Shown: positions 1 through 49,670 of the stretch, in pieces
Position numbering within the stretch: the stretch's first letter is position 1
How the letters are laid out: each line of letters begins with the position of its first letter
NCBI RefSeq assembly: GCF_026005215.1
Contig: NZ_BPMA01000006.1
Coordinates: forward strand, 1 to 49,670
Origin: Capnocytophaga catalasegens
Lineage (GTDB): Bacteria > Bacteroidota > Bacteroidia > Flavobacteriales > Flavobacteriaceae
DNA: 49,670 nucleotides
Direction: 5' to 3'
Position numbers and translations under genes: made by a program
Notes under the pieces: model-generated
Databases searched by the model: none
Told to the model about the DNA's origin: nothing
The model's input: only the letters and a program-made list of their open reading frames with translations

Positions 1-48
1 ATAGATATGTTAAAAAATTAGTTATGAAACTATTAAATAAATTGCGTA

Positions 49-309
49 ATGAAAGAAGCAGAAAAAATCATAACACTGGGTAAAAAATTACCCTATGGAG
101 CAAAAAAAGAAATCGCCAAGCGGTTGGGTTTTTCAGAGCAGACCATTGTAAATTTTTTCAAAACAGGCAAAGCGCGCCCTAAAAATGCTTTAAAAATCAT
201 TGAAATAACAAAAGTTATTTATGATGAGAGTCAAGAAATTATCAATAAACAAAACGAAATTTTAAACTCTTTAAACAATAGAAAAACAAATAGTACACCA
301 CTTGAATAG
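49..309 (+). CDS. Small helix-turn-helix protein of a prophage remnant
   Basis: An 86-residue basic protein. Residues about 15-50 read as a helix-turn-helix: a stretch AKEIAKRLGFSEQ-like (KKEIAKRLGFSEQTIVNFF) followed by a lysine-rich linker, then a helical tail. This fits a small phage-type DNA-binding regulator, but no family can be named with confidence. It lies upstream of phage head-gene fragments on the same strand, so it probably belongs to the same decayed prophage. The start is ATG at 49. Confidence 0.6.
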   Translation: MKEAEKIITLGKKLPYGAKKEIAKRLGFSEQTIVNFFKTGKARPKNALKIIEITKVIYDESQEIINKQNEILNSLNNRKTNSTPLE

Positions 310-459
310 TGAAGGTTACACAACGCATACAGAAGTAAGATATTTTCTTTTTGGGCGCTGTATTTATCGAAAAACAAAGTGTTTAACACACTTTGTTAAT
401 GTTTAGCACGCTTAAAGCAATATGATTATGAGTGCAAATATATAACAAAAAAAATATTT

Positions 460-666
460 ATGGCTTATAGTCATAGAAATTTATTAGAAAAAATAATCGA
501 AATTCAAAATATAGTGCTGGAACTCAAACGAAAAGACGGTGATTTGTTTTTAAAAAATATCTTTTGGGAACATATACAACCAAAATATAAAATCTGTTAT
601 CGAACTTTTCATACCTACTTAGGGATAAATGCTAAAAAGGAACTTCGAGAGCTTCAATCAAAATAA
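460..666 (+). CDS. Small uncharacterised phage-type protein
   Basis: A 68-residue basic protein starting at ATG 460. It contains aromatic motifs (FWEHIQPKYKICYRTFHTYLG) of the kind seen in small uncharacterised proteins of Bacteroidetes transposable phages. It is not recognised and no function is proposed. It sits between the HTH gene and the head-protease remnant and is probably part of the prophage scrap. The 5' side is an AT-rich gap that contains an imperfect repeat of GTTTAACACA-like sequence. Confidence 0.45.
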   Translation: MAYSHRNLLEKIIEIQNIVLELKRKDGDLFLKNIFWEHIQPKYKICYRTFHTYLGINAKKELRELQSK

Positions 667-726
667 GTACTTTTTTTAGCAACAATTTAAATGTATTTAA
701 TGAGTTTTAGCATTAAAAAAATAAGA

Positions 727-745
727 GTTTAAACACTATTTAAAC
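727..745. repeat. Inverted repeat GTTTAAA-CACTA-TTTAAAC
   Basis: A perfect 7-bp inverted repeat with a 5-nt loop. It lies where the start of the ClpP-like protease should be. A near-identical motif (GTTTAAACAC-CG-TTTAAA) recurs at 2849-2866, just beyond the capsid gene. Confidence 0.6.
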
Positions 746-1872
746 GGCATAATCTGGAATTTGAAGTAAAAGAAAATATTATCACGGCTTTTGGAAATAT
801 TTACGAAGGTGATGCAGTAACTTTTGAAACTCTTTTTTCAGAATTAGAGCAAAAGCATAAATCAATCATTATACGCTTACACACCTACGGAGGCGCTGTA
901 TTTGATGGAAACATAATGTATAACACCATCGCTAACAGCCGTGCAAAGGTAACAATACATATTGTAGGAGTGGCGGCAAGTATGGGGGCTATCTTATCTT
1001 TATCAATAGAAGAGGTGTATATGGTTGAAAATGGTTATTTGATGATACACGTCCCTTCTGGTGGAAGTTTTGGAACAGCCCAAGAACTGGAAAGAAGTAC
1101 AAAGTTACTTCGTTCCATAGAAGCAAATTTTATAAAGAAATTACAGCAAAAAACAGGTAAAGACGCTGAATATGTACAAAAATGGTTAAACGGCGATAAT
1201 TGGTTTGATGCAGAACAAGCATTACAGGAAGGATTGATAAAGGGTATAATTGAAGCTGAATATGATTTTCAAGCGAATTTTAACCCTCAAAAACTACCTA
1301 CAAATGAAGCGTTTAATCGTTTTAATGCAATGTTTAAAAATAAACAATTTAATAATAATGTTATGTATTTAAGAGACAAATTAATCAGTAAATTTAATTT
1401 ACGAGCAGACACTTCTGATACAAAAAATTATTCAAGAAGTGGAACAAGCAATGGAATTAAGAGAGTCAATAATTGAATTATTAGGCTTAACAGAAGAAGT
1501 TTCAGATGATGAAATTTTAGAAAAAATTAAATCCTTATTAGAATTAGAGCAGACTAATTCAGAGGAAAAGGAAAGAGAAGCGAGATACTTAACCACGAGT
1601 GCAATCAGAGCAGGAAGTATCGCACAGGAACAGGAACAGCATATTTTGAGTATGTTTAAAAAAGATTTTGCAGGAACAAAACGACTTTTAAACACACTAC
1701 CAAAACGCAACCCGTTTTCAATTATTGACTTAATTAACAAAAAAGGAGCGGAACAAGAACAAAACACAAAAGCGATTGGGATTTAGAAGATTACAGAAAA
1801 TACGCACCCAAAGAATTAGAGAAAAATCCGCAACTATACCAACGACTAATAAAAGAAAAGTATAACAAATAA
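733..1872 (+). pseudogene. ClpP-like phage head protease with scaffold-like tail, start missing and two frameshifts
   Basis: The open frame begins after a stop at 730-732 and has no ATG until 916. That ATG lies inside the ClpP fold, so the true N-terminus is lost. The serine-protease signature is still present: GVAASMGA with the nucleophile Ser, an MIHVPSGG segment with the His, and WFDAEQAL with the Asp. Around 1420-1440 the frame must shift to continue into a helical, scaffold-like part (ELRESIIELLGL). Near 1765-1775 it must shift again to reach a C-terminus WDLEDYRKYAPKELEKNP ending at 1872. Phage proteases of this type mature the capsid, and a scaffold region fused behind the protease is common. 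Two indels plus the missing start mark it as inactive. Confidence 0.7.
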
Positions 1873-1885
1873 AACTTGATTAAAA

Positions 1886-2757
1886 ATGGCATTACAAAAA
1901 GAAATTTGGCTTGACCAACTAATGAACAGCTTTTACCCTGAAACTTCATTTTTAAATTTCACAGTTGATTTTTCAGCGTTTGTAGATAACGACAAGCTGA
2001 ATATGACAGAGGTAGGAGTAGACCCAGAGGTATTGATAAACAATAACACATACCCTATTTGACGTACTGGAACGCACCTATAAACCGTTATCTATTGAAT
2101 TAGATTTGTACGAAACGGTTAATACCTTAATCAGAGAACCTGAAGCGGTGGAATTGTTCTACAACAAATTAGAAAGCGTAATTTACGGACACCGACAAGC
2201 CTTACAAACAAAGGCAGGAATGAAAGCCGCTCACGCTTTTACTCCAACAAAAGACAGTTTATACACTCCAATCGTAACAACAACAGGAGACGTAAACGAA
2301 GGATTTAAAAGACTTGTTCCTGAAAACATATTGAAGTTAAAAACGCCGTTTTGATGAGTTGGATATAAGTACAGAAAACCGAGTTTTGGTGTTACATCCC
2401 GCACACCTTGAAGATTTGATTTTATACGACTTAAAAGCGTTTAAAGACTTAACAGAATGGAAGGACGGCAACCCTTCTAAATTTGCAGGATTCAATATTT
2501 TACAATTCACAAAAACCCCTGTTTTTAATGCTACAACAATGCAGAAGAAAGCATTTGGAGCAATCACGGAAAGCACTGATACTTATTGTTCATTTGCGTT
2601 TAGTTCTGATGAAGTGATGAAAGCAGATGGCGAAGCGAAGATGTATATCACAGAAAGAGACCCAAAACAACGAGCTACTATAATAGGTTTTGATAAACGT
2701 TTCATTGCGTTACCAATCCGAAATAAAGGTATCGGGGCAATCGTTACAGGAAAGTAA
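1886..2757 (+). pseudogene. Phage major capsid protein, broken by two frameshifts
   Basis: ATG at 1886 opens MALQKEIWLDQLMNSFYP, which stops at about 2060. The sequence continues in another frame from about 2062 (VLERTYKPLSIELDLYETVN) to 2352, and then in a third frame from about 2340 (RRFDELDISTENRVLVLHP) to the stop at 2757. Joined, the three parts form one protein of about 290 residues that resembles major capsid proteins of Bacteroidetes phages and directly follows the protease/scaffold gene, the usual head-gene order. The second break is one extra A in an A run at about 2340. The capsid assignment rests on position and overall look and is not a motif match. Confidence 0.6.
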
Positions 2758-2803
2758 TTTAATTAGTGTTTTCTTTCATATATTTATATTTGTATTTTCG
2801 CAC

Positions 2804-2843
2804 GAACAACCGCATTAATATTAGTGTGGTTGTTCTGTTTTTT
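2804..2843 (+). terminator. Intrinsic terminator after the capsid remnant
   Basis: Arms GAACAACCGCATTAAT and ATTAGTGTGGTTGTTC pair over 16 bp with two G-U pairs, followed by six T (2838-2843). The position fits the end of the phage head-gene transcript. Confidence 0.65.
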
Positions 2844-2848
2844 ACAGC

Positions 2849-2866
2849 GTTTAAACACCGTTTAAA
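2849..2866. repeat. Second copy of the GTTTAAACAC..TTTAAA inverted repeat
   Basis: Matches the repeat at 727-745 except for the central dinucleotide and the last base. The two copies bracket the protease and capsid remnants. Confidence 0.45.
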
Positions 2867-2976
2867 AAACTATCATTTTTACCCCAATCTTCCAGCCAAA
2901 AATTGGAAGTCATACCCTTAAAAATCTTTACATTTGGTTTTGCCGTTTATATATCAATGAAAAAGATTCTGATATA

Positions 2977-2996
2977 GAATAAGAATATTCTTATTC
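2977..2996. repeat. 20-nt perfect palindrome
   Basis: GAATAAGAATATTCTTATTC is self-complementary over its full length. It could be a dimeric operator or a recombination scar. No adjacent promoter makes its role clear. Confidence 0.5.
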
Positions 2997-3031
2997 GATT
3001 GGTTAAATTTGAATGAAAATTATTGAAAAAA

Positions 3032-3057
3032 GCACCTTGATTAGCAAGGTGCTTTTT
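3032..3057 (-). terminator. Bidirectional terminator of fbaA
   Basis: Stem GCACCTTG / CAAGGTGC with loop ATTAG, T-rich on one side and A-rich on the other, so it can stop transcription in both directions. It lies just beyond the fbaA stop. Confidence 0.8.
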
Positions 3058-3087
3058 AAAATTGTGTAATTATTGTTGTATATAAAA

Positions 3088-4155
3088 TTATAAAGTATTT
3101 ACATTATTTAAGTCTTCAAAAGCTTTTTTCATACGAACGACAAAAGTTTTTTCTCCTTCACGAAGCCAAACACGAGGGTCATAGTATTTTTTGTTAGGGG
3201 CGTCAGCACCTTCCGGATTTCCTATTTGTCCTTGCAAATAGTCTGCTTTATTCTTCATATAATCACGAATTCCTTCGGTAAAAGCATATTGCAAATCAGT
3301 ATCAATATTCATTTTTACTACTCCGTACGAAATGGCCTCACGTATTTCTTCAACAGAAGAACCTGAGCCTCCGTGGAATACAAAATCAACCGTATTGTGA
3401 GGTACTCCATATTTTTGAGAAATGTATTCTTGCGAATTTTTCAAAATTTTGGGAGTAAGTTTTACATTACCTGGTTTATACACTCCATGTACATTACCAA
3501 ATGAAGCCGCAATAGTAAATTGAGGGCTTATTTTAAGTAATTCTTCATAGGCATAAGCAACTTCTTCAGGTTGAGTGTATAGTCTTGATTCATCAACATC
3601 GGAATTATCAACCCCATCTTCTTCACCTCCTGTGATACCCAATTCTATTTCGAGGGTCATTCCCATTTTGCTCATTCTTTCCAAATATTTTTTACAAAGC
3701 TCAATATTTTCTTTGAGAGGTTCTTCAGAAAGGTCAATCATATGTGAGCTAAAAAGAGGCTTGCCTGTTTCTTTGAAGTGTTGTTCAGAAGCATCTAAAA
3801 GTCCGTCAATCCAAGGCAATAATTTTTTTGCACAATGGTCTGTATGAAGAATTACAGTAGCTCCATATGCTTCTGCTAACTGATGTACGTGTTTTGCTCC
3901 TGCGATAGCTCCCAATATAGCTGCTTTTTGTCCATCGTTAGAAAGTCCTTTTCCGGCAAGGAAAGAAGCACCTCCGTTAGAAAATTGTATAATTACAGGT
4001 GCATTGAGTGTTGCGGCTGTTTCCAAAACAGCATTGATACTATCAGAACTGATTACATTAGCAGCTGGTAGTGCAAATCCTTTTTGCTTTGCATATTGGA
4101 AAATCTCTTGCACTTGTTTGCCTACTGCTACTCCGGGTTTAATGTTATGACTCAT
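3088..4155 (-). CDS. fbaA: Class II fructose-bisphosphate aldolase
   Basis: Zinc-dependent aldolase that cleaves fructose 1,6-bisphosphate to dihydroxyacetone phosphate and glyceraldehyde 3-phosphate in the cytoplasm, in glycolysis and gluconeogenesis. The 355-residue length matches the class IIA (FbaA) type. Visible signatures are HTDHC at about 104-108 (catalytic Asp106 and zinc ligand His107), the acidic motif EIELGITGGEEDGVDNS near residues 170-185, FGNVHGVYKPGNV around 220, and FVFHGGSGSS (phosphate binding and zinc His) around 260. The gene is intact and stands alone. A TATATTTG -7 box lies upstream on the minus strand at 4184-4191, and a strong terminator follows. Confidence 0.97.
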   Translation of the reverse strand: MSHNIKPGVAVGKQVQEIFQYAKQKGFALPAANVISSDSINAVLETAATLNAPVIIQFSNGGASFLAGKGLSNDGQKAAILGAIAGAKHVHQLAEAYGATVILHTDHCAKKLLPWIDGLLDASEQHFKETGKPLFSSHMIDLSEEPLKENIELCKKYLERMSKMGMTLEIELGITGGEEDGVDNSDVDESRLYTQPEEVAYAYEELLKISPQFTIAASFGNVHGVYKPGNVKLTPKILKNSQEYISQKYGVPHNTVDFVFHGGSGSSVEEIREAISYGVVKMNIDTDLQYAFTEGIRDYMKNKADYLQGQIGNPEGADAPNKKYYDPRVWLREGEKTFVVRMKKAFEDLNNVNTL

Positions 4156-4304
4156 TATTTATAATGTATTAAAAATTATCAGACAAATATACAAACTTTT
4201 CTCAAAAGGAAGATTTATCTTGTCTATGTTTTTTCAATAGAACTTGCTAAAACGTTTCAGAAAAATGTTCAATAGCGAGATTAGTTCTATCAGAAAACAC
4301 AAAA

Positions 4305-4328
4305 ATCGCTACTAGGTAGCGATTTTTT
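4305..4328 (-). terminator. Terminator of the YtxH/holin-like operon
   Basis: Stem ATCGCTAC / GTAGCGAT with loop TAG and a T run on either strand. It lies about 45 bases beyond the stop of the last operon gene (4372) and could also stop readthrough from the opposite direction. Confidence 0.8.
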
Positions 4329-4371
4329 GTATAAATTTTAAATATTTAAAACAATGAAAAAACTTTTAAAA

Positions 4372-4611
4372 CTATTTACTTAAAAATCTTCTTAACAAAA
4401 ACTCTGTACCAAGTACAAAAAGGTTTTTTTTCGTTGCGAATAACGATTCACGTACTTGAGTTATGGTATCTGAAAATATGTTTTTGAAAGATAAATTGCG
4501 CAAAATACTTTGATAATCGCTTTTTAAACACAATATATCTATGTCTTTTTTTAATTTTAATATTTTCAAATCATTATCAATTTCTTCAAATGATGAATAT
4601 TTTTTTTCCAT
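4372..4611 (-). CDS. Small conserved protein of the YtxH operon (DUF6327-like)
   Basis: A 79-residue protein starting MEKKYSSFEEIDNDLKILKLKKDID, with a charged helical N-terminus and a basic C-terminus. In Flavobacteriia a protein like this commonly follows a YtxH protein and a holin-like membrane protein. I recall the label DUF6327 for it but cannot verify that. It starts 3 bases after the preceding gene, so it is almost certainly co-transcribed. Function unknown; a role in envelope stress is only suggested by its neighbours. Confidence 0.7.
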   Translation of the reverse strand: MEKKYSSFEEIDNDLKILKLKKDIDILCLKSDYQSILRNLSFKNIFSDTITQVRESLFATKKNLFVLGTEFLLRRFLSK

Positions 4612-4614
4612 GAA

Positions 4615-4968
4615 TTAGTCCTTGTTAAAATAAATTTCTGACAAACGTTGTAAAATAGGTTTATAAACAAACCTTTTTCTTCCCCAATAGACCGCTATGG
4701 CGAGTATGCTTAACAATAATGCCATCGCTAAAAAACCCAAAGGAGTACTCTGTAAAAGAGTTCCTAAAGCAAAAGCTCCCGCTACCGCCAGAAAAAACAA
4801 AACAGCCAGAGCTAAAAGCCCCATAATAAAAATATTAACTAAACCTGTCGCAGATTTTGCTAACACACGAAAGCTATATAGTTTGTAATATTCTATTTGC
4901 GAATTTATAGCAGATTCTATTTCTGCGGGTAAGTTTTTAGATGTGTTTTTTAACTCGCTTAGTGCCAT
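4615..4968 (-). CDS. Holin-like two-TM membrane protein
   Basis: 117 residues. An amphipathic N-terminus (LSELKNTSKNLPAEIESAIN) is followed by two hydrophobic spans at about 42-68 and 73-93 and a basic tail. This is the layout of the phage-holin-superfamily or competence-labelled small membrane proteins found next to YtxH genes in Bacteroidetes. Despite the family name it is a chromosomal inner-membrane protein with no lysis context here. It sits 7 bases after the YtxH gene and 3 bases before the next gene, in one operon. Confidence 0.75.
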   Translation of the reverse strand: MALSELKNTSKNLPAEIESAINSQIEYYKLYSFRVLAKSATGLVNIFIMGLLALAVLFFLAVAGAFALGTLLQSTPLGFLAMALLLSILAIAVYWGRKRFVYKPILQRLSEIYFNKD

Positions 4969-4975
4969 TGAGTAT

Positions 4976-5305
4976 TTATTTTTGAAATTTAGCGTTTGCC
5001 TTTTTGAGTTGTTCCAATTTTTTTTCTAAGACATCAATAACTTCTTCTGCTTTATAACTTGAGCGCGAAAGCAAAGATTCTACATTTTCTTCAAGAGTAC
5101 CTTTGAATTTTTCGGCTTTGTGTTTGATGTCTGCATTTAAATCTTCAAACCGATGTTTCAGATTTTCAGAAGCATCATCAAATGATTTTTTGATTTTTCT
5201 ACGTGTTTTTTTTCCTTCATCGGGAGCAAAAAGTATTCCTACTCCAGCCCCTACTATGGCTCCTACTACGAGCGCTACGAGTGTGTTTCCTGTACTGTTT
5301 GGCAT
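4976..5305 (-). CDS. YtxH domain protein (gas-vesicle/stress-type)
   Basis: 109 residues. A glycine-rich hydrophobic segment (VALVVGAIVGAGVGILFAPDEGKKTR) is followed by a long charged coiled-coil-like region, the standard YtxH architecture. Proteins of this family are single-span membrane proteins linked to general stress in Firmicutes; their role in Bacteroidetes is unknown. It is the first gene of a three-gene minus-strand operon that ends in the hairpin at 4305. Confidence 0.85.
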   Translation of the reverse strand: MPNSTGNTLVALVVGAIVGAGVGILFAPDEGKKTRRKIKKSFDDASENLKHRFEDLNADIKHKAEKFKGTLEENVESLLSRSSYKAEEVIDVLEKKLEQLKKANAKFQK

Positions 5306-5379
5306 AATTATATTTATTTAATATTATCGCTGTAAAATTACAACCTTTTTTCTATTTAGATTATTAAAGAAATGTTAAA

Positions 5380-5802
5380 TCAATATTTTTCTTGAAATAA
5401 TTTAATTTTTTCGTCTTCTTTTTGTCTCATTTTTTGACTCTCAGTAATTGTTTTGTCTTTGTAACCACATAGATGAAGGATTCCATGTGCCATTACGCGA
5501 AGCATTTCTAACGAAAAACTAACTTGAAAATCTGTAGCATTGTCTGCTACACGTTCTGTCGAAATATAAATATCTCCCGATAGAATTTCTCCCTCAGTAT
5601 AGTCAAATGTAATAATATCGGTAAGTGTATCGTGGTTAAGGTATTGCATATTGATTTGATGCAAATACAAATCATCACAAAAAATATAATTTATTTCTCC
5701 TGTTTTTTTCCCTTCAGAAGAAATAATTTTTTCTACCCAATTTTCAAAAATAATTTCCTTTTCAAAAAGGATAAAATCGGTTTCATAGTTAAATAGTATC
5801 AT
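5380..5802 (-). CDS. ybeY: Endoribonuclease YbeY (16S rRNA maturation)
   Basis: A 140-residue UPF0054 metalloprotein. YbeY takes part in 16S rRNA 3'-end processing and ribosome quality control. The signature is HGILHLCGYKD at residues 106-116. The first two zinc-ligand histidines (106 and 110) are present, while the third ligand position carries Asp116 instead of the His of the classical HGxLHLxGYDH motif. The TDIITFDY segment near residue 61 is also typical. It stands alone on the minus strand, divergent from acpP across a 322-base gap. Confidence 0.92.
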   Translation of the reverse strand: MILFNYETDFILFEKEIIFENWVEKIISSEGKKTGEINYIFCDDLYLHQINMQYLNHDTLTDIITFDYTEGEILSGDIYISTERVADNATDFQVSFSLEMLRVMAHGILHLCGYKDKTITESQKMRQKEDEKIKLFQEKY

Positions 5803-6124
5803 AAATTAAAAAGGTTTTTGTATACTATTGTATCTTTTGATTGCAAAATTAGTGATTTTTTGAATATAAAAATTTCTTTTTGTAAGAATAAAATCTATTT
5901 TCTTGATATTTGGAATTATTTTTTAGGTGAAAAATAAAAATTTTCCCTTCGGAAAAATAAAAATCACCTATTTAAAATTATTTTTTCATTATTAAATATT
6001 TAATTTAAAATATTGATTACCAGTATTTTAACTACTAAGTATTATTTTTAACTAAAAGAAAATGTCATTATATAAAAAAAAATTCTTACTTTTGCCACAC
6101 GTTAAATCATAAATTTAGAAAATT
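5803..6124. other. Divergent intergenic region between ybeY and acpP
   Basis: AT-rich. It contains an imperfect long inverted repeat (AGGTGA near 5927 and TCACCT near 5971) around an inner hairpin TTTTCC-CTTC-GGAAAA, and the acpP promoter close to the right end. No gene is seen. Confidence 0.5.
6087..6094 (+). promoter_or_regulatory. -7 box of the acpP-fabF-rnc operon
   Basis: TACTTTTG matches the Bacteroidetes TAnnTTTG consensus. The acpP start codon is 31 bases downstream. No clear TTTG -33 element is seen at the expected distance. Confidence 0.7.
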
Positions 6125-6358
6125 ATGTCAGACATCGCATCAAGAGTAAAAGCTATCATCGTTGACAAACTTGGAGTTGATGAAAGCGAAGTAGTTGCAG
6201 ACGCAAGTTTTACAAACGATTTGGGAGCAGACTCATTGGACACAGTTGAGTTAATTATGGAATTTGAAAAAGAATTTGATATCCAAATTCCTGATGACCA
6301 AGCTGAAAATATTGCTACAGTAGGTCAAGCTATTAAATATATTGAAGACGCAAAATAA
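6125..6358 (+). CDS. acpP: Acyl carrier protein
   Basis: A 77-residue acidic carrier protein that holds growing fatty acyl chains on a 4'-phosphopantetheine arm. The attachment site is Ser37 in the GADSLD motif. The length and the C-terminal [12 protein letters not shown] helix are typical. It is followed by fabF after a 100-base spacer and preceded by its own TACTTTTG promoter box, the standard acpP-fabF-rnc order of Bacteroidetes. Confidence 0.98.
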
Positions 6359-6458
6359 TAGCACAAAGAGAACTCACTCTTGAACAAAAAACTTTACGGG
6401 GACTATTTATATCCCCGTTTAGTGTATATAATTGTATCAAAATCAAAATCTTATAATT

Positions 6459-7709
6459 ATGCAAACCAAAAGAGTTGTTGTAACAGGTTTAGGTGCTTTA
6501 ACACCTATTGGAAACAATATACAAGAATATTGGGAAGGATTAGTTAGAGGTAAAAGCGGGGCTGACAAAATCACGCATTTTGATGCCTCTAAGTTTAAAA
6601 CTCAATTTGCTTGTGAGGTAAAAAATTTTGACGTAACTGCTTTTATCGACCGAAAAGAAGCTCGTAAAATGGATAAATTTACTCAGTACGCTATTGTTGC
6701 TTCTGATGAAGCGATAAAAGATGCAGGGCTTAATTTTGACAAACTTGATAAAGATAGAATAGGTGTTATTTGGGGAGCAGGTATTGGAGGGCTTGAAACG
6801 TTTCAAGACGAAGTGTTAGATTTTGGTAAAGGCGATGGTACTCCGAGGTTTAATCCGTTTTTTATTCCGAAAATGATTGCTGATATTGCACCAGGGATGA
6901 TTTCGATACGACACGAACTACGAGGTCCCAATTTTGCAACTGTTTCAGCCTGTGCCTCATCAGCCAATGCACTTATTGATGCGCTAAATTATATTCGTTT
7001 AGGGTATGCGGATATTATTGTATCAGGGGGTTCAGAAGCAGCTGTAACGGAAGCAGGAATAGGTGGATTCAATGCTTTACACGCTCTTTCTACTCGTAAT
7101 GACCAAGCCCAAACGGCTTCACGACCGTTCGATGTTACTCGAGATGGATTTGTATTGGGAGAAGGAGCAGGAGCTATTGTTTTGGAAGAGTACGAACACG
7201 CCAAAGCACGCGGGGCAAAAATATATTGTGAGCTAGCAGGAGGTGGTCTTTCAGCAGACGCTTATCATATGACAGCCCCACACATAGATGGATTAGGAGC
7301 TAAAAATGTAATGCTTAATTGTTTGCGTGATGCAAATGTTTCTATTGAAGAGGTTGATGCTATTAACTTACACGGAACTTCTACTCCTCCTGGTGATATT
7401 GCTGAAACCAAGGCTGTAATAGATGTTTTTGGAGAAAATGCTTATAATATCAACCTAAATTCTACTAAATCAATGACAGGACACTTATTGGGGGCTGCTG
7501 GGGCTATTGAAGCTATTGCCTCAATTCTGGCAATAAAAAATGCTATGGTTCCTCCTACTATCAATTTTGCAAATCCTGATGAAAATATTGACCAAAAACT
7601 GAATTTTACATTCAATAGAGCACAAAAACGCGAAATAAAAATAGCTATGAGTAATACTTTTGGCTTTGGCGGACATAATGCTTGTGTTTTATTCAAAAAA
7701 ATAGATTAA
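6459..7709 (+). CDS. fabF: 3-oxoacyl-ACP synthase II (KAS II)
   Basis: Elongating condensing enzyme of type II fatty acid synthesis, using malonyl-ACP and acyl-ACP. With the start at ATG 6459 the protein has 416 residues. An upstream in-frame TTG at 6432 adds nine unlikely residues. The catalytic triad is Cys165 (VSACASSANAL), His305 (LHGTSTPPGD) and His342 (SMTGHLLGAAG). The N-terminal RVVVTGLGALTPIG and C-terminal NTFGFGGHNA motifs are intact. It is separated from rnc by only two bases. Confidence 0.97.
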   Translation: MQTKRVVVTGLGALTPIGNNIQEYWEGLVRGKSGADKITHFDASKFKTQFACEVKNFDVTAFIDRKEARKMDKFTQYAIVASDEAIKDAGLNFDKLDKDRIGVIWGAGIGGLETFQDEVLDFGKGDGTPRFNPFFIPKMIADIAPGMISIRHELRGPNFATVSACASSANALIDALNYIRLGYADIIVSGGSEAAVTEAGIGGFNALHALSTRNDQAQTASRPFDVTRDGFVLGEGAGAIVLEEYEHAKARGAKIYCELAGGGLSADAYHMTAPHIDGLGAKNVMLNCLRDANVSIEEVDAINLHGTSTPPGDIAETKAVIDVFGENAYNINLNSTKSMTGHLLGAAGAIEAIASILAIKNAMVPPTINFANPDENIDQKLNFTFNRAQKREIKIAMSNTFGFGGHNACVLFKKID

Positions 7710-7711
7710 GT

Positions 7712-8482
7712 ATGCTTTTTTATAAAAAAATAGTTTCCCGTTTTCGTAAAAAAGACGGGATATTTTTTATAAAATTAGAAAAATTATTGGGTTTTGCTCC
7801 TAAAAATCTTCGTTATTACGAAGAAGCTTTTACACACCCTGCTGTAAAAAAAGCACAAGGAACACCACATATCAGTTATGAACGATTAGAATTTTTGGGA
7901 GATGCTGTGTTAGGTGCTGTTATTGCTCATTATTTATTTACAGAAGCTCCCAACGAAAACGAAGGCTATTTGACAAAAATGAGAGCCAAAATGGTTCAGC
8001 GAAACTATCTCAACCAAATAGGTGAAGAATTAAAACTTAAAGATTTTCTAAAAAATGAGAATAAACCTAATCTTTTGGGAGGTAACATCACAGGAAACCT
8101 TTTTGAAGCTCTTGTGGGAGCTATATATTTAGATCAAGGTTATCAGAAGGCAACTCAATTTATCTACCGTGTACTTATCAATTCTCATATCAATATAAAG
8201 GAATTGGAAGGTAAAATAATAAGTTACAAAAGTTTGCTTGTAGAATGGAGTCAAAAACAACATAAAACGATAGTTTTTGAAACAGATCAAGATTATGAAT
8301 ATTCCTCAAATATCAAATACTTTGTGTCTAAACTTATCGTTAATGATAAAGTTTTTGCAAAAGCACGAGATACTTCAAAGAAAAAAGCCGAAGAAAAAAC
8401 GGCAAAACGAGCTTTTTTTAAGATTACAGGGACAATCAGAAAGAAAAAATCAAATAAAAATACTAAAAAATTAAAAATATAA
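7712..8482 (+). CDS. rnc: Ribonuclease III
   Basis: Double-strand-specific endoribonuclease for rRNA and mRNA processing. About 256 residues from ATG 7712; an in-frame start at 7682 would overlap fabF and is not needed. The family signature ERLEFLGDAVLG lies at about 57-68, with the second active-site stretch GNLFEALVGAIYLDQG near 132-147. A C-terminal double-stranded-RNA-binding domain follows (about 175-245), ending in a very basic tail. It is the last gene of the acpP-fabF-rnc cluster and is convergent with the next gene. Confidence 0.95.
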   Translation: MLFYKKIVSRFRKKDGIFFIKLEKLLGFAPKNLRYYEEAFTHPAVKKAQGTPHISYERLEFLGDAVLGAVIAHYLFTEAPNENEGYLTKMRAKMVQRNYLNQIGEELKLKDFLKNENKPNLLGGNITGNLFEALVGAIYLDQGYQKATQFIYRVLINSHINIKELEGKIISYKSLLVEWSQKQHKTIVFETDQDYEYSSNIKYFVSKLIVNDKVFAKARDTSKKKAEEKTAKRAFFKITGTIRKKKSNKNTKKLKI

Positions 8483-8497
8483 ATTTATATTTTTTTA
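8475..8497 (+). terminator. AT-only hairpin between rnc and the acyl-CoA reductase gene
   Basis: The 18-nt palindrome AAATATAAATTTATATTT overlaps the rnc stop and is followed by a T run. It has no G-C pairs, so it is at best a weak terminator, but it sits at the convergent gene end. Confidence 0.4.
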
Positions 8498-8498
8498 A

Positions 8499-9560
8499 TT
8501 ACAAATTATTCAAAAAATCAATCGTATCTATACCATCGGCATATTGCCAAAGAGCTGGGGTTTGCGTTTGTCCAAAAGGGATTTCATCTGATGTAAATCC
8601 ATTGGAAACAATACATTGTATCTGTTTTTGAGCTGTTTTTAGCTTCTGAGAAAGAGAATTCAGATCAGAATAATATTCATAAAAAAGTGTTGCAATTGGC
8701 GAACTATACGCTGTATCTTGTTTAATCATCAGAAAACCATTTTCTTTTATAACGAATAAACTCATCAAATACACCGCTTTATTATAATCATAATTATTGG
8801 CGTATTTGGTATGTTCAACAATGGTATGGTAAGGATAAATAGCACTGAAAAACGCATTAAAATCATATCCGTTAGGGACAAAAATTTTTGATACACTTCT
8901 GCATCCAAGCCCGAAATAAGTAAAAATATCTTTTCCGAGTTCAAATAATTCGTTTTGAGTTTCATTTCCTGTCAAAACAGCTACCGAATTCCGATTTTTA
9001 CGAATAATATATGGTTTTTTTCCAAAATAATATTCAAAATATCGAGCTGTATTATTACTTCCTGTGGCAATAACCGCATCATAATCCGTTATCTTATGGT
9101 CGGTAAAAATAATATTTTCAGCCATAGATGGATTTATTTCAATCAATTTTTTCATCAGAAAAGGAATCAACAATGTATCGTTAGATGAACATTTGATAAG
9201 CGCTGTGTGTCCCGCCAAAAGAACTGATACAACATCATGAAAACCTACTAATGGAATATTTCCTGCTAAAATAAGTGCTATTTTTCTTGATTTCTTATTT
9301 TCAAAAATATATTCTGATAACCATCTATTTAAATGGTCGTACGTGAGTACTTTAGCCCATTGTCTGAAAGCAAAATCAATATTTTCGGGAGTAAACCAAG
9401 CATTTTGCTGATATGCTTTTTGTATAATAGTTCTAAATTCTTCTTGTTCAGAAGATTTTTTTTCTGAAAAAACAATTTCATTATCTAATTGATTATCAGT
9501 TATTTCTTTCAAAAAATTGCCTAATTTGACAAATGTTTGTATTCGATTACTTATTGACAT
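8499..9560 (-). CDS. Acyl-CoA reductase (LuxC-like)
   Basis: 353 residues of the LuxC-type acyl-CoA reductase family common in Bacteroidetes. These NAD(P)H-dependent enzymes are related to aldehyde dehydrogenases and reduce activated acyl groups to aldehydes; the substrate here is unknown. Visible features are the nucleotide-binding stretch ILAGNIPLVGFHDVVSVLLAGH (about 92-113), VIATGSNNTARYF near 163-175, and the catalytic-region segment GLGCRSVSKIFVP (about 216-228), whose Cys is the likely nucleophile. It is divergent from the ferredoxin gene with a short shared promoter region, a pairing typical of Flavobacteriia. Confidence 0.85.
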   Translation of the reverse strand: MSISNRIQTFVKLGNFLKEITDNQLDNEIVFSEKKSSEQEEFRTIIQKAYQQNAWFTPENIDFAFRQWAKVLTYDHLNRWLSEYIFENKKSRKIALILAGNIPLVGFHDVVSVLLAGHTALIKCSSNDTLLIPFLMKKLIEINPSMAENIIFTDHKITDYDAVIATGSNNTARYFEYYFGKKPYIIRKNRNSVAVLTGNETQNELFELGKDIFTYFGLGCRSVSKIFVPNGYDFNAFFSAIYPYHTIVEHTKYANNYDYNKAVYLMSLFVIKENGFLMIKQDTAYSSPIATLFYEYYSDLNSLSQKLKTAQKQIQCIVSNGFTSDEIPFGQTQTPALWQYADGIDTIDFLNNL

Positions 9561-9664
9561 AGATTTTGTTTTGTCCTTTATTTAAAATAATTTTGCACAA
9601 AAATACAAAACAAATTTTATTGTAAATAATTTACGGACTTTTTTATTAACTAAAATATATCAAA

Positions 9665-10018
9665 ATGGCAATTATAATAACCGATGACTGTATCAATTGT
9701 GGAGCTTGTGAACCTGAATGCCCTAACAATGCTATTTATGAAGGAGCTGATGATTGGCGTTACAGCGACGGAACTAAACTGAAAGGGAATATTATTTTAC
9801 CCAGTGGAGCCAATGTTAACGCTGACCAAGTACAAAAGCCCCTGAGTGATGATTTTTATTTTATTGTACCTGACAAATGTACAGAATGCAAAGGTTTTCA
9901 CGAAGAGCCTCAGTGTGCGGCTGTTTGCCCTGTCGATTGTTGCGTTCCAGATAATAATTATCAGGAAACCGAAGAAGAATTATTGGCAAAACACGATTTT
10001 ATGCACAATGGTGAATAA
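9665..10018 (+). CDS. 2[4Fe-4S] dicluster ferredoxin
   Basis: A 117-residue electron-transfer protein. The first cluster motif is [12 protein letters not shown] (about 11-22). The second is [18 protein letters not shown], in which eight residues separate the second and third cysteines; this long insertion is characteristic of the Allochromatium-type ferredoxins. An acidic C-terminal tail follows. It is divergent from the acyl-CoA reductase gene, so it may supply electrons to an unidentified partner. Confidence 0.92.
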
Positions 10019-10057
10019 GTTTTTCGTTTTTCTCTAATGAATTTTTATTAAAATCCG

Positions 10058-10240
10058 TATCTTTGCTGAAATTTTTGACAATGGCACTCAAACATATCAT
10101 AGAAGAATACGAATAGCTCGGCTTTGTCCGAGTAATTTCGTTTATATAAACTGCAAAGAAGATAACTTTGACAAAATAAATAATGTGTCGAGGCTCTCGA
10201 CAATCTTTTAATAACAAATTTTTTAATAAAGAATAAAAAA
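10058..10240 (+). promoter_or_regulatory. tyrS promoter and structured leader
   Basis: Two TAnnTTTG boxes occur, TATCTTTG at 10058-10065 and TAACTTTG at 10163-10170. Between and after them are an 11-codon open frame (10081-10116, containing one Tyr codon), a hairpin CTCGG-CTTTGT-CCGAG (10117-10132) and a second hairpin TGTCGAG-GCT-CTCGACA (10186-10202) followed by a weak T-rich stretch. A leader that regulates tyrS is possible, but no known riboswitch or T-box is recognised. Confidence 0.4.
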
Positions 10241-11536
10241 ATGAAAAACTTCATACAAGAATTACGATGGCGAGGAATGATTCAGGATATTATGCCTGAA
10301 ACGGAACAACATTTATTAGAAGGCGTACGCTCAGCATATATAGGCTTTGACCCGACAGCAGATTCGCTACACGTCGGACATTTGGTAGGGATAATGATAC
10401 TTAAACACTTCCAAAACTGCGGACACAAACCTTACGCTTTGGTAGGTGGTGCCACAGGAATGGTGGGCGACCCTTCGGGGAAATCTATCGAAAGAAACCT
10501 TTTGACCGATGAGATTTTGGCTAAATATATTGCTGGAATTAAGAAGCAGTTGTCCAAATTTTTGGATTTTGAAAGCAAAGCCGAAAATGCAGCCGAAATG
10601 GTCAATAACTACGACTGGATGAAAGATTATTCGTTCTTAAACTTCATTCGTGATATTGGGAAGCACATTACCGTAAATTATATGATGGCGAAAGACTCTG
10701 TGAAAAAGCGTTTTGACCCTACCGAAAACACTGAGGGAATGTCGTTTACCGAGTTTTCGTACCAATTATTGCAGGGATACGACTTTTTGCACCTCTATCG
10801 AGAAAGAGGTTTGACGCTCCAAATGGGAGGCTCTGACCAGTGGGGCAACATCACTACGGGAACGGAACTTATCCGAAGAATTGCAGGAGGAAAGGCGTAC
10901 GCAATGACTTGTCCGCTCATTACCAAGGCTGACGGAACGAAATTCGGAAAATCGGAAGGTGGCAACATTTGGCTTGACCCTGAAAAAACATCGCCGTACA
11001 AATTCTACCAATACTGGCTCAACACATCAGACGCCGACGCTGAAAGATACATCAAAATATTCACAATGCTGACGCAAGAGGAGATAAAATCGTTGGTAAC
11101 ACAGCACCAGGAAGCACCGCACCAAAGAGCCTTGCAAAAGAAACTGGCTGAGGAGATTACGGTGATGGTTCACTCACGCGAAGATTATGACAACGCCGTG
11201 AAAGCCTCTGAAATTTTGTTTGGAAATTCTACTTCTGACGATTTGAAAACACTTGATACCAATACATTTTTAGAAATTTTTGAAGGTGTTCCGCAGAAAG
11301 AAGTAGCAAAAACGGAAATTATCGGAGCGAATATTGTAGATATTTTATCGCAAAAATCAGGCTTTTTAAAATCGAAAAGTGAAGCTCTTAGGGAACTGAA
11401 AGCCAATTCTATTTCCCTTAATAAAGAAAAAATAGGTGAAGATTTTATTCTTTCCGAAAATGACCTAATCAATGGAAAATTTGTTCTTATACAAAAAGGG
11501 AAGAAGAATTATTTTATTGTGAAAATAATTATGTAA
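10241..11536 (+). CDS. tyrS: Tyrosyl-tRNA synthetase
   Basis: Class I synthetase charging tRNA-Tyr; 431 residues, the usual length. The Rossmann core has [16 protein letters not shown] (HIGH-type motif) near 35-50, a tyrosine-binding region, [12 protein letters not shown] near 195-206, and KFGKSEGG (KMSKS-type motif) near 235-242. A C-terminal S4-like RNA-binding domain begins at about 365. Base composition falls sharply inside the gene: lines near 10800 are about 55 percent GC, and lines after 11340 are near 32 percent. The last 20 codons are nearly repeated at 13345-13401, beyond a foreign gene pair, which suggests the present 3' end or gene was imported. Confidence 0.97.
11477..11536 (+). 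repeat. tyrS 3' end, copy joined to the live gene
   Basis: The last 20 codons of tyrS. The first 39 bases match 13345-13383 at about 35 positions. See the displaced copy there. Confidence 0.8.
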
Positions 11537-11592
11537 TAATTACAGAGAAGCAAAGAACACATTGCTTCTCTGTATTTAAACCTTAAAAAGAT

Positions 11593-12213
11593 ATGATTCC
11601 TGAAACACTATTAAATATAAAAAATTATCTCATTGAAAGCAATTTGCATCTGTCCTCTCCTTTAAAAGATGGACGACTGAATTCGTCTTTTAATGAAGAT
11701 GAAATTATAAATATTCTCAAAACAAAATTTAAAATAAATGAGCCTAATAGTCGCCAATGGTTCGATTTTAGTTTTGAAGAAAAAGGAGATTTTTTTCCTG
11801 TTAATATAAAGGTAACTACTACAAACACAGCAGATAATTTGAACTGTAAATTAGGAATTTATTATGCACTTACAGGCTTACTTCCCGATTTTTCAAATGG
11901 AATAGATTGGCTTAATTATTTTGAAAAATTAAAAGAGAATTTAGGTACAAAAATAGATAAAGATTATTATTTTTTGATTATCAACAAAGAAGCACCCGAA
12001 GATGTTTTTGTAAATACTTTAAAAGGAATTAAAACTCTTTAACCAAACGGAAACAACCTTCCTTTTCAATGCAAATGGAATGATAATAAAGAGTTTAAAA
12101 AACGAACTTTTGAACAAAGTAGAGATTTTATTCTTTCCAAATTTGGTGAAAGTATAAGGTTGCGTGCAGATATTTATTTTAATTTTAAACGCCTCTTTTC
12201 AGAATATGTATAA
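11593..12213 (+). pseudogene. Putative type II restriction endonuclease, in-frame stop
   Basis: ATG 11593 opens 149 codons to a TAA at 12040-12042. The same frame then stays open for 56 more codons to TAA 12211-12213, so one nonsense change separates a natural C-terminal part (CKWNDNKEFKKRTFEQSRDF). The N-terminal part has a plausible PD-(D/E)xK-type core: WFDFSFEEKG followed by FFPVNIKVTTT, with a preceding acidic helix. Its 3' end overlaps the methylase ATG (12206) by 8 bases, a usual restriction-modification arrangement. The role as cognate nuclease is inferred mainly from that overlap, and the exact family is not recognised. Confidence 0.6.
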
Positions 12214-13346
12214 TGTAGAAAGTTTAGGGCAAGTTTTTACCCCTGTGCACATCGTTTCTGAAATGCTTTCTCTTAGAAAAAATAACGGAAATGTATTAGA
12301 ACCTTCCGCTGGGAATGGTAGTTTTTGGAGTCAAATATCTAATTGTATTGGTATTGAAATTGATGAAAAATATTGCCAAAAAGGAATGCTAAATATGGAT
12401 TTTTTTGATTATCCTATTGAAAATCAATTTGATACTATTATCGGAAATCCTCCTTATGTAAAACACAATAGCATAGATGTTCAAACGCAAAAAAATTAGA
12501 TTACACACTTTTTGATGAGCGAAGCAATTTGTATTTATTTTTTATTGAAAAATAGAGGAGAATTGATATTCATCACACCTCGTGATTTTTTTAAATCAAC
12601 TTCAAGTATCAAATTAAACCATTTTATTTACAATCAAGGAACAATTACTGATTTGATTGACTTGGGAGACAGCAGAATATTTGAAAATGCACAACCTAAA
12701 TTGTATTATTTTTCGATTTGAAAAAGGTGATTTTTCGCGAAAAACAAATATAACTAAGCAATTTATCTGTAATAACGGACAATTATATTTTACAGATAAT
12801 CAATATTCCGTCTCTTTATCAGATATTTTTAGTGTGAAAGTAGGAGCTGTTAGTGGTTTTGACAAAATTTACAAGAATGAAGAGTATGGAAATCAAGATT
12901 TTGTAACTTCAATAACTCGAAAAACAGGCAAAACGCAAAAAATGATTTTTGTAGAGCAACCAACAGAGTATTTAGAAAAGAATAAAAACGCTTTAATCAA
13001 TCGAAAAATAAGAAGTTTTAGCGAAAATAATTGGTGGGAATGGGGACGAAAACATCATATTTCAGACAAAAAACGGATTTATGTCAATACCAAAACACGC
13101 AATAAAGAACCTTTCTTTATAAACGATTGTAAAAATTACGATGGTTCTATTTTAGCTTTATTTCCTCATAATCAAGAGCTTGATATTGAAGAATTGGTAA
13201 TAAAATTAAATAAAGTAAATTGGTTTGAACTCGGATTTGTTTGTGATGGACGCTATTTGTTTTCACAAAAAAGTTTAGAAAATACCATACTACCAAACTC
13301 TTTTTTAGCATATAAACATATTAGCCAACTTACTCTTTGGGATTGA
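12206..13346 (+). pseudogene. N6-adenine DNA methyltransferase (gamma class), frameshifted
   Basis: It starts MYNVESLGQVFTPVHIV, with the N-terminal GQVFTP motif of TaqI/Eco57I-like enzymes, followed by VLEPSAGNGSF (AdoMet-binding motif I) and IIGNPPYVK (catalytic motif IV, NPPY). The frame stops at 12497-12499, continues in another frame as LFDERSNLYLFFIEK, jumps back near 12545 to LKNRGELIFITPRDFF, and shifts once more near 12700 into a long C-terminal part ending at 13346. At least three indels make it inactive. The catalytic motifs survive in the first fragment. It is the second gene of the inserted restriction-modification unit. Confidence 0.8.
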
Positions 13347-13401
13347 ATTTGTCCTTCTACAAAAAGGGAAAAAGAATTATTTTGTAATTATTGTAAAATA
13401 G
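13345..13401 (+). pseudogene. Displaced 3' end of tyrS
   Basis: Codons reading [18 protein letters not shown] and stop mirror the live tyrS ending [19 protein letters not shown]. The fragment directly follows the methylase remnant. It is best explained as the resident tyrS tail left behind when DNA carrying a tyrS tail plus the restriction-modification genes recombined in. Confidence 0.8.
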
Positions 13402-13501
13402 AACTTAAATTCAAGGAACAAGTTCTTGACAAAGTGACTGGCGAAGCAATTACGACCAAGCGTAATTTTTGATTCGTAATTAACTAAACTATTATCACTA
13501 A

Positions 13502-13548
13502 AAAAGCAAAGAGGCTGTCCGAAAAGTATCGGGAGCCTCTTTGCTTTT
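13502..13548. terminator. Long bidirectional terminator between the tyrS scar and pgk
   Basis: 15-bp arms AAAAGCAAAGAGGCT (13502-13516) and AGCCTCTTTGCTTTT (13534-13548), with a small inner stem CCGA/TCGG in the loop. It can serve pgk on the minus strand and was probably also the original tyrS terminator. Confidence 0.85.
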
Positions 13549-13572
13549 AAAATTTATACTATGAAACTATCT

Positions 13573-14760
13573 TTATTCATAAATCGCTTGAATACCAGGT
13601 AATATTTTTCCTTCAAGACTCTCAAGCATTGCGCCACCTCCGGTAGAAACATAACTTACTTTATCTTCAAAACCGAATTGTTTTACAGCGGCAACCGAAT
13701 CACCTCCGCCAACAAGAGAAAAAGCGCCTGCTTTGGTTGCTTCTGCAACAAAATTACCAATAGCTATTGTACCTTTGGCAAAATTAAGCATTTCAAAAAC
13801 TCCTACAGGACCATTCCAAAGAATAGTTCTTGATTGAAGTAAAAGTTCTTTGTTTCGTTCCAAAGTTGTAGGTCCTGAATCCAGACCTTCCCAACCATCG
13901 GGTATATTATTAGCCTGTACTATTTGAGTAGGCGTATCATTGGCAAATTCTTTTCCTGCAACTACATCAATAGGGAGGTAGATGTTTACTCCCAATTTTT
14001 TAGCTTTATCAAGAATTTCAAGAGCCAAATCTAATTTATCATTTTCACAAATAGAATCTCCAATTTTTCCTCCCAATGCCTTGATAAAGGTATAAGCCAT
14101 TCCTCCGCCAATAATCATATTATTTACTTTCGGAAGAATATTCTCAATAATTGTAATTTTAGAAGAAACTTTTGAGCCACCCAAGATAGCGGTTACAGGT
14201 TTTTCACCTGTTTTCATTACTTTTTCAATACTTTCTATTTCTTTTGCCAATAAGTATCCGAAGCATTTGGCATTGGGGAAGAACTTAGCTACGATTGTGG
14301 TTGATGCGTGAGCTCGGTGTGCTGTACCAAAGGCATCATTTACGTAAATATCGCCAAGTTTTGCTAAGTTTTTGGCAAATGTGTCATCTCCTTTGGTTTC
14401 TTCTTCATAAAAACGAACATTTTCAAGCAAAAGAACTTCACCTGGTTTGAGTTCCGCCGATGCTTTTTCTGCAACTTCACCAATGCAATCCGAAGCGAAT
14501 TTCACTGGTACACCCAACACTTGCGAAACTTTATCAACAATATGTTTGAGCGAATACTTGTCTTCTTTTCCTTTTGGACGCCCGAAATGCGACATTAAAA
14601 TAACGCTTCCACCATCTTTTAATATCTTATCAATCGTTGGTTTAGCAGCTTCGATACGCGTTGCATCGGTTACTTCAAAATTTTCATTCACCGGAACGTT
14701 AAAATCTACTCGGATTAACGCTTTTTTATCCTTAAAATTAAAATTGTCAATGGTTTTCAT
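13573..14760 (-). CDS. pgk: Phosphoglycerate kinase
   Basis: Glycolytic kinase transferring phosphate from 1,3-bisphosphoglycerate to ADP. The 395 residues are intact. The N-terminal [16 protein letters not shown] signature lies at about 17-32, SHFGRPKG near 58-65, and the substrate-binding GTAHRAHAS near 145-153. The C-terminal nucleotide-binding part contains [19 protein letters not shown] and the [10 protein letters not shown] loop. A TAAATTTG -7 box reads on the minus strand at 14796-14803. It ends at a strong hairpin. Confidence 0.98.
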
Positions 14761-14883
14761 TATGAAATATTTTTATATTGTATTTTCCCAAGTGCCAAAT
14801 TTACGAATTTTTATTTGAAAAAATTCTTTTTCGTCTGGTTTTTTTCTGAAAAAAAAATTTTCTCTACAAATTGAAAGAAAAAA

Positions 14884-15462
14884 CTATTTTTTGAACATCC
14901 CTTTGAGCGTATTGAGAAATCCGGGTTCGATAATACCAATTCCTATTCCGAAATTCCTATCGGCTACTTTATAATAGGCTTCTTTGAGCATTTCTATTTT
15001 GTCAAGCGGAATTTCGATATTGGTAACCGGATTATACTCGACCAACACTTTGCCAGAATGCTTAGTGATTTCTTTTTGAGTTTTGTGTGTGAAAAATTCA
15101 TTTTCAATATCACATTCTTGAATGGTATATTTCTTATGAGTATCAATCTTTTGGTCAGTTTCCAAGTAAATTTCGTAGCGTTCGCTATCAAAACTATGCC
15201 AAAAATTCACATCTTGATGTCTGTACTCTCTTACATTATTTTTTAAAATCGAACCATCAAAATACATCAAAAAACGCTTATTTTTCTGATCAACAAAATA
15301 CGGATTTTCAATGGAGGCTTCATAGCGAAGAGTAAATATGTTTTCTACTTTATCATCTTTTATAATTTGAATTGAAGCGTCTTTGAAAACATCACGAAAA
15401 TCTTTGTCTTTACGGTCATTTATATAATTCAGGTTATAGAAAAGGGAATTGTTCCAACCCAA
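14884..15462 (-). CDS. Hypothetical protein, uncertain start
   Basis: About 192 residues if translation starts at TTG 15462, just after an in-frame stop. No ATG is available near the N-terminus, so the start may have been lost or the gene shortened. The protein is mixed alpha/beta with a C-terminal hydrophobic glycine-rich patch (RNFGIGIGIIEPGFLNTLKG) and no signal peptide. Not recognised. It lies between the DUF3078 protein gene and pgk on the same strand. Confidence 0.5.
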   Translation of the reverse strand: MGWNNSLFYNLNYINDRKDKDFRDVFKDASIQIIKDDKVENIFTLRYEASIENPYFVDQKNKRFLMYFDGSILKNNVREYRHQDVNFWHSFDSERYEIYLETDQKIDTHKKYTIQECDIENEFFTHKTQKEITKHSGKVLVEYNPVTNIEIPLDKIEMLKEAYYKVADRNFGIGIGIIEPGFLNTLKGMFKK

Positions 15463-15507
15463 AAGCGTCTACAAAACATCTACAATATTGAAAAAATCGA
15501 TTTTATT

Positions 15508-16533
15508 TTAGAATTTATAACTAACGCCAACTCCCAATATTTGCTTGAATTGAACCCTTGCTCCGTAGGTATATTTTTGCCCGTTGGGAGCAATAGCTTC
15601 TTTGAATTTCACATCGTCATCATATTTCAAGTGCGTACCCAAACGAGCCTGCACGTGGTCATTTACCTTCATATTGATAGTCATTTCCCAATCAATATCT
15701 ATATTGCCAAAATTTTTATTATATTGTGTATAGAAAGAAAAGCGATTGGTCATCATAATATTTTCATATACTTGAGTATTCCAATTACCTGAAACTAATA
15801 TACCTACTTCGGAATTAACTTTTTTGCCATGACGAATCAAATTTCCGCTATCATCGTATTCTGCACCTTTGACACCAAAAGCTCCCTTGTCTGCCAAATC
15901 TTGATTTAGAACAAAAGTCGATTTGAGTGTAAGAGGAGAGAGAAATAGGTTGAAATCTGATTTTTGTGGCGCATATTCTGCCCCCAAACCAATAATCAGA
16001 TATCCAGGAGCCATAAATTGTGAAATAGGCGTTTCTCGATTAGGATAATTATATCCATTAGAAAATTGAGAAAGAAAACTAACCTTTGCCGAATAGTACC
16101 AATCTGAAAAAGAGTTGGTGCGATAACCAAATGTAGAATTAAGCACTATCTGGTCATCTGTTTTCCGTAATTGTTCTCCTTGTTGAATATTCACTCCATA
16201 ATTGAGCAATAATTCATTATCCCAAAAAAATCGAGTTTGTGTATATCTGCGACGAAACTTAGCGTCCGTCAAGATAGAAATTGAATTAACTCCTCCAGCA
16301 TTCCAGTTAGAGAAAGCCACTTCGCTCATATTCAGTCCTAAACTATTGAACGAATACCAGTGCTTATTCTGTATCTGAATTCGCCGAAAGGTGTATTTAA
16401 GTGCTTGTTTATCAATCTGTACAGGTTCTATTTCCATTTTAGGAGGAAGCTCTTGTACACGGACTTTACGTACTTGCGCTATTACTGGTGTAGATAATAC
16501 CAATCCGATAATCAATATAGTGATACGTTTCAT
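15508..16533 (-). CDS. DUF3078 family secreted/outer-membrane protein
   Basis: From ATG 16533 (MKRITILIIGLVLSTPVIAQ, a signal peptide) the protein has about 341 residues; an upstream in-frame ATG would add 12 residues ahead of the signal. The body has alternating polar/aromatic strands (SNWNAGGVNSISI, WDNELLLNYGV) and ends in GVGVSYKF with a C-terminal aromatic residue, typical of a Bacteroidetes beta-barrel outer-membrane protein. Its function is unknown in the family. It is probably monocistronic. Confidence 0.8.
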   Translation of the reverse strand: MKRITILIIGLVLSTPVIAQVRKVRVQELPPKMEIEPVQIDKQALKYTFRRIQIQNKHWYSFNSLGLNMSEVAFSNWNAGGVNSISILTDAKFRRRYTQTRFFWDNELLLNYGVNIQQGEQLRKTDDQIVLNSTFGYRTNSFSDWYYSAKVSFLSQFSNGYNYPNRETPISQFMAPGYLIIGLGAEYAPQKSDFNLFLSPLTLKSTFVLNQDLADKGAFGVKGAEYDDSGNLIRHGKKVNSEVGILVSGNWNTQVYENIMMTNRFSFYTQYNKNFGNIDIDWEMTINMKVNDHVQARLGTHLKYDDDVKFKEAIAPNGQKYTYGARVQFKQILGVGVSYKF

Positions 16534-16735
16534 AAAAATAATATGTTTTAAGGTGCAAATATACCGCAAAAAATCTTGATTTCTAACTTTTTATTTTAAA
16601 AAAATATATGAAATCATCAAAAATTAAATCTATAAATAATGACAAATTTTAATTCTTACAAACAATAAACAATGGAGAAAATACAAGGAGAAAAATGTGG
16701 TTGAAAATTTATTTTTAGGATATTAAAAACAAAAA

Positions 16736-16757
16736 AACCTCAATTACTATTGAGGTT
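16736..16757 (-). terminator. Terminator of tRNA-Leu
   Basis: Stem AACCTCAAT / ATTGAGGTT with loop TACT, followed on the minus strand by a long T run. Confidence 0.8.
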
Positions 16758-16765
16758 TAATCTTG

Positions 16766-16845
16766 TACCTTGGGTGGGAATCGAACCCACACTCCGTAGA
16801 ACACGAGTTTGAGTCGTGCGCGTCTACCAATTCCGCCACCAAGGC
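16766..16845 (-). tRNA. tRNA-Leu (CAA)
   Basis: On the minus strand, acceptor GCCTTGG pairs with CCAAGGT, followed by discriminator A and no encoded CCA. The anticodon stem-loop is CACGA-CTCAAAC-TCGTG, giving anticodon CAA. The variable arm is about 11 nt and the T arm is GTGGGTTCGATTCCCAC. The 80-nt length is normal for a bacterial class II tRNA-Leu. Confidence 0.96.
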
Positions 16846-16860
16846 ATCTATTTTTAAAAT

Positions 16861-16950
16861 GCGGTGCAAAGATATAATTTTTTTGGCACAAAAAAAAATA
16901 TTTTCAAAAAATTTTATCTAAATGATTTTTAATTTATACCTTTGCACCGC
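16861..16950. promoter_or_regulatory. Divergent promoters of tRNA-Leu and prs
   Basis: On the minus strand TATCTTTG (16867-16874) drives tRNA-Leu. On the plus strand TACCTTTG (16937-16944) drives prs. Both are immediately followed by the same discriminator, giving the 11-mer CTTTGCACCGC in inverted orientation at 16861-16871 and 16940-16950. Confidence 0.7.
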
Positions 16951-16984
16951 GAAACAGATTTTTAATACTTAGAAAACATCTTGT

Positions 16985-17926
16985 ATGGATTGTATGGTAT
17001 CTGAGGCAAAACTTTTTGCTTGCACACAAAGCAAAGATTTAGCAGAAAAAATAGCAAAATACTATGGTATGCCCTTAGGAAACGTTATTTTTTCACGATT
17101 TAGTGATGGAGAATTTCAACCTTCTTTTGAAGAGTCTATTCGAGGGAATCGAGTGTTTATTATTGGCTCAACGCACCCAGGAACAGAACATCTGATGGAA
17201 ATGTTACTAATGCTTGATGCTGCTAAGCGCGCTTCGGCACGGCATATTACAGCTGTACTCCCTTACTTTGGATGGGCGCGACAAGACCGAAAAGACAAAC
17301 CTCGTGTACCTATTGCCGCCAAATTGGTTGCCAACTTGCTCGAAACAGCAGGAGCTACCCGTATTATTACGATGGATTTGCATGCAGACCAAATACAAGG
17401 ATTTTTTGAAAAACCTGTTGATCATTTGTATGCATCAACTATTTTTCTGCCTTATATTCAGTCTTTGAATTTAGAAAATTTGTGTATCGCTTCGCCTGAT
17501 ATGGGTGGTTCTAAACGAGCGTATGCTTTTTCAAAATACTTAAATTCGGATGTAGTAATTTGCTATAAACAACGCAAAAAAGCCAATGTAATTGAAAAAA
17601 TGGAACTCATTGGAGAGGTCGAAGGGAAAAATGTCATTTTGGTTGATGATATGGTCGATACGGCAGGAACTTTGGTTAAAGCAGCAGAACTTATGAAGCA
17701 AAAAGGAGCTATAAGTGTTCGTGCCATAGCTTCGCACGCATTACTAAGTGGAGGAGCATACGAACGCATTGAAACTTCGCAATTAGAGGAACTTATCGTT
17801 ACTGATTCCATTCCTCTAAAACAAGAAAGTTCTAAAATAAAGGTACTTAGTTGTGCTGAACTTTTTGCTGATGTAATGCATCGGGTACACGAAAATCAAC
17901 CGATAAGTAATAAATTTTTGATGTAA
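16985..17926 (+). CDS. prs: Ribose-phosphate pyrophosphokinase
   Basis: Makes PRPP from ribose 5-phosphate and ATP, feeding nucleotide, histidine and NAD synthesis. About 313 residues from ATG 16985; an in-frame ATG at 16994 is also possible. Visible are FSDGEFQPSFEESIRG (about 36-51), GWARQDRKDKPR (about 98-109), the metal- and ATP-contacting MDLHADQIQGFF near 130-141, and the PRPP loop VDDMVDTAGTL near 219-229. It has its own TACCTTTG promoter box and is followed after 4 bases by a lipoprotein gene. Confidence 0.96.
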   Translation: MDCMVSEAKLFACTQSKDLAEKIAKYYGMPLGNVIFSRFSDGEFQPSFEESIRGNRVFIIGSTHPGTEHLMEMLLMLDAAKRASARHITAVLPYFGWARQDRKDKPRVPIAAKLVANLLETAGATRIITMDLHADQIQGFFEKPVDHLYASTIFLPYIQSLNLENLCIASPDMGGSKRAYAFSKYLNSDVVICYKQRKKANVIEKMELIGEVEGKNVILVDDMVDTAGTLVKAAELMKQKGAISVRAIASHALLSGGAYERIETSQLEELIVTDSIPLKQESSKIKVLSCAELFADVMHRVHENQPISNKFLM

Positions 17927-17930
17927 AAAA

Positions 17931-18785
17931 ATGACCAAGAAAAGATTTTTTTTACTTTTTTTACCATTTTTCGTTTCGTGTGGATATTTTTCAGAAAAGA
18001 AAAACTCCGAGCAACAAGAAGCTGTTAAAGATACGTTGCAAAATGTATTTTCAGAAGGAGATTTAGAAGAAAGTATTGAAAATCAAGATGAAATAGAAAA
18101 TCAAAAGGAGATTGAAATTTTCAAAAATGAGTTTGAAGTTTCAGAAACAGAAAATGTTCGATACAAAATTCATCTTGAAAAAACAGATTCAATTACATTT
18201 TTCAAAATAAAACAAGGTATCCCGATACCTGAAAAAATTGAAAAAATTACAGATTTTGCTGATGCTAAAAAATATTTGAAAGGAATTGTAGAGTTTGGTA
18301 TAACAGAAACTTTTGGCGATGGAGAAAGTGTTTTTTATCCAGAAGTTCCAAAAATAATACACGCTCGCAATAGAAAAAAAATTGAAAATAAAGATCCTGA
18401 TGCTTTTTTTGTTGCCTATTTCCCTTCAGAAGATATTTTGGTTTGTGAAGGAGGGCATGCAACAGATGTTAGTTTTGACCTGAAAGATGGAAGAGAAACT
18501 GAGCAAACGGGCAATCCTGATTATTTTGTATATTCGCCAGATAAAACTTTACGTTTCAATGGTTGGTTTGGAGGGCAAGAATGCTCTACTCTTTTCATTC
18601 AGAAGAAATTAGCAGAGAGTTTTGAAATGATAGTTTCCTTAGATGTTATTTTTGAAGAAGCAACTAAGCAGTGGCTTTGTAACATTGGAACATCTTTCTG
18701 GGCAAATAACGAAATATTTTATTTTCAAAGGGTTAATATGGGACATAAAAATCAGTATTTTAAACTCACTTTAAAAGAAATTTAA
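17931..18785 (+). CDS. Uncharacterised lipoprotein
   Basis: 284 residues. The N-terminus MTKKRFFLLFLPFFVSC is a short lipoprotein signal with the lipidated Cys at 17. A Glu/Asn-rich low-complexity linker (about 25-60) and then a globular domain with FGITETFGDGES and RFNGWFGGQECSTLFIQKKL follow. No family is recognised. It starts 4 bases after prs, so it is probably on the prs transcript, and it ends 24 bases before rplY. Confidence 0.75.
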   Translation: MTKKRFFLLFLPFFVSCGYFSEKKNSEQQEAVKDTLQNVFSEGDLEESIENQDEIENQKEIEIFKNEFEVSETENVRYKIHLEKTDSITFFKIKQGIPIPEKIEKITDFADAKKYLKGIVEFGITETFGDGESVFYPEVPKIIHARNRKKIENKDPDAFFVAYFPSEDILVCEGGHATDVSFDLKDGRETEQTGNPDYFVYSPDKTLRFNGWFGGQECSTLFIQKKLAESFEMIVSLDVIFEEATKQWLCNIGTSFWANNEIFYFQRVNMGHKNQYFKLTLKEI

Positions 18786-18809
18786 ACGTAAATTATTAAT
18801 TTTTTATAT

Positions 18810-19415
18810 ATGCAATCAATTACAATCGTAGGTTCTCAAAGAGAAAGCGTGGGCAAAGCAGCAAGCAAAGCCTTACGTAATGCTGGACAGGTACCTTGCG
18901 TTTTATACGGAGGAGATAACGCAATACACTTTTCGGCAGAAGAAAAAGCATTCAAAAACTTAGTGTATACTCCCAATGTATATACTGCAACGATTGAACT
19001 TGCAGGTAAAACGTACAATGCTATCTTGCAAGACATTCAGTTTGACCCCGTTACGGACAAAATTCTTCACATTGATTTTTATCAGTTACATGCTGATAAA
19101 GAAATTACATTAGAAGTACCAATCCGTATCGAAGGAAATTCACCAGGAATTATGGCCGGAGGAACAATTCGTGTGGTGAATCGTAAGTTGAAAGTAAGAG
19201 CACTTCCTGCTAATTTGCCTGATTTTGTTCCGATTGATATCTCTTGGATGGAAATGGGTAATAAGTTCTATGTAACTCGAATAGAAACTAAGAATTATAA
19301 AATTATGCATCCCGACAATACGGTTGTTTGTCAAGTAAGAATTTCTCGTGCTGCGATGAAAGCTGCGCAAGAAGCTGCAAAAGCCGAAAAAGGAACTGCA
19401 AAGAAAAAGAAATAA
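18810..19415 (+). CDS. rplY: 50S ribosomal protein L25 (CTC form)
   Basis: 201 residues: an N-terminal L25 domain that binds 5S rRNA (residues 1-95) joined to a C-terminal CTC beta domain ([21 protein letters not shown]), with an Ala/Lys-rich tail. The length and order match the long general-stress CTC form found in Bacteroidetes. It follows prs and a lipoprotein gene, and the prs-rplY pairing is widely conserved. A clear terminator follows. Confidence 0.96.
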
Positions 19416-19442
19416 AGTTTTTGTTATTCCTTTATTTTAACG

Positions 19443-19470
19443 AAATCCGCTCGTATAAAGCGGATTTTGT
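19443..19470 (+). terminator. rplY terminator
   Basis: Stem AAATCCGCT / AGCGGATTT with loop CGTATAA, followed by a T-rich stretch. Confidence 0.8.
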
Positions 19471-19495
19471 TGCTTTCTAAAAAAATATACATTTG
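19466..19495 (+). promoter_or_regulatory. Promoter of the 19522 lipoprotein
   Basis: TTTG at 19466-19469, an 18-base spacer, then TACATTTG at 19488-19495. This fits the Bacteroidetes -33/-7 consensus and slightly overlaps the rplY terminator. Confidence 0.65.
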
Positions 19496-19521
19496 CACAG
19501 ATAATAAAAACCCTTTTTGAT

Positions 19522-19959
19522 ATGAAACAAATTTTTATTTTTACAATGATTTTGGCAGGAATAGTAACTTCTTGCGGGAAAAATGATGATTCTTCTTCGA
19601 CTAATTCAGCGGGTACTTATACCGTAAAGGCAACGATAACAAACGGCGGTGTGCTTTACGGAGGAACTATCTACATAGATACCGAATTGGGTAGTGATAA
19701 ATCACGTGATTATTCTGTTTTTACAGACGAACATATGAAGAGTATGATTAGCAAAACAGAATGGGAAGGCAGTTATGATGTTAAAAAATCTATCTCGGTA
19801 CAGATTAACGCTCGGACAATGGGGAGTAATACTTTGACAGAAAACTCTGTTCTGAGAGTTACTATCCTCAAAGATGGAAAAGAAATAACAGCTGGCGAGC
19901 AAAAAGGAATTGGCGATGCAACTGGGGTAGTAGCAGGAACAAACATTATTTTACCATAA
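19522..19959 (+). CDS. Small surface lipoprotein with CGKNDD motif
   Basis: 145 residues. Signal MKQIFIFTMILAGIVTSC, with the lipid Cys at about 18 followed directly by GKNDD. In Capnocytophaga, a Lys and acidic residues directly after the lipid Cys direct lipoproteins to the cell surface, so surface exposure is inferred. The rest is a predicted beta-rich domain (TYTVKATITNGGVLYGGTIY) with no recognised family. The N-terminus closely resembles the lipoprotein at 22292, on the other side of mnmG. Confidence 0.8.
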   Translation: MKQIFIFTMILAGIVTSCGKNDDSSSTNSAGTYTVKATITNGGVLYGGTIYIDTELGSDKSRDYSVFTDEHMKSMISKTEWEGSYDVKKSISVQINARTMGSNTLTENSVLRVTILKDGKEITAGEQKGIGDATGVVAGTNIILP

Positions 19960-19980
19960 CTCAGAATTTAGTGTATAGGT

Positions 19981-20055
19981 CAAAACTTTTAAAGTTTTGG
20001 GATTAGGTTGTTAGTTTTTTTTAATCTTAATCCCTAACTCCTATTCCCTAATAAC
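19981..20055. repeat. Inverted repeats between lipoprotein and mnmG
   Basis: CAAAACTTTTAAAGTTTTG (19981-19999) is a perfect palindrome, and a second pair GGGATTA / TAATCCC brackets a T run. The first can terminate the lipoprotein transcript. Confidence 0.5.
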
Positions 20056-20061
20056 TAAATT

Positions 20062-21933
20062 ATGTTTACACAAAAATACGATGTTATTGTAGTGGGTGGT
20101 GGACACGCAGGAGCCGAAGCAGCGGCGGCGGCGGTCAATATGGGAGCAAAAACCTTGCTCATTACAATGCAATTGCAAAATATCGCACAGATGTCGTGCA
20201 ACCCAGCGGTAGGAGGTATCGCCAAGGGACAAATCGTGCGTGAGATTGATGCTTTGGGCGGATATACAGGCATCATCACCGACAAAACGGCCATTCAGTT
20301 CAAAATGCTCAACCAGTCCAAAGGGCCAGCGATGTGGAGTCCTCGAGCTCAGTCTGACCGAATGCGATTTGCCGAAGAATGGCGTCTGCAACTCGAACGA
20401 TTGCCTAATCTCGACTTCTATCAGGATATGGTTTCCGACCTAATCATCGAAAATCATCAGGTAAAAGGCGTAAAAACTTCTTTGGGAACTCCTATTTATT
20501 CCAAAACCGTGATTCTTACTAACGGAACATTTCTGAATGGAGTTATTCATATTGGAATGAAGCAGTTAGGAGGAGGAAGAGCGGGTGAAAAGGCTTCCAA
20601 AGGCATTACCGAATGCTTGGTTTCTTACGGATTTGAAGCAGGAAGAATGAAAACAGGAACACCTCCGCGAGTGGATAGCCGTTCGCTTGATTATTCCAAA
20701 ATGATTCCGCAACCTGGTGATGAAAATCCAGAGAAATTTTCCTTTTCGGAAGAAACACAACCGCTTAAAAATCAGAAGGATTGCCATATGACCTACACCA
20801 GTGAGGAGGTACACGACCTGCTCCGTACAGGATTTGACCGCTCACCGATGTTCAATGGGGCAATTCAGGGCGTGGGGCCACGTTATTGTCCTTCAATTGA
20901 GGATAAAATCAACCGATTTGCCGACAAAGACCGCCATCAAATTTTTGTAGAACCCGAAGGTTGGAACACGGTGGAGGTGTATGTAAATGGATTTTCAACA
21001 TCGCTTCCAGAAGAGGTTCAGTTTGAGGCACTTCGTAAGGTGGAAGGCTTTGAGAATGTGAAATTCTTCCGACCAGGGTATGCCATTGAGTATGATTATT
21101 TTCCGCCAACGCAGCTCAAACATACGTTGGAGACAAAACTTGTTGAAAATCTGTATTTTGCAGGACAAATCAACGGAACAACGGGCTATGAAGAGGCTGC
21201 CGCACAAGGAATTATGGCAGGAATTAACGCTGTGCAGAAAATTCGTGAGCAAGAGCCTTTCATTCTGAAACGAAACGAGGCTTACATTGGTGTTTTGATT
21301 GACGATTTGATTACCAAAGGAACGGAAGAACCTTACCGAATGTTCACTTCCCGAGCGGAATATCGTACCCTTTTGCGACAAGACAACGCCGATGCACGAC
21401 TTACGCCTCTTGGTTTTTCATTGGGATTGGCATCACAAAAAAGAATGGACATTTTGGAAAAAAAACAAGCAAAAACGAATGCTTTTGTGGAGTTTTTCAA
21501 GGAAACGAGCATCAAACCCGAAGAAGCGAACCCAATTTTGGAAAAATACGATTCGTCTCCAATGAAACAAGGCGACAAAATGTTCAAAGTGCTTTCGCGT
21601 CCAAACATTACCATTGCCGATTTGCAACAATTGGAGAGCGTAAAATCATTCGTGGAAACCAATGAAATCGATAAAGAAGTCATCGAACAAACGGAAATCG
21701 AGGTAAAATACGCAGGATACATTGAAAAAGAAAAGAACAATGCCGACAAACTTAACCGCTTGGAAGACATTCGCATACCTGAAAATTTCAATTACGACAA
21801 GCTGACCTCTATTTCGTTTGAATCTCGCGAAAAGTTGAAAAAAATTCGTCCGACAACACTCTCACAAGCCTCGCGTATCAGCGGCGTTTCCCCAGCAGAT
21901 ATTAGTATTTTGCTAGTGTATATGGGGAGGTAG
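20062..21933 (+). CDS. mnmG: tRNA uridine-5-carboxymethylaminomethyl enzyme MnmG
   Basis: FAD- and NADH-dependent subunit that, with MnmE, modifies the wobble uridine of several tRNAs. 623 residues, full length. FAD-binding VVGGGHAGAEAA (about 9-20), the CNPAVGGIAKG signature (about 47-57), GTPPRVDSRS near 207-216, GQINGTTGYEEAAAQG near 370-385 and a helical C-terminus ending ADISILLVYMGR are present. The gene is much richer in GC than its surroundings (the line at 20101 is about 60 percent GC). Two extra copies of its 3' end lie downstream at 22801-22836 and 23432-23557, so it is likely an imported allele. Confidence 0.97.
   Translation: MFTQKYDVIVVGGGHAGAEAAAAAVNMGAKTLLITMQLQNIAQMSCNPAVGGIAKGQIVREIDALGGYTGIITDKTAIQFKMLNQSKGPAMWSPRAQSDRMRFAEEWRLQLERLPNLDFYQDMVSDLIIENHQVKGVKTSLGTPIYSKTVILTNGTFLNGVIHIGMKQLGGGRAGEKASKGITECLVSYGFEAGRMKTGTPPRVDSRSLDYSKMIPQPGDENPEKFSFSEETQPLKNQKDCHMTYTSEEVHDLLRTGFDRSPMFNGAIQGVGPRYCPSIEDKINRFADKDRHQIFVEPEGWNTVEVYVNGFSTSLPEEVQFEALRKVEGFENVKFFRPGYAIEYDYFPPTQLKHTLETKLVENLYFAGQINGTTGYEEAAAQGIMAGINAVQKIREQEPFILKRNEAYIGVLIDDLITKGTEEPYRMFTSRAEYRTLLRQDNADARLTPLGFSLGLASQKRMDILEKKQAKTNAFVEFFKETSIKPEEANPILEKYDSSPMKQGDKMFKVLSRPNITIADLQQLESVKSFVETNEIDKEVIEQTEIEVKYAGYIEKEKNNADKLNRLEDIRIPENFNYDKLTSISFESREKLKKIRPTTLSQASRISGVSPADISILLVYMGR
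21807..21933 (+). repeat. mnmG 3' end, copy 1 (live gene)
   Basis: Reference copy of a triplicated gene tail. The final 36 bases are almost the same as 22801-22836, and the whole 127 bases align with 23432-23557. Confidence 0.85.
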
Positions 21934-21956
21934 CACCGATAGGCGATGAATTGTAG

Positions 21957-21976
21957 GGAAAAGATATATCTTTTCC
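21957..21976. repeat. 20-nt palindrome after mnmG
   Basis: GGAAAAGATATATCTTTTCC is perfectly self-complementary and lies 23 bases after the mnmG stop. It may end the mnmG transcript or act as an operator for the promoter that follows. Confidence 0.5.
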
Positions 21977-21994
21977 GTTGAGTTGAAGTAAAAT

Positions 21995-22025
21995 TTTGAT
22001 TATCAAATTTATTTTTCTACTTTTG
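21995..22025 (+). promoter_or_regulatory. Consensus promoter of the structured RNA
   Basis: TTTG (21995-21998), exactly 19 bases, then TACTTTTG (22018-22025). This is an ideal Bacteroidetes promoter; transcription would begin near 22031. The next coding start is more than 260 bases away. Confidence 0.8.
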
Positions 22026-22030
22026 CCTTG

Positions 22031-22240
22031 AAATATTGGTCAATATTATAATATCAAAAGCGTTAGCTTGTTATTCTACCATAAAAGAGAATCTGGTAAA
22101 TTCAATCAACGAAACGTGGAATAAGTAAGCCGAGACGCTCACGCCGTATAGCGTGGACTTTTTCTCCTTATTTATATGTTTCGTAGCTTTACCAGAGGCT
22201 TCTTTTGTGAATAAATAAGAGTTAGGCCTCACGCTTTTTT
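22031..22240 (+). ncRNA. Candidate structured RNA of about 200 nt, 6S-like rod
   Basis: Nested complementary segments form one long rod: AAAAGCG 22056-22062 with CGCTTTT 22232-22238; TTATTC 22071-22076 with GAATAA 22209-22214; AAGAGAA 22085-22091 with 22200-22206; TCTGGTAAA 22092-22100 with TTTACCAGA 22188-22196; CGAAAC 22110-22115 with GTTTCG 22178-22183; ATAAGTAAG 22121-22129 with CTTATTTAT 22167-22175; and an apical hairpin CACGC-CGTATA-GCGTG 22140-22155. It has an ideal promoter upstream and a T tract at its end. There is no open frame of note. The size and rod shape with internal bubbles suggest a 6S-type RNA that mimics an open promoter, or another family such as flavo-1; neither is proven. 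Confidence 0.65.
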
Positions 22241-22291
22241 TATTTTAGTAACTTCACTTTGAGGCTGAGTGAATTAAAACTTTATAAAACA

Positions 22292-22726
22292 ATGAAAAAT
22301 ATTTTAAAATTGGCTTTGGTAACTGTGAGTATGTTGGTGGTTTCTTGTGGGAAAAATGATGATACCCCAACAGAAAATGCTCGTATTCTAGGTACTTGGA
22401 AACGTGTTAAAACAGAAGATGTAAAAGACGGAAAAAGAGTTAATCCACGAGATGTAAAAGATGATGATTGTAGCAAATACGTTTTTACCAATAAAACATT
22501 AACTAATTATTATCCAAGGGAAGAAGATAATAAATGTGTTACAGAGGAAAAGCCTTACAGAATAAAAAATGGAAGAATCTATTACAAGGAATATAACGAT
22601 GAAAAAGGCAAGTATGAAGATAATGATTTTCAATTCAATTTCATAGACGATGATACATTTGAAGAAATTGAAAATAATTCTAACGGAGCAGATGGAAGAG
22701 TAGATATATACAAGTGCGTTAAATAG
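22292..22726 (+). CDS. Small surface lipoprotein, lipocalin-like
   Basis: About 144 residues from ATG 22292; an upstream in-frame TTG at 22259 adds residues before the signal and is rejected. Signal MKNILKLALVTVSMLVVSC, then GKNDD directly after the lipid Cys, as in the lipoprotein at 19522. The body starts with a lipocalin-like ILGTWKRVKTEDV motif and has many charged residues and a pair of Cys residues. It is probably surface-exposed. It lies between two copies of the mnmG 3' end and so looks like acquired cargo. Confidence 0.78.
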   Translation: MKNILKLALVTVSMLVVSCGKNDDTPTENARILGTWKRVKTEDVKDGKRVNPRDVKDDDCSKYVFTNKTLTNYYPREEDNKCVTEEKPYRIKNGRIYYKEYNDEKGKYEDNDFQFNFIDDDTFEEIENNSNGADGRVDIYKCVK

Positions 22727-22747
22727 TTCGCTTATACTAAAATCATA

Positions 22748-22781
22748 AAAAAGATTATTGGTTAATTCCGATAATCTTTTT
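22748..22781 (+). terminator. Terminator of the 22292 lipoprotein
   Basis: Stem AAAAAGATTATTGG / CCGATAATCTTTTT with loop TTAATT, ending in a T run. Confidence 0.8.
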
Positions 22782-22800
22782 AGTTTTGTATTCATCAATC

Positions 22801-22836
22801 GATACCAGTATTTTGCTAGTGTATATGGGGAGGTAA
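22801..22836 (+). pseudogene. mnmG 3' end, copy 2
   Basis: 36 bases encoding DTSILLVYMGR and stop, identical to the live mnmG end at 33 of 36 positions. It stands alone, with no upstream coding continuity. Confidence 0.85.
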
Positions 22837-23045
22837 TTATTCTTTATTACCATAAAATGAGAAAATTTGCTACAATATAAAAGTTATGGAAATAGATAAG
22901 ATTCATCTTTCCTTCTGCTTTTAACTATACATTGGTATACTTTTATATATTTAAAATTTCGGATACAAAAATATTCTTTTCTCAAAGGGAATGTTTTATG
23001 AAATTTGTATATTTGCAATCTAAAATGTATAAAATAGCATAAATT

Positions 23046-23423
23046 ATGAATAGTATAGGCTTAAATCTTCGTAGAATACGAGAGCAAAAAGGACTTTCAC
23101 AAGAATATTTAGCAGATAGATTAGATATTAGTCAAGCGTCATATGCACGATTAGAAAATGAAGACACTAAGATAACAGTAGATAGACTTTTAAAAATTGC
23201 TGAAATTCTTGAAACTGAAGTTACTGATTTTTTTAACACGGCTAATCTTTCTATTCAAACACAAAACAATCACGATAATTCATATGGATATATTCAAAAT
23301 TTGACTATTGATAATAAAGATATTACGGAAAAACTTATAAAATCTTTTGAGGCTCGTTTGAAAGAAAAAGATGAACAAATATCTTTTTTAAAAAATATAC
23401 TATCCAGAAATAATTTTTTATAA
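23046..23423 (+). CDS. XRE-family HTH regulator
   Basis: 125 residues. An N-terminal helix-turn-helix (IGLNLRRIREQKGLSQEYLADRLDISQASYARLE, about 4-38, shown here in parts: LRRIREQKGLSQEYLA and SQASYARLE) is followed by a linker and a C-terminal coiled-coil-like tail (KLIKSFEARLKEKDEQ). It is likely a dimeric repressor or regulator of unknown targets. The gene is intact, with TATATTTG upstream. It is flanked on both sides by partial copies of the mnmG 3' end, marking it as a second acquired module. Confidence 0.82.
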   Translation: MNSIGLNLRRIREQKGLSQEYLADRLDISQASYARLENEDTKITVDRLLKIAEILETEVTDFFNTANLSIQTQNNHDNSYGYIQNLTIDNKDITEKLIKSFEARLKEKDEQISFLKNILSRNNFL

Positions 23424-23431
23424 AATATATG

Positions 23432-23557
23432 CTCTGAATTATTGGAAAATCGTGAAAAGCTGAAGAAAATCTGCTTGAAACTCTTTCACAGGTCTCTTAC
23501 ATCAGTAACGTTTTTCTCGCAGATATTAGTATTTTGTTGGTTTATATGGGTCGGTAG
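23432..23557 (+). pseudogene. mnmG 3' end, copy 3 (diverged)
   Basis: 126 bases that align along their whole length with mnmG 21807-21933, with one net base lost and many synonymous-looking changes; the last 39 bases encode ADISILLVYMGR and stop. It is poorer in GC than the live mnmG end. It is probably the resident tail left from the original mnmG. Confidence 0.85.
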
Positions 23558-23605
23558 ATGCCAGCGGCACAGGCAATTTATTTATAATAGTTAATCAAAA
23601 AAACA

Positions 23606-24309
23606 ATGAAAAACCTAAAACAAATTGATTTTAAGGAGGTTAAGCATTTAATCATAGAAAGTAGCTTTTATTATACATATCAAGATATGCCTTATTTGTT
23701 ATACGAAGGTGACTGCATTTTAGACAAACCTTTTGATTTGGACAATGCTGATTTTCAGGATTTTGCTGCTATTATTATTACGGGTGATTTAACGGCAACT
23801 CAAATTTATAATAGCGAAACTGATGCTTTGTGCGGACTTATCGTTTTTGGGAAATTTGACAGCTCAAAATATACGTGGTTGGCGGACAAGAGATTTTTGT
23901 TAGCAAAAACTTGAATGTAACCGAACTTTATTGAGGAGATTATAATCACGGCGAATTGGTTGTGCAAGGCGAAATCAACATAAATGTATTTATTGCCACA
24001 GATTATTCTTATGATTATAAGCGTTTTCAGGCACAAGACCGTGTGAAAATCAACTATTATTTATGCGATGAAAAAGACGATTCCGATGCCAAAGAAGAGG
24101 GCGAACTGATTAAAAAACTATTTGAAAAAAAGTGTATTTACACAGAATCGGACGAAATTTACAGCTGGGGCAATTGGCTGAATAACGATGTGATATTCAG
24201 TAGATTGTCTAAAAACAAATCAGTTTTATTGCCTGATGAAAAAATCAAAAAGAATTTTGAAGAAGTGGCAAAAACTTGGCTTTTTCCGAATTTTGGAATT
24301 AGTAATTAA
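23606..24309 (+). pseudogene. Broken repeat-rich protein (possible beta-helix)
   Basis: The first part (MKNLKQIDFKEVKHLIIESS to about 23880) runs out of frame; the next part, GGQEIFVSKNLNVTELY, continues in a shifted frame, meets a TGA at 23934-23936 where Trp is expected, and resumes as GDYNHGELVVQGEININVF to 24309. Short repeated turns such as IIITGDLTATQIYN and ELVVQGEININ suggest a right-handed beta-helix or polymer-forming type fold. Function unknown. Its stop codon lies inside the left end of the IS1-type element, so the 3' end may be truncated by that insertion. Confidence 0.6.
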
Positions 24310-24984
24310 GTATAGTTAATTCATTATTTAGCTTAAGCATTAATAAATTTAGACTGTAAATCATCATTTTTAAACCCTTTGTATAGCATTTGGTTTTTCT
24401 TCTAAATCGGGATAAATAATGCCGAGTTCTGCTGTTGTAACTCTCAACCGTATAAGTTTCCGATTTGTTTTGTAGATGCTTTTCAACAGGAATAAATTCT
24501 TTGTAACTTTTCCAATAATCCGTACAATACACCTTTGTTTCTACTTCTTTTATTCTTTCCCAAAACTTTAATCCCGTTTCTGTTGCTCGATTCCCAACAA
24601 CAAAATCAAGGTATCGTTTTCCCTCTCTATCAACTGCAATCCAGACCCAACAGGAGTTTTTTTTGACTGTACATAACTGTGCAATTCGTCTATTTCCACT
24701 ACCGAAACAGGTTTTTCATTCTTTATTTCTTCCAATTGACTGCCGTATTTTTTTATTCAATTCATTACCGCTACGTGACTTACGCCCAGAATTCTTCCAA
24801 TAGAATGAAAACTCAATCCTTCCAAATACATCATCAAACCAAGTCTTCGTTCTGAGGGAAGTTTGGCAGTGGATTTATGGGTAACGGTATAATTCCTTCC
24901 ACAATCTTTGCATTTATATCTCTGAACACCTTTGATAATTCCATTTTTTATTTTGTTTTTGCTTTTACATTTTGAACAATCCAT
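24299..24984 (-). pseudogene. IS1-family transposase, nonsense and frameshift
   Basis: The N-terminal part (MDCSKCKSKNKIKNGI, then RYKCKDCGRNYTV) is the InsA-like zinc-finger and HTH domain. At 24757-24759 a TGA replaces the Trp expected before IKKYG. The frame then runs to an A8 run (T8 on the plus strand, 24657-24664), where a -1 shift is needed to enter the DDE domain (WVWIAVDREGKRYLDFVVG, VYCTDYWKSY, SYNSRTRHYLSRFRRKT). The second lesion could be a programmed slip site, as known for IS1, but the TGA makes this copy inactive. Confidence 0.8.
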
Positions 24985-25028
24985 ATCTTATTTTTTTGAC
25001 AAAGATACAAAAACTATGTTTAATTACC
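24301..25028 (-). mobile_element. IS1-type insertion sequence, decayed
   Basis: About 728 bp, the normal IS1 length. The ends form an imperfect inverted repeat: GTAATTAAGTATAGTT at 24302-24317 and AACTATGTTTAATTAC at 25012-25027 (14 of 16 complementary). It carries one transposase gene in pieces. No convincing target duplication is seen on the flanks. Confidence 0.75.
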
Positions 25029-25448
25029 AAAGCCGCTTTTCGTTTAAGATTTATATTTATCTACAATAATATAGTAAAATAACCCAAATTCATTCTGCAG
25101 TATGACAAAAATGTAAATGTCATTTTTGTTTAAATTTATCAATTTATAAAAATAAAAGATATTATTTGAGTGTTTTCATTTTTTAATTGACTTTGACAAA
25201 GTATAGTATTGTCTTTAAATTTCATTGCAAAATGTCATTTTTGGAAAATAATTATAGTACCTTTGTGTTTTTGTTCCGTTTAGTAAGCGTTTGTACTGGG
25301 TTGGTACTGAAATTTTCCTAGAACAAAGTATTATAATGTCAAAATAAATTTTATCTATATATTTATAACATATATATATTGAAAAAATACTTGCTAATTT
25401 GATAATAAATAGTAATTTTGCCGAAAAACTGATTTTTATCATAAACTG
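25029..25448. other. Intergenic region before the suf operon
   Basis: AT-rich. It contains a TACCTTTG box at 25258-25265, followed by a short stretch with complementary TTTGTTC / GAACAAA segments around GTACTGGGTTGGTAC, and the sufA promoter near the right end. A small RNA from 25258 is conceivable but weakly supported. Confidence 0.4.
25390..25420 (+). promoter_or_regulatory. Promoter of the suf operon
   Basis: CTTG at 25390-25393, 19 bases, then TAATTTTG at 25413-25420. The sufA start is 29 bases downstream. Confidence 0.75.
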
Positions 25449-25778
25449 ATGATTCAAATATCTGAACAAGCAAAAAAGAAATTAATTTCCTTAATGGAAG
25501 AAGATAATTTTGACCCTACAACCGATTTTGTACGTGTGGGCGTGAAAAGCGGTGGTTGTAGCGGACTTTCCTACGAACTCAAATTCGATAAAACCACTGA
25601 CGCCGATGATAAAATATTTGAAAACAACGGAATACGCATTGCTGTAAACAAAAAAAGTTTTCTCTATTTAGTAGGCACAATTCTCGAATATTCAGGCGGA
25701 CTTAACGGCAAAGGTTTTGTATTCAACAATCCCAACGCTAACCGAACTTGTGGCTGCGGAGAGAGTTTTTCGATGTAA
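25449..25778 (+). CDS. sufA: A-type iron-sulfur carrier (HesB/IscA family)
   Basis: 109 residues. A-type carriers receive Fe-S clusters from the SufBCD scaffold and pass them to target proteins. The three conserved cysteines are present: GGCSGLSY near 35-42 and RTCGCGESF near the C-terminus. It is the first gene of the suf operon with its own promoter. The next suf gene is 485 bases away, beyond an inserted four-helix-bundle gene. The symbol follows the operon context; iscA-like would also be acceptable. Confidence 0.92.
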   Translation: MIQISEQAKKKLISLMEEDNFDPTTDFVRVGVKSGGCSGLSYELKFDKTTDADDKIFENNGIRIAVNKKSFLYLVGTILEYSGGLNGKGFVFNNPNANRTCGCGESFSM

Positions 25779-25828
25779 AATTATTATTCATTCAAAGATT
25801 TAAAGATTAAATAATTAAAAAATAATTT

Positions 25829-26195
25829 ATGGCACAGGAGTTTGAAAGTTTTAGAGTCTAAAGAAACTTTAGCTCTAACCAAAAAAGTCTTTGAATTGTT
25901 AAATCATCAATATTTGAAAAATGAATTTGAATTTTCTAATCAGATGAAACGTGCTGTTTTATCTATTTCAAATAATATTGCAGAAGGTTCAGAATACAAT
26001 AACAATGCACAATTTGTAAGATTTTTAAAATATGCAAAGGGAAGTTGTGCAGAGGTAAGAAATATGCTTAATATTTGTGGCGAAATTTATAATATCAACA
26101 CAGAAAGTTTAAAAGAACATTGCAAAGAAATATCTGTTCAGCTTTCAAAATTTATTGATTACTTAAAAGTGAATGACAATAAGCGAATTAAATAA
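25829..26195 (+). pseudogene. Four-helix-bundle (23S rRNA IVS / S23-like) protein, 2-base deletion
   Basis: ATG 25829 opens MAQEFESFRV and stops after ten codons. The normal family sequence would continue with Trp-Lys-Glu, and loss of two bases (the GG of TGG) at about 25860 explains the break. From there the frame reads TLALTKKVFELL, ISNNIAEGSEY and AKGSCAEVRNML, matching the four-helix-bundle family named after 23S rRNA intervening sequences. A TTG at 25842 could in principle start a 117-residue product. It lies between sufA and sufB, flanked by AT-rich repeats. Confidence 0.75.
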
Positions 26196-26212
26196 TTCAT
26201 AAATTTACACCT

Positions 26213-26251
26213 CGCTTTAATCATTTAATTGTTTAATCATTTAATTTTTTT
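26213..26251. repeat. AT-rich tandem/inverted repeat before sufB
   Basis: Two copies of TTTAATCATTTAATT occur in tandem. Their reverse complement resembles the GATTAAATAATTAAAAAA sequence at 25804-25822 on the other side of the four-helix-bundle gene. Confidence 0.45.
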
Positions 26252-26263
26252 AATCAAAGAAAA

Positions 26264-27721
26264 ATGGCAAAATACACAGAAGACGATTTACGTGACGAAC
26301 TACAAACCAAGGAATACGCCTATGGTTTTTATACGGATATAGAAGCCGAAACATTCCCAAAGGGACTCAATGAGGAAATTGTGATTGCGATTTCCAAAAA
26401 GAAAAACGAGCCTGAATGGATGACCAATTGGCGTCTCGAGGCTTTCCGCATTTGGAAAGAAATGGAAGAACCCGAATGGGCAAATGTAAAATACGAAAAA
26501 CCTGATTTCCAAGACATTTCGTATTATTCCGCACCCAAGCAGAAACCTCAATACGAAAGTTTAGATGAAGTAGACCCAAAACTTCTTGAAACTTTTAACA
26601 AATTGGGTATTTCCATCGAAGAGCAGAAACGTTTAACAGGCGTTGCCCCTGTTGCGATGGACATCGTGATGGATTCCGTTTCGGTGGCGACAACTTTCAA
26701 AAAGACATTGGCAGAAAAAGGAATCATCTTCTGTTCTATCTCCGAAGCCATTCAAGAACACCCCGAATTGGTGAAAAAATACATCGGCTCTGTCGTACCT
26801 AAAACCGACAATTTCTATGCTGCCCTGAACTCGGCGGTATTTTCCGATGGGTCTTTCTGTTATGTACCCAAAGGCGTTCGTTGTCCGATGGAACTTTCTA
26901 CCTATTTCCGAATCAATCAGGCAGGTACAGGGCAGTTCGAGCGTACTTTAGTGATTGCCGATGAAGGTAGCTACGTGTCTTATCTTGAAGGATGTACCGC
27001 TCCGCAACGTGACGAAAACCAATTACACGCTGCCGTAGTGGAGCTCATAGCTTTAGACAATGCCGAGATAAAATACTCTACCGTTCAGAATTGGTTCCCG
27101 GGGGATAAAGATGGTAAAGGAGGGGTTTTCAATTTTGTAACCAAACGCGGACTATGTGAAAAGAACGCTAAAATATCTTGGACGCAGGTCGAGACAGGTT
27201 CCGCAGTAACGTGGAAATATCCATCGTGTGTGCTCAAAGGTGATAATTCGATTGGGGAATTTTACTCCATCGCCGTAACCAATCACTTCCAACAGGCGGA
27301 TACAGGAACCAAAATGATTCACTTAGGGAAAAACACTCGTTCAACAATCATTTCAAAAGGGATTTCTGCCGGACAATCGCAGAATTCTTATCGAGGCTTG
27401 GTGAAAGTTAGTCCGAACGCCGAGAATGCACGAAACTTCTCGCAATGTGATTCTCTTTTGATGGGTAACGAGTGCGGGGCTCATACCTTTCCGTACATCG
27501 AAGCGAAAAACAAAACCGCTCAAATAGAACACGAAGCCACAACCTCCAAAATTGGGGAAGACCAAATTTTCTACTGCAACCAACGCGGTATCGACACGGA
27601 AAAAGCCATCGCACTGATTGTAAACGGTTTCAGTAAAGAGGTATTAAACAAACTTCCGATGGAATTTGCCGTAGAAGCTCAGAAACTATTGGAAATCAGC
27701 TTGGAGGGAAGTGTTGGGTAG
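26264..27721 (+). CDS. sufB: Fe-S cluster assembly protein SufB
   Basis: 485 residues. SufB is the scaffold subunit on which clusters are built in the SufBC2D complex. Typical stretches are [41 protein letters not shown] and the C-terminal [14 protein letters not shown] and [16 protein letters not shown]. The gene is intact and visibly richer in GC than sufD and the inserted genes. A gene for an MBL-fold protein follows after 29 bases, not sufC as in related genomes. Confidence 0.97.
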
Positions 27722-27750
27722 ATGGTTCTTTCGTTAAGAAATAATATAAA

Positions 27751-28848
27751 ATGAACAAAATGCTATACTTTTTTTTGGCAATTGTTGGACTTGTTTGCCT
27801 GGTAATTGCCGCATATATGCAGCTACCTAAATTTGGAAAACACCTTGCGGGGAAGCGTTTGCAGCGAATAGAAAACTCTCCTAATTATAAAGACGGAGCA
27901 TTTCAGAATATTGAAGAAACCAAAACCTTTACAACCGAAGATAAAACAATAGTTGGGGCATTTTGGGATTTTCCATTCAAAAAAGTAGCGAATAAATCTC
28001 TGAAAACAGAACTACTCAGCGTGAAGACCTATCTTACTCAAATCTCTACGGAGAAAGAATACGCGGAGTGGTTCGGACATTCATCTTATCTTATACAAAC
28101 TCACGGAAAACGTTTTTTGCTTGACCCTGTGCTTGTTACAGGTACCCCGTTGCCTTTTTCAGATGGCGGAATGTTCAAGGGGTCAAAGATTTATAAGCCG
28201 AATGATATTCCCGAGATAGATTATTTGGTAATCACGCATGACCATTGGGATCATTTGGATTATGAAACTATAAAAGCCTTACGCTCACGTGTAGGGCACG
28301 TTATTTGTCCTTTGGGAGTGGGTGCGCATTTTGAACATTGGGGATTTGCTACTGAAAAAATCACAGAATTAGATTGGAACGAATCTACAACGACAGGGAG
28401 TTTTACCATTACGTGTCTTCCAACGCGTCATTTTTCAGGGCGCGGTTTGGTGCGAAATAAAACGCTCTGGGGGTCATTTATGCTTGAAACTCCAACACGT
28501 ACAATTTATATCGGAGGAGATAGCGGATATGGAAATCACTTCAAAGAGATTGCTCGCAAGTTTCCGAAGATTGATTTTGCCTTGTTGGAAAACGGACAAT
28601 ACAATACGAATTGGGCAAACATTCACTTTTTGCCTGATAACTTGGTGAAAGTAATTCAAGAACTGAATCCTAAGCGTGTTTTTCCAGTGCATAATAGCAA
28701 ATTTGCCTTGGCGTATCATTCGTGGAATGAGCCTTTGGAAAAAATTTACAATGTCGCCAAAGAAAAGCAACTGAATGTGATTTTCCCCAAGATAGGTGAA
28801 AAGATTATCCTCGATGATGAGCATCAATCTTTTGAGGAATGGTGGTAA
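27751..28848 (+). CDS. MBL-fold metallohydrolase (NAPE-PLD-like), membrane-anchored
   Basis: 365 residues. An N-terminal hydrophobic helix (about 4-24) anchors or exports the protein. The metallo-beta-lactamase fold shows GHSSYLIQTHGKRFLLDP, the metal-binding THDHWDHLD, PTRHFSGRG, GGDSGYGNHF and a late PVHNSKFALA histidine. Proteins of this type include N-acyl-phosphatidylethanolamine phospholipase D relatives; the substrate here is unknown. It is inserted between sufB and sufC with no obvious link to Fe-S assembly. Confidence 0.88.
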   Translation: MNKMLYFFLAIVGLVCLVIAAYMQLPKFGKHLAGKRLQRIENSPNYKDGAFQNIEETKTFTTEDKTIVGAFWDFPFKKVANKSLKTELLSVKTYLTQISTEKEYAEWFGHSSYLIQTHGKRFLLDPVLVTGTPLPFSDGGMFKGSKIYKPNDIPEIDYLVITHDHWDHLDYETIKALRSRVGHVICPLGVGAHFEHWGFATEKITELDWNESTTTGSFTITCLPTRHFSGRGLVRNKTLWGSFMLETPTRTIYIGGDSGYGNHFKEIARKFPKIDFALLENGQYNTNWANIHFLPDNLVKVIQELNPKRVFPVHNSKFALAYHSWNEPLEKIYNVAKEKQLNVIFPKIGEKIILDDEHQSFEEWW

Positions 28849-29386
28849 TATGTAGTGGAATTTGTCTTCTGGCAGCAGAAAATAGTTTTATGACACCATA
28901 AAAAAGCATTATTTTATTAGAAATGAATGATAAATGACATAGATTTAGATAATTTATAACTGGGAAATGATGTTTTTCACGTGGGACGAACAATTTTCTA
29001 AGTAGGACGAACGATTTCCCAAGTGGGACAAACAATTTCCCAAGTGGGACAAACAATTTCCCAAATGGAATAGAGAATATTTGTGAAGGTATAAGGGTTG
29101 TTTTGTCTGTTTAAAAAAAATAAATAGATACGTTCAGTTATTTGATGTGTGGGTTGTGGTTATCAATGGCAGATGAGTCTTTTTCTAAAGGCAGTTTATG
29201 GTGTTTGCCAAAGAATAAAGCGTGCCTTGTCTGTATTTTTTAAAATCTTATTTTGGATAAATGATAATTCATTTTGCAAAAATTAGCATTGTGAATAAAT
29301 TTGTTTATAAAAAAGTAGCAATAAGAGTATTTTGGCTCGATTTTTGCTGTTCTTTTTATAAAAAAAATAAGAACTTTATAAATTAA
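28849..29386. other. Gap of 538 bases inside the suf region
   Basis: Contains the 21-bp tandem array (28962-29066) and a possible 25-codon frame at 29167, which is probably not real. Nothing else is recognised. Confidence 0.5.
28962..29066. repeat. Tandem array, 21-bp unit, five copies
   Basis: Units start at 28962, 28983, 29004, 29025 and 29046. Consensus is GGGACAAACA followed by ATTTCCCAAGT. The last three are almost the same and the first two are diverged. The period is a multiple of three and gives a spurious minus-strand frame repeating LFVPLGK. Confidence 0.9.
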
Positions 29387-29704
29387 ATGCTTATGGCGAA
29401 GAAATCGTACGCAGAGAACATGAAATCAGTAAAACTGATGATTGATGGGCTTAGAAATCACAAGGAAAACTTGCCCGCTGGTGTTGATGAAGCTTTTATC
29501 AATGAGTTGGAAGCCTTGAAAAACAAGGTAGAAACCCTCAACAGCGAGCAAGAGAAGCTCAAAGCCGACTTAAAATCGAAAACCGAAGCCATTGAGAAAG
29601 AACTCAAATTGCTTGCAGAGAAACAAGCCATCGCTCGTAAAAGAACCAAGATGGATTTCCCGCAAAGTCAGTGGCGAGAGTTCGGAATCGAAGACAAAAA
29701 GTAG
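29387..29704 (+). CDS. Small coiled-coil protein
   Basis: 105 residues, or 103 from the second ATG at 29393. Residues about 30-85 are strongly charged with heptad character (LEALKNKVETLNSEQEKLK), a likely coiled coil; the basic C-terminal part ends RTKMDFPQSQWREFG. No signal or membrane segment is present. It resembles small uncharacterised Bacteroidetes proteins. It is inserted between sufB and sufC and has its own terminator. Confidence 0.65.
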   Translation: MLMAKKSYAENMKSVKLMIDGLRNHKENLPAGVDEAFINELEALKNKVETLNSEQEKLKADLKSKTEAIEKELKLLAEKQAIARKRTKMDFPQSQWREFGIEDKK

Positions 29705-29712
29705 GCTAACAC

Positions 29713-29764
29713 ACATCTCCTTTCATTCTTTTTTGATAAAAAAGTAAGAAAGGAGATGTTTTTT
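29713..29764 (+). terminator. Strong terminator after the coiled-coil gene
   Basis: ACATCTCCTTTC (29713-29724) pairs with GAAAGGAGATGT (29748-29759), the stem extending through an inner T6/A6 pairing, then six T. It would separate sufB from sufC transcription unless a promoter lies downstream. Confidence 0.85.
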
Positions 29765-30122
29765 GAGTAAAATTGTCTGAGCGAAAACCTACACAAACAG
29801 AAAAAAGGAAGAAGTCTGCCAAAGCAGGGTATGAGAGAGGACAGATGTTATTTTTTTCAAAACTATATCTTCCTATTGCTGGTCAAAAGGGAAGTCATTG
29901 TGATAGATTATTTGAAATTAGCTATATTTAAAGTTAAAAATATCGTATATAAATAGAGATGTGATACAAAAAGTATGATACAGAAAAAAATAAATAGTTT
30001 TATCAGTTTGAGTGAAGTTGAAACCTCATAAATTAAGGCTTCGACTTCGCTCAGCCTGACACCAAAAATGATCATCATACTTTTTATAACATTACTTAAA
30101 TAGTAACTAAAATTGTTTTAAG
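29765..30122. other. Gap before the esterase-like lipoprotein
   Basis: No gene is seen. The right half is occupied by the palindromic MITE-like element at 29968-30085. Confidence 0.5.
29968..30085. repeat. MITE/REP-like palindromic element, about 118 bp
   Basis: Outer 12-bp inverted repeat AAAAAGTATGAT / ATCATACTTTTT and an inner 14-bp stem TGAGTGAAGTTGAA (30009-30022) / TTCGACTTCGCTCA (30040-30053) with G-U wobbles. The TTCGACTTCGCTCAGCCTGA core is of a kind dispersed in Bacteroidetes genomes. Confidence 0.65.
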
Positions 30123-31526
30123 ATGTACAAATGTATTTTGTTTTTAGGTCTTTCAGTAATTATCTGTGGGGCATGTTCCAAAGGGAGTCATACAGAACCA
30201 ACAAGTCCGAATGCACCTAAACAAGAAGTTCCCAAAGAAGAAACTCCTTTGCAGGGTGTTAAAAAAGAAGAAATTACACGTTTCTTTACGCAACATCTCG
30301 ATGGCAAAACCATTGCATTTGACAAAAAACAAGTATTGCAATCTTCGCAAGTAGCAATGTATCGTGATATGGTTTGGCAATCTTGGATAGATGCCAATGC
30401 GAAGCATACCCAAGAGCAGTTGGGAGAATTATTACCCTTAGATTATGCGCAAAGTAAGCATTGGCAATTACCACAATCGTTAGAGGCAAATGCCGTAATG
30501 CCTTTCTATTGGGGTTCAAAAGGTAATCGACCTGAAAAAGGGTATCCGCTATTTGTCTATATGCATGGGTCAGGCGATAAAAATAAGGAATGGACTACTG
30601 GTAGAGCGCTTGCGCTGAGTTTTAAAGATGAGCCATCTGCTTATTTTATTCCTCAAATACCCAACACAGGGGCATTTTATCGTTGGTGGCAAAAATCAAA
30701 ACAATTTGCTTGGGAGAAGCTACTCCGCTTAGCTTTTCTTTCAGGAAAAATAGATGCGAATAAAATTTATTTCTTTGGAATATCTGAAGGAGGTTACGGG
30801 AGCCAACGCTTAGCTTCTTTCTATGCTGATTATTTGGCGGGAGCAGGTCCGATGGCAGGTGGTGAACCGCTTATCAATGCTCCGATAGAAAACTGCCGAA
30901 ACATAGCATTTTCTTTTCTCACTGGAGAATTTGATTATACATTTCATCGAAATAAAATAACCCGATATACAAAAGAAGCCTTTGAAAAACATCGAGCCCA
31001 AGATACTGAGGGATATGTACATCGTATTGAGTTAGTTCCCCAAGCAGAACACGGATTTGATTATAGCCCTACTACACCTTGGTTAAGGCAATATACACGA
31101 AATCCGCATCCGAAAAAAGTTGTTTGGGAAGACTTTCCGATGGACGGCCTGTACCGAAACGGATTTTATAACATAGTTGTCAAGGAACGCGCTTTCGAAC
31201 GCGTGCGTTATACGATGGATATTGTTGATAACGTAGTGAGTATCAATCTCGATGCTGTTTCTTATCAGGGAGTAGAAACCAGTCCCAACTGGGGGTTCTT
31301 TACCAAATACGAAAAAACGCATACCCCTGTGCATAAAGGAAAATTTGTCGTTTATTTCAATCAAAATCTGGTAGATTTGACCCAAAACGTACAGATTAAG
31401 GTCAATAACAAAGAGGTTTTCAACGGAATCTTAGTGCTTGATGTTCAGAACCTTATCAATAGCTGTTCTGTTTTCTTTGATCCCGAAAGATTATACCCAG
31501 CGGCTGTCGAAATACAACTAAATTAA
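30123..31526 (+). CDS. Lipoprotein with alpha/beta-hydrolase (esterase/peptidase) domain
   Basis: 467 residues. Signal MYKCILFLGLSVIICGAC with lipid Cys at about 18, then a Pro/Glu/Lys linker. The hydrolase domain shows YMHGSGDKNKEW (oxyanion region, about 148-160), the nucleophile elbow FGISEGGYGSQRL around 220-232, and a late PQAEHGFDYSP with the candidate His. Its substrate is unknown. A short beta-rich C-terminal part follows. It lies directly upstream of sufC, separated by 31 bases, and is unrelated to it. Confidence 0.8.
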   Translation: MYKCILFLGLSVIICGACSKGSHTEPTSPNAPKQEVPKEETPLQGVKKEEITRFFTQHLDGKTIAFDKKQVLQSSQVAMYRDMVWQSWIDANAKHTQEQLGELLPLDYAQSKHWQLPQSLEANAVMPFYWGSKGNRPEKGYPLFVYMHGSGDKNKEWTTGRALALSFKDEPSAYFIPQIPNTGAFYRWWQKSKQFAWEKLLRLAFLSGKIDANKIYFFGISEGGYGSQRLASFYADYLAGAGPMAGGEPLINAPIENCRNIAFSFLTGEFDYTFHRNKITRYTKEAFEKHRAQDTEGYVHRIELVPQAEHGFDYSPTTPWLRQYTRNPHPKKVVWEDFPMDGLYRNGFYNIVVKERAFERVRYTMDIVDNVVSINLDAVSYQGVETSPNWGFFTKYEKTHTPVHKGKFVVYFNQNLVDLTQNVQIKVNNKEVFNGILVLDVQNLINSCSVFFDPERLYPAAVEIQLN

Positions 31527-31557
31527 AAAACATAACAAATCTAAAAAAAAATATATA

Positions 31558-32298
31558 ATGATGTTAGAAATAAGAAACTTATACGCCTCAGTAGAGGATA
31601 GGCAAATTCTTAAAGGAATCAATCTCAATGTGAAAGCTGGTGAGATACACGCAATTATGGGTCCTAACGGAGCTGGAAAATCCACGCTTTCGGCAGTGAT
31701 TTCTGGTAACGAAAACTTTGAGGTTACTCAGGGAGATATTATTTTAGAAGGAGAAAGTATCTTGGAAGACGCTCCCGAAGAAAGAGCCCACAAGGGAATA
31801 TTTATGTCCTTTCAATATCCTGTGGAAATCCCCGGAATTTCCGTTACAAACTTCATAAAAACTGCGGTAAACGAAGCGAGAAAAGCTCGTGGTGAAGAGG
31901 AAATGCCTGCGGCTGAACTTCTAAAGAAAATCCGCGAGAAAGCTGAGCTTTTAGAAATCAACAAAGACTTTCTGTCCCGTTCGCTTAACGAAGGTTTTTC
32001 GGGAGGAGAGAAAAAACGTAACGAAATTTTCCAAATGGCAATGTTAGAGCCAAAAGTAGCTATCCTTGACGAGACTGATTCTGGCTTGGATATTGACGCA
32101 CTTCGCATTGTTGCCAACGGGGTTAATAAGCTCAAAAGCAAAAATAATGCGGTGGTTGTCATCACACACTACCAGCGTTTGTTAGAATACATCGTTCCTG
32201 ACTATGTTCATGTGCTTTTCGATGGGAAAATCATAAAATCAGGAGGCAAGGAACTTGCTCTGGAATTGGAAGAAAAGGGATACGATTGGTGCAAATAA
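31558..32298 (+). CDS. sufC: Fe-S cluster assembly ATPase SufC
   Basis: 246 residues (or 245 from the second ATG at 31561). ABC-type ATPase of the SufBCD complex: Walker A GPNGAGKST (about 36-44), signature GFSGGEKKRNE (about 143-153) and Walker B VAILDETDSGLD (about 164-175). It is intact. It is separated from sufB by 3.8 kb of accessory DNA and from sufD by a broken lipoprotein gene. Its promoter is not obvious, and transcription may come through from the lipoprotein gene upstream. Confidence 0.97.
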   Translation: MMLEIRNLYASVEDRQILKGINLNVKAGEIHAIMGPNGAGKSTLSAVISGNENFEVTQGDIILEGESILEDAPEERAHKGIFMSFQYPVEIPGISVTNFIKTAVNEARKARGEEEMPAAELLKKIREKAELLEINKDFLSRSLNEGFSGGEKKRNEIFQMAMLEPKVAILDETDSGLDIDALRIVANGVNKLKSKNNAVVVITHYQRLLEYIVPDYVHVLFDGKIIKSGGKELALELEEKGYDWCK

Positions 32299-32396
32299 TA
32301 TTTGATAAAATAAATAGTTCAACCAAGATAGATTGTAGCAGAACATCTTGTGGTATATCAATTCGTATGAATTATTTATATGGAAAATTTATCATT

Positions 32397-32972
32397 ATGA
32401 AACAGAGGATTATTTATACTTTTAGGAAGTTTGTTCTGGCTAAGTTGCAACAATGTTCCCAAAAAATTATCAGTAACTGAAAAAGAATATTATAAAGCAT
32501 TGGGAGATCGTATTGCTACCGAAACTCAAAAAATATTGCTCACGAATGTTTTAGCAAAAATAAAAGAAGAAGGGGCTACTCTTGCAGTTGATTTCTGTAA
32601 TGAAAAAGCACTTTCTTTAACGAATTCTTTATCAGAAAATACGTTTCAGATACATCGAATTTCGTTGAAGAACCGAAATGAAAACAATGCACTTTCTGGT
32701 GAAATAGACCAAAAAGCATGGGAAGAAGTTTTAAAACTAATGAGCGAAACTACCCCGCAAAAACACCTTGTTATGCAAGAAGAAAACAAGGTGTATTATT
32801 ACAAAGCAATCCCGCTTGCTATGCCTACGTGCCTTGCCTGCCACGGAAACAAACGGATATTGAACCCAATGTACTACAAGTAATTGAATCAAAATATCCG
32901 AACGATAAAGCAACAGACTACCAAATAGGCGAGCTACGAGGCTTATGGAAAATCATATTTGAAAGAAAATAA
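32397..32972 (+). pseudogene. Heme-binding Tll0287-like (DUF3365) lipoprotein, two frameshifts
   Basis: An extra A just after ATG 32397 breaks the lipoprotein signal, which in the corrected frame reads RGLFILLGSLFWLSC. The periplasmic domain continues with EYYKALGDRIATETQ and a c-type heme motif CLACHG near 32830-32850. Immediately afterwards a second shift moves the end (VIESKYPNDKATDYQIGELRG) to another frame that stops at 32972. The family is a PAS-like heme or ligand sensor domain. It lies between sufC and sufD. Confidence 0.78.
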
Positions 32973-33024
32973 ATATAAATTGAAGTATTATAGTGTTTTA
33001 GGGAAATTAAAAAAATTAGAAAAA

Positions 33025-34323
33025 ATGAATTTACAAGAAAAATGGATTACATCGTTTGAGAATTTTGCAAATAAAAACGATATATTAAAATATACGCGCA
33101 AAGAAGCCCTCTCTTTCTTTGCAAAAAAAGGATTTCCCACTCGAAAAGATGAAGCATGGCGATTTACGTCATTGTCAAATTTAACTAAGAACGACTTTTC
33201 GCTGTTTCCAGCAAGAAAAACACAAGTTTCAGCAAAAGATATTGAATCGTTTTGGATATTGCCCGAAAGTTATAAAATAGTCTTTGTCGATGGAGTTTTC
33301 TGTTCGGAGCTATCGCACATCACAACCGATGCGTTGTTAATCTCTCCTCTTCGTTCAATTTTAGATTCAGAAAATGGGAAAGAATTCACAACCAATTATT
33401 TTAATAAAGAAGTAGCTCAGCAAGATGTTTTTACAGCTTTGAATACTGCTTTTGCCAATGACGGAGTTTGTCTATATGTTCCCAAAGGTAAAATTATTGA
33501 AAAACCTGTTGAATTACTTTTTGTAGCTACCGATTTGGGGCAAGCGATGTGTTACCAACCTCGTAATATCATTGAAGTAGGTGAAAATGCTCAAATTCGA
33601 ATAATAGAAACACATTATAATCTTTCGAAAGAAAAAGTTTTGACCAATGTGGTAACTGAAATATTTGTAAGAGAGCATGCTATTTTAGATTATTACAAAA
33701 TCCAAAATGATAATTTGTATGCCTCACTAATTGATAATACATATATCAGTCAAGACAAGCGTAGTAATGTTTCGGTACATACATTCTCTTTCGGAGGAGA
33801 ACTTACTCGCAACAATCTGAATTTTTTCCATAAAGGCGAATATTTAGAATCAACACTAAAAGGACTTTCTATTCTTTCAAAAAGACAACACGTTGATAAT
33901 TATACACTTGTAAATCACGCTCAGCCAAATTGTGAAAGTCATCAAGATTATAAAGCAATACTCTCAGAAGAAAGTGCAGGGGTGTTCAATGGAAAGATTA
34001 TGGTTGATAAAATTGCTCAAAAAACAAATGCCTATCAACAAAACGATACAATTTTACTCTCGCAAAAGGCAACTATCAACACCAAACCCCAGCTCGAAAT
34101 CTTTGCCGATGATGTAAAATGTTCTCACGGATGTACCATTGGCGAACTTAACAAAGAGGTTCTTTTTTACTTGCAAACACGTGGTATTCCAAAGAAAGAA
34201 GGTGAAACTCTGCTCACGTATGCTTTTGCCAATACGGTACTTGAAAGCGTTAAAATTCCGGAATTGGAAATCCTTATTAGTGCAATGATTTCAAACAAAT
34301 TACGTGTTAATATTTCAATATAA
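33025..34323 (+). CDS. sufD: Fe-S cluster assembly protein SufD
   Basis: 432 residues from ATG 33025 (MNLQEKWITSFENF); an in-frame upstream start at 32959 would overlap the broken heme-protein gene and adds an unlikely lysine-rich leader. SufD pairs with SufB on SufC dimers. Typical parts are the N-terminal KGFPTRKDEAWRFTSL, the central beta-helix, and the C-terminal KCSHGCTIGELNKEVLFYLQTRGI. No sufS or sufE follows; a GDPD lipoprotein gene comes next, so the cysteine desulfurase must be elsewhere. Confidence 0.96.
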   Translation: MNLQEKWITSFENFANKNDILKYTRKEALSFFAKKGFPTRKDEAWRFTSLSNLTKNDFSLFPARKTQVSAKDIESFWILPESYKIVFVDGVFCSELSHITTDALLISPLRSILDSENGKEFTTNYFNKEVAQQDVFTALNTAFANDGVCLYVPKGKIIEKPVELLFVATDLGQAMCYQPRNIIEVGENAQIRIIETHYNLSKEKVLTNVVTEIFVREHAILDYYKIQNDNLYASLIDNTYISQDKRSNVSVHTFSFGGELTRNNLNFFHKGEYLESTLKGLSILSKRQHVDNYTLVNHAQPNCESHQDYKAILSEESAGVFNGKIMVDKIAQKTNAYQQNDTILLSQKATINTKPQLEIFADDVKCSHGCTIGELNKEVLFYLQTRGIPKKEGETLLTYAFANTVLESVKIPELEILISAMISNKLRVNISI

Positions 34324-34425
34324 AGTGGGTTGAAATAGATGAAACTTTTACTTTTGAATGATAGTAATGTTATTATAAGTACTACACTTTTTTATCTATA
34401 ATCAATTTATTTTTCTAAAAATCGG

Positions 34426-34433
34426 TATCTTTG
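34426..34433 (+). promoter_or_regulatory. -7 box before the GDPD lipoprotein
   Basis: TATCTTTG, 19 bases before the ATG at 34453. No clear -33 element. Confidence 0.6.
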
Positions 34434-34452
34434 TGGCTCAACAAGTTTTTTT

Positions 34453-35304
34453 ATGAAAAAGATTTTTTTATTTTTAATTATTTATAGCTTTGTTATTAGC
34501 TGTAAAAACACTCCAAAATATACTCAAATAAAAACTTCTAATGAAATAACTAATGAAGTTTATTTTGCGGATAAAACAATTATTTCTGCTCATAGAGCAG
34601 GTAAGGGCATAGAAGGATATCCTGAAAATTGTCTCGAAACAATACAATTTCTCTTCAAAAAAGGAATCCGTAGTTTTGAAATAGATATCTTCGAAAGTAG
34701 TGATGGTGAACTCTTTCTTATGCATGATGACAACTTAGGAAGAACAGCTACCGGAGAAGGTGCCGTATCAAAACTTCGGAAAGAAAAGTTACTAATGTCA
34801 TATCTTATTGATGATTTTGGCAAGGTTACACCTTATCGAATACCTTTTCTAAAAGATGTATTGGCTTGGAGTAAAAAGAATAATGTTCATCTGATGCTTG
34901 ACTTCAAAAAGGGAATTTCTTACGAAAAGGTAGTTGCTTTGGTTCGGGCTGAAAAAATGGAAAACCAAGTGGTTTTAATCAGTTATAATGTTGGACAGGC
35001 TGAAAAATTGCATCAGGTAGCCCCCGAAATGCTCCTTTCTGTGCCGGCACGTAATGATGATGAGCTAAATAGAATCTTACAAACGAATATTCCCAGAGAA
35101 AAAATGGTTGCTTTCACAGGAACCCGTCTTTCTGACGAATCACTCTACAAACGATTGGCAAGTCTAAGAATTCCAGCTATTTTGGGTACGCTCGGAAACC
35201 TTGACAAGCGCGCCGAAGCACGCGGAAACCATCTGTACAAAGAATGGGCAGCGATGGGAATTCAGATATTCTCGACAGACAGACCTCTTGACATTGATTT
35301 ATAA
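34453..35304 (+). CDS. Glycerophosphodiester phosphodiesterase lipoprotein
   Basis: 283 residues. Signal MKKIFLFLIIYSFVISC with lipid Cys at about 17. The GDPD TIM-barrel shows SAHRAGKGIEGYPENC (first catalytic His), FEIDIFESSDGELFLMHDD (metal ligands and second His) and LMLDFKKG. These enzymes hydrolyse glycerophosphodiesters to glycerol 3-phosphate and an alcohol. The protein is exported and probably membrane-anchored. Its stop overlaps the next ATG by one base, so translation of the two is likely coupled. Confidence 0.92.
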   Translation: MKKIFLFLIIYSFVISCKNTPKYTQIKTSNEITNEVYFADKTIISAHRAGKGIEGYPENCLETIQFLFKKGIRSFEIDIFESSDGELFLMHDDNLGRTATGEGAVSKLRKEKLLMSYLIDDFGKVTPYRIPFLKDVLAWSKKNNVHLMLDFKKGISYEKVVALVRAEKMENQVVLISYNVGQAEKLHQVAPEMLLSVPARNDDELNRILQTNIPREKMVAFTGTRLSDESLYKRLASLRIPAILGTLGNLDKRAEARGNHLYKEWAAMGIQIFSTDRPLDIDL

Positions 35305-36467
35305 TGAATTTACCCGAAGTTATTTCAATTACTGGTATTGGAAGTATTTCTCCTTTGGGTAGTACCTCTGAGGAAATAGTTGCATCATATCAAAATGCAG
35401 AACATTATCTCAAGGAGCGTATGTTTTCTTTTGGAAAATTTCCCGTAGGAAATATTTCTGATAAAAATCAGTACATAATTGATGAAATTCGTGGCGAAAA
35501 TCCAAAATATAAATCATTGGATAAATCTGTTTTGTATGCCATATATGCCTCTCGATTAGCTTTACAACAAACTGGTTGGACTTCTGATACCGATTTTGGT
35601 ATCAATATAGGTTCTTCACGAGGAGCTACAGAACTTTTTGAAAAATATTATAGCGAATTTTTTCTTTCGCAACAATCATCGCCTCTTTGTTCGCCTACAA
35701 CTACGTTAGGTAATATTGCCTCGTGGGTAGCACAAGATGCCAAGAGTAAAGGTATTGCTATTTCACATTCCATTACTTGTTCTACGGCATTGCATGCTTT
35801 GGTCAATGGGATTGCCTGGCTTAGGGCTGATATGGCAGACAAATTCTTGGTTGGAGGTAGTGAAGCTCCATTAACGGATTTTACCCTTTCACAGATGAAA
35901 GCTTTAAAAATCTATGGGAATGCTCAAACTGAATATCCGTGTCAAGTCTTATCTTCTGAAAAAAAACAAAATACAATGGTTCTTGGAGAAGGAGCTTGTG
36001 TATTATGTATCGAAAAAGGGAAAACAAATCGTTCTCTTGCGATAATTAGTGGAATAGGTTATGCTACTGAAACACTTACTCACAATATTTCTATTTCTGA
36101 AAATGCTGATTGTCTTCAACAAGCTATGCAAATGGCTTTGCAACATATTAAAAAAGAAGAAATCGATGTAATTATTCCGCATGCCACCGGTACTCTAAAA
36201 GGAGACCTTGCTGAGATGAAAGCAATTGAAGCTGTTTTTGGAAAAAATATACCTGCCTTGACCAATAACAAATGGAAAATAGGGCATACCTTCGGGGCAA
36301 GTGGCTCTCTGAGTTTAGAGATGGCGTTGCTAATGATACAAAATCAATCGTTTATAAATATACCTTATTTGAAATATGCCTATATTCCCCAAAGAATTCG
36401 TAATGTACTAATAAATGCGGTTGGTTTTGGCGGAAATGCTGTAAGTATAATTCTATCAGAAGTATAG
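35304..36467 (+). CDS. Beta-ketoacyl synthase, KAS I/II-like
   Basis: 387 residues with a complete thiolase-fold triad: Cys in SITCSTALHALV, His in PHATGTLKGD and His in KIGHTFGASGSLS, ending NAVGFGGNAVSI. It is shorter and clearly diverged from fabF at 6459, so it is probably a dedicated synthase, for example for biotin precursor or a special lipid. In some Bacteroidetes such genes sit with bio genes, but none are here. It overlaps the GDPD gene by one base. Confidence 0.85.
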   Translation: MNLPEVISITGIGSISPLGSTSEEIVASYQNAEHYLKERMFSFGKFPVGNISDKNQYIIDEIRGENPKYKSLDKSVLYAIYASRLALQQTGWTSDTDFGINIGSSRGATELFEKYYSEFFLSQQSSPLCSPTTTLGNIASWVAQDAKSKGIAISHSITCSTALHALVNGIAWLRADMADKFLVGGSEAPLTDFTLSQMKALKIYGNAQTEYPCQVLSSEKKQNTMVLGEGACVLCIEKGKTNRSLAIISGIGYATETLTHNISISENADCLQQAMQMALQHIKKEEIDVIIPHATGTLKGDLAEMKAIEAVFGKNIPALTNNKWKIGHTFGASGSLSLEMALLMIQNQSFINIPYLKYAYIPQRIRNVLINAVGFGGNAVSIILSEV

Positions 36468-36540
36468 CTTGGACTGATTTACTTCATAGATTTTATAGGA
36501 AAAAGAATTCTAAAAAAACGTAAAAGAAAAGAAAGTTTTA

Positions 36541-37269
36541 TCAGAAGAAATTCGTTTTTTTCGAAGTATCATGATGTAACAAAACCCAGTTTTCTACTTT
36601 GTTAGATAGTTTTTGTTTAGCTTTTGGGAAAAAACCTTGTATGGTTAAGAATACTCCAAAAACAATTAAAATAATACTGATAACTTGTTTTACTTGATAA
36701 ATATTTTTTGGAGTAAGTTTGTGACGTAACTGTTTGGCAATTAGTATTTTGATAATATCAACAAGTAAATACGAGATAATAATTGATAAAAAGAATACAC
36801 CTATTCGATTTTGGTCAAAATCTAATCGAGGAGTGAAAACGATGATAATTCCAAGCCAAAATCCTAAAACACCAATGTTTATAGCATTGAGCAAAAATCC
36901 TTTCACAAATAAACTCAAATAGTTCGATTTGCTTGTACTTAGGTGAATTAAATCCGTATTGATGTTTCTTTTATACTCTTTTTTTTGTTTTATATACGAA
37001 AAAATTCCGTAAACCAGCAAAATCAGTCCACCAGCAATAAACAAACGCGGGTCATCTTTTATCTTTTCTAAGAGATTATTCGTGGCAAAATAAGCAAGAA
37101 GGATAAAGGAAATATCTCCCAAAATCACTCCCAAATCAAATATTATTGCTGCTCGAAAACCTTTTAAAATACTGGTTTCTAATAATACAAAAAAAACAGG
37201 TCCTATAGTAAAAGCCAAAAGCGCTCCCAGTGGAATAGCACTAAGTATGTCTTGAATCATTTTTTTCAA
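36541..37269 (-). CDS. LysE/RhtB-family exporter
   Basis: 242 residues with about six hydrophobic spans; the start IPLGALLAFTIGPVFFVLLETSI with the GP motif is characteristic of LysE-type amino-acid exporters. A charged loop lies at about 90-115 and a basic C-terminal tail is cytoplasmic. Substrate unknown. It is convergent with the ketosynthase gene and has its own minus-strand promoter. Confidence 0.88.
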   Translation of the reverse strand: MKKMIQDILSAIPLGALLAFTIGPVFFVLLETSILKGFRAAIIFDLGVILGDISFILLAYFATNNLLEKIKDDPRLFIAGGLILLVYGIFSYIKQKKEYKRNINTDLIHLSTSKSNYLSLFVKGFLLNAINIGVLGFWLGIIIVFTPRLDFDQNRIGVFFLSIIISYLLVDIIKILIAKQLRHKLTPKNIYQVKQVISIILIVFGVFLTIQGFFPKAKQKLSNKVENWVLLHHDTSKKTNFF

Positions 37270-37655
37270 TAAAAAGTGAGCAAAGGTAACAAATGATTAT
37301 AAATTATCCAAAGTTTTATTCTTAAGATATTTTGTAGCTGACAAACATTTAAAGTATTTGAAATTTTTATCTCTTTGAAAACTTCAGTACAGAGATTCTT
37401 TTTTCAGTAATTCATTTGTGAGAAGTTTTTTATAATCTGAAAAGGTAAGATAAGGGCGGATAGTAAAAATTATAGGTGTGAAATTAAATAATTGTAACTA
37501 CTATATAGAAAATATAACAGAATGTAAGTTTCCTGATTTTTGTTATCGAAAAATAGAATATTTTGTTTTTTTGAATAAACTTGTTAATATTGAAAAAATA
37601 GAAAAATAAAAAAACTGCCTGAACCAACAGGCAGTTTTTTATATATTTTATATCG
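37270..37655. other. Gap between lysE-like gene and ppiD
   Basis: Holds the LysE-like gene promoter on the minus strand (TTTG at 37309-37312, 20-base spacer, TACCTTTG at 37281-37288) and the ppiD terminator. The middle is AT-rich with no gene. Confidence 0.6.
37611..37640 (-). terminator. ppiD terminator
   Basis: Stem CTGCCTG / CAGGCAG with loop AACCAA and A/T runs on both sides; it ends the minus-strand envelope gene block. Confidence 0.85.
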
Positions 37656-39788
37656 TTAATAAGCTAAATTTCGATAATCTTCTATTTTGGCAGATTCTTC
37701 AAGAGCAGAGAATAAATCGGTTGTTGCACGATTCATTTTCATTGTACGGAGAGTATTTGTATAACTTCCGTAATTGGGTAGAGCAGGAGCTATTTCTTTT
37801 TTGGTTACTACAATTACATATACTCCATTTTCTCCTTCAATGGGTTTAGAAAGTTTATTAGCAGACAAGGCAAAAGCCGTTCCTACTACTTTGGGTTCTA
37901 AACCAACACCGAGTATCATTGGACTTTTTTGGGTAAGTCCTTCTGCTAGTCGGATATTCTCTTGTTTTGCAGAAGAGGCTATTTGATCAATAGTATTACC
38001 TTTTAGTTGTGCCATTAACCTTTTAGCTTTCTCTTGTTTTATTAAGATAGGTGTTACCAAAGCACGTGCATCGGCAACAGAGGCTGTTCCTTTTTCTATT
38101 TTTTTTGTCAATTGAGCCACTACGTATCCATCTTTCACATTGAATCGTTCTATATCACCTACTTTAGTATCTTTCTTGAAAGCCCATTGTACAATAGACC
38201 GATTATTTCCTAAACCAATAATATCTTCACTCATTTCTCCCAAATTATCAGCAGGAAGTACTAACAAGGATTCTTTTTGAGCGATTTCTCCAAATTTTGT
38301 TGGATTTTCGAATGCTTTACTTTCAAAATTACTTACTTTGACAAAAATATCATTACGTGTTTTCTCTGATGGTTCTATCTGTCGAGCAATAGTTGCTAAT
38401 TGTACGCCTTCTTTGCTATCTGTTATTTTGATAATATGAAAACCAAAATCTGTTTCAACCAAACCAATATCTCCAACTTTATTAGAAAATACATAATCGT
38501 TAAAAGGTTTTACCATTTGCCCTCGTGAGAAGAAATTTAAATCACCATTGGCAGTTGAAGTATCATCTGAATTATCTCGTGCTAATTGTTCAAAATCAGC
38601 ACCTGATTTGCGAGCTTCAGCCAGAATATTTTCAGCCTTAGCACGAGCTTCTTCTTTGGTACGAGTAACTTCCTTAGACAATGCACTAGCGTTAGGAGCT
38701 TCTTTGAATGATATGAGAATATGACTTGCTCTTACTTCGGCATTAGATATTTTACCAAGCATACGAGATAATTTGTAATATCCGTTGTCTTCATAAGGAC
38801 CATATATTTCATTGATATTCAAATTGTAAAGTGGGTCTGCAAAAGCTCCTGAAAGTTTTTCTTTCGATATGTATAAACTATCAAAAGCAATATCAGAGTT
38901 TGTATTGACAAAATCGGCAATATCTTCTTTACTAACCAAAGCAAAACCTACTATTGTATCATTAGCTTGTGTAGAACTATTATAGCGAATTTGAGGAGTA
39001 TTGACACGATTTATCATATCTTTAATTTCTTGTTTGTCAGTATCAGATGCTTCTTCTTTTATATAAACAAACTGAATATTACGCCCGTTTTCTTGTTTGT
39101 ATTCTTTTTTGTGTTCATCAATGTAGTTTTGTATCTCTTTGTCTGATATTTTGATAACACTATCAGCGATTGATGTATAAGGAATCGTTACATATTTAAT
39201 ATCAACTTTATCAGCTTCTTGATGATAATATGCTTCGCCTTCTGAGGCAGTTGCTCCTAATCCAGCACGAACAAGACTCAAATACATTTGTCTTTTGGCG
39301 CTTTCGGCAAGTTGATCTTCTTGCATTTGCCATTGACGAAATCCTTCGGGATTAGAAGTTTTTAAATTAGCAACAAATTGAGCAAATTTGTTTGGGTCAA
39401 ATATACCATTAGCATTCTGAAACTGAGGGTCTTGAGCTATAGCAGGTGATTGAGCTAAGGCAGCAAAAATTTGGTCTTTACCAATTGTAATACCCAGTTT
39501 TTCAAATTGTTGGTCAAGTATTTTTCCTTGTACGGCTTGTTGCCAAAGCATATTAACGACGTACATCGTTCCTATATTTTGGTTTCTACCCATATTATTG
39601 AGTGTGTTTTCTACTTGTGTTCGGAAAGTATTCATAGGTATTTCTTCTCCATTTACTTTACCAATACTTGTGGGCATTTGCCCCATGTTTTTATCGAAAA
39701 GTCCCGATACTACAAAAGCAAAAAGTGCTAATCCGATAGTTAAGATTAGAAAAAACGTACGTTTTCTGATTTTTTCAAGAATTGCCAT
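37656..39788 (-). CDS. Periplasmic peptidyl-prolyl isomerase PpiD-like (SurA/PpiD)
   Basis: 710 residues. A short cytoplasmic start and one membrane span (about 12-30) are followed by a SurA-N-like region with VNGEEIPMNTFRTQVE and a parvulin domain around residues 350-450 (ASHILISFKEAP, LARDNSDDTSTANGDLNFFSRGQMV, GFHIIKI). It is an inner-membrane-anchored chaperone helping outer-membrane proteins fold. Last gene of the minus-strand block that starts with the outer-membrane protein gene at 44525, with the LptC and CNNM genes between. Confidence 0.92.
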   Translation of the reverse strand: MAILEKIRKRTFFLILTIGLALFAFVVSGLFDKNMGQMPTSIGKVNGEEIPMNTFRTQVENTLNNMGRNQNIGTMYVVNMLWQQAVQGKILDQQFEKLGITIGKDQIFAALAQSPAIAQDPQFQNANGIFDPNKFAQFVANLKTSNPEGFRQWQMQEDQLAESAKRQMYLSLVRAGLGATASEGEAYYHQEADKVDIKYVTIPYTSIADSVIKISDKEIQNYIDEHKKEYKQENGRNIQFVYIKEEASDTDKQEIKDMINRVNTPQIRYNSSTQANDTIVGFALVSKEDIADFVNTNSDIAFDSLYISKEKLSGAFADPLYNLNINEIYGPYEDNGYYKLSRMLGKISNAEVRASHILISFKEAPNASALSKEVTRTKEEARAKAENILAEARKSGADFEQLARDNSDDTSTANGDLNFFSRGQMVKPFNDYVFSNKVGDIGLVETDFGFHIIKITDSKEGVQLATIARQIEPSEKTRNDIFVKVSNFESKAFENPTKFGEIAQKESLLVLPADNLGEMSEDIIGLGNNRSIVQWAFKKDTKVGDIERFNVKDGYVVAQLTKKIEKGTASVADARALVTPILIKQEKAKRLMAQLKGNTIDQIASSAKQENIRLAEGLTQKSPMILGVGLEPKVVGTAFALSANKLSKPIEGENGVYVIVVTKKEIAPALPNYGSYTNTLRTMKMNRATTDLFSALEESAKIEDYRNLAY

Positions 39789-39882
39789 TTTCTTTTCTTT
39801 TTAATTTTTTTTAAATAATTTTACAGCGAGCGAAGGTAATATTTTTTCTGCAAATACGAAAATCTTTTTATAGAAATATTTT

Positions 39883-41130
39883 TTACTCCTCTTCTTTCAC
39901 AAATATTCTAACTGTAAGTATCTTGTTATCAGTTACTTCTTCTATCAGAAATAAATAATTTTGTACCTGTACTTCTTCTTCTTTTTCTGGAATAGATTCG
40001 TGAAAATCCATAATTAGTCCACCGAGTGTTTCATAATTTTCACTTTCGGGAAGTTGCAATTTGTATTTTTCGTTGATGTAACTAACCTCTAAACGAGCTG
40101 AAAAAAGATATTCTTTGTCCGAAATTTGTAATTCTTTGAGTATGATTTTATCATGTTCATCTTCAATCTCTCCGAAAAGTTCTTCTACAATATCTTCTAA
40201 TGTTAAAATTCCTGAAGTACCTCCATATTCGTCGATAACAACCGCCATACTTTGATGTTTTTTGGTCAAAATATCCAAAACTTTAGAAATAAAAATCGAC
40301 CCTGGAACATTGACCACAGGACGCAGAATACTACGAATGGTTTTGGGTTTTTTGAACATTTCAAACGAATGAACATACCCAACAATCTCATCAATAGAAT
40401 CTTTGTAAATCAGTATTTTAGAATATTTAGTTGAGATGAAAAGTTCTTTCAAAACATCAATATTTTCATCAATGCTTACCGCTGAAATTTCAGTTCGTGG
40501 TATCATTATTTCGCGGGCTTTCACTTCGGAAAATCCAAGCGCATTTTGGAAAATTTGCACCTCAGAATCAACCGTTTGCGTATCGGGTAAGTTTTCTATC
40601 TGTTCCGAAATATAGTCAACCAATTCTATTTTGGAAAAAGTCAAATGCTGGTCATCTCCTTTTGTTTTAAAAAAAATGCGTAAAACCGTATCAGAAATCC
40701 ACATTATAAAACTCGAAATAGGAGAAAAAATAACATAGAAAAAGTAAGCAGGTATGCACAATGCACTAAGAAGTGTATTAGCATAGATTTGAAAAAAAAC
40801 TTTGGGAAGAAATTCTGCCGTAATTACAATAACGATAGTTGAAAATAACGTGTGCCACAATATATTCCGAAAATACTCGGGTAAAACACTCGTCATAAGT
40901 CTTCCGGCCTCAAAACCATAAACAACCAAAGCTATATTGTTACCAACAAGCATTGTTGCTATAAATTTAGAAGGTTTCCGCGTGAGTTTCTCTAAAATAT
41001 TTCCGATTATCCCACTTTGCTTTTTCTGTATTTCGATATGTACTTTATTAGATGATACATACGCAATTTCCATTCCAGAAAAAAATGCAGAAAAAAGTAA
41101 TGTAACAACAATAATAATCACTGAAATCAT
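39883..41130 (-). CDS. CNNM/CBS-domain membrane protein (hemolysin/CorC family)
   Basis: 415 residues. An N-terminal CNNM transmembrane domain of about four spans (residues 1-150) contains FFSGMEIAYVSSNKVH. A CBS pair follows at about 195-320 (MIPRTEISAVS, MAVVIDEYGGTSGILTLED, a very typical motif), then a CorC_HlyC domain at the end. Family members are ion transporters or regulators; gliding protein GldE belongs to the same family, but this copy sits in the LptC-PpiD context. It is 21 bases downstream of a small membrane protein. Confidence 0.9.
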   Translation of the reverse strand: MISVIIIVVTLLFSAFFSGMEIAYVSSNKVHIEIQKKQSGIIGNILEKLTRKPSKFIATMLVGNNIALVVYGFEAGRLMTSVLPEYFRNILWHTLFSTIVIVITAEFLPKVFFQIYANTLLSALCIPAYFFYVIFSPISSFIMWISDTVLRIFFKTKGDDQHLTFSKIELVDYISEQIENLPDTQTVDSEVQIFQNALGFSEVKAREIMIPRTEISAVSIDENIDVLKELFISTKYSKILIYKDSIDEIVGYVHSFEMFKKPKTIRSILRPVVNVPGSIFISKVLDILTKKHQSMAVVIDEYGGTSGILTLEDIVEELFGEIEDEHDKIILKELQISDKEYLFSARLEVSYINEKYKLQLPESENYETLGGLIMDFHESIPEKEEEVQVQNYLFLIEEVTDNKILTVRIFVKEEE

Positions 41131-41151
41131 TTTTTTTTAATTATAGTGGTG

Positions 41152-41334
41152 TTATTTTTCTCTATTCTTGTAAAATCCGAATCCTATTTGTGCCAAACGG
41201 AAAACCAAATATAACAAAGCAACAAAAAAAATAATACGCTTATTATTATTTTCAAGATGTATAATGCGCTCAATTGTATAAATTAAAAATAGTATATATA
41301 CTACTAATAAGCCATATTTTTTGATAAAATTCAT
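41152..41334 (-). CDS. Small two-span membrane protein
   Basis: 60 residues with two hydrophobic helices (about 8-22 and 34-52) separated by a short charged loop and a basic tail. Not recognised. It lies between lptC (19-base gap) and the CNNM gene (21-base gap), clearly inside the operon. Confidence 0.65.
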   Translation of the reverse strand: MNFIKKYGLLVVYILFLIYTIERIIHLENNNKRIIFFVALLYLVFRLAQIGFGFYKNREK

Positions 41335-41353
41335 AATTTAACTTTGTTTGATG

Positions 41354-41917
41354 TTATTCTTTCAGAGGGACAATACCGGTTATTTTATGTGCTTTGAGTT
41401 TGGTGAAACTTTTATCAAAATCCATTCCGATACCATTGGTAATACTTTTTTGTACAGTATCTAAGTATATAAAAGGTTTTTCTGTAAAAATCCAATCTTC
41501 TTTTTCATTCCAAAACAACTGACTGGTATTGAGTACTTTACCTTCGTAAGTGGTTAGTTTGACACTATCGCGAAGTTCTACCATGTGTGTTTTGAAATAA
41601 TATATTCCGTAAAGAGCCTCTACGGTACTTTTTTGATTTTTTTCGTCAAAAAAATCAACCTTTAAACCTTTTGGAAATTCCGTATAAGGGAAATGTTGAT
41701 TGGTAAAATCCAAATAGTTGGGACTTGTCAAAATTGCTTTTACACGAGTTGAATCGGTGTAAATCGTTTCAAAATTTTCCGCATTACCTAAAGGAAATTT
41801 GTACGTTTTGGCTTCTTGCTGTATTTTTTTCATTGAGTTACTACACGAAAAAAGCATTGCAACACTCCAAAGTGCTGCAATGCAAAAATATGTAATATTA
41901 ACATGAGTGCTTTTCAT
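41354..41917 (-). CDS. lptC: LPS export protein LptC
   Basis: 187 residues. An N-terminal signal/anchor ends at a Cys (LFSCSNSMKK), and a periplasmic OstA-like fold follows (DSTRVKAILTSPNYLDF, FPKGLKVDFFDEKNQ, ALYGIYYFKTHMVELRDSV). LptC links the inner-membrane LPS exporter to the periplasmic bridge. It starts 3 bases after the TPR gene, in the operon OMP-TPR-lptC-small membrane protein-CNNM-ppiD. Confidence 0.85.
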   Translation of the reverse strand: MKSTHVNITYFCIAALWSVAMLFSCSNSMKKIQQEAKTYKFPLGNAENFETIYTDSTRVKAILTSPNYLDFTNQHFPYTEFPKGLKVDFFDEKNQKSTVEALYGIYYFKTHMVELRDSVKLTTYEGKVLNTSQLFWNEKEDWIFTEKPFIYLDTVQKSITNGIGMDFDKSFTKLKAHKITGIVPLKE

Positions 41918-41920
41918 ATT

Positions 41921-43243
41921 TTACAATGAAGGAACTTTTACAGATTGTCCTACCCAACACTTGAATGTGATGGTTTTCCCAGCCATTCCTGAACTGAATA
42001 TATCTGCTTTGCTAGGTGCCAATTTCTCATATCGGTTTGCCAAACTCTCCAAACCTCCTTTGCGAGCTACATTAGCAGCTAACCAGTAGATAGCTCTTTT
42101 TTCAAATGTTGTTGAACCACATTCGTTAGCAGCACTAGCATATGCAGCAGCCATTATCTGATACGCATTGGAGTTAGACGGGTTGTAAGTTAGAGCTTTT
42201 TGAGCATAATTCACAGCGGCACTTCCTGAATATTTGGTCGCTATTTTTACCAGAATGTTTGATTTTTTCAAATTATCAGTTTCTAAATCAACCGATTGAT
42301 TAAAGTATTTAACTGCTTCTGCTGTTTTCTTTTGTTGTTCACTGAGTACTCCTAAGTAATAAGCAGCCGAAGCAGAAGGCTCTAATTTGTACAAATTTTC
42401 AACTAATTTGACAAACATTGGGTCAGAGGTACAATTTTTATCAGACATTTTCCCAGCAGCTCTACGTAACCACACAGCATTATCTTTGTTCGCATCAAAG
42501 TTTTTCTCGTACAAAGGTACAAGTTTATCACAATTAGCTAATTGTCCTAATTTTGCATCAATACTTTCGGTAATGTTTTCTAAATTATTTACACGTGTAC
42601 GAGCAGTGCTAAGTTCTCTTGTTTCTTTTTGAGAAAGTGTTTTTGCTTCTTCTTTTGGAATTAACATATTGATTTCTTTGGATAATTTTTCTTTTTCGTC
42701 TTGAATACGCTCAGAAACATCATCATAGTTGTCAAAAACATCTTGTAGTTGTTTTTTTCCTTCGTTGTACAAATCAACTGTGATGGCAAAATATTGATAA
42801 ATAGCTGTTTCGTCAGAGAAATCATTTTTGTTAGCTTTGAATGCTTTATCTAATATATTGAGCACATCTTCTTTGTTGCCTACTTTTTCATCAATCATAA
42901 GCAATGCTTCTTTGATAGCTTTGTCAGTAGCATTGAATCGTTGAGGAAAGTACTGATTATATTTGGCATATAACTCTTGTAAGTCTTTTATATATTTTGC
43001 TTTTTCAGCAGGTACATTGGCTATTTTGTCTTTCAATATACGTTCTCCGTAAAAGAAAGTTGCATAGTGTAACTCTGGACATTTATCATATACTGCTTTC
43101 CAAGGTGTATAAGCATCTTTATAATTTTTGACTTTGGCAAATTCGCTAAAAATAGACAAATTCTGTTGGCATTCTTCTTTTTGAGCGAATGTACTTGTTG
43201 TTATGGCAAACAACATAACTGATAATACTGCTTTTCCTTTCAT
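41921..43243 (-). CDS. Secreted TPR-repeat protein
   Basis: About 440 residues from ATG 43243 (MKGKAVLSVMLFAITTSTFAQ, signal peptide); an in-frame ATG at 43294 would overlap the upstream gene. Several tetratricopeptide-like helical pairs are seen (for example AAYYLGVLSEQQKKTAEAVK and AVNYAQKALTYNPSNSNAYQ). It is likely a periplasmic scaffold. A C-terminal conserved tail GKTITFKCWVGQSVKVPS is typical for this Bacteroidetes protein. It is co-transcribed with the outer-membrane protein gene upstream and lptC downstream. Confidence 0.85.
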   Translation of the reverse strand: MKGKAVLSVMLFAITTSTFAQKEECQQNLSIFSEFAKVKNYKDAYTPWKAVYDKCPELHYATFFYGERILKDKIANVPAEKAKYIKDLQELYAKYNQYFPQRFNATDKAIKEALLMIDEKVGNKEDVLNILDKAFKANKNDFSDETAIYQYFAITVDLYNEGKKQLQDVFDNYDDVSERIQDEKEKLSKEINMLIPKEEAKTLSQKETRELSTARTRVNNLENITESIDAKLGQLANCDKLVPLYEKNFDANKDNAVWLRRAAGKMSDKNCTSDPMFVKLVENLYKLEPSASAAYYLGVLSEQQKKTAEAVKYFNQSVDLETDNLKKSNILVKIATKYSGSAAVNYAQKALTYNPSNSNAYQIMAAAYASAANECGSTTFEKRAIYWLAANVARKGGLESLANRYEKLAPSKADIFSSGMAGKTITFKCWVGQSVKVPSL

Positions 43244-43259
43244 CTTCAAATTCTTTTTA

Positions 43260-44525
43260 TTAGTTATACTTAGATTTTTGAAACCATTTGTCATTAAGTG
43301 TTAAAGCTATTTTTATATTAAAATAATTTTCTTTTATCAAATTCTGAGATTTGGTTCCTTTACTTCCTATTTGGGTACCAAGGGTAACATTAGAAAAACC
43401 TTGTACTGGCAAACTTAATCCAAAAGTTATGCCAAAATCGTTTATTTTTTCATTATGAAGCACAATTCCTGTATTTTCATAATACATTCCTGCTCTGTAA
43501 GTGATACGTTTCCAGTATTTTGTGAAAGAATTATATTGTGGAATAAAAAATCCTCCCAAAGCAAATTTGTGACCTTTATCATAGGCAACAAAGGTAGATG
43601 TTATAAACGGATTGTCAAATTCGTTGTTATTGACCAGCGTATAATCAGCACCTATGTACCATTTTTTCTCTTGACCAAAACCTATTCCTGCATTCAATTC
43701 GGAAGGAAGTGTAAGGTTTGTTTTAGCATTGCTTCCTAAATCTAACGTTTGAGTATCTCTAATTATTAAACCTCTTGTGTATGAGGGAAATAGTGTAGAA
43801 AGAACTCGTGAATTAGTAGAGGTAATCGTCGATTTTGGAGTGTAAGAGAGTGTTGTTCCTAATACATATTTATCCCAAACTTTGTAATTGTATTGTACTC
43901 CAAAATTAAAACTTGCTCCACGATATGTTGAATTACTACTTTCATTCACTATATATGATACATTTGTTTCAGAACGCATATTCTGTATTTCTGTTTTACC
44001 AAAGTTAAAATAAGCACCTACTCCAATACGTAAATTCTTAACAAACTCGTATCCTACAGCCATATATAATCGATTAAGACCTCCATTTCCTTCAAAAGTT
44101 TGCGTTATCGAATTACCATTTTCTGTTGATAAAGAAGCTAATTTATATCCTACAGATGAATATGGAGAAAGTCCGAAAGACACCCCAGCATTTTTATATA
44201 CAGGAAACGAAAGTGCCAAATAATCAATAGTTGTTGTTCTTACTTGTTCTAAAGAGGCGTTACTTTCTAACTTTCGAAAATCGGCAGAAGCACTCAGCGA
44301 AAACGTAGTAAGTTGTAGCTTACCAAGCGAAGCAGGATTACGAACATCAACACGTAAGCTATCAACATAAGAATTAATACCTCCCATCAGGCTATTTTCG
44401 GTATTTCCGCCAAAGCGAATTTCTCCCAATCCATAGTACGAATAAGGCGAATTTGTGTTCTTCTGTGCATATATGACACTTGCCATCAATACAAAAAGAA
44501 GGGTAATAATCTTTCTATTTATCAT
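43260..44525 (-). CDS. Outer-membrane beta-barrel protein (FadL-like)
   Basis: 421 residues with signal MINRKIITLLFVLMASVIYAQ. The mature part starts NTNSPYSYYGLGEIRFGG and continues with amphipathic beta-strands and conserved NPASLGKLQLTTFSLSAS, as in Bacteroidetes outer-membrane proteins related to FadL/OmpP1. It is probably a transport or structural barrel. First gene of the six-gene minus-strand envelope block. Confidence 0.82.
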   Translation of the reverse strand: MINRKIITLLFVLMASVIYAQKNTNSPYSYYGLGEIRFGGNTENSLMGGINSYVDSLRVDVRNPASLGKLQLTTFSLSASADFRKLESNASLEQVRTTTIDYLALSFPVYKNAGVSFGLSPYSSVGYKLASLSTENGNSITQTFEGNGGLNRLYMAVGYEFVKNLRIGVGAYFNFGKTEIQNMRSETNVSYIVNESSNSTYRGASFNFGVQYNYKVWDKYVLGTTLSYTPKSTITSTNSRVLSTLFPSYTRGLIIRDTQTLDLGSNAKTNLTLPSELNAGIGFGQEKKWYIGADYTLVNNNEFDNPFITSTFVAYDKGHKFALGGFFIPQYNSFTKYWKRITYRAGMYYENTGIVLHNEKINDFGITFGLSLPVQGFSNVTLGTQIGSKGTKSQNLIKENYFNIKIALTLNDKWFQKSKYN

Positions 44526-44767
44526 AATTTATAATTGCTATTTTTTCTTTCAAGGAAAATTTCTTGAAAGGAGGAAACAGATTTGCAAATTTCTACATTT
44601 TTCTGTTTCTGACCAAACTAAAAACCAAAAAGTAGTGTTAAATTTTTATTTTAAGTTTTTTTTATTAAAAAAAGGCTTTTTAAAAATTATTTTCAAAGCA
44701 AAAATAATTTCGTAACTAATTCATTTTCAAGAAACATGTATTTTTTTAAAAATTTATTCAAAAAAAA

Positions 44768-44798
44768 TTTGCAGAGAAAAAAATAAAATGTAACTTTG
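44768..44798 (+). promoter_or_regulatory. Promoter of tRNA-Phe
   Basis: TTTG at 44768-44771, 19-base spacer, TAACTTTG at 44791-44798, with the tRNA starting 20 bases later. A textbook Bacteroidetes promoter. Confidence 0.85.
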
Positions 44799-44817
44799 CA
44801 CTCGCAAAATGACCAAT

Positions 44818-44890
44818 GGTGCCTTAGCTCAGTTGGTAGAGCAAAGGACTGAAAATCCTTGTGTCCCTGGTTCGATTCCTGGAGGCACCA
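44818..44890 (+). tRNA. tRNA-Phe (GAA)
   Basis: 73 nt. Acceptor GGTGCCT pairs with AGGCACC, discriminator A, no encoded CCA. The D arm is GCTCAGTTGGTAGAGC, the anticodon stem-loop AAGGA-CTGAAAA-TCCTT gives GAA, and the T arm is CCTGGTTCGATTCCTGG. Confidence 0.98.
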
Positions 44891-44911
44891 CTTTTTGAAC
44901 TTTTTTTGTTT

Positions 44912-44942
44912 AACCTCTAAGTTTTTGCTTGGAGGTTTTTTT
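44912..44942. terminator. Terminator shared by tRNA-Phe and the phosphatase gene
   Basis: Stem AACCTCTAAG / CTTGGAGGTT (one G-U pair), loop TTTTTG, followed by T7 on the plus strand. On the minus strand it lies 12 bases beyond the stop of the phosphatase gene. Confidence 0.8.
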
Positions 44943-44953
44943 ATTTGATAAAA

Positions 44954-45682
44954 TTAAACTATGCGCCCTTTTTCGTTATGATACAGGGTATACACAGGGT
45001 CGCTTTGCCAAAATTCTTTAGTATCAATATCCAAAATAGTAATAACTCCTTTGAAAGCAGCTCCTGTGTCTATATTCCATACTTGGTGTCGTTGCATCGG
45101 AATTGTCTGCCCAAAACGCGTAGTTGGTGTGTGGCCTATGTAGATTTCTTTGTACAAATTTAATCTTTTAGGAAAGAAAATATCGGTAGCAGGCATAGAA
45201 AGCGGTGTAGCTAAGGCTAATTCCCACAAGGTTCTATCCCAATAAAACCATTGTTCAAAATATTCGTAATCAACACCTCGTTGATTCGTAAATCCTGCGT
45301 GGAGAAACAATCGGTTTTGCTTGTCCAAAAGATAATGTTTCATAGACCTAAGAAACTCCAAATGGCGTAGTTTAGTTTGTTTATCAATTGAAAAGTAAGC
45401 CTTTTCTGTGGCTGTTCCTCCATGCAAATGCCATTTGGAAGACATCGGTTTTTCTTCCAAAAATTCTTGACATAATTGGTCGTGATTTCCTTTTAATAGA
45501 GTTATTCTGTGTGTGTGTTGTAAAGATATTAGCAAATCAAGTACCTTAGGAGTTTCGCTCCAACCATCGGCAAAATCACCTAAGAATATCAAATGATCTT
45601 CTGGGGTTATTTTAGCTCGATTAAGCACTTGAACAAGTGCCTTGTATGCTCCGTGAATATCTCCAATAACAAGAGTTCGCAT
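44954..45682 (-). CDS. Serine/threonine-phosphatase-like metallophosphoesterase
   Basis: 242 residues with the PPP-type signatures GDIHG (7-11), GDFADGW (about 36-42), GNHDQ (about 65-69) and late metal-binding His (LHAGFTNQ and IGHTP). Such enzymes are protein phosphatases or diadenosine tetraphosphatases; the substrate is not determined. Monocistronic on the minus strand and convergent with tRNA-Phe. Confidence 0.88.
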   Translation of the reverse strand: MRTLVIGDIHGAYKALVQVLNRAKITPEDHLIFLGDFADGWSETPKVLDLLISLQHTHRITLLKGNHDQLCQEFLEEKPMSSKWHLHGGTATEKAYFSIDKQTKLRHLEFLRSMKHYLLDKQNRLFLHAGFTNQRGVDYEYFEQWFYWDRTLWELALATPLSMPATDIFFPKRLNLYKEIYIGHTPTTRFGQTIPMQRHQVWNIDTGAAFKGVITILDIDTKEFWQSDPVYTLYHNEKGRIV

Positions 45683-45750
45683 TCTTTTTTAATTTTGGAG
45701 GCAAAAATACGAATAAATTTTCTTTCGAAGGATATTTGTAAATATAAAAA

Positions 45751-45783
45751 GAAGCCATACAAAATTTTGTATAGCTTCTTTTT
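45751..45783 (-). terminator. Terminator of the prolyl oligopeptidase gene
   Basis: Arms GAAGCCATACAAAA / TTTTGTATAGCTTC pair over 14 positions with one mismatch, with A/T runs on both sides. Confidence 0.8.
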
Positions 45784-45802
45784 CGTAGAAAAATATCCGT
45801 TT

Positions 45803-47941
45803 TTATTTTGAAAGTTGAGTTGGCAATTCAGAATATCCCATATTCCAAAGTGTAAAAGCAAAAATATCAATTGTTTTTTCGATAGTTTTGCTTACAGGTG
45901 TTCCTGCCCCATGTCCTGCATTGACTTCAATACGTATAAGTGTAGGATTTTTGCAAGATTGTTTGGCTTGCAATTCAGCTGCAAACTTGAAACTATGAGC
46001 AGGAACTACACGGTCATCGTGGTCGCCTGTTGTTACAAGGGTTGCAGGATAGCATACACCTTCTTTTACGTTATGTACGGGCGAATATTTTTTCAAATAA
46101 TCAAACATTTCTTTGCTATCATCGGCAGTTCCATAATCATATGCCCAACCAGCTCCTGCGGTAAATTTGTGATAGCGCAACATATCAAGAACACCTACTT
46201 CGGGAATGGCAACTTGCACCAAATCAGGACGTTGAGTTAAAACTGCACCAACTAATAATCCGCCATTGGAGCCCCCGCGTATAGCCAGCTTCTGTGATGA
46301 AGTGTATTTATTTTGGATAAGATATTCGCCTGCGGCAATAAAATCATCAAAAACATTTTGCTTTTGCATTTTAGTGCCTGCATCGTGCCATTTTTTGCCA
46401 TATTCGCCTCCGCCTCGCAAGTTAGCCACCGCATAAACACCTCCTTGTTCTAACCAAAGCGTATTGGCAATGCTGAACACAGGCGTTAGACTGATGTTAA
46501 ACCCGCCGTAACCATACAAAAATGTGGGGTTTGTCCCATCAAGTTTTATACCTTTTTTGTGTGTGATTATCATTGGGACTTTTGTACCATCTTTCGACGT
46601 GTAAAATACTTGTTTTGACTCATATTTATTAGGTTCAAAATTGATTTTTGGCGACCAATATAGCTCTGAATCACCTTGTACAATATCCATTTTGTATATC
46701 TGGGTCGGAGTAAAATAATTTGTAAAAGAATAATACAATTCTTTATCCTCTTTTTTTCCGCCAAAACCGCCAGCAGAGCCAATGCTTGGTAATACAACCT
46801 CACGAACGAAATTGCCTTGATAATCATATTGTTTGATAAGCGACGTAGCATCTTTTATATAATTGGCAAAGAAATATCCACCGGCGCTACTTACCGAAAG
46901 CACATTGTCGGTTTGAGCAATAACATCTTTCCAATTTTCAGGCTGAGGCGCATTAACATTTACCTGAACTAAACGACCGTTTGGTGCATTTTTGTTGGTA
47001 GAAAGATATAAAATTTCTCCCTGAGTATCAACTAGGTGAGTATCCGAATCAAAATCACTTGTAATAGTGATCAAAGGTAATTTTTTTTCCAAATGCTTAA
47101 CAAACAAACGATTTCCTGAAGTAGCATTGGCAACAGAAATAAAAAGATACTTGGCATCACGAGATACATATCCTGATACATATCGATATTTCTGTTCGAG
47201 TGTTCCTCCGAATATTAGTTCATCTTGTTTTTGTGAAGTACCTAACTTGTGATAATACAATTTGTGATTATCGGTTTTGGCAGACAATTCACTTCCTTTT
47301 GGTTTGTCATAGCTCGAATAGAAAAACCCATCGTTGCCTTTCCAAGCAATTCCACTGAATTTGATATCGACCAAAGTGTCGCCTATTTGCTCTTTGGTAG
47401 TTGCATCAAGAACGATAAGTTTGCGCCAGTCGCTTCCTCCTTCTGAAATGAGGTATGCAGCCAATTTTCCGTCTTCGGTAAAGCTTATGCTACTGAGCGA
47501 TGTGGTTCCGTCTTTGGAAAATTCGTTCGGATTGAGAAACACTTCTTCTTTCCCCTGAGCATCTTTGCGATAAAGGACACTTTGGTTTTGCAATCCGTCA
47601 TTTTTATAATAATAAATATAATTTCCTTCTTTGAATGGTGCTCCAATTTTTTCGTAATTCCATACTTCTTCTAAGCGTTTTTTCATTTGGGTTCGATATG
47701 GAATTTGGTCTAAATAGCCGAAAGTTACTTCGTTTTGCGCTTTTACCCATTGAGTTGTTTCTTGGCTTCGGTCATCTTCGAGCCAACCATACGGATTAGG
47801 CACTTCTTGTCCGAAAAATGTATCTTTCATTTCTACTTTTTGGGTTTCAGGATAGGATATTTCTATCATTTTCTGCTCTTTTGAGGTTTGTTTACAGGCA
47901 ACAATTGCAAAAAAACCGCTCAGGACTATTATTTTTTTCAT
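45803..47941 (-). CDS. Prolyl oligopeptidase family serine peptidase, lipoprotein
   Basis: 712 residues of the S9A family, cleaving after proline in short peptides. Signal [16 protein letters not shown] with lipid Cys at about 16, so it is exported and membrane-anchored. The N-terminal propeller part starts [16 protein letters not shown]. The catalytic domain has Ser558 in [11 protein letters not shown], Asp in GDHDDRVVP (about 642-643) and His677 in AGHGAG. The MFS transporter gene is 9 bases upstream, so the two are probably co-transcribed. Confidence 0.95.
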
Positions 47942-47950
47942 TGTAGTAAA

Positions 47951-49105
47951 TTATTTTATTTCTTTCATTTTAGGAATCATTAATAAAAAGAAAAGACATG
48001 TAATGCACAATACCAAAATGGCTCCTAATTGTGAGGCCGTTGCATCGGAAGCAAGTCCCATAATGAGTGGGAAGATGGCTCCTCCTGAAATTCCCATAAT
48101 CATCAGTCCGGAAACTTCATTTTGTTTGTCAGCTTTATGTAACAAGGCTTTGGAGAAGAAAATAGAAAATATATTGGAGTTACCAAACCCAACCAAAGCC
48201 ACACTTGCGTACAATATATTCTTTTCAAAACCGATAAAAAATCCGACCAAAGCTAGTGTAATGCACAAAACACTAACAATATAGAACATTCGCGAAGAAA
48301 ATTTTGCCAAAATAAAGGCTCCAAGGAAGCTACCTATGGTACGAAAAGCGAAATAAACACTTGTTGTGTGTCCTGCTTTTTCTAAATCCCAGCCTAAGCG
48401 TTCCATAAATATTTTGGGAGCAGAAACATTGACCCCGACATCAAGCCCCACGTGGCACAAAATACCTACAAAACATAGTAAAATAAGGCTATCGCTCAGT
48501 AGCGAAAAACTTTCTGAAAAGGAAGAAGTTTTTATTTTCTCTTCGCTTTCTTTGATTTGTGTTAGCCCCAGAAGAACCATTGCCAGAATAGCTATTCCCA
48601 TAAAAATAGGGAATAACATTCTCCAATCGCCAAGTGTTTGAGCTGCCCAACCAGCTAGAAGTGGTGCAGAAAATGAAGCAATTGCTTTGACAAATTGTCC
48701 AAAAGTAAGCGAACTTGCCAAGCGTTCTCCACTTACAAGGCTCGAAATAAGCGGATTGAGCGACACTTGCATCAAGGTATTACCAATACCAAGCAAACAG
48801 CAGAAAACAAGCATCATCGAGTAAGTGTAACTTATGTATGGAATTGCTAGCGCCAATGCCGTAATAAGCAAACTCAAAAGTACTGTTTTGCGTCGTCCGA
48901 TTTTGTTCATTAGCATTCCCGTTGGAATAGAAAATACTAAAAACCAGAAAAACACCATCGAAGGGAGTAACCCCGACATAGTTTCGGAAAGGTTGAAATC
49001 TTTTTTCATATAATTGGTAGCAATTCCTACCAAATCAACAAATCCCATTGCAAAGAAACTCAACATTACAGGCAGGAGTTTCCAAATAATACTTTTATCT
49101 TTCAT
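47951..49105 (-). CDS. MFS transporter (sugar/FHS-like)
   Basis: 384 residues with about 12 hydrophobic spans. Typical MFS loops are present: GMLMNKIGRRKTVLL between TM2 and TM3, and a charged middle loop (TQIKESEEKIKTSS). The overall look, FFAMGFVDLVGIATNYMKKDF at the start, fits sugar porters of the fucose/glucose type common in Bacteroidetes. Substrate unknown. It is the first gene of a two-gene unit with the peptidase. Confidence 0.88.
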   Translation of the reverse strand: MKDKSIIWKLLPVMLSFFAMGFVDLVGIATNYMKKDFNLSETMSGLLPSMVFFWFLVFSIPTGMLMNKIGRRKTVLLSLLITALALAIPYISYTYSMMLVFCCLLGIGNTLMQVSLNPLISSLVSGERLASSLTFGQFVKAIASFSAPLLAGWAAQTLGDWRMLFPIFMGIAILAMVLLGLTQIKESEEKIKTSSFSESFSLLSDSLILLCFVGILCHVGLDVGVNVSAPKIFMERLGWDLEKAGHTTSVYFAFRTIGSFLGAFILAKFSSRMFYIVSVLCITLALVGFFIGFEKNILYASVALVGFGNSNIFSIFFSKALLHKADKQNEVSGLMIMGISGGAIFPLIMGLASDATASQLGAILVLCITCLFFLLMIPKMKEIK

Positions 49106-49487
49106 CGTGAATCAATATTTATTATTTTATTTAAAAAAGAAATTTTCTGCGAAAGTACAACAAAAGTACGACATAAACCAGCAAAAAATGATTTTTTTAT
49201 AGATAAAAACAATAAAATAGATTTTTTATAAAAAAAATGTATATTTGTACCAAGTCTTTTTAAAATAGAAGTTATAGATAAAATTGACAAAACAGCTCTT
49301 ATTTTATTTGTATTGTTATTATCATCACGCTTTTTGTTAGGGAAATAGCAGAACAAACAGATGAAGTATACAAAATTCTTAATAATACCGCAAGTGATAC
49401 AATTCTTTTCCAAGAAACATGACTTTATTTTTAGGAAAGGATATTGTTACCTTAGGAATACATAAATAACGAATTGTATATCCGTAA
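49106..49487. other. Gap before the transposase fragment
   Basis: Holds a TATATTTG box at 49240-49247 reading to the right, followed by a short out-of-frame coding-like stretch (about 49260-49420; frames suggest IDKIDKTALILFVLLL and EIAEQTDEVYKILNN) that may be a gene remnant. No complete gene is seen. Confidence 0.4.
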
Positions 49488-49670
49488 TCACTCATAAGCT
49501 GTAATATTGGCTAAAACCAATCTGTTAAATAAATGCTCTGCAAAGTAACGACGATTGAGCTTGTAAACAAATTCGTCTAAGTATAATTGTAAATACTTCC
49601 GTTTGATTTTGTGATAGTTACATAATAAATTCCGCTTGGCATTACTGATAACAATATGCACCCATTTCAA
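49488..49670 (-). pseudogene. IS1595/ISXO2-type transposase, C-terminal part at window edge
   Basis: 60 residues ending at 49488 and running off the window. MKWVHIVISNAKRNLL, then KYLQLYLDEFVYKLNRR, match the C-terminal end of ISXO2-like DDE transposases. Whether the rest is present lies outside this window, so truncated and complete copies cannot be told apart. Confidence 0.75.

Follow-up and report, generated by a model that had tools for sequence, protein, structure and literature searches.

The end of a household gene, mnmG (gidA), occurs three times in succession in the window, the whole 49,670-nucleotide stretch of Capnocytophaga catalasegens DNA that was analysed. The question raised by this locus is how two additional gene ends, and the genes between them, came to lie behind a gene that is itself intact. 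The bacterium that carries these copies is an inhabitant of the mouth.

Three ends of mnmG and the cargo between them

The live mnmG (20062..21933, plus strand) encodes a protein of 623 aa with a Pfam GIDA match, and 19 of 20 genomes of the genus had a match to it. Its last 127 bases (copy 1; 21807-21933, plus strand) recur as copy 2 (22801..22836, plus strand), with 33 of 36 bases as in the live tail and an exact core of 29 bases at 22807-22835 that refines this span, and as a decayed copy 3 (23432..23557, plus strand). Copy 3 showed 73% identity over 117 bases at 23442-23557 and could be aligned, with small upstream gaps, from about 23432; its last 12 codons contain no amino-acid change. All three tails close in frame with SILLVYMGR and a stop codon. 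Local alignment with the live tail gave scores of 62 for copy 2 (shuffle maximum 34) and 106 for copy 3 (shuffle maximum 36), and neither score was reached by any of 500 shuffles. In addition, an nhmmer search of 262 kb with a genus mnmG-tail profile returned copy 2 at E 2.8e-5 and copy 3 at E 5e-20, and none of 11 control segments of mnmG fell below E 0.1 in the same 262 kb. The three copies claimed in the preliminary description were thus confirmed, far above shuffles and control segments.

A DNA search of the whole genome with the mnmG tail recovered the three copies, the remaining matches being at E 0.17 or worse. A pattern search found the same three tails exactly and five further sites with 2-3 mismatches, the reversed control pattern also giving five. 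No further copy of the tail was found in this genome by either search, which rules out a dispersed repeat family as the source of the copies.

The contents of the intervals agreed with the preliminary description, which had placed a structured RNA and a lipoprotein gene between copies 1 and 2 and an XRE regulator between copies 2 and 3. Cargo 1 (21934..22800, plus strand; 30.8% GC) holds the structured RNA (22056..22250, plus strand), a long imperfect hairpin with strong folding (z -3.9), and a lipoprotein-like gene of 144 aa (22292..22726, plus strand) named by eye from its signal peptide. The RNA had no match in Rfam and the 144-aa ORF none in Pfam; homologues of the RNA lie at two G016 loci and at a single locus in G003. 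Within the first 100 bases of cargo 1, some parts have matches in the 3' flank of mnmG in relatives (G016: 21934-21958 and 21990-22033; G002: 21985-22022), and the promoter-like part of this match also matches sites away from mnmG in G014 and G015. Cargo 2 (22837..23431, plus strand; 24.2% GC) contains the regulator gene (125 aa; 23046..23423, plus strand), assigned to XRE/HTH_3 by Pfam and with a 73% DNA match at G000:C12:234112-234514 in this genome.

Occupied and empty mnmG sites

Relatives were compared with one genome per species, and most of them have no mnmG tail copies. The gene order in G005 is mnmG, a SoFic defence gene (PADLOC E 1.7e-106), a 57-base mnmG tail, a TPR gene, a MutS-like gene and aconitase. 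G019 agrees with it in the order of the right-hand genes but lacks both the SoFic gene and a second tail, and is an empty site. An occupied/empty pair with right-hand genes in common is thus present for insertion behind mnmG, and a triplication shared by all relatives with no empty site, the case named in the preliminary description as speaking against insertion, was not seen. Moreover, the cargo at the mnmG boundary differs among genomes, with SoFic in G005, a GmrSD-like gene in G003, other genes spanning 7 kb in G004 and none in G019. A match in G003 (+2370; nhmmer E 0.019, 0 of 500 shuffles) is only suggestive of a further mnmG tail. In G004, sequence ahead of the MutS-like gene could by eye be taken for a degraded tail, but it was dropped since 324 of 500 shuffles scored as high.

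A family search with the 38-aa mnmG tail matched 385 of 397 genomes and found a second match in this genome alone; the set included three Capnocytophaga genomes, with G005 left out, and short fragments would escape such a search. Among 97 loci behind mnmG, 13 rows were obtained for the tail and 38 for six control segments, and only the window, L106 and L098 stood out (E 1e-10 or better, against 7.7e-6 for the best control). L098, from a Fluviicola MAG, carries the last 32-33 mnmG bases twice in a tandem non-coding array and was set aside. The 38-base tail copy at L050 extends beyond the stop codon and is of a different kind.

The preliminary description took copy 3 for the resident tail on account of its low GC and predicted that empty-site strains would be most like it. 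Neither expectation was upheld: the last 126 bases of mnmG range from 35 to 54% GC in 18 relatives, and identity in near relatives is 82-91% to the live tail and 72-76% to copy 3. Over the last 78 bases the live tail and copy 3 disagree at 20 sites, and at these eight relatives have the live base 13-16 times and the copy base 3-5 times. Most differing sites therefore look derived in copy 3, and its low GC is mostly decay.

Synonymous and non-synonymous differences between a live and a displaced gene end offer a simple test that parts a target duplication from an imported allele. The last 26 codons of copy 3 differ from the live tail in 9 synonymous and 5 non-synonymous codons (11.8 non-synonymous would be expected, and 0 of 20000 random placements gave so few), and the three differences of copy 2 gave 7902 of 20000 placements as low. 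The allele signature at mnmG in the window is weak and blurred by decay. Every one of the four differing bases of the G005 copy is synonymous, an outcome reached in 95 of 20000 placements, and the empty relative G019 has the live base at all four. The identity profile between G005 and G019 across mnmG showed no clean import boundary, and a mosaic scan of mnmG indicated frequent exchange, again with no clean boundary.

Displaced ends of tyrS, lepA and a glycosyltransferase gene

Displaced tails behind cargo are not limited to mnmG; in 450 kb of this genome they also occur at tyrS, at lepA (twice) and at a glycosyltransferase gene. At these four unrelated genes, and at mnmG of G005, cargo is flanked by long direct copies of host sequence. 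A first count gave tail matches in 6 of 360 ORFs, compared with 3 for the middle, 4 for the head downstream and 4 for the head upstream. Two tail matches were dropped, one belonging to a whole tandem gene pair in which head and middle match too (C12:191999-192958) and one spanning only 20 bases (C16:16137-18476). A stricter count of the 360 ORFs left 4 tail-only, 2 mid-only and 2 head-only copies, and the raw excess of tails within the genome is thus small. The four controls comprise a whole-gene paralogue, a long gene matched in two stretches, a head copy of 143 bases, and a match that covers 153 bases of a 303-base gene, reaches the gene end and may itself be a tail copy. The tail-only count exceeded, at modest significance only, that in G002 and G007 together (0 of 661; p 0.015), where three G007 tail matches were set aside as paralogues (two in long open frames, the third by eye), and that at non-Capnocytophaga loci (2 of 1173; p 0.03).

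The tyrS case lies in the same window. The live gene (10241..11536, plus strand) has a C-terminus unlike that of its nearest relatives and is followed by an unnamed ORF (11593-12042) ahead of a type II methyltransferase in three broken ORFs (12206..13346, plus strand; 12206-12499, 12515-12721 and 12687-13346). Searched apart, the three pieces matched PADLOC MTase_II PDLC03282 at E 9.8e-38, 2.8e-20 and 8.4e-93; Pfam Eco57I was found in the first two, and the third had no Pfam match. The displaced tyrS tail (13345..13401, plus strand) follows in frame with 18 protein letters. In the nearest relatives by tyrS (G016, G003 and G002), 15, 14 and 15 of 17 residues agree with the displaced tail, compared with 10, 11 and 10 for the live tail. 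Among 17 of 19 relatives, two being left out for length, the displaced tail was nearer in 11, the live tail in 4, and both were equal in 2. Since the displaced tail has the nearest relatives' C-terminus and the live tail does not, it is more readily understood as a displaced allele than as a target copy.

At lepA (Pfam LepA_C; G000:C16), two displaced tails of 73 and about 222-257 bases lie behind cargo, the second cargo stretch containing an MvaI/BcnI-type endonuclease, an HTH gene and a DNA methylase. Compared over 198 bases up to their ends, the older tail and the live gene differ in 19 synonymous and 3 non-synonymous codons, with 14.0 non-synonymous expected and 0 of 20000 random placements as low as 3; this ratio argues for a displaced, formerly working allele rather than a target copy. 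Bases shared with the older tail versus the live gene numbered 14 v 7 in G003 and 13 v 9 in G002, the nearest relatives, 11 v 11 in G014, 9 v 12 in G004, 7 v 12 in G005 and 10 v 11 in G019. In the younger copy 2, 3 codons differ synonymously and 1 non-synonymously; placements as low numbered 1072 of 20000. The inserted stretch also carries an HU-family gene, a point in favour of import since 5 of 18 relatives have such a gene behind lepA, in one case as a partial match; it may, however, be resident rather than imported, since G002 and G003 have an HU gene behind lepA. Behind lepA (18 relatives) and tyrS (19), no tail copy better than E 4e-4 was found and three matches were weak, some contigs ending early; the relatives are not proven empty sites, because the right-hand genes tested there differ.

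These allele differences bear on the idea that cargo, typically restriction-modification genes, enters in a transposition-like manner while copying tens to hundreds of gene-end bases. The anatomy is as reported for restriction-modification genes with long, variable duplications of about 100 bp (PMC3874152, PMC1643837), such genes are among the cargo of both tyrS and lepA, and mnmG copy 3 fits a decayed duplicate. However, fresh copies start identical and a dead copy then accumulates changes of all kinds, unlike the 19:3 of the older lepA tail, and at tyrS it is the displaced tail that has the nearest relatives' C-terminus. The allele differences between live and displaced copies at lepA copy 3 and tyrS count against a common target origin, and on sequence comparison target duplication is disfavoured at these two genes; as a general explanation we consider it unlikely.

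Elements with integrases typically insert at gene 3' ends and keep the gene whole, and the tails could be attL and attR of small integrase-dependent elements mobilised in trans or deprived of their integrase. All mnmG copies of this genome and G005 hold the last 29 aligned gene bases, which could contain a core. However, a Pfam scan found no integrase in 26 cargo ORFs (mnmG in three genomes and G004, tyrS, lepA and the glycosyltransferase gene), supply in trans being possible; four unrelated genes are used; and the copies begin at different points, being 36, 57 and about 126 bases long at mnmG and, at lepA, 73 and about 222-257 bases. We regard such integration as quite unlikely. Phage attachment was dropped as a candidate, the mnmG C-terminus pattern having 0 matches in a viral contig collection.

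Tail-flanked cassettes might also move between strains by homologous recombination in both tails, in the manner of minimal mobile elements, the scar having arisen once elsewhere. Two flanking tails provide homology on both sides, which would explain their shortness, and exchange is in keeping with the differing alleles of lepA and tyrS. A search of 20 genomes for the SoFic cargo of G005 gave two matches, one of 65% over 1 kb and one of 54 bases, which both lie in other parts of this genome; the cargo was not found at the same site in a second genome, a weak test with one genome per species. Exchange of ready-made cassettes seems very unlikely to us.

A proposed route and its relation to known systems

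The reading that we favour, and hold to be probable, is one-sided homologous import of a core-gene end with its cargo, joined non-homologously within the resident tail. DNA of a related Capnocytophaga, comprising the 3' part of a core gene and the donor's downstream sequence, would enter the cell, perhaps by natural transformation. Homology inside the core gene would then recombine on one side, the recipient gaining the donor gene end and the cargo, and the other side would be joined non-homologously inside the resident gene end. With its end supplied by the donor, the core gene would stay whole, and the resident end would be pushed downstream as a fragment and decay. New genes, sometimes anti-virus, thus appear to arrive with a fresh household-gene end, the old end remaining as a scar. 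Import of the live gene end by homology is what the alleles at lepA and tyrS point to, and we infer that mnmG followed the same route, with at least two events in the lineage: cargo 2 would have come first, leaving the decayed copy 3, and then cargo 1, leaving the fresh copy 2.

Serial insertion at the mnmG tail, as first proposed, is therefore supported in part: insertion beside the tail with the older tail left downstream is backed by the G005/G019 pair, the exclusion of a dispersed repeat, the lack of copies in most relatives and the displaced alleles at lepA and tyrS, whereas the GC argument and the empty-site prediction fail and the phenomenon is not special to mnmG. ComEC and DprA families are present in this genome, which is weak support for uptake since 10 and 11 of the 14 control genomes also have them. 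The displaced tails are all short (about 30-260 bases); this counts against import, as random junctions along the gene would be expected to leave longer tails, unless these were lost.

Ever since long flanking copies were noted, it has been a standing question how restriction-modification and other small defence systems can move when no element carries them. A broader proposal, somewhat short of an even chance in our judgement, is that what is called "insertion with long target duplication", as described for restriction and defence genes, is allele displacement rather than duplication. Core-gene 3' ends could then serve as recombinase-free docking sites to which each cassette brings its own gene end, and stacked displaced ends could be a dated acquisition record, read from synonymous divergence and decay. 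If widely true, gene-end scars would offer defence genes a way to move without a recombinase and would preserve, like fossils, the order in which these genes arrived.

Among the best 10-15 literature matches listed, none concerned gene-end scars in Capnocytophaga. Integrative elements in gene 3' ends likewise leave the gene whole with a gene-end copy at the far side; here, in contrast, there is no integrase in the scanned cargo, several unrelated sites are used and the copies have no fixed start. In the minimal mobile elements of Neisseria, alternative cargo lies beside fixed core genes and is exchanged by homologous recombination without a recombinase. Varying cargo at a fixed core gene and the lack of a recombinase are shared features, whereas the anchor here is one gene end and earlier end scars are kept downstream. 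Insertion of restriction-modification genes with long target duplication was reportedly described by Nobusato et al. 2000 and Furuta et al. 2010.

Such insertions (PMC3874152, PMC1643837, PMC4978471) and homology-facilitated illegitimate recombination are the nearest known systems. In the former, too, the cargo lies between direct copies of host sequence that are long and of variable length, restriction-modification genes feature prominently and no known element is attached. They differ in that the copies here are gene 3' ends, of which mnmG and lepA each show a stack of three, and that the downstream copy at lepA and tyrS is a diverged allele, not a plain target duplication. Homology-facilitated illegitimate recombination (PMC3240628) shares one homologous and one non-homologous end, linear incoming DNA and kilobase-scale insertions; it is characterised by 3-10 bp of junction microhomology and a matching deletion, whereas the process here is known from genome scars alone.

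Copies of the mnmG end in the window

The window, contig C6 of a 2.9-Mb Capnocytophaga genome, carries three mnmG tails at the positions reported in the preliminary description: the last 127 bases of the live gene (20062-21933, plus strand), copy 2 (22801-22836) and copy 3 (23432-23557). Elsewhere in the genome, only chance-level matches were found. The alignment scores of copies 2 and 3 were each reached by 0 of 500 shuffles and lay above those of 11 control segments of mnmG. Copy 2 is near-identical to the live tail and shares with it a CTA codon absent from all eight relatives compared, which suggests that the event was recent or the donor close. Copy 3 differs from the live tail over its last 26 codons by nine synonymous and five non-synonymous codons (11.8 non-synonymous expected; 0 of 20,000 random placements as low as five). 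At the 20 sites that differ between them, eight relatives carry the live base 13-16 times, so most of the change in copy 3 is decay towards A+T. The low GC content of copy 3, previously taken as the mark of a resident tail, is for the same reason no sign of residence. For reading displaced ends as displaced alleles, mnmG of the window is less decisive than lepA or tyrS.

The cargo between the tails comprises a lipoprotein-like gene, a structured RNA and an XRE regulator, with no proven defence gene among them. Directly after copy 3 lie two adjacent ORFs (23606-24309), perhaps one split gene, and beyond them are remnants of a transposase-like gene on the reverse strand (24350-24984; named by eye). 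The unnamed RNA of cargo 1 (22056-22250, ~195 nt) folds strongly (z -3.9) and matched no Rfam family. Homologues were found at two loci in the relative G016 and one in G003; one precedes a lipoprotein-like start resembling that of the window, and two are stand-alone and adjoin a LysE-like gene (named by eye). The RNA could serve as a leader or as a small RNA. Downstream of mnmG in G002 (locus L105), a transposase-like gene (by eye) directly follows a promoter-like stretch that precedes the RNA in the window, so the RNA may once have stood behind mnmG in G002 as well.

Displaced ends behind lepA and tyrS

In the window's genome, lepA has two displaced ends, the first preceded by two unnamed genes and the second lying behind an MvaI/BcnI-type endonuclease, an HTH gene, a DNA methylase and an HU-type gene. 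Over 198 bases, 19 synonymous and 3 non-synonymous codons separate the older displaced end from the live one, whereas random placement of the same base changes gave 14.0 non-synonymous codons on expectation and no run of 20,000 as low as three. All three fall within the first eight codons, and the lack of any after codon eight argues that the older end diverged while in a working gene. In a target duplication, the two copies are identical at birth and the dead copy later changes regardless of coding; subsequent changes in the live gene could also be synonymous, but the dead copy would meanwhile gain many non-synonymous ones. The older end is 88% identical to the live end, like the between-species level (lepA body of the window's genome vs. 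G003 and vs. G002, 88% each). Its bases are shared with these nearest relatives more often than the live bases are, G014 is equally close to both, and G004, G005 and G019 are closer to the live end.

The live tyrS gene, also in the window (10241-11536), is followed by an unnamed ORF and a broken type II methyltransferase, downstream of which lies a displaced tyrS end (13345-13401). Its 17 residues match G016, G003 and G002 at 15, 14 and 15 positions, compared with 10, 11 and 10 for the live end (18 residues). Of the 17 relatives compared, from 19, 11 are nearer to the displaced end, 2 are equally near to both and 4 are nearer to the live end, all four from a group ending FIVKKV. Since the displaced end is nearer to most relatives, the live end is probably the newcomer.

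Within the first 100 bases of cargo 1 are stretches that match sequence flanking mnmG in G016 and G002, and 5 of 18 relatives (G002, G003, G011, G015 and, partly, G014) have the HU-type gene of the lepA insertion downstream of their own lepA. Both observations hint that the stretches behind live ends come from a donor chromosome, although the promoter-like part of the cargo 1 start has matches elsewhere in G014 and G015 as well and is thus not mnmG-specific, and the HU-type gene might have been resident rather than imported. A Pfam scan of 26 cargo ORFs (window mnmG, 2; G005, 1; G003, 2; tyrS, 4; lepA, 9; glycosyltransferase gene, 1; G004, 7) revealed no integrase or transposase family.

The mnmG 3' side across Capnocytophaga

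mnmG was found in 19 of 20 genus genomes, and the comparison downstream of it spanned 3 to 17 kb per genome in 18 relatives. Clear extra tails number two in the window's genome and one in G005; that in G003 is suggestive only, and the remaining relatives gave tail matches at chance level. A TPR gene, a MutS-like gene and aconitase lie downstream of mnmG in both G005 and G019, and the occupied site of G005 has an additional SoFic gene and a 57-base mnmG tail relative to the empty site of G019. Together with a GmrSD-type gene in G003 and ~7 kb with glycosyltransferase, radical-SAM, phosphatase and carbamoyltransferase genes in G004, this shows that what follows the mnmG 3' end varies, some species carrying defence-type cargo there. 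The two G005 tails differ at four bases, all synonymous (95 of 20,000 random runs as low); G019 carries the live base at all four, so either tail may be the newcomer. Between G005 and G019 (loci L289 and L290), the first ~500 bases of mnmG agree at 99-100%, against mostly 77-95% in the surrounding blocks; the mnmG start was probably exchanged recently between species.

Frequency and probable mechanism of displaced ends

In 450 kb of the window's genome, a gene end was repeated alone downstream in 4 of 360 ORFs with a length of 100 aa or more (mnmG, tyrS, lepA and a glycosyltransferase gene). The corresponding counts were 0 of 324 in G002, 0 of 337 in G007 (three judged paralogues set aside) and 2 of 1173 at 79 non-Capnocytophaga loci (one tandem array and one repeat running past the stop). 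This excess is modest (p = 0.015 vs. G002 and G007 together; 0.03 vs. non-Capnocytophaga loci), and the same 360 ORFs yielded two mid-only and two head-only copies; the case therefore lies in the look of the copies, not in their count. At L194 (G000:C12:111257-112009), the displaced end of a glycosyltransferase-like gene follows a further glycosyltransferase gene, which extends the phenomenon beyond defence genes. Behind mnmG in a Fluviicola MAG (L098:3200-3900) are tandem non-coding units of ~166 nt, two of which hold the last 32-33 bases of mnmG. In a Flavobacteriaceae MAG (L050:19814-20768 region, minus strand), a stomatin-like gene (named by eye) has a second copy of its end 954 bases downstream, and the similarity extends beyond the stop codon.

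The best supported mechanism, which we hold with moderate confidence, is import by one-sided homology: homologous recombination on one side would bring in the end of a gene together with the cargo behind it, and the other side would be closed by a non-homologous join within the resident gene end. Two findings weigh slightly against it: G019 has the live bases at the four G005 sites, and the promoter-like flank match occurs away from mnmG too. The uniformly short scars may reflect recombinational loss of longer repeats. The proposed mechanism is like homology-facilitated illegitimate recombination as outlined in PMC3240628, with a putative donor and, at the join, putative microhomology. Insertion with long target duplication, as described in PMC3874152, PMC1643837 and PMC4978471, has the same anatomy as the scars found here.
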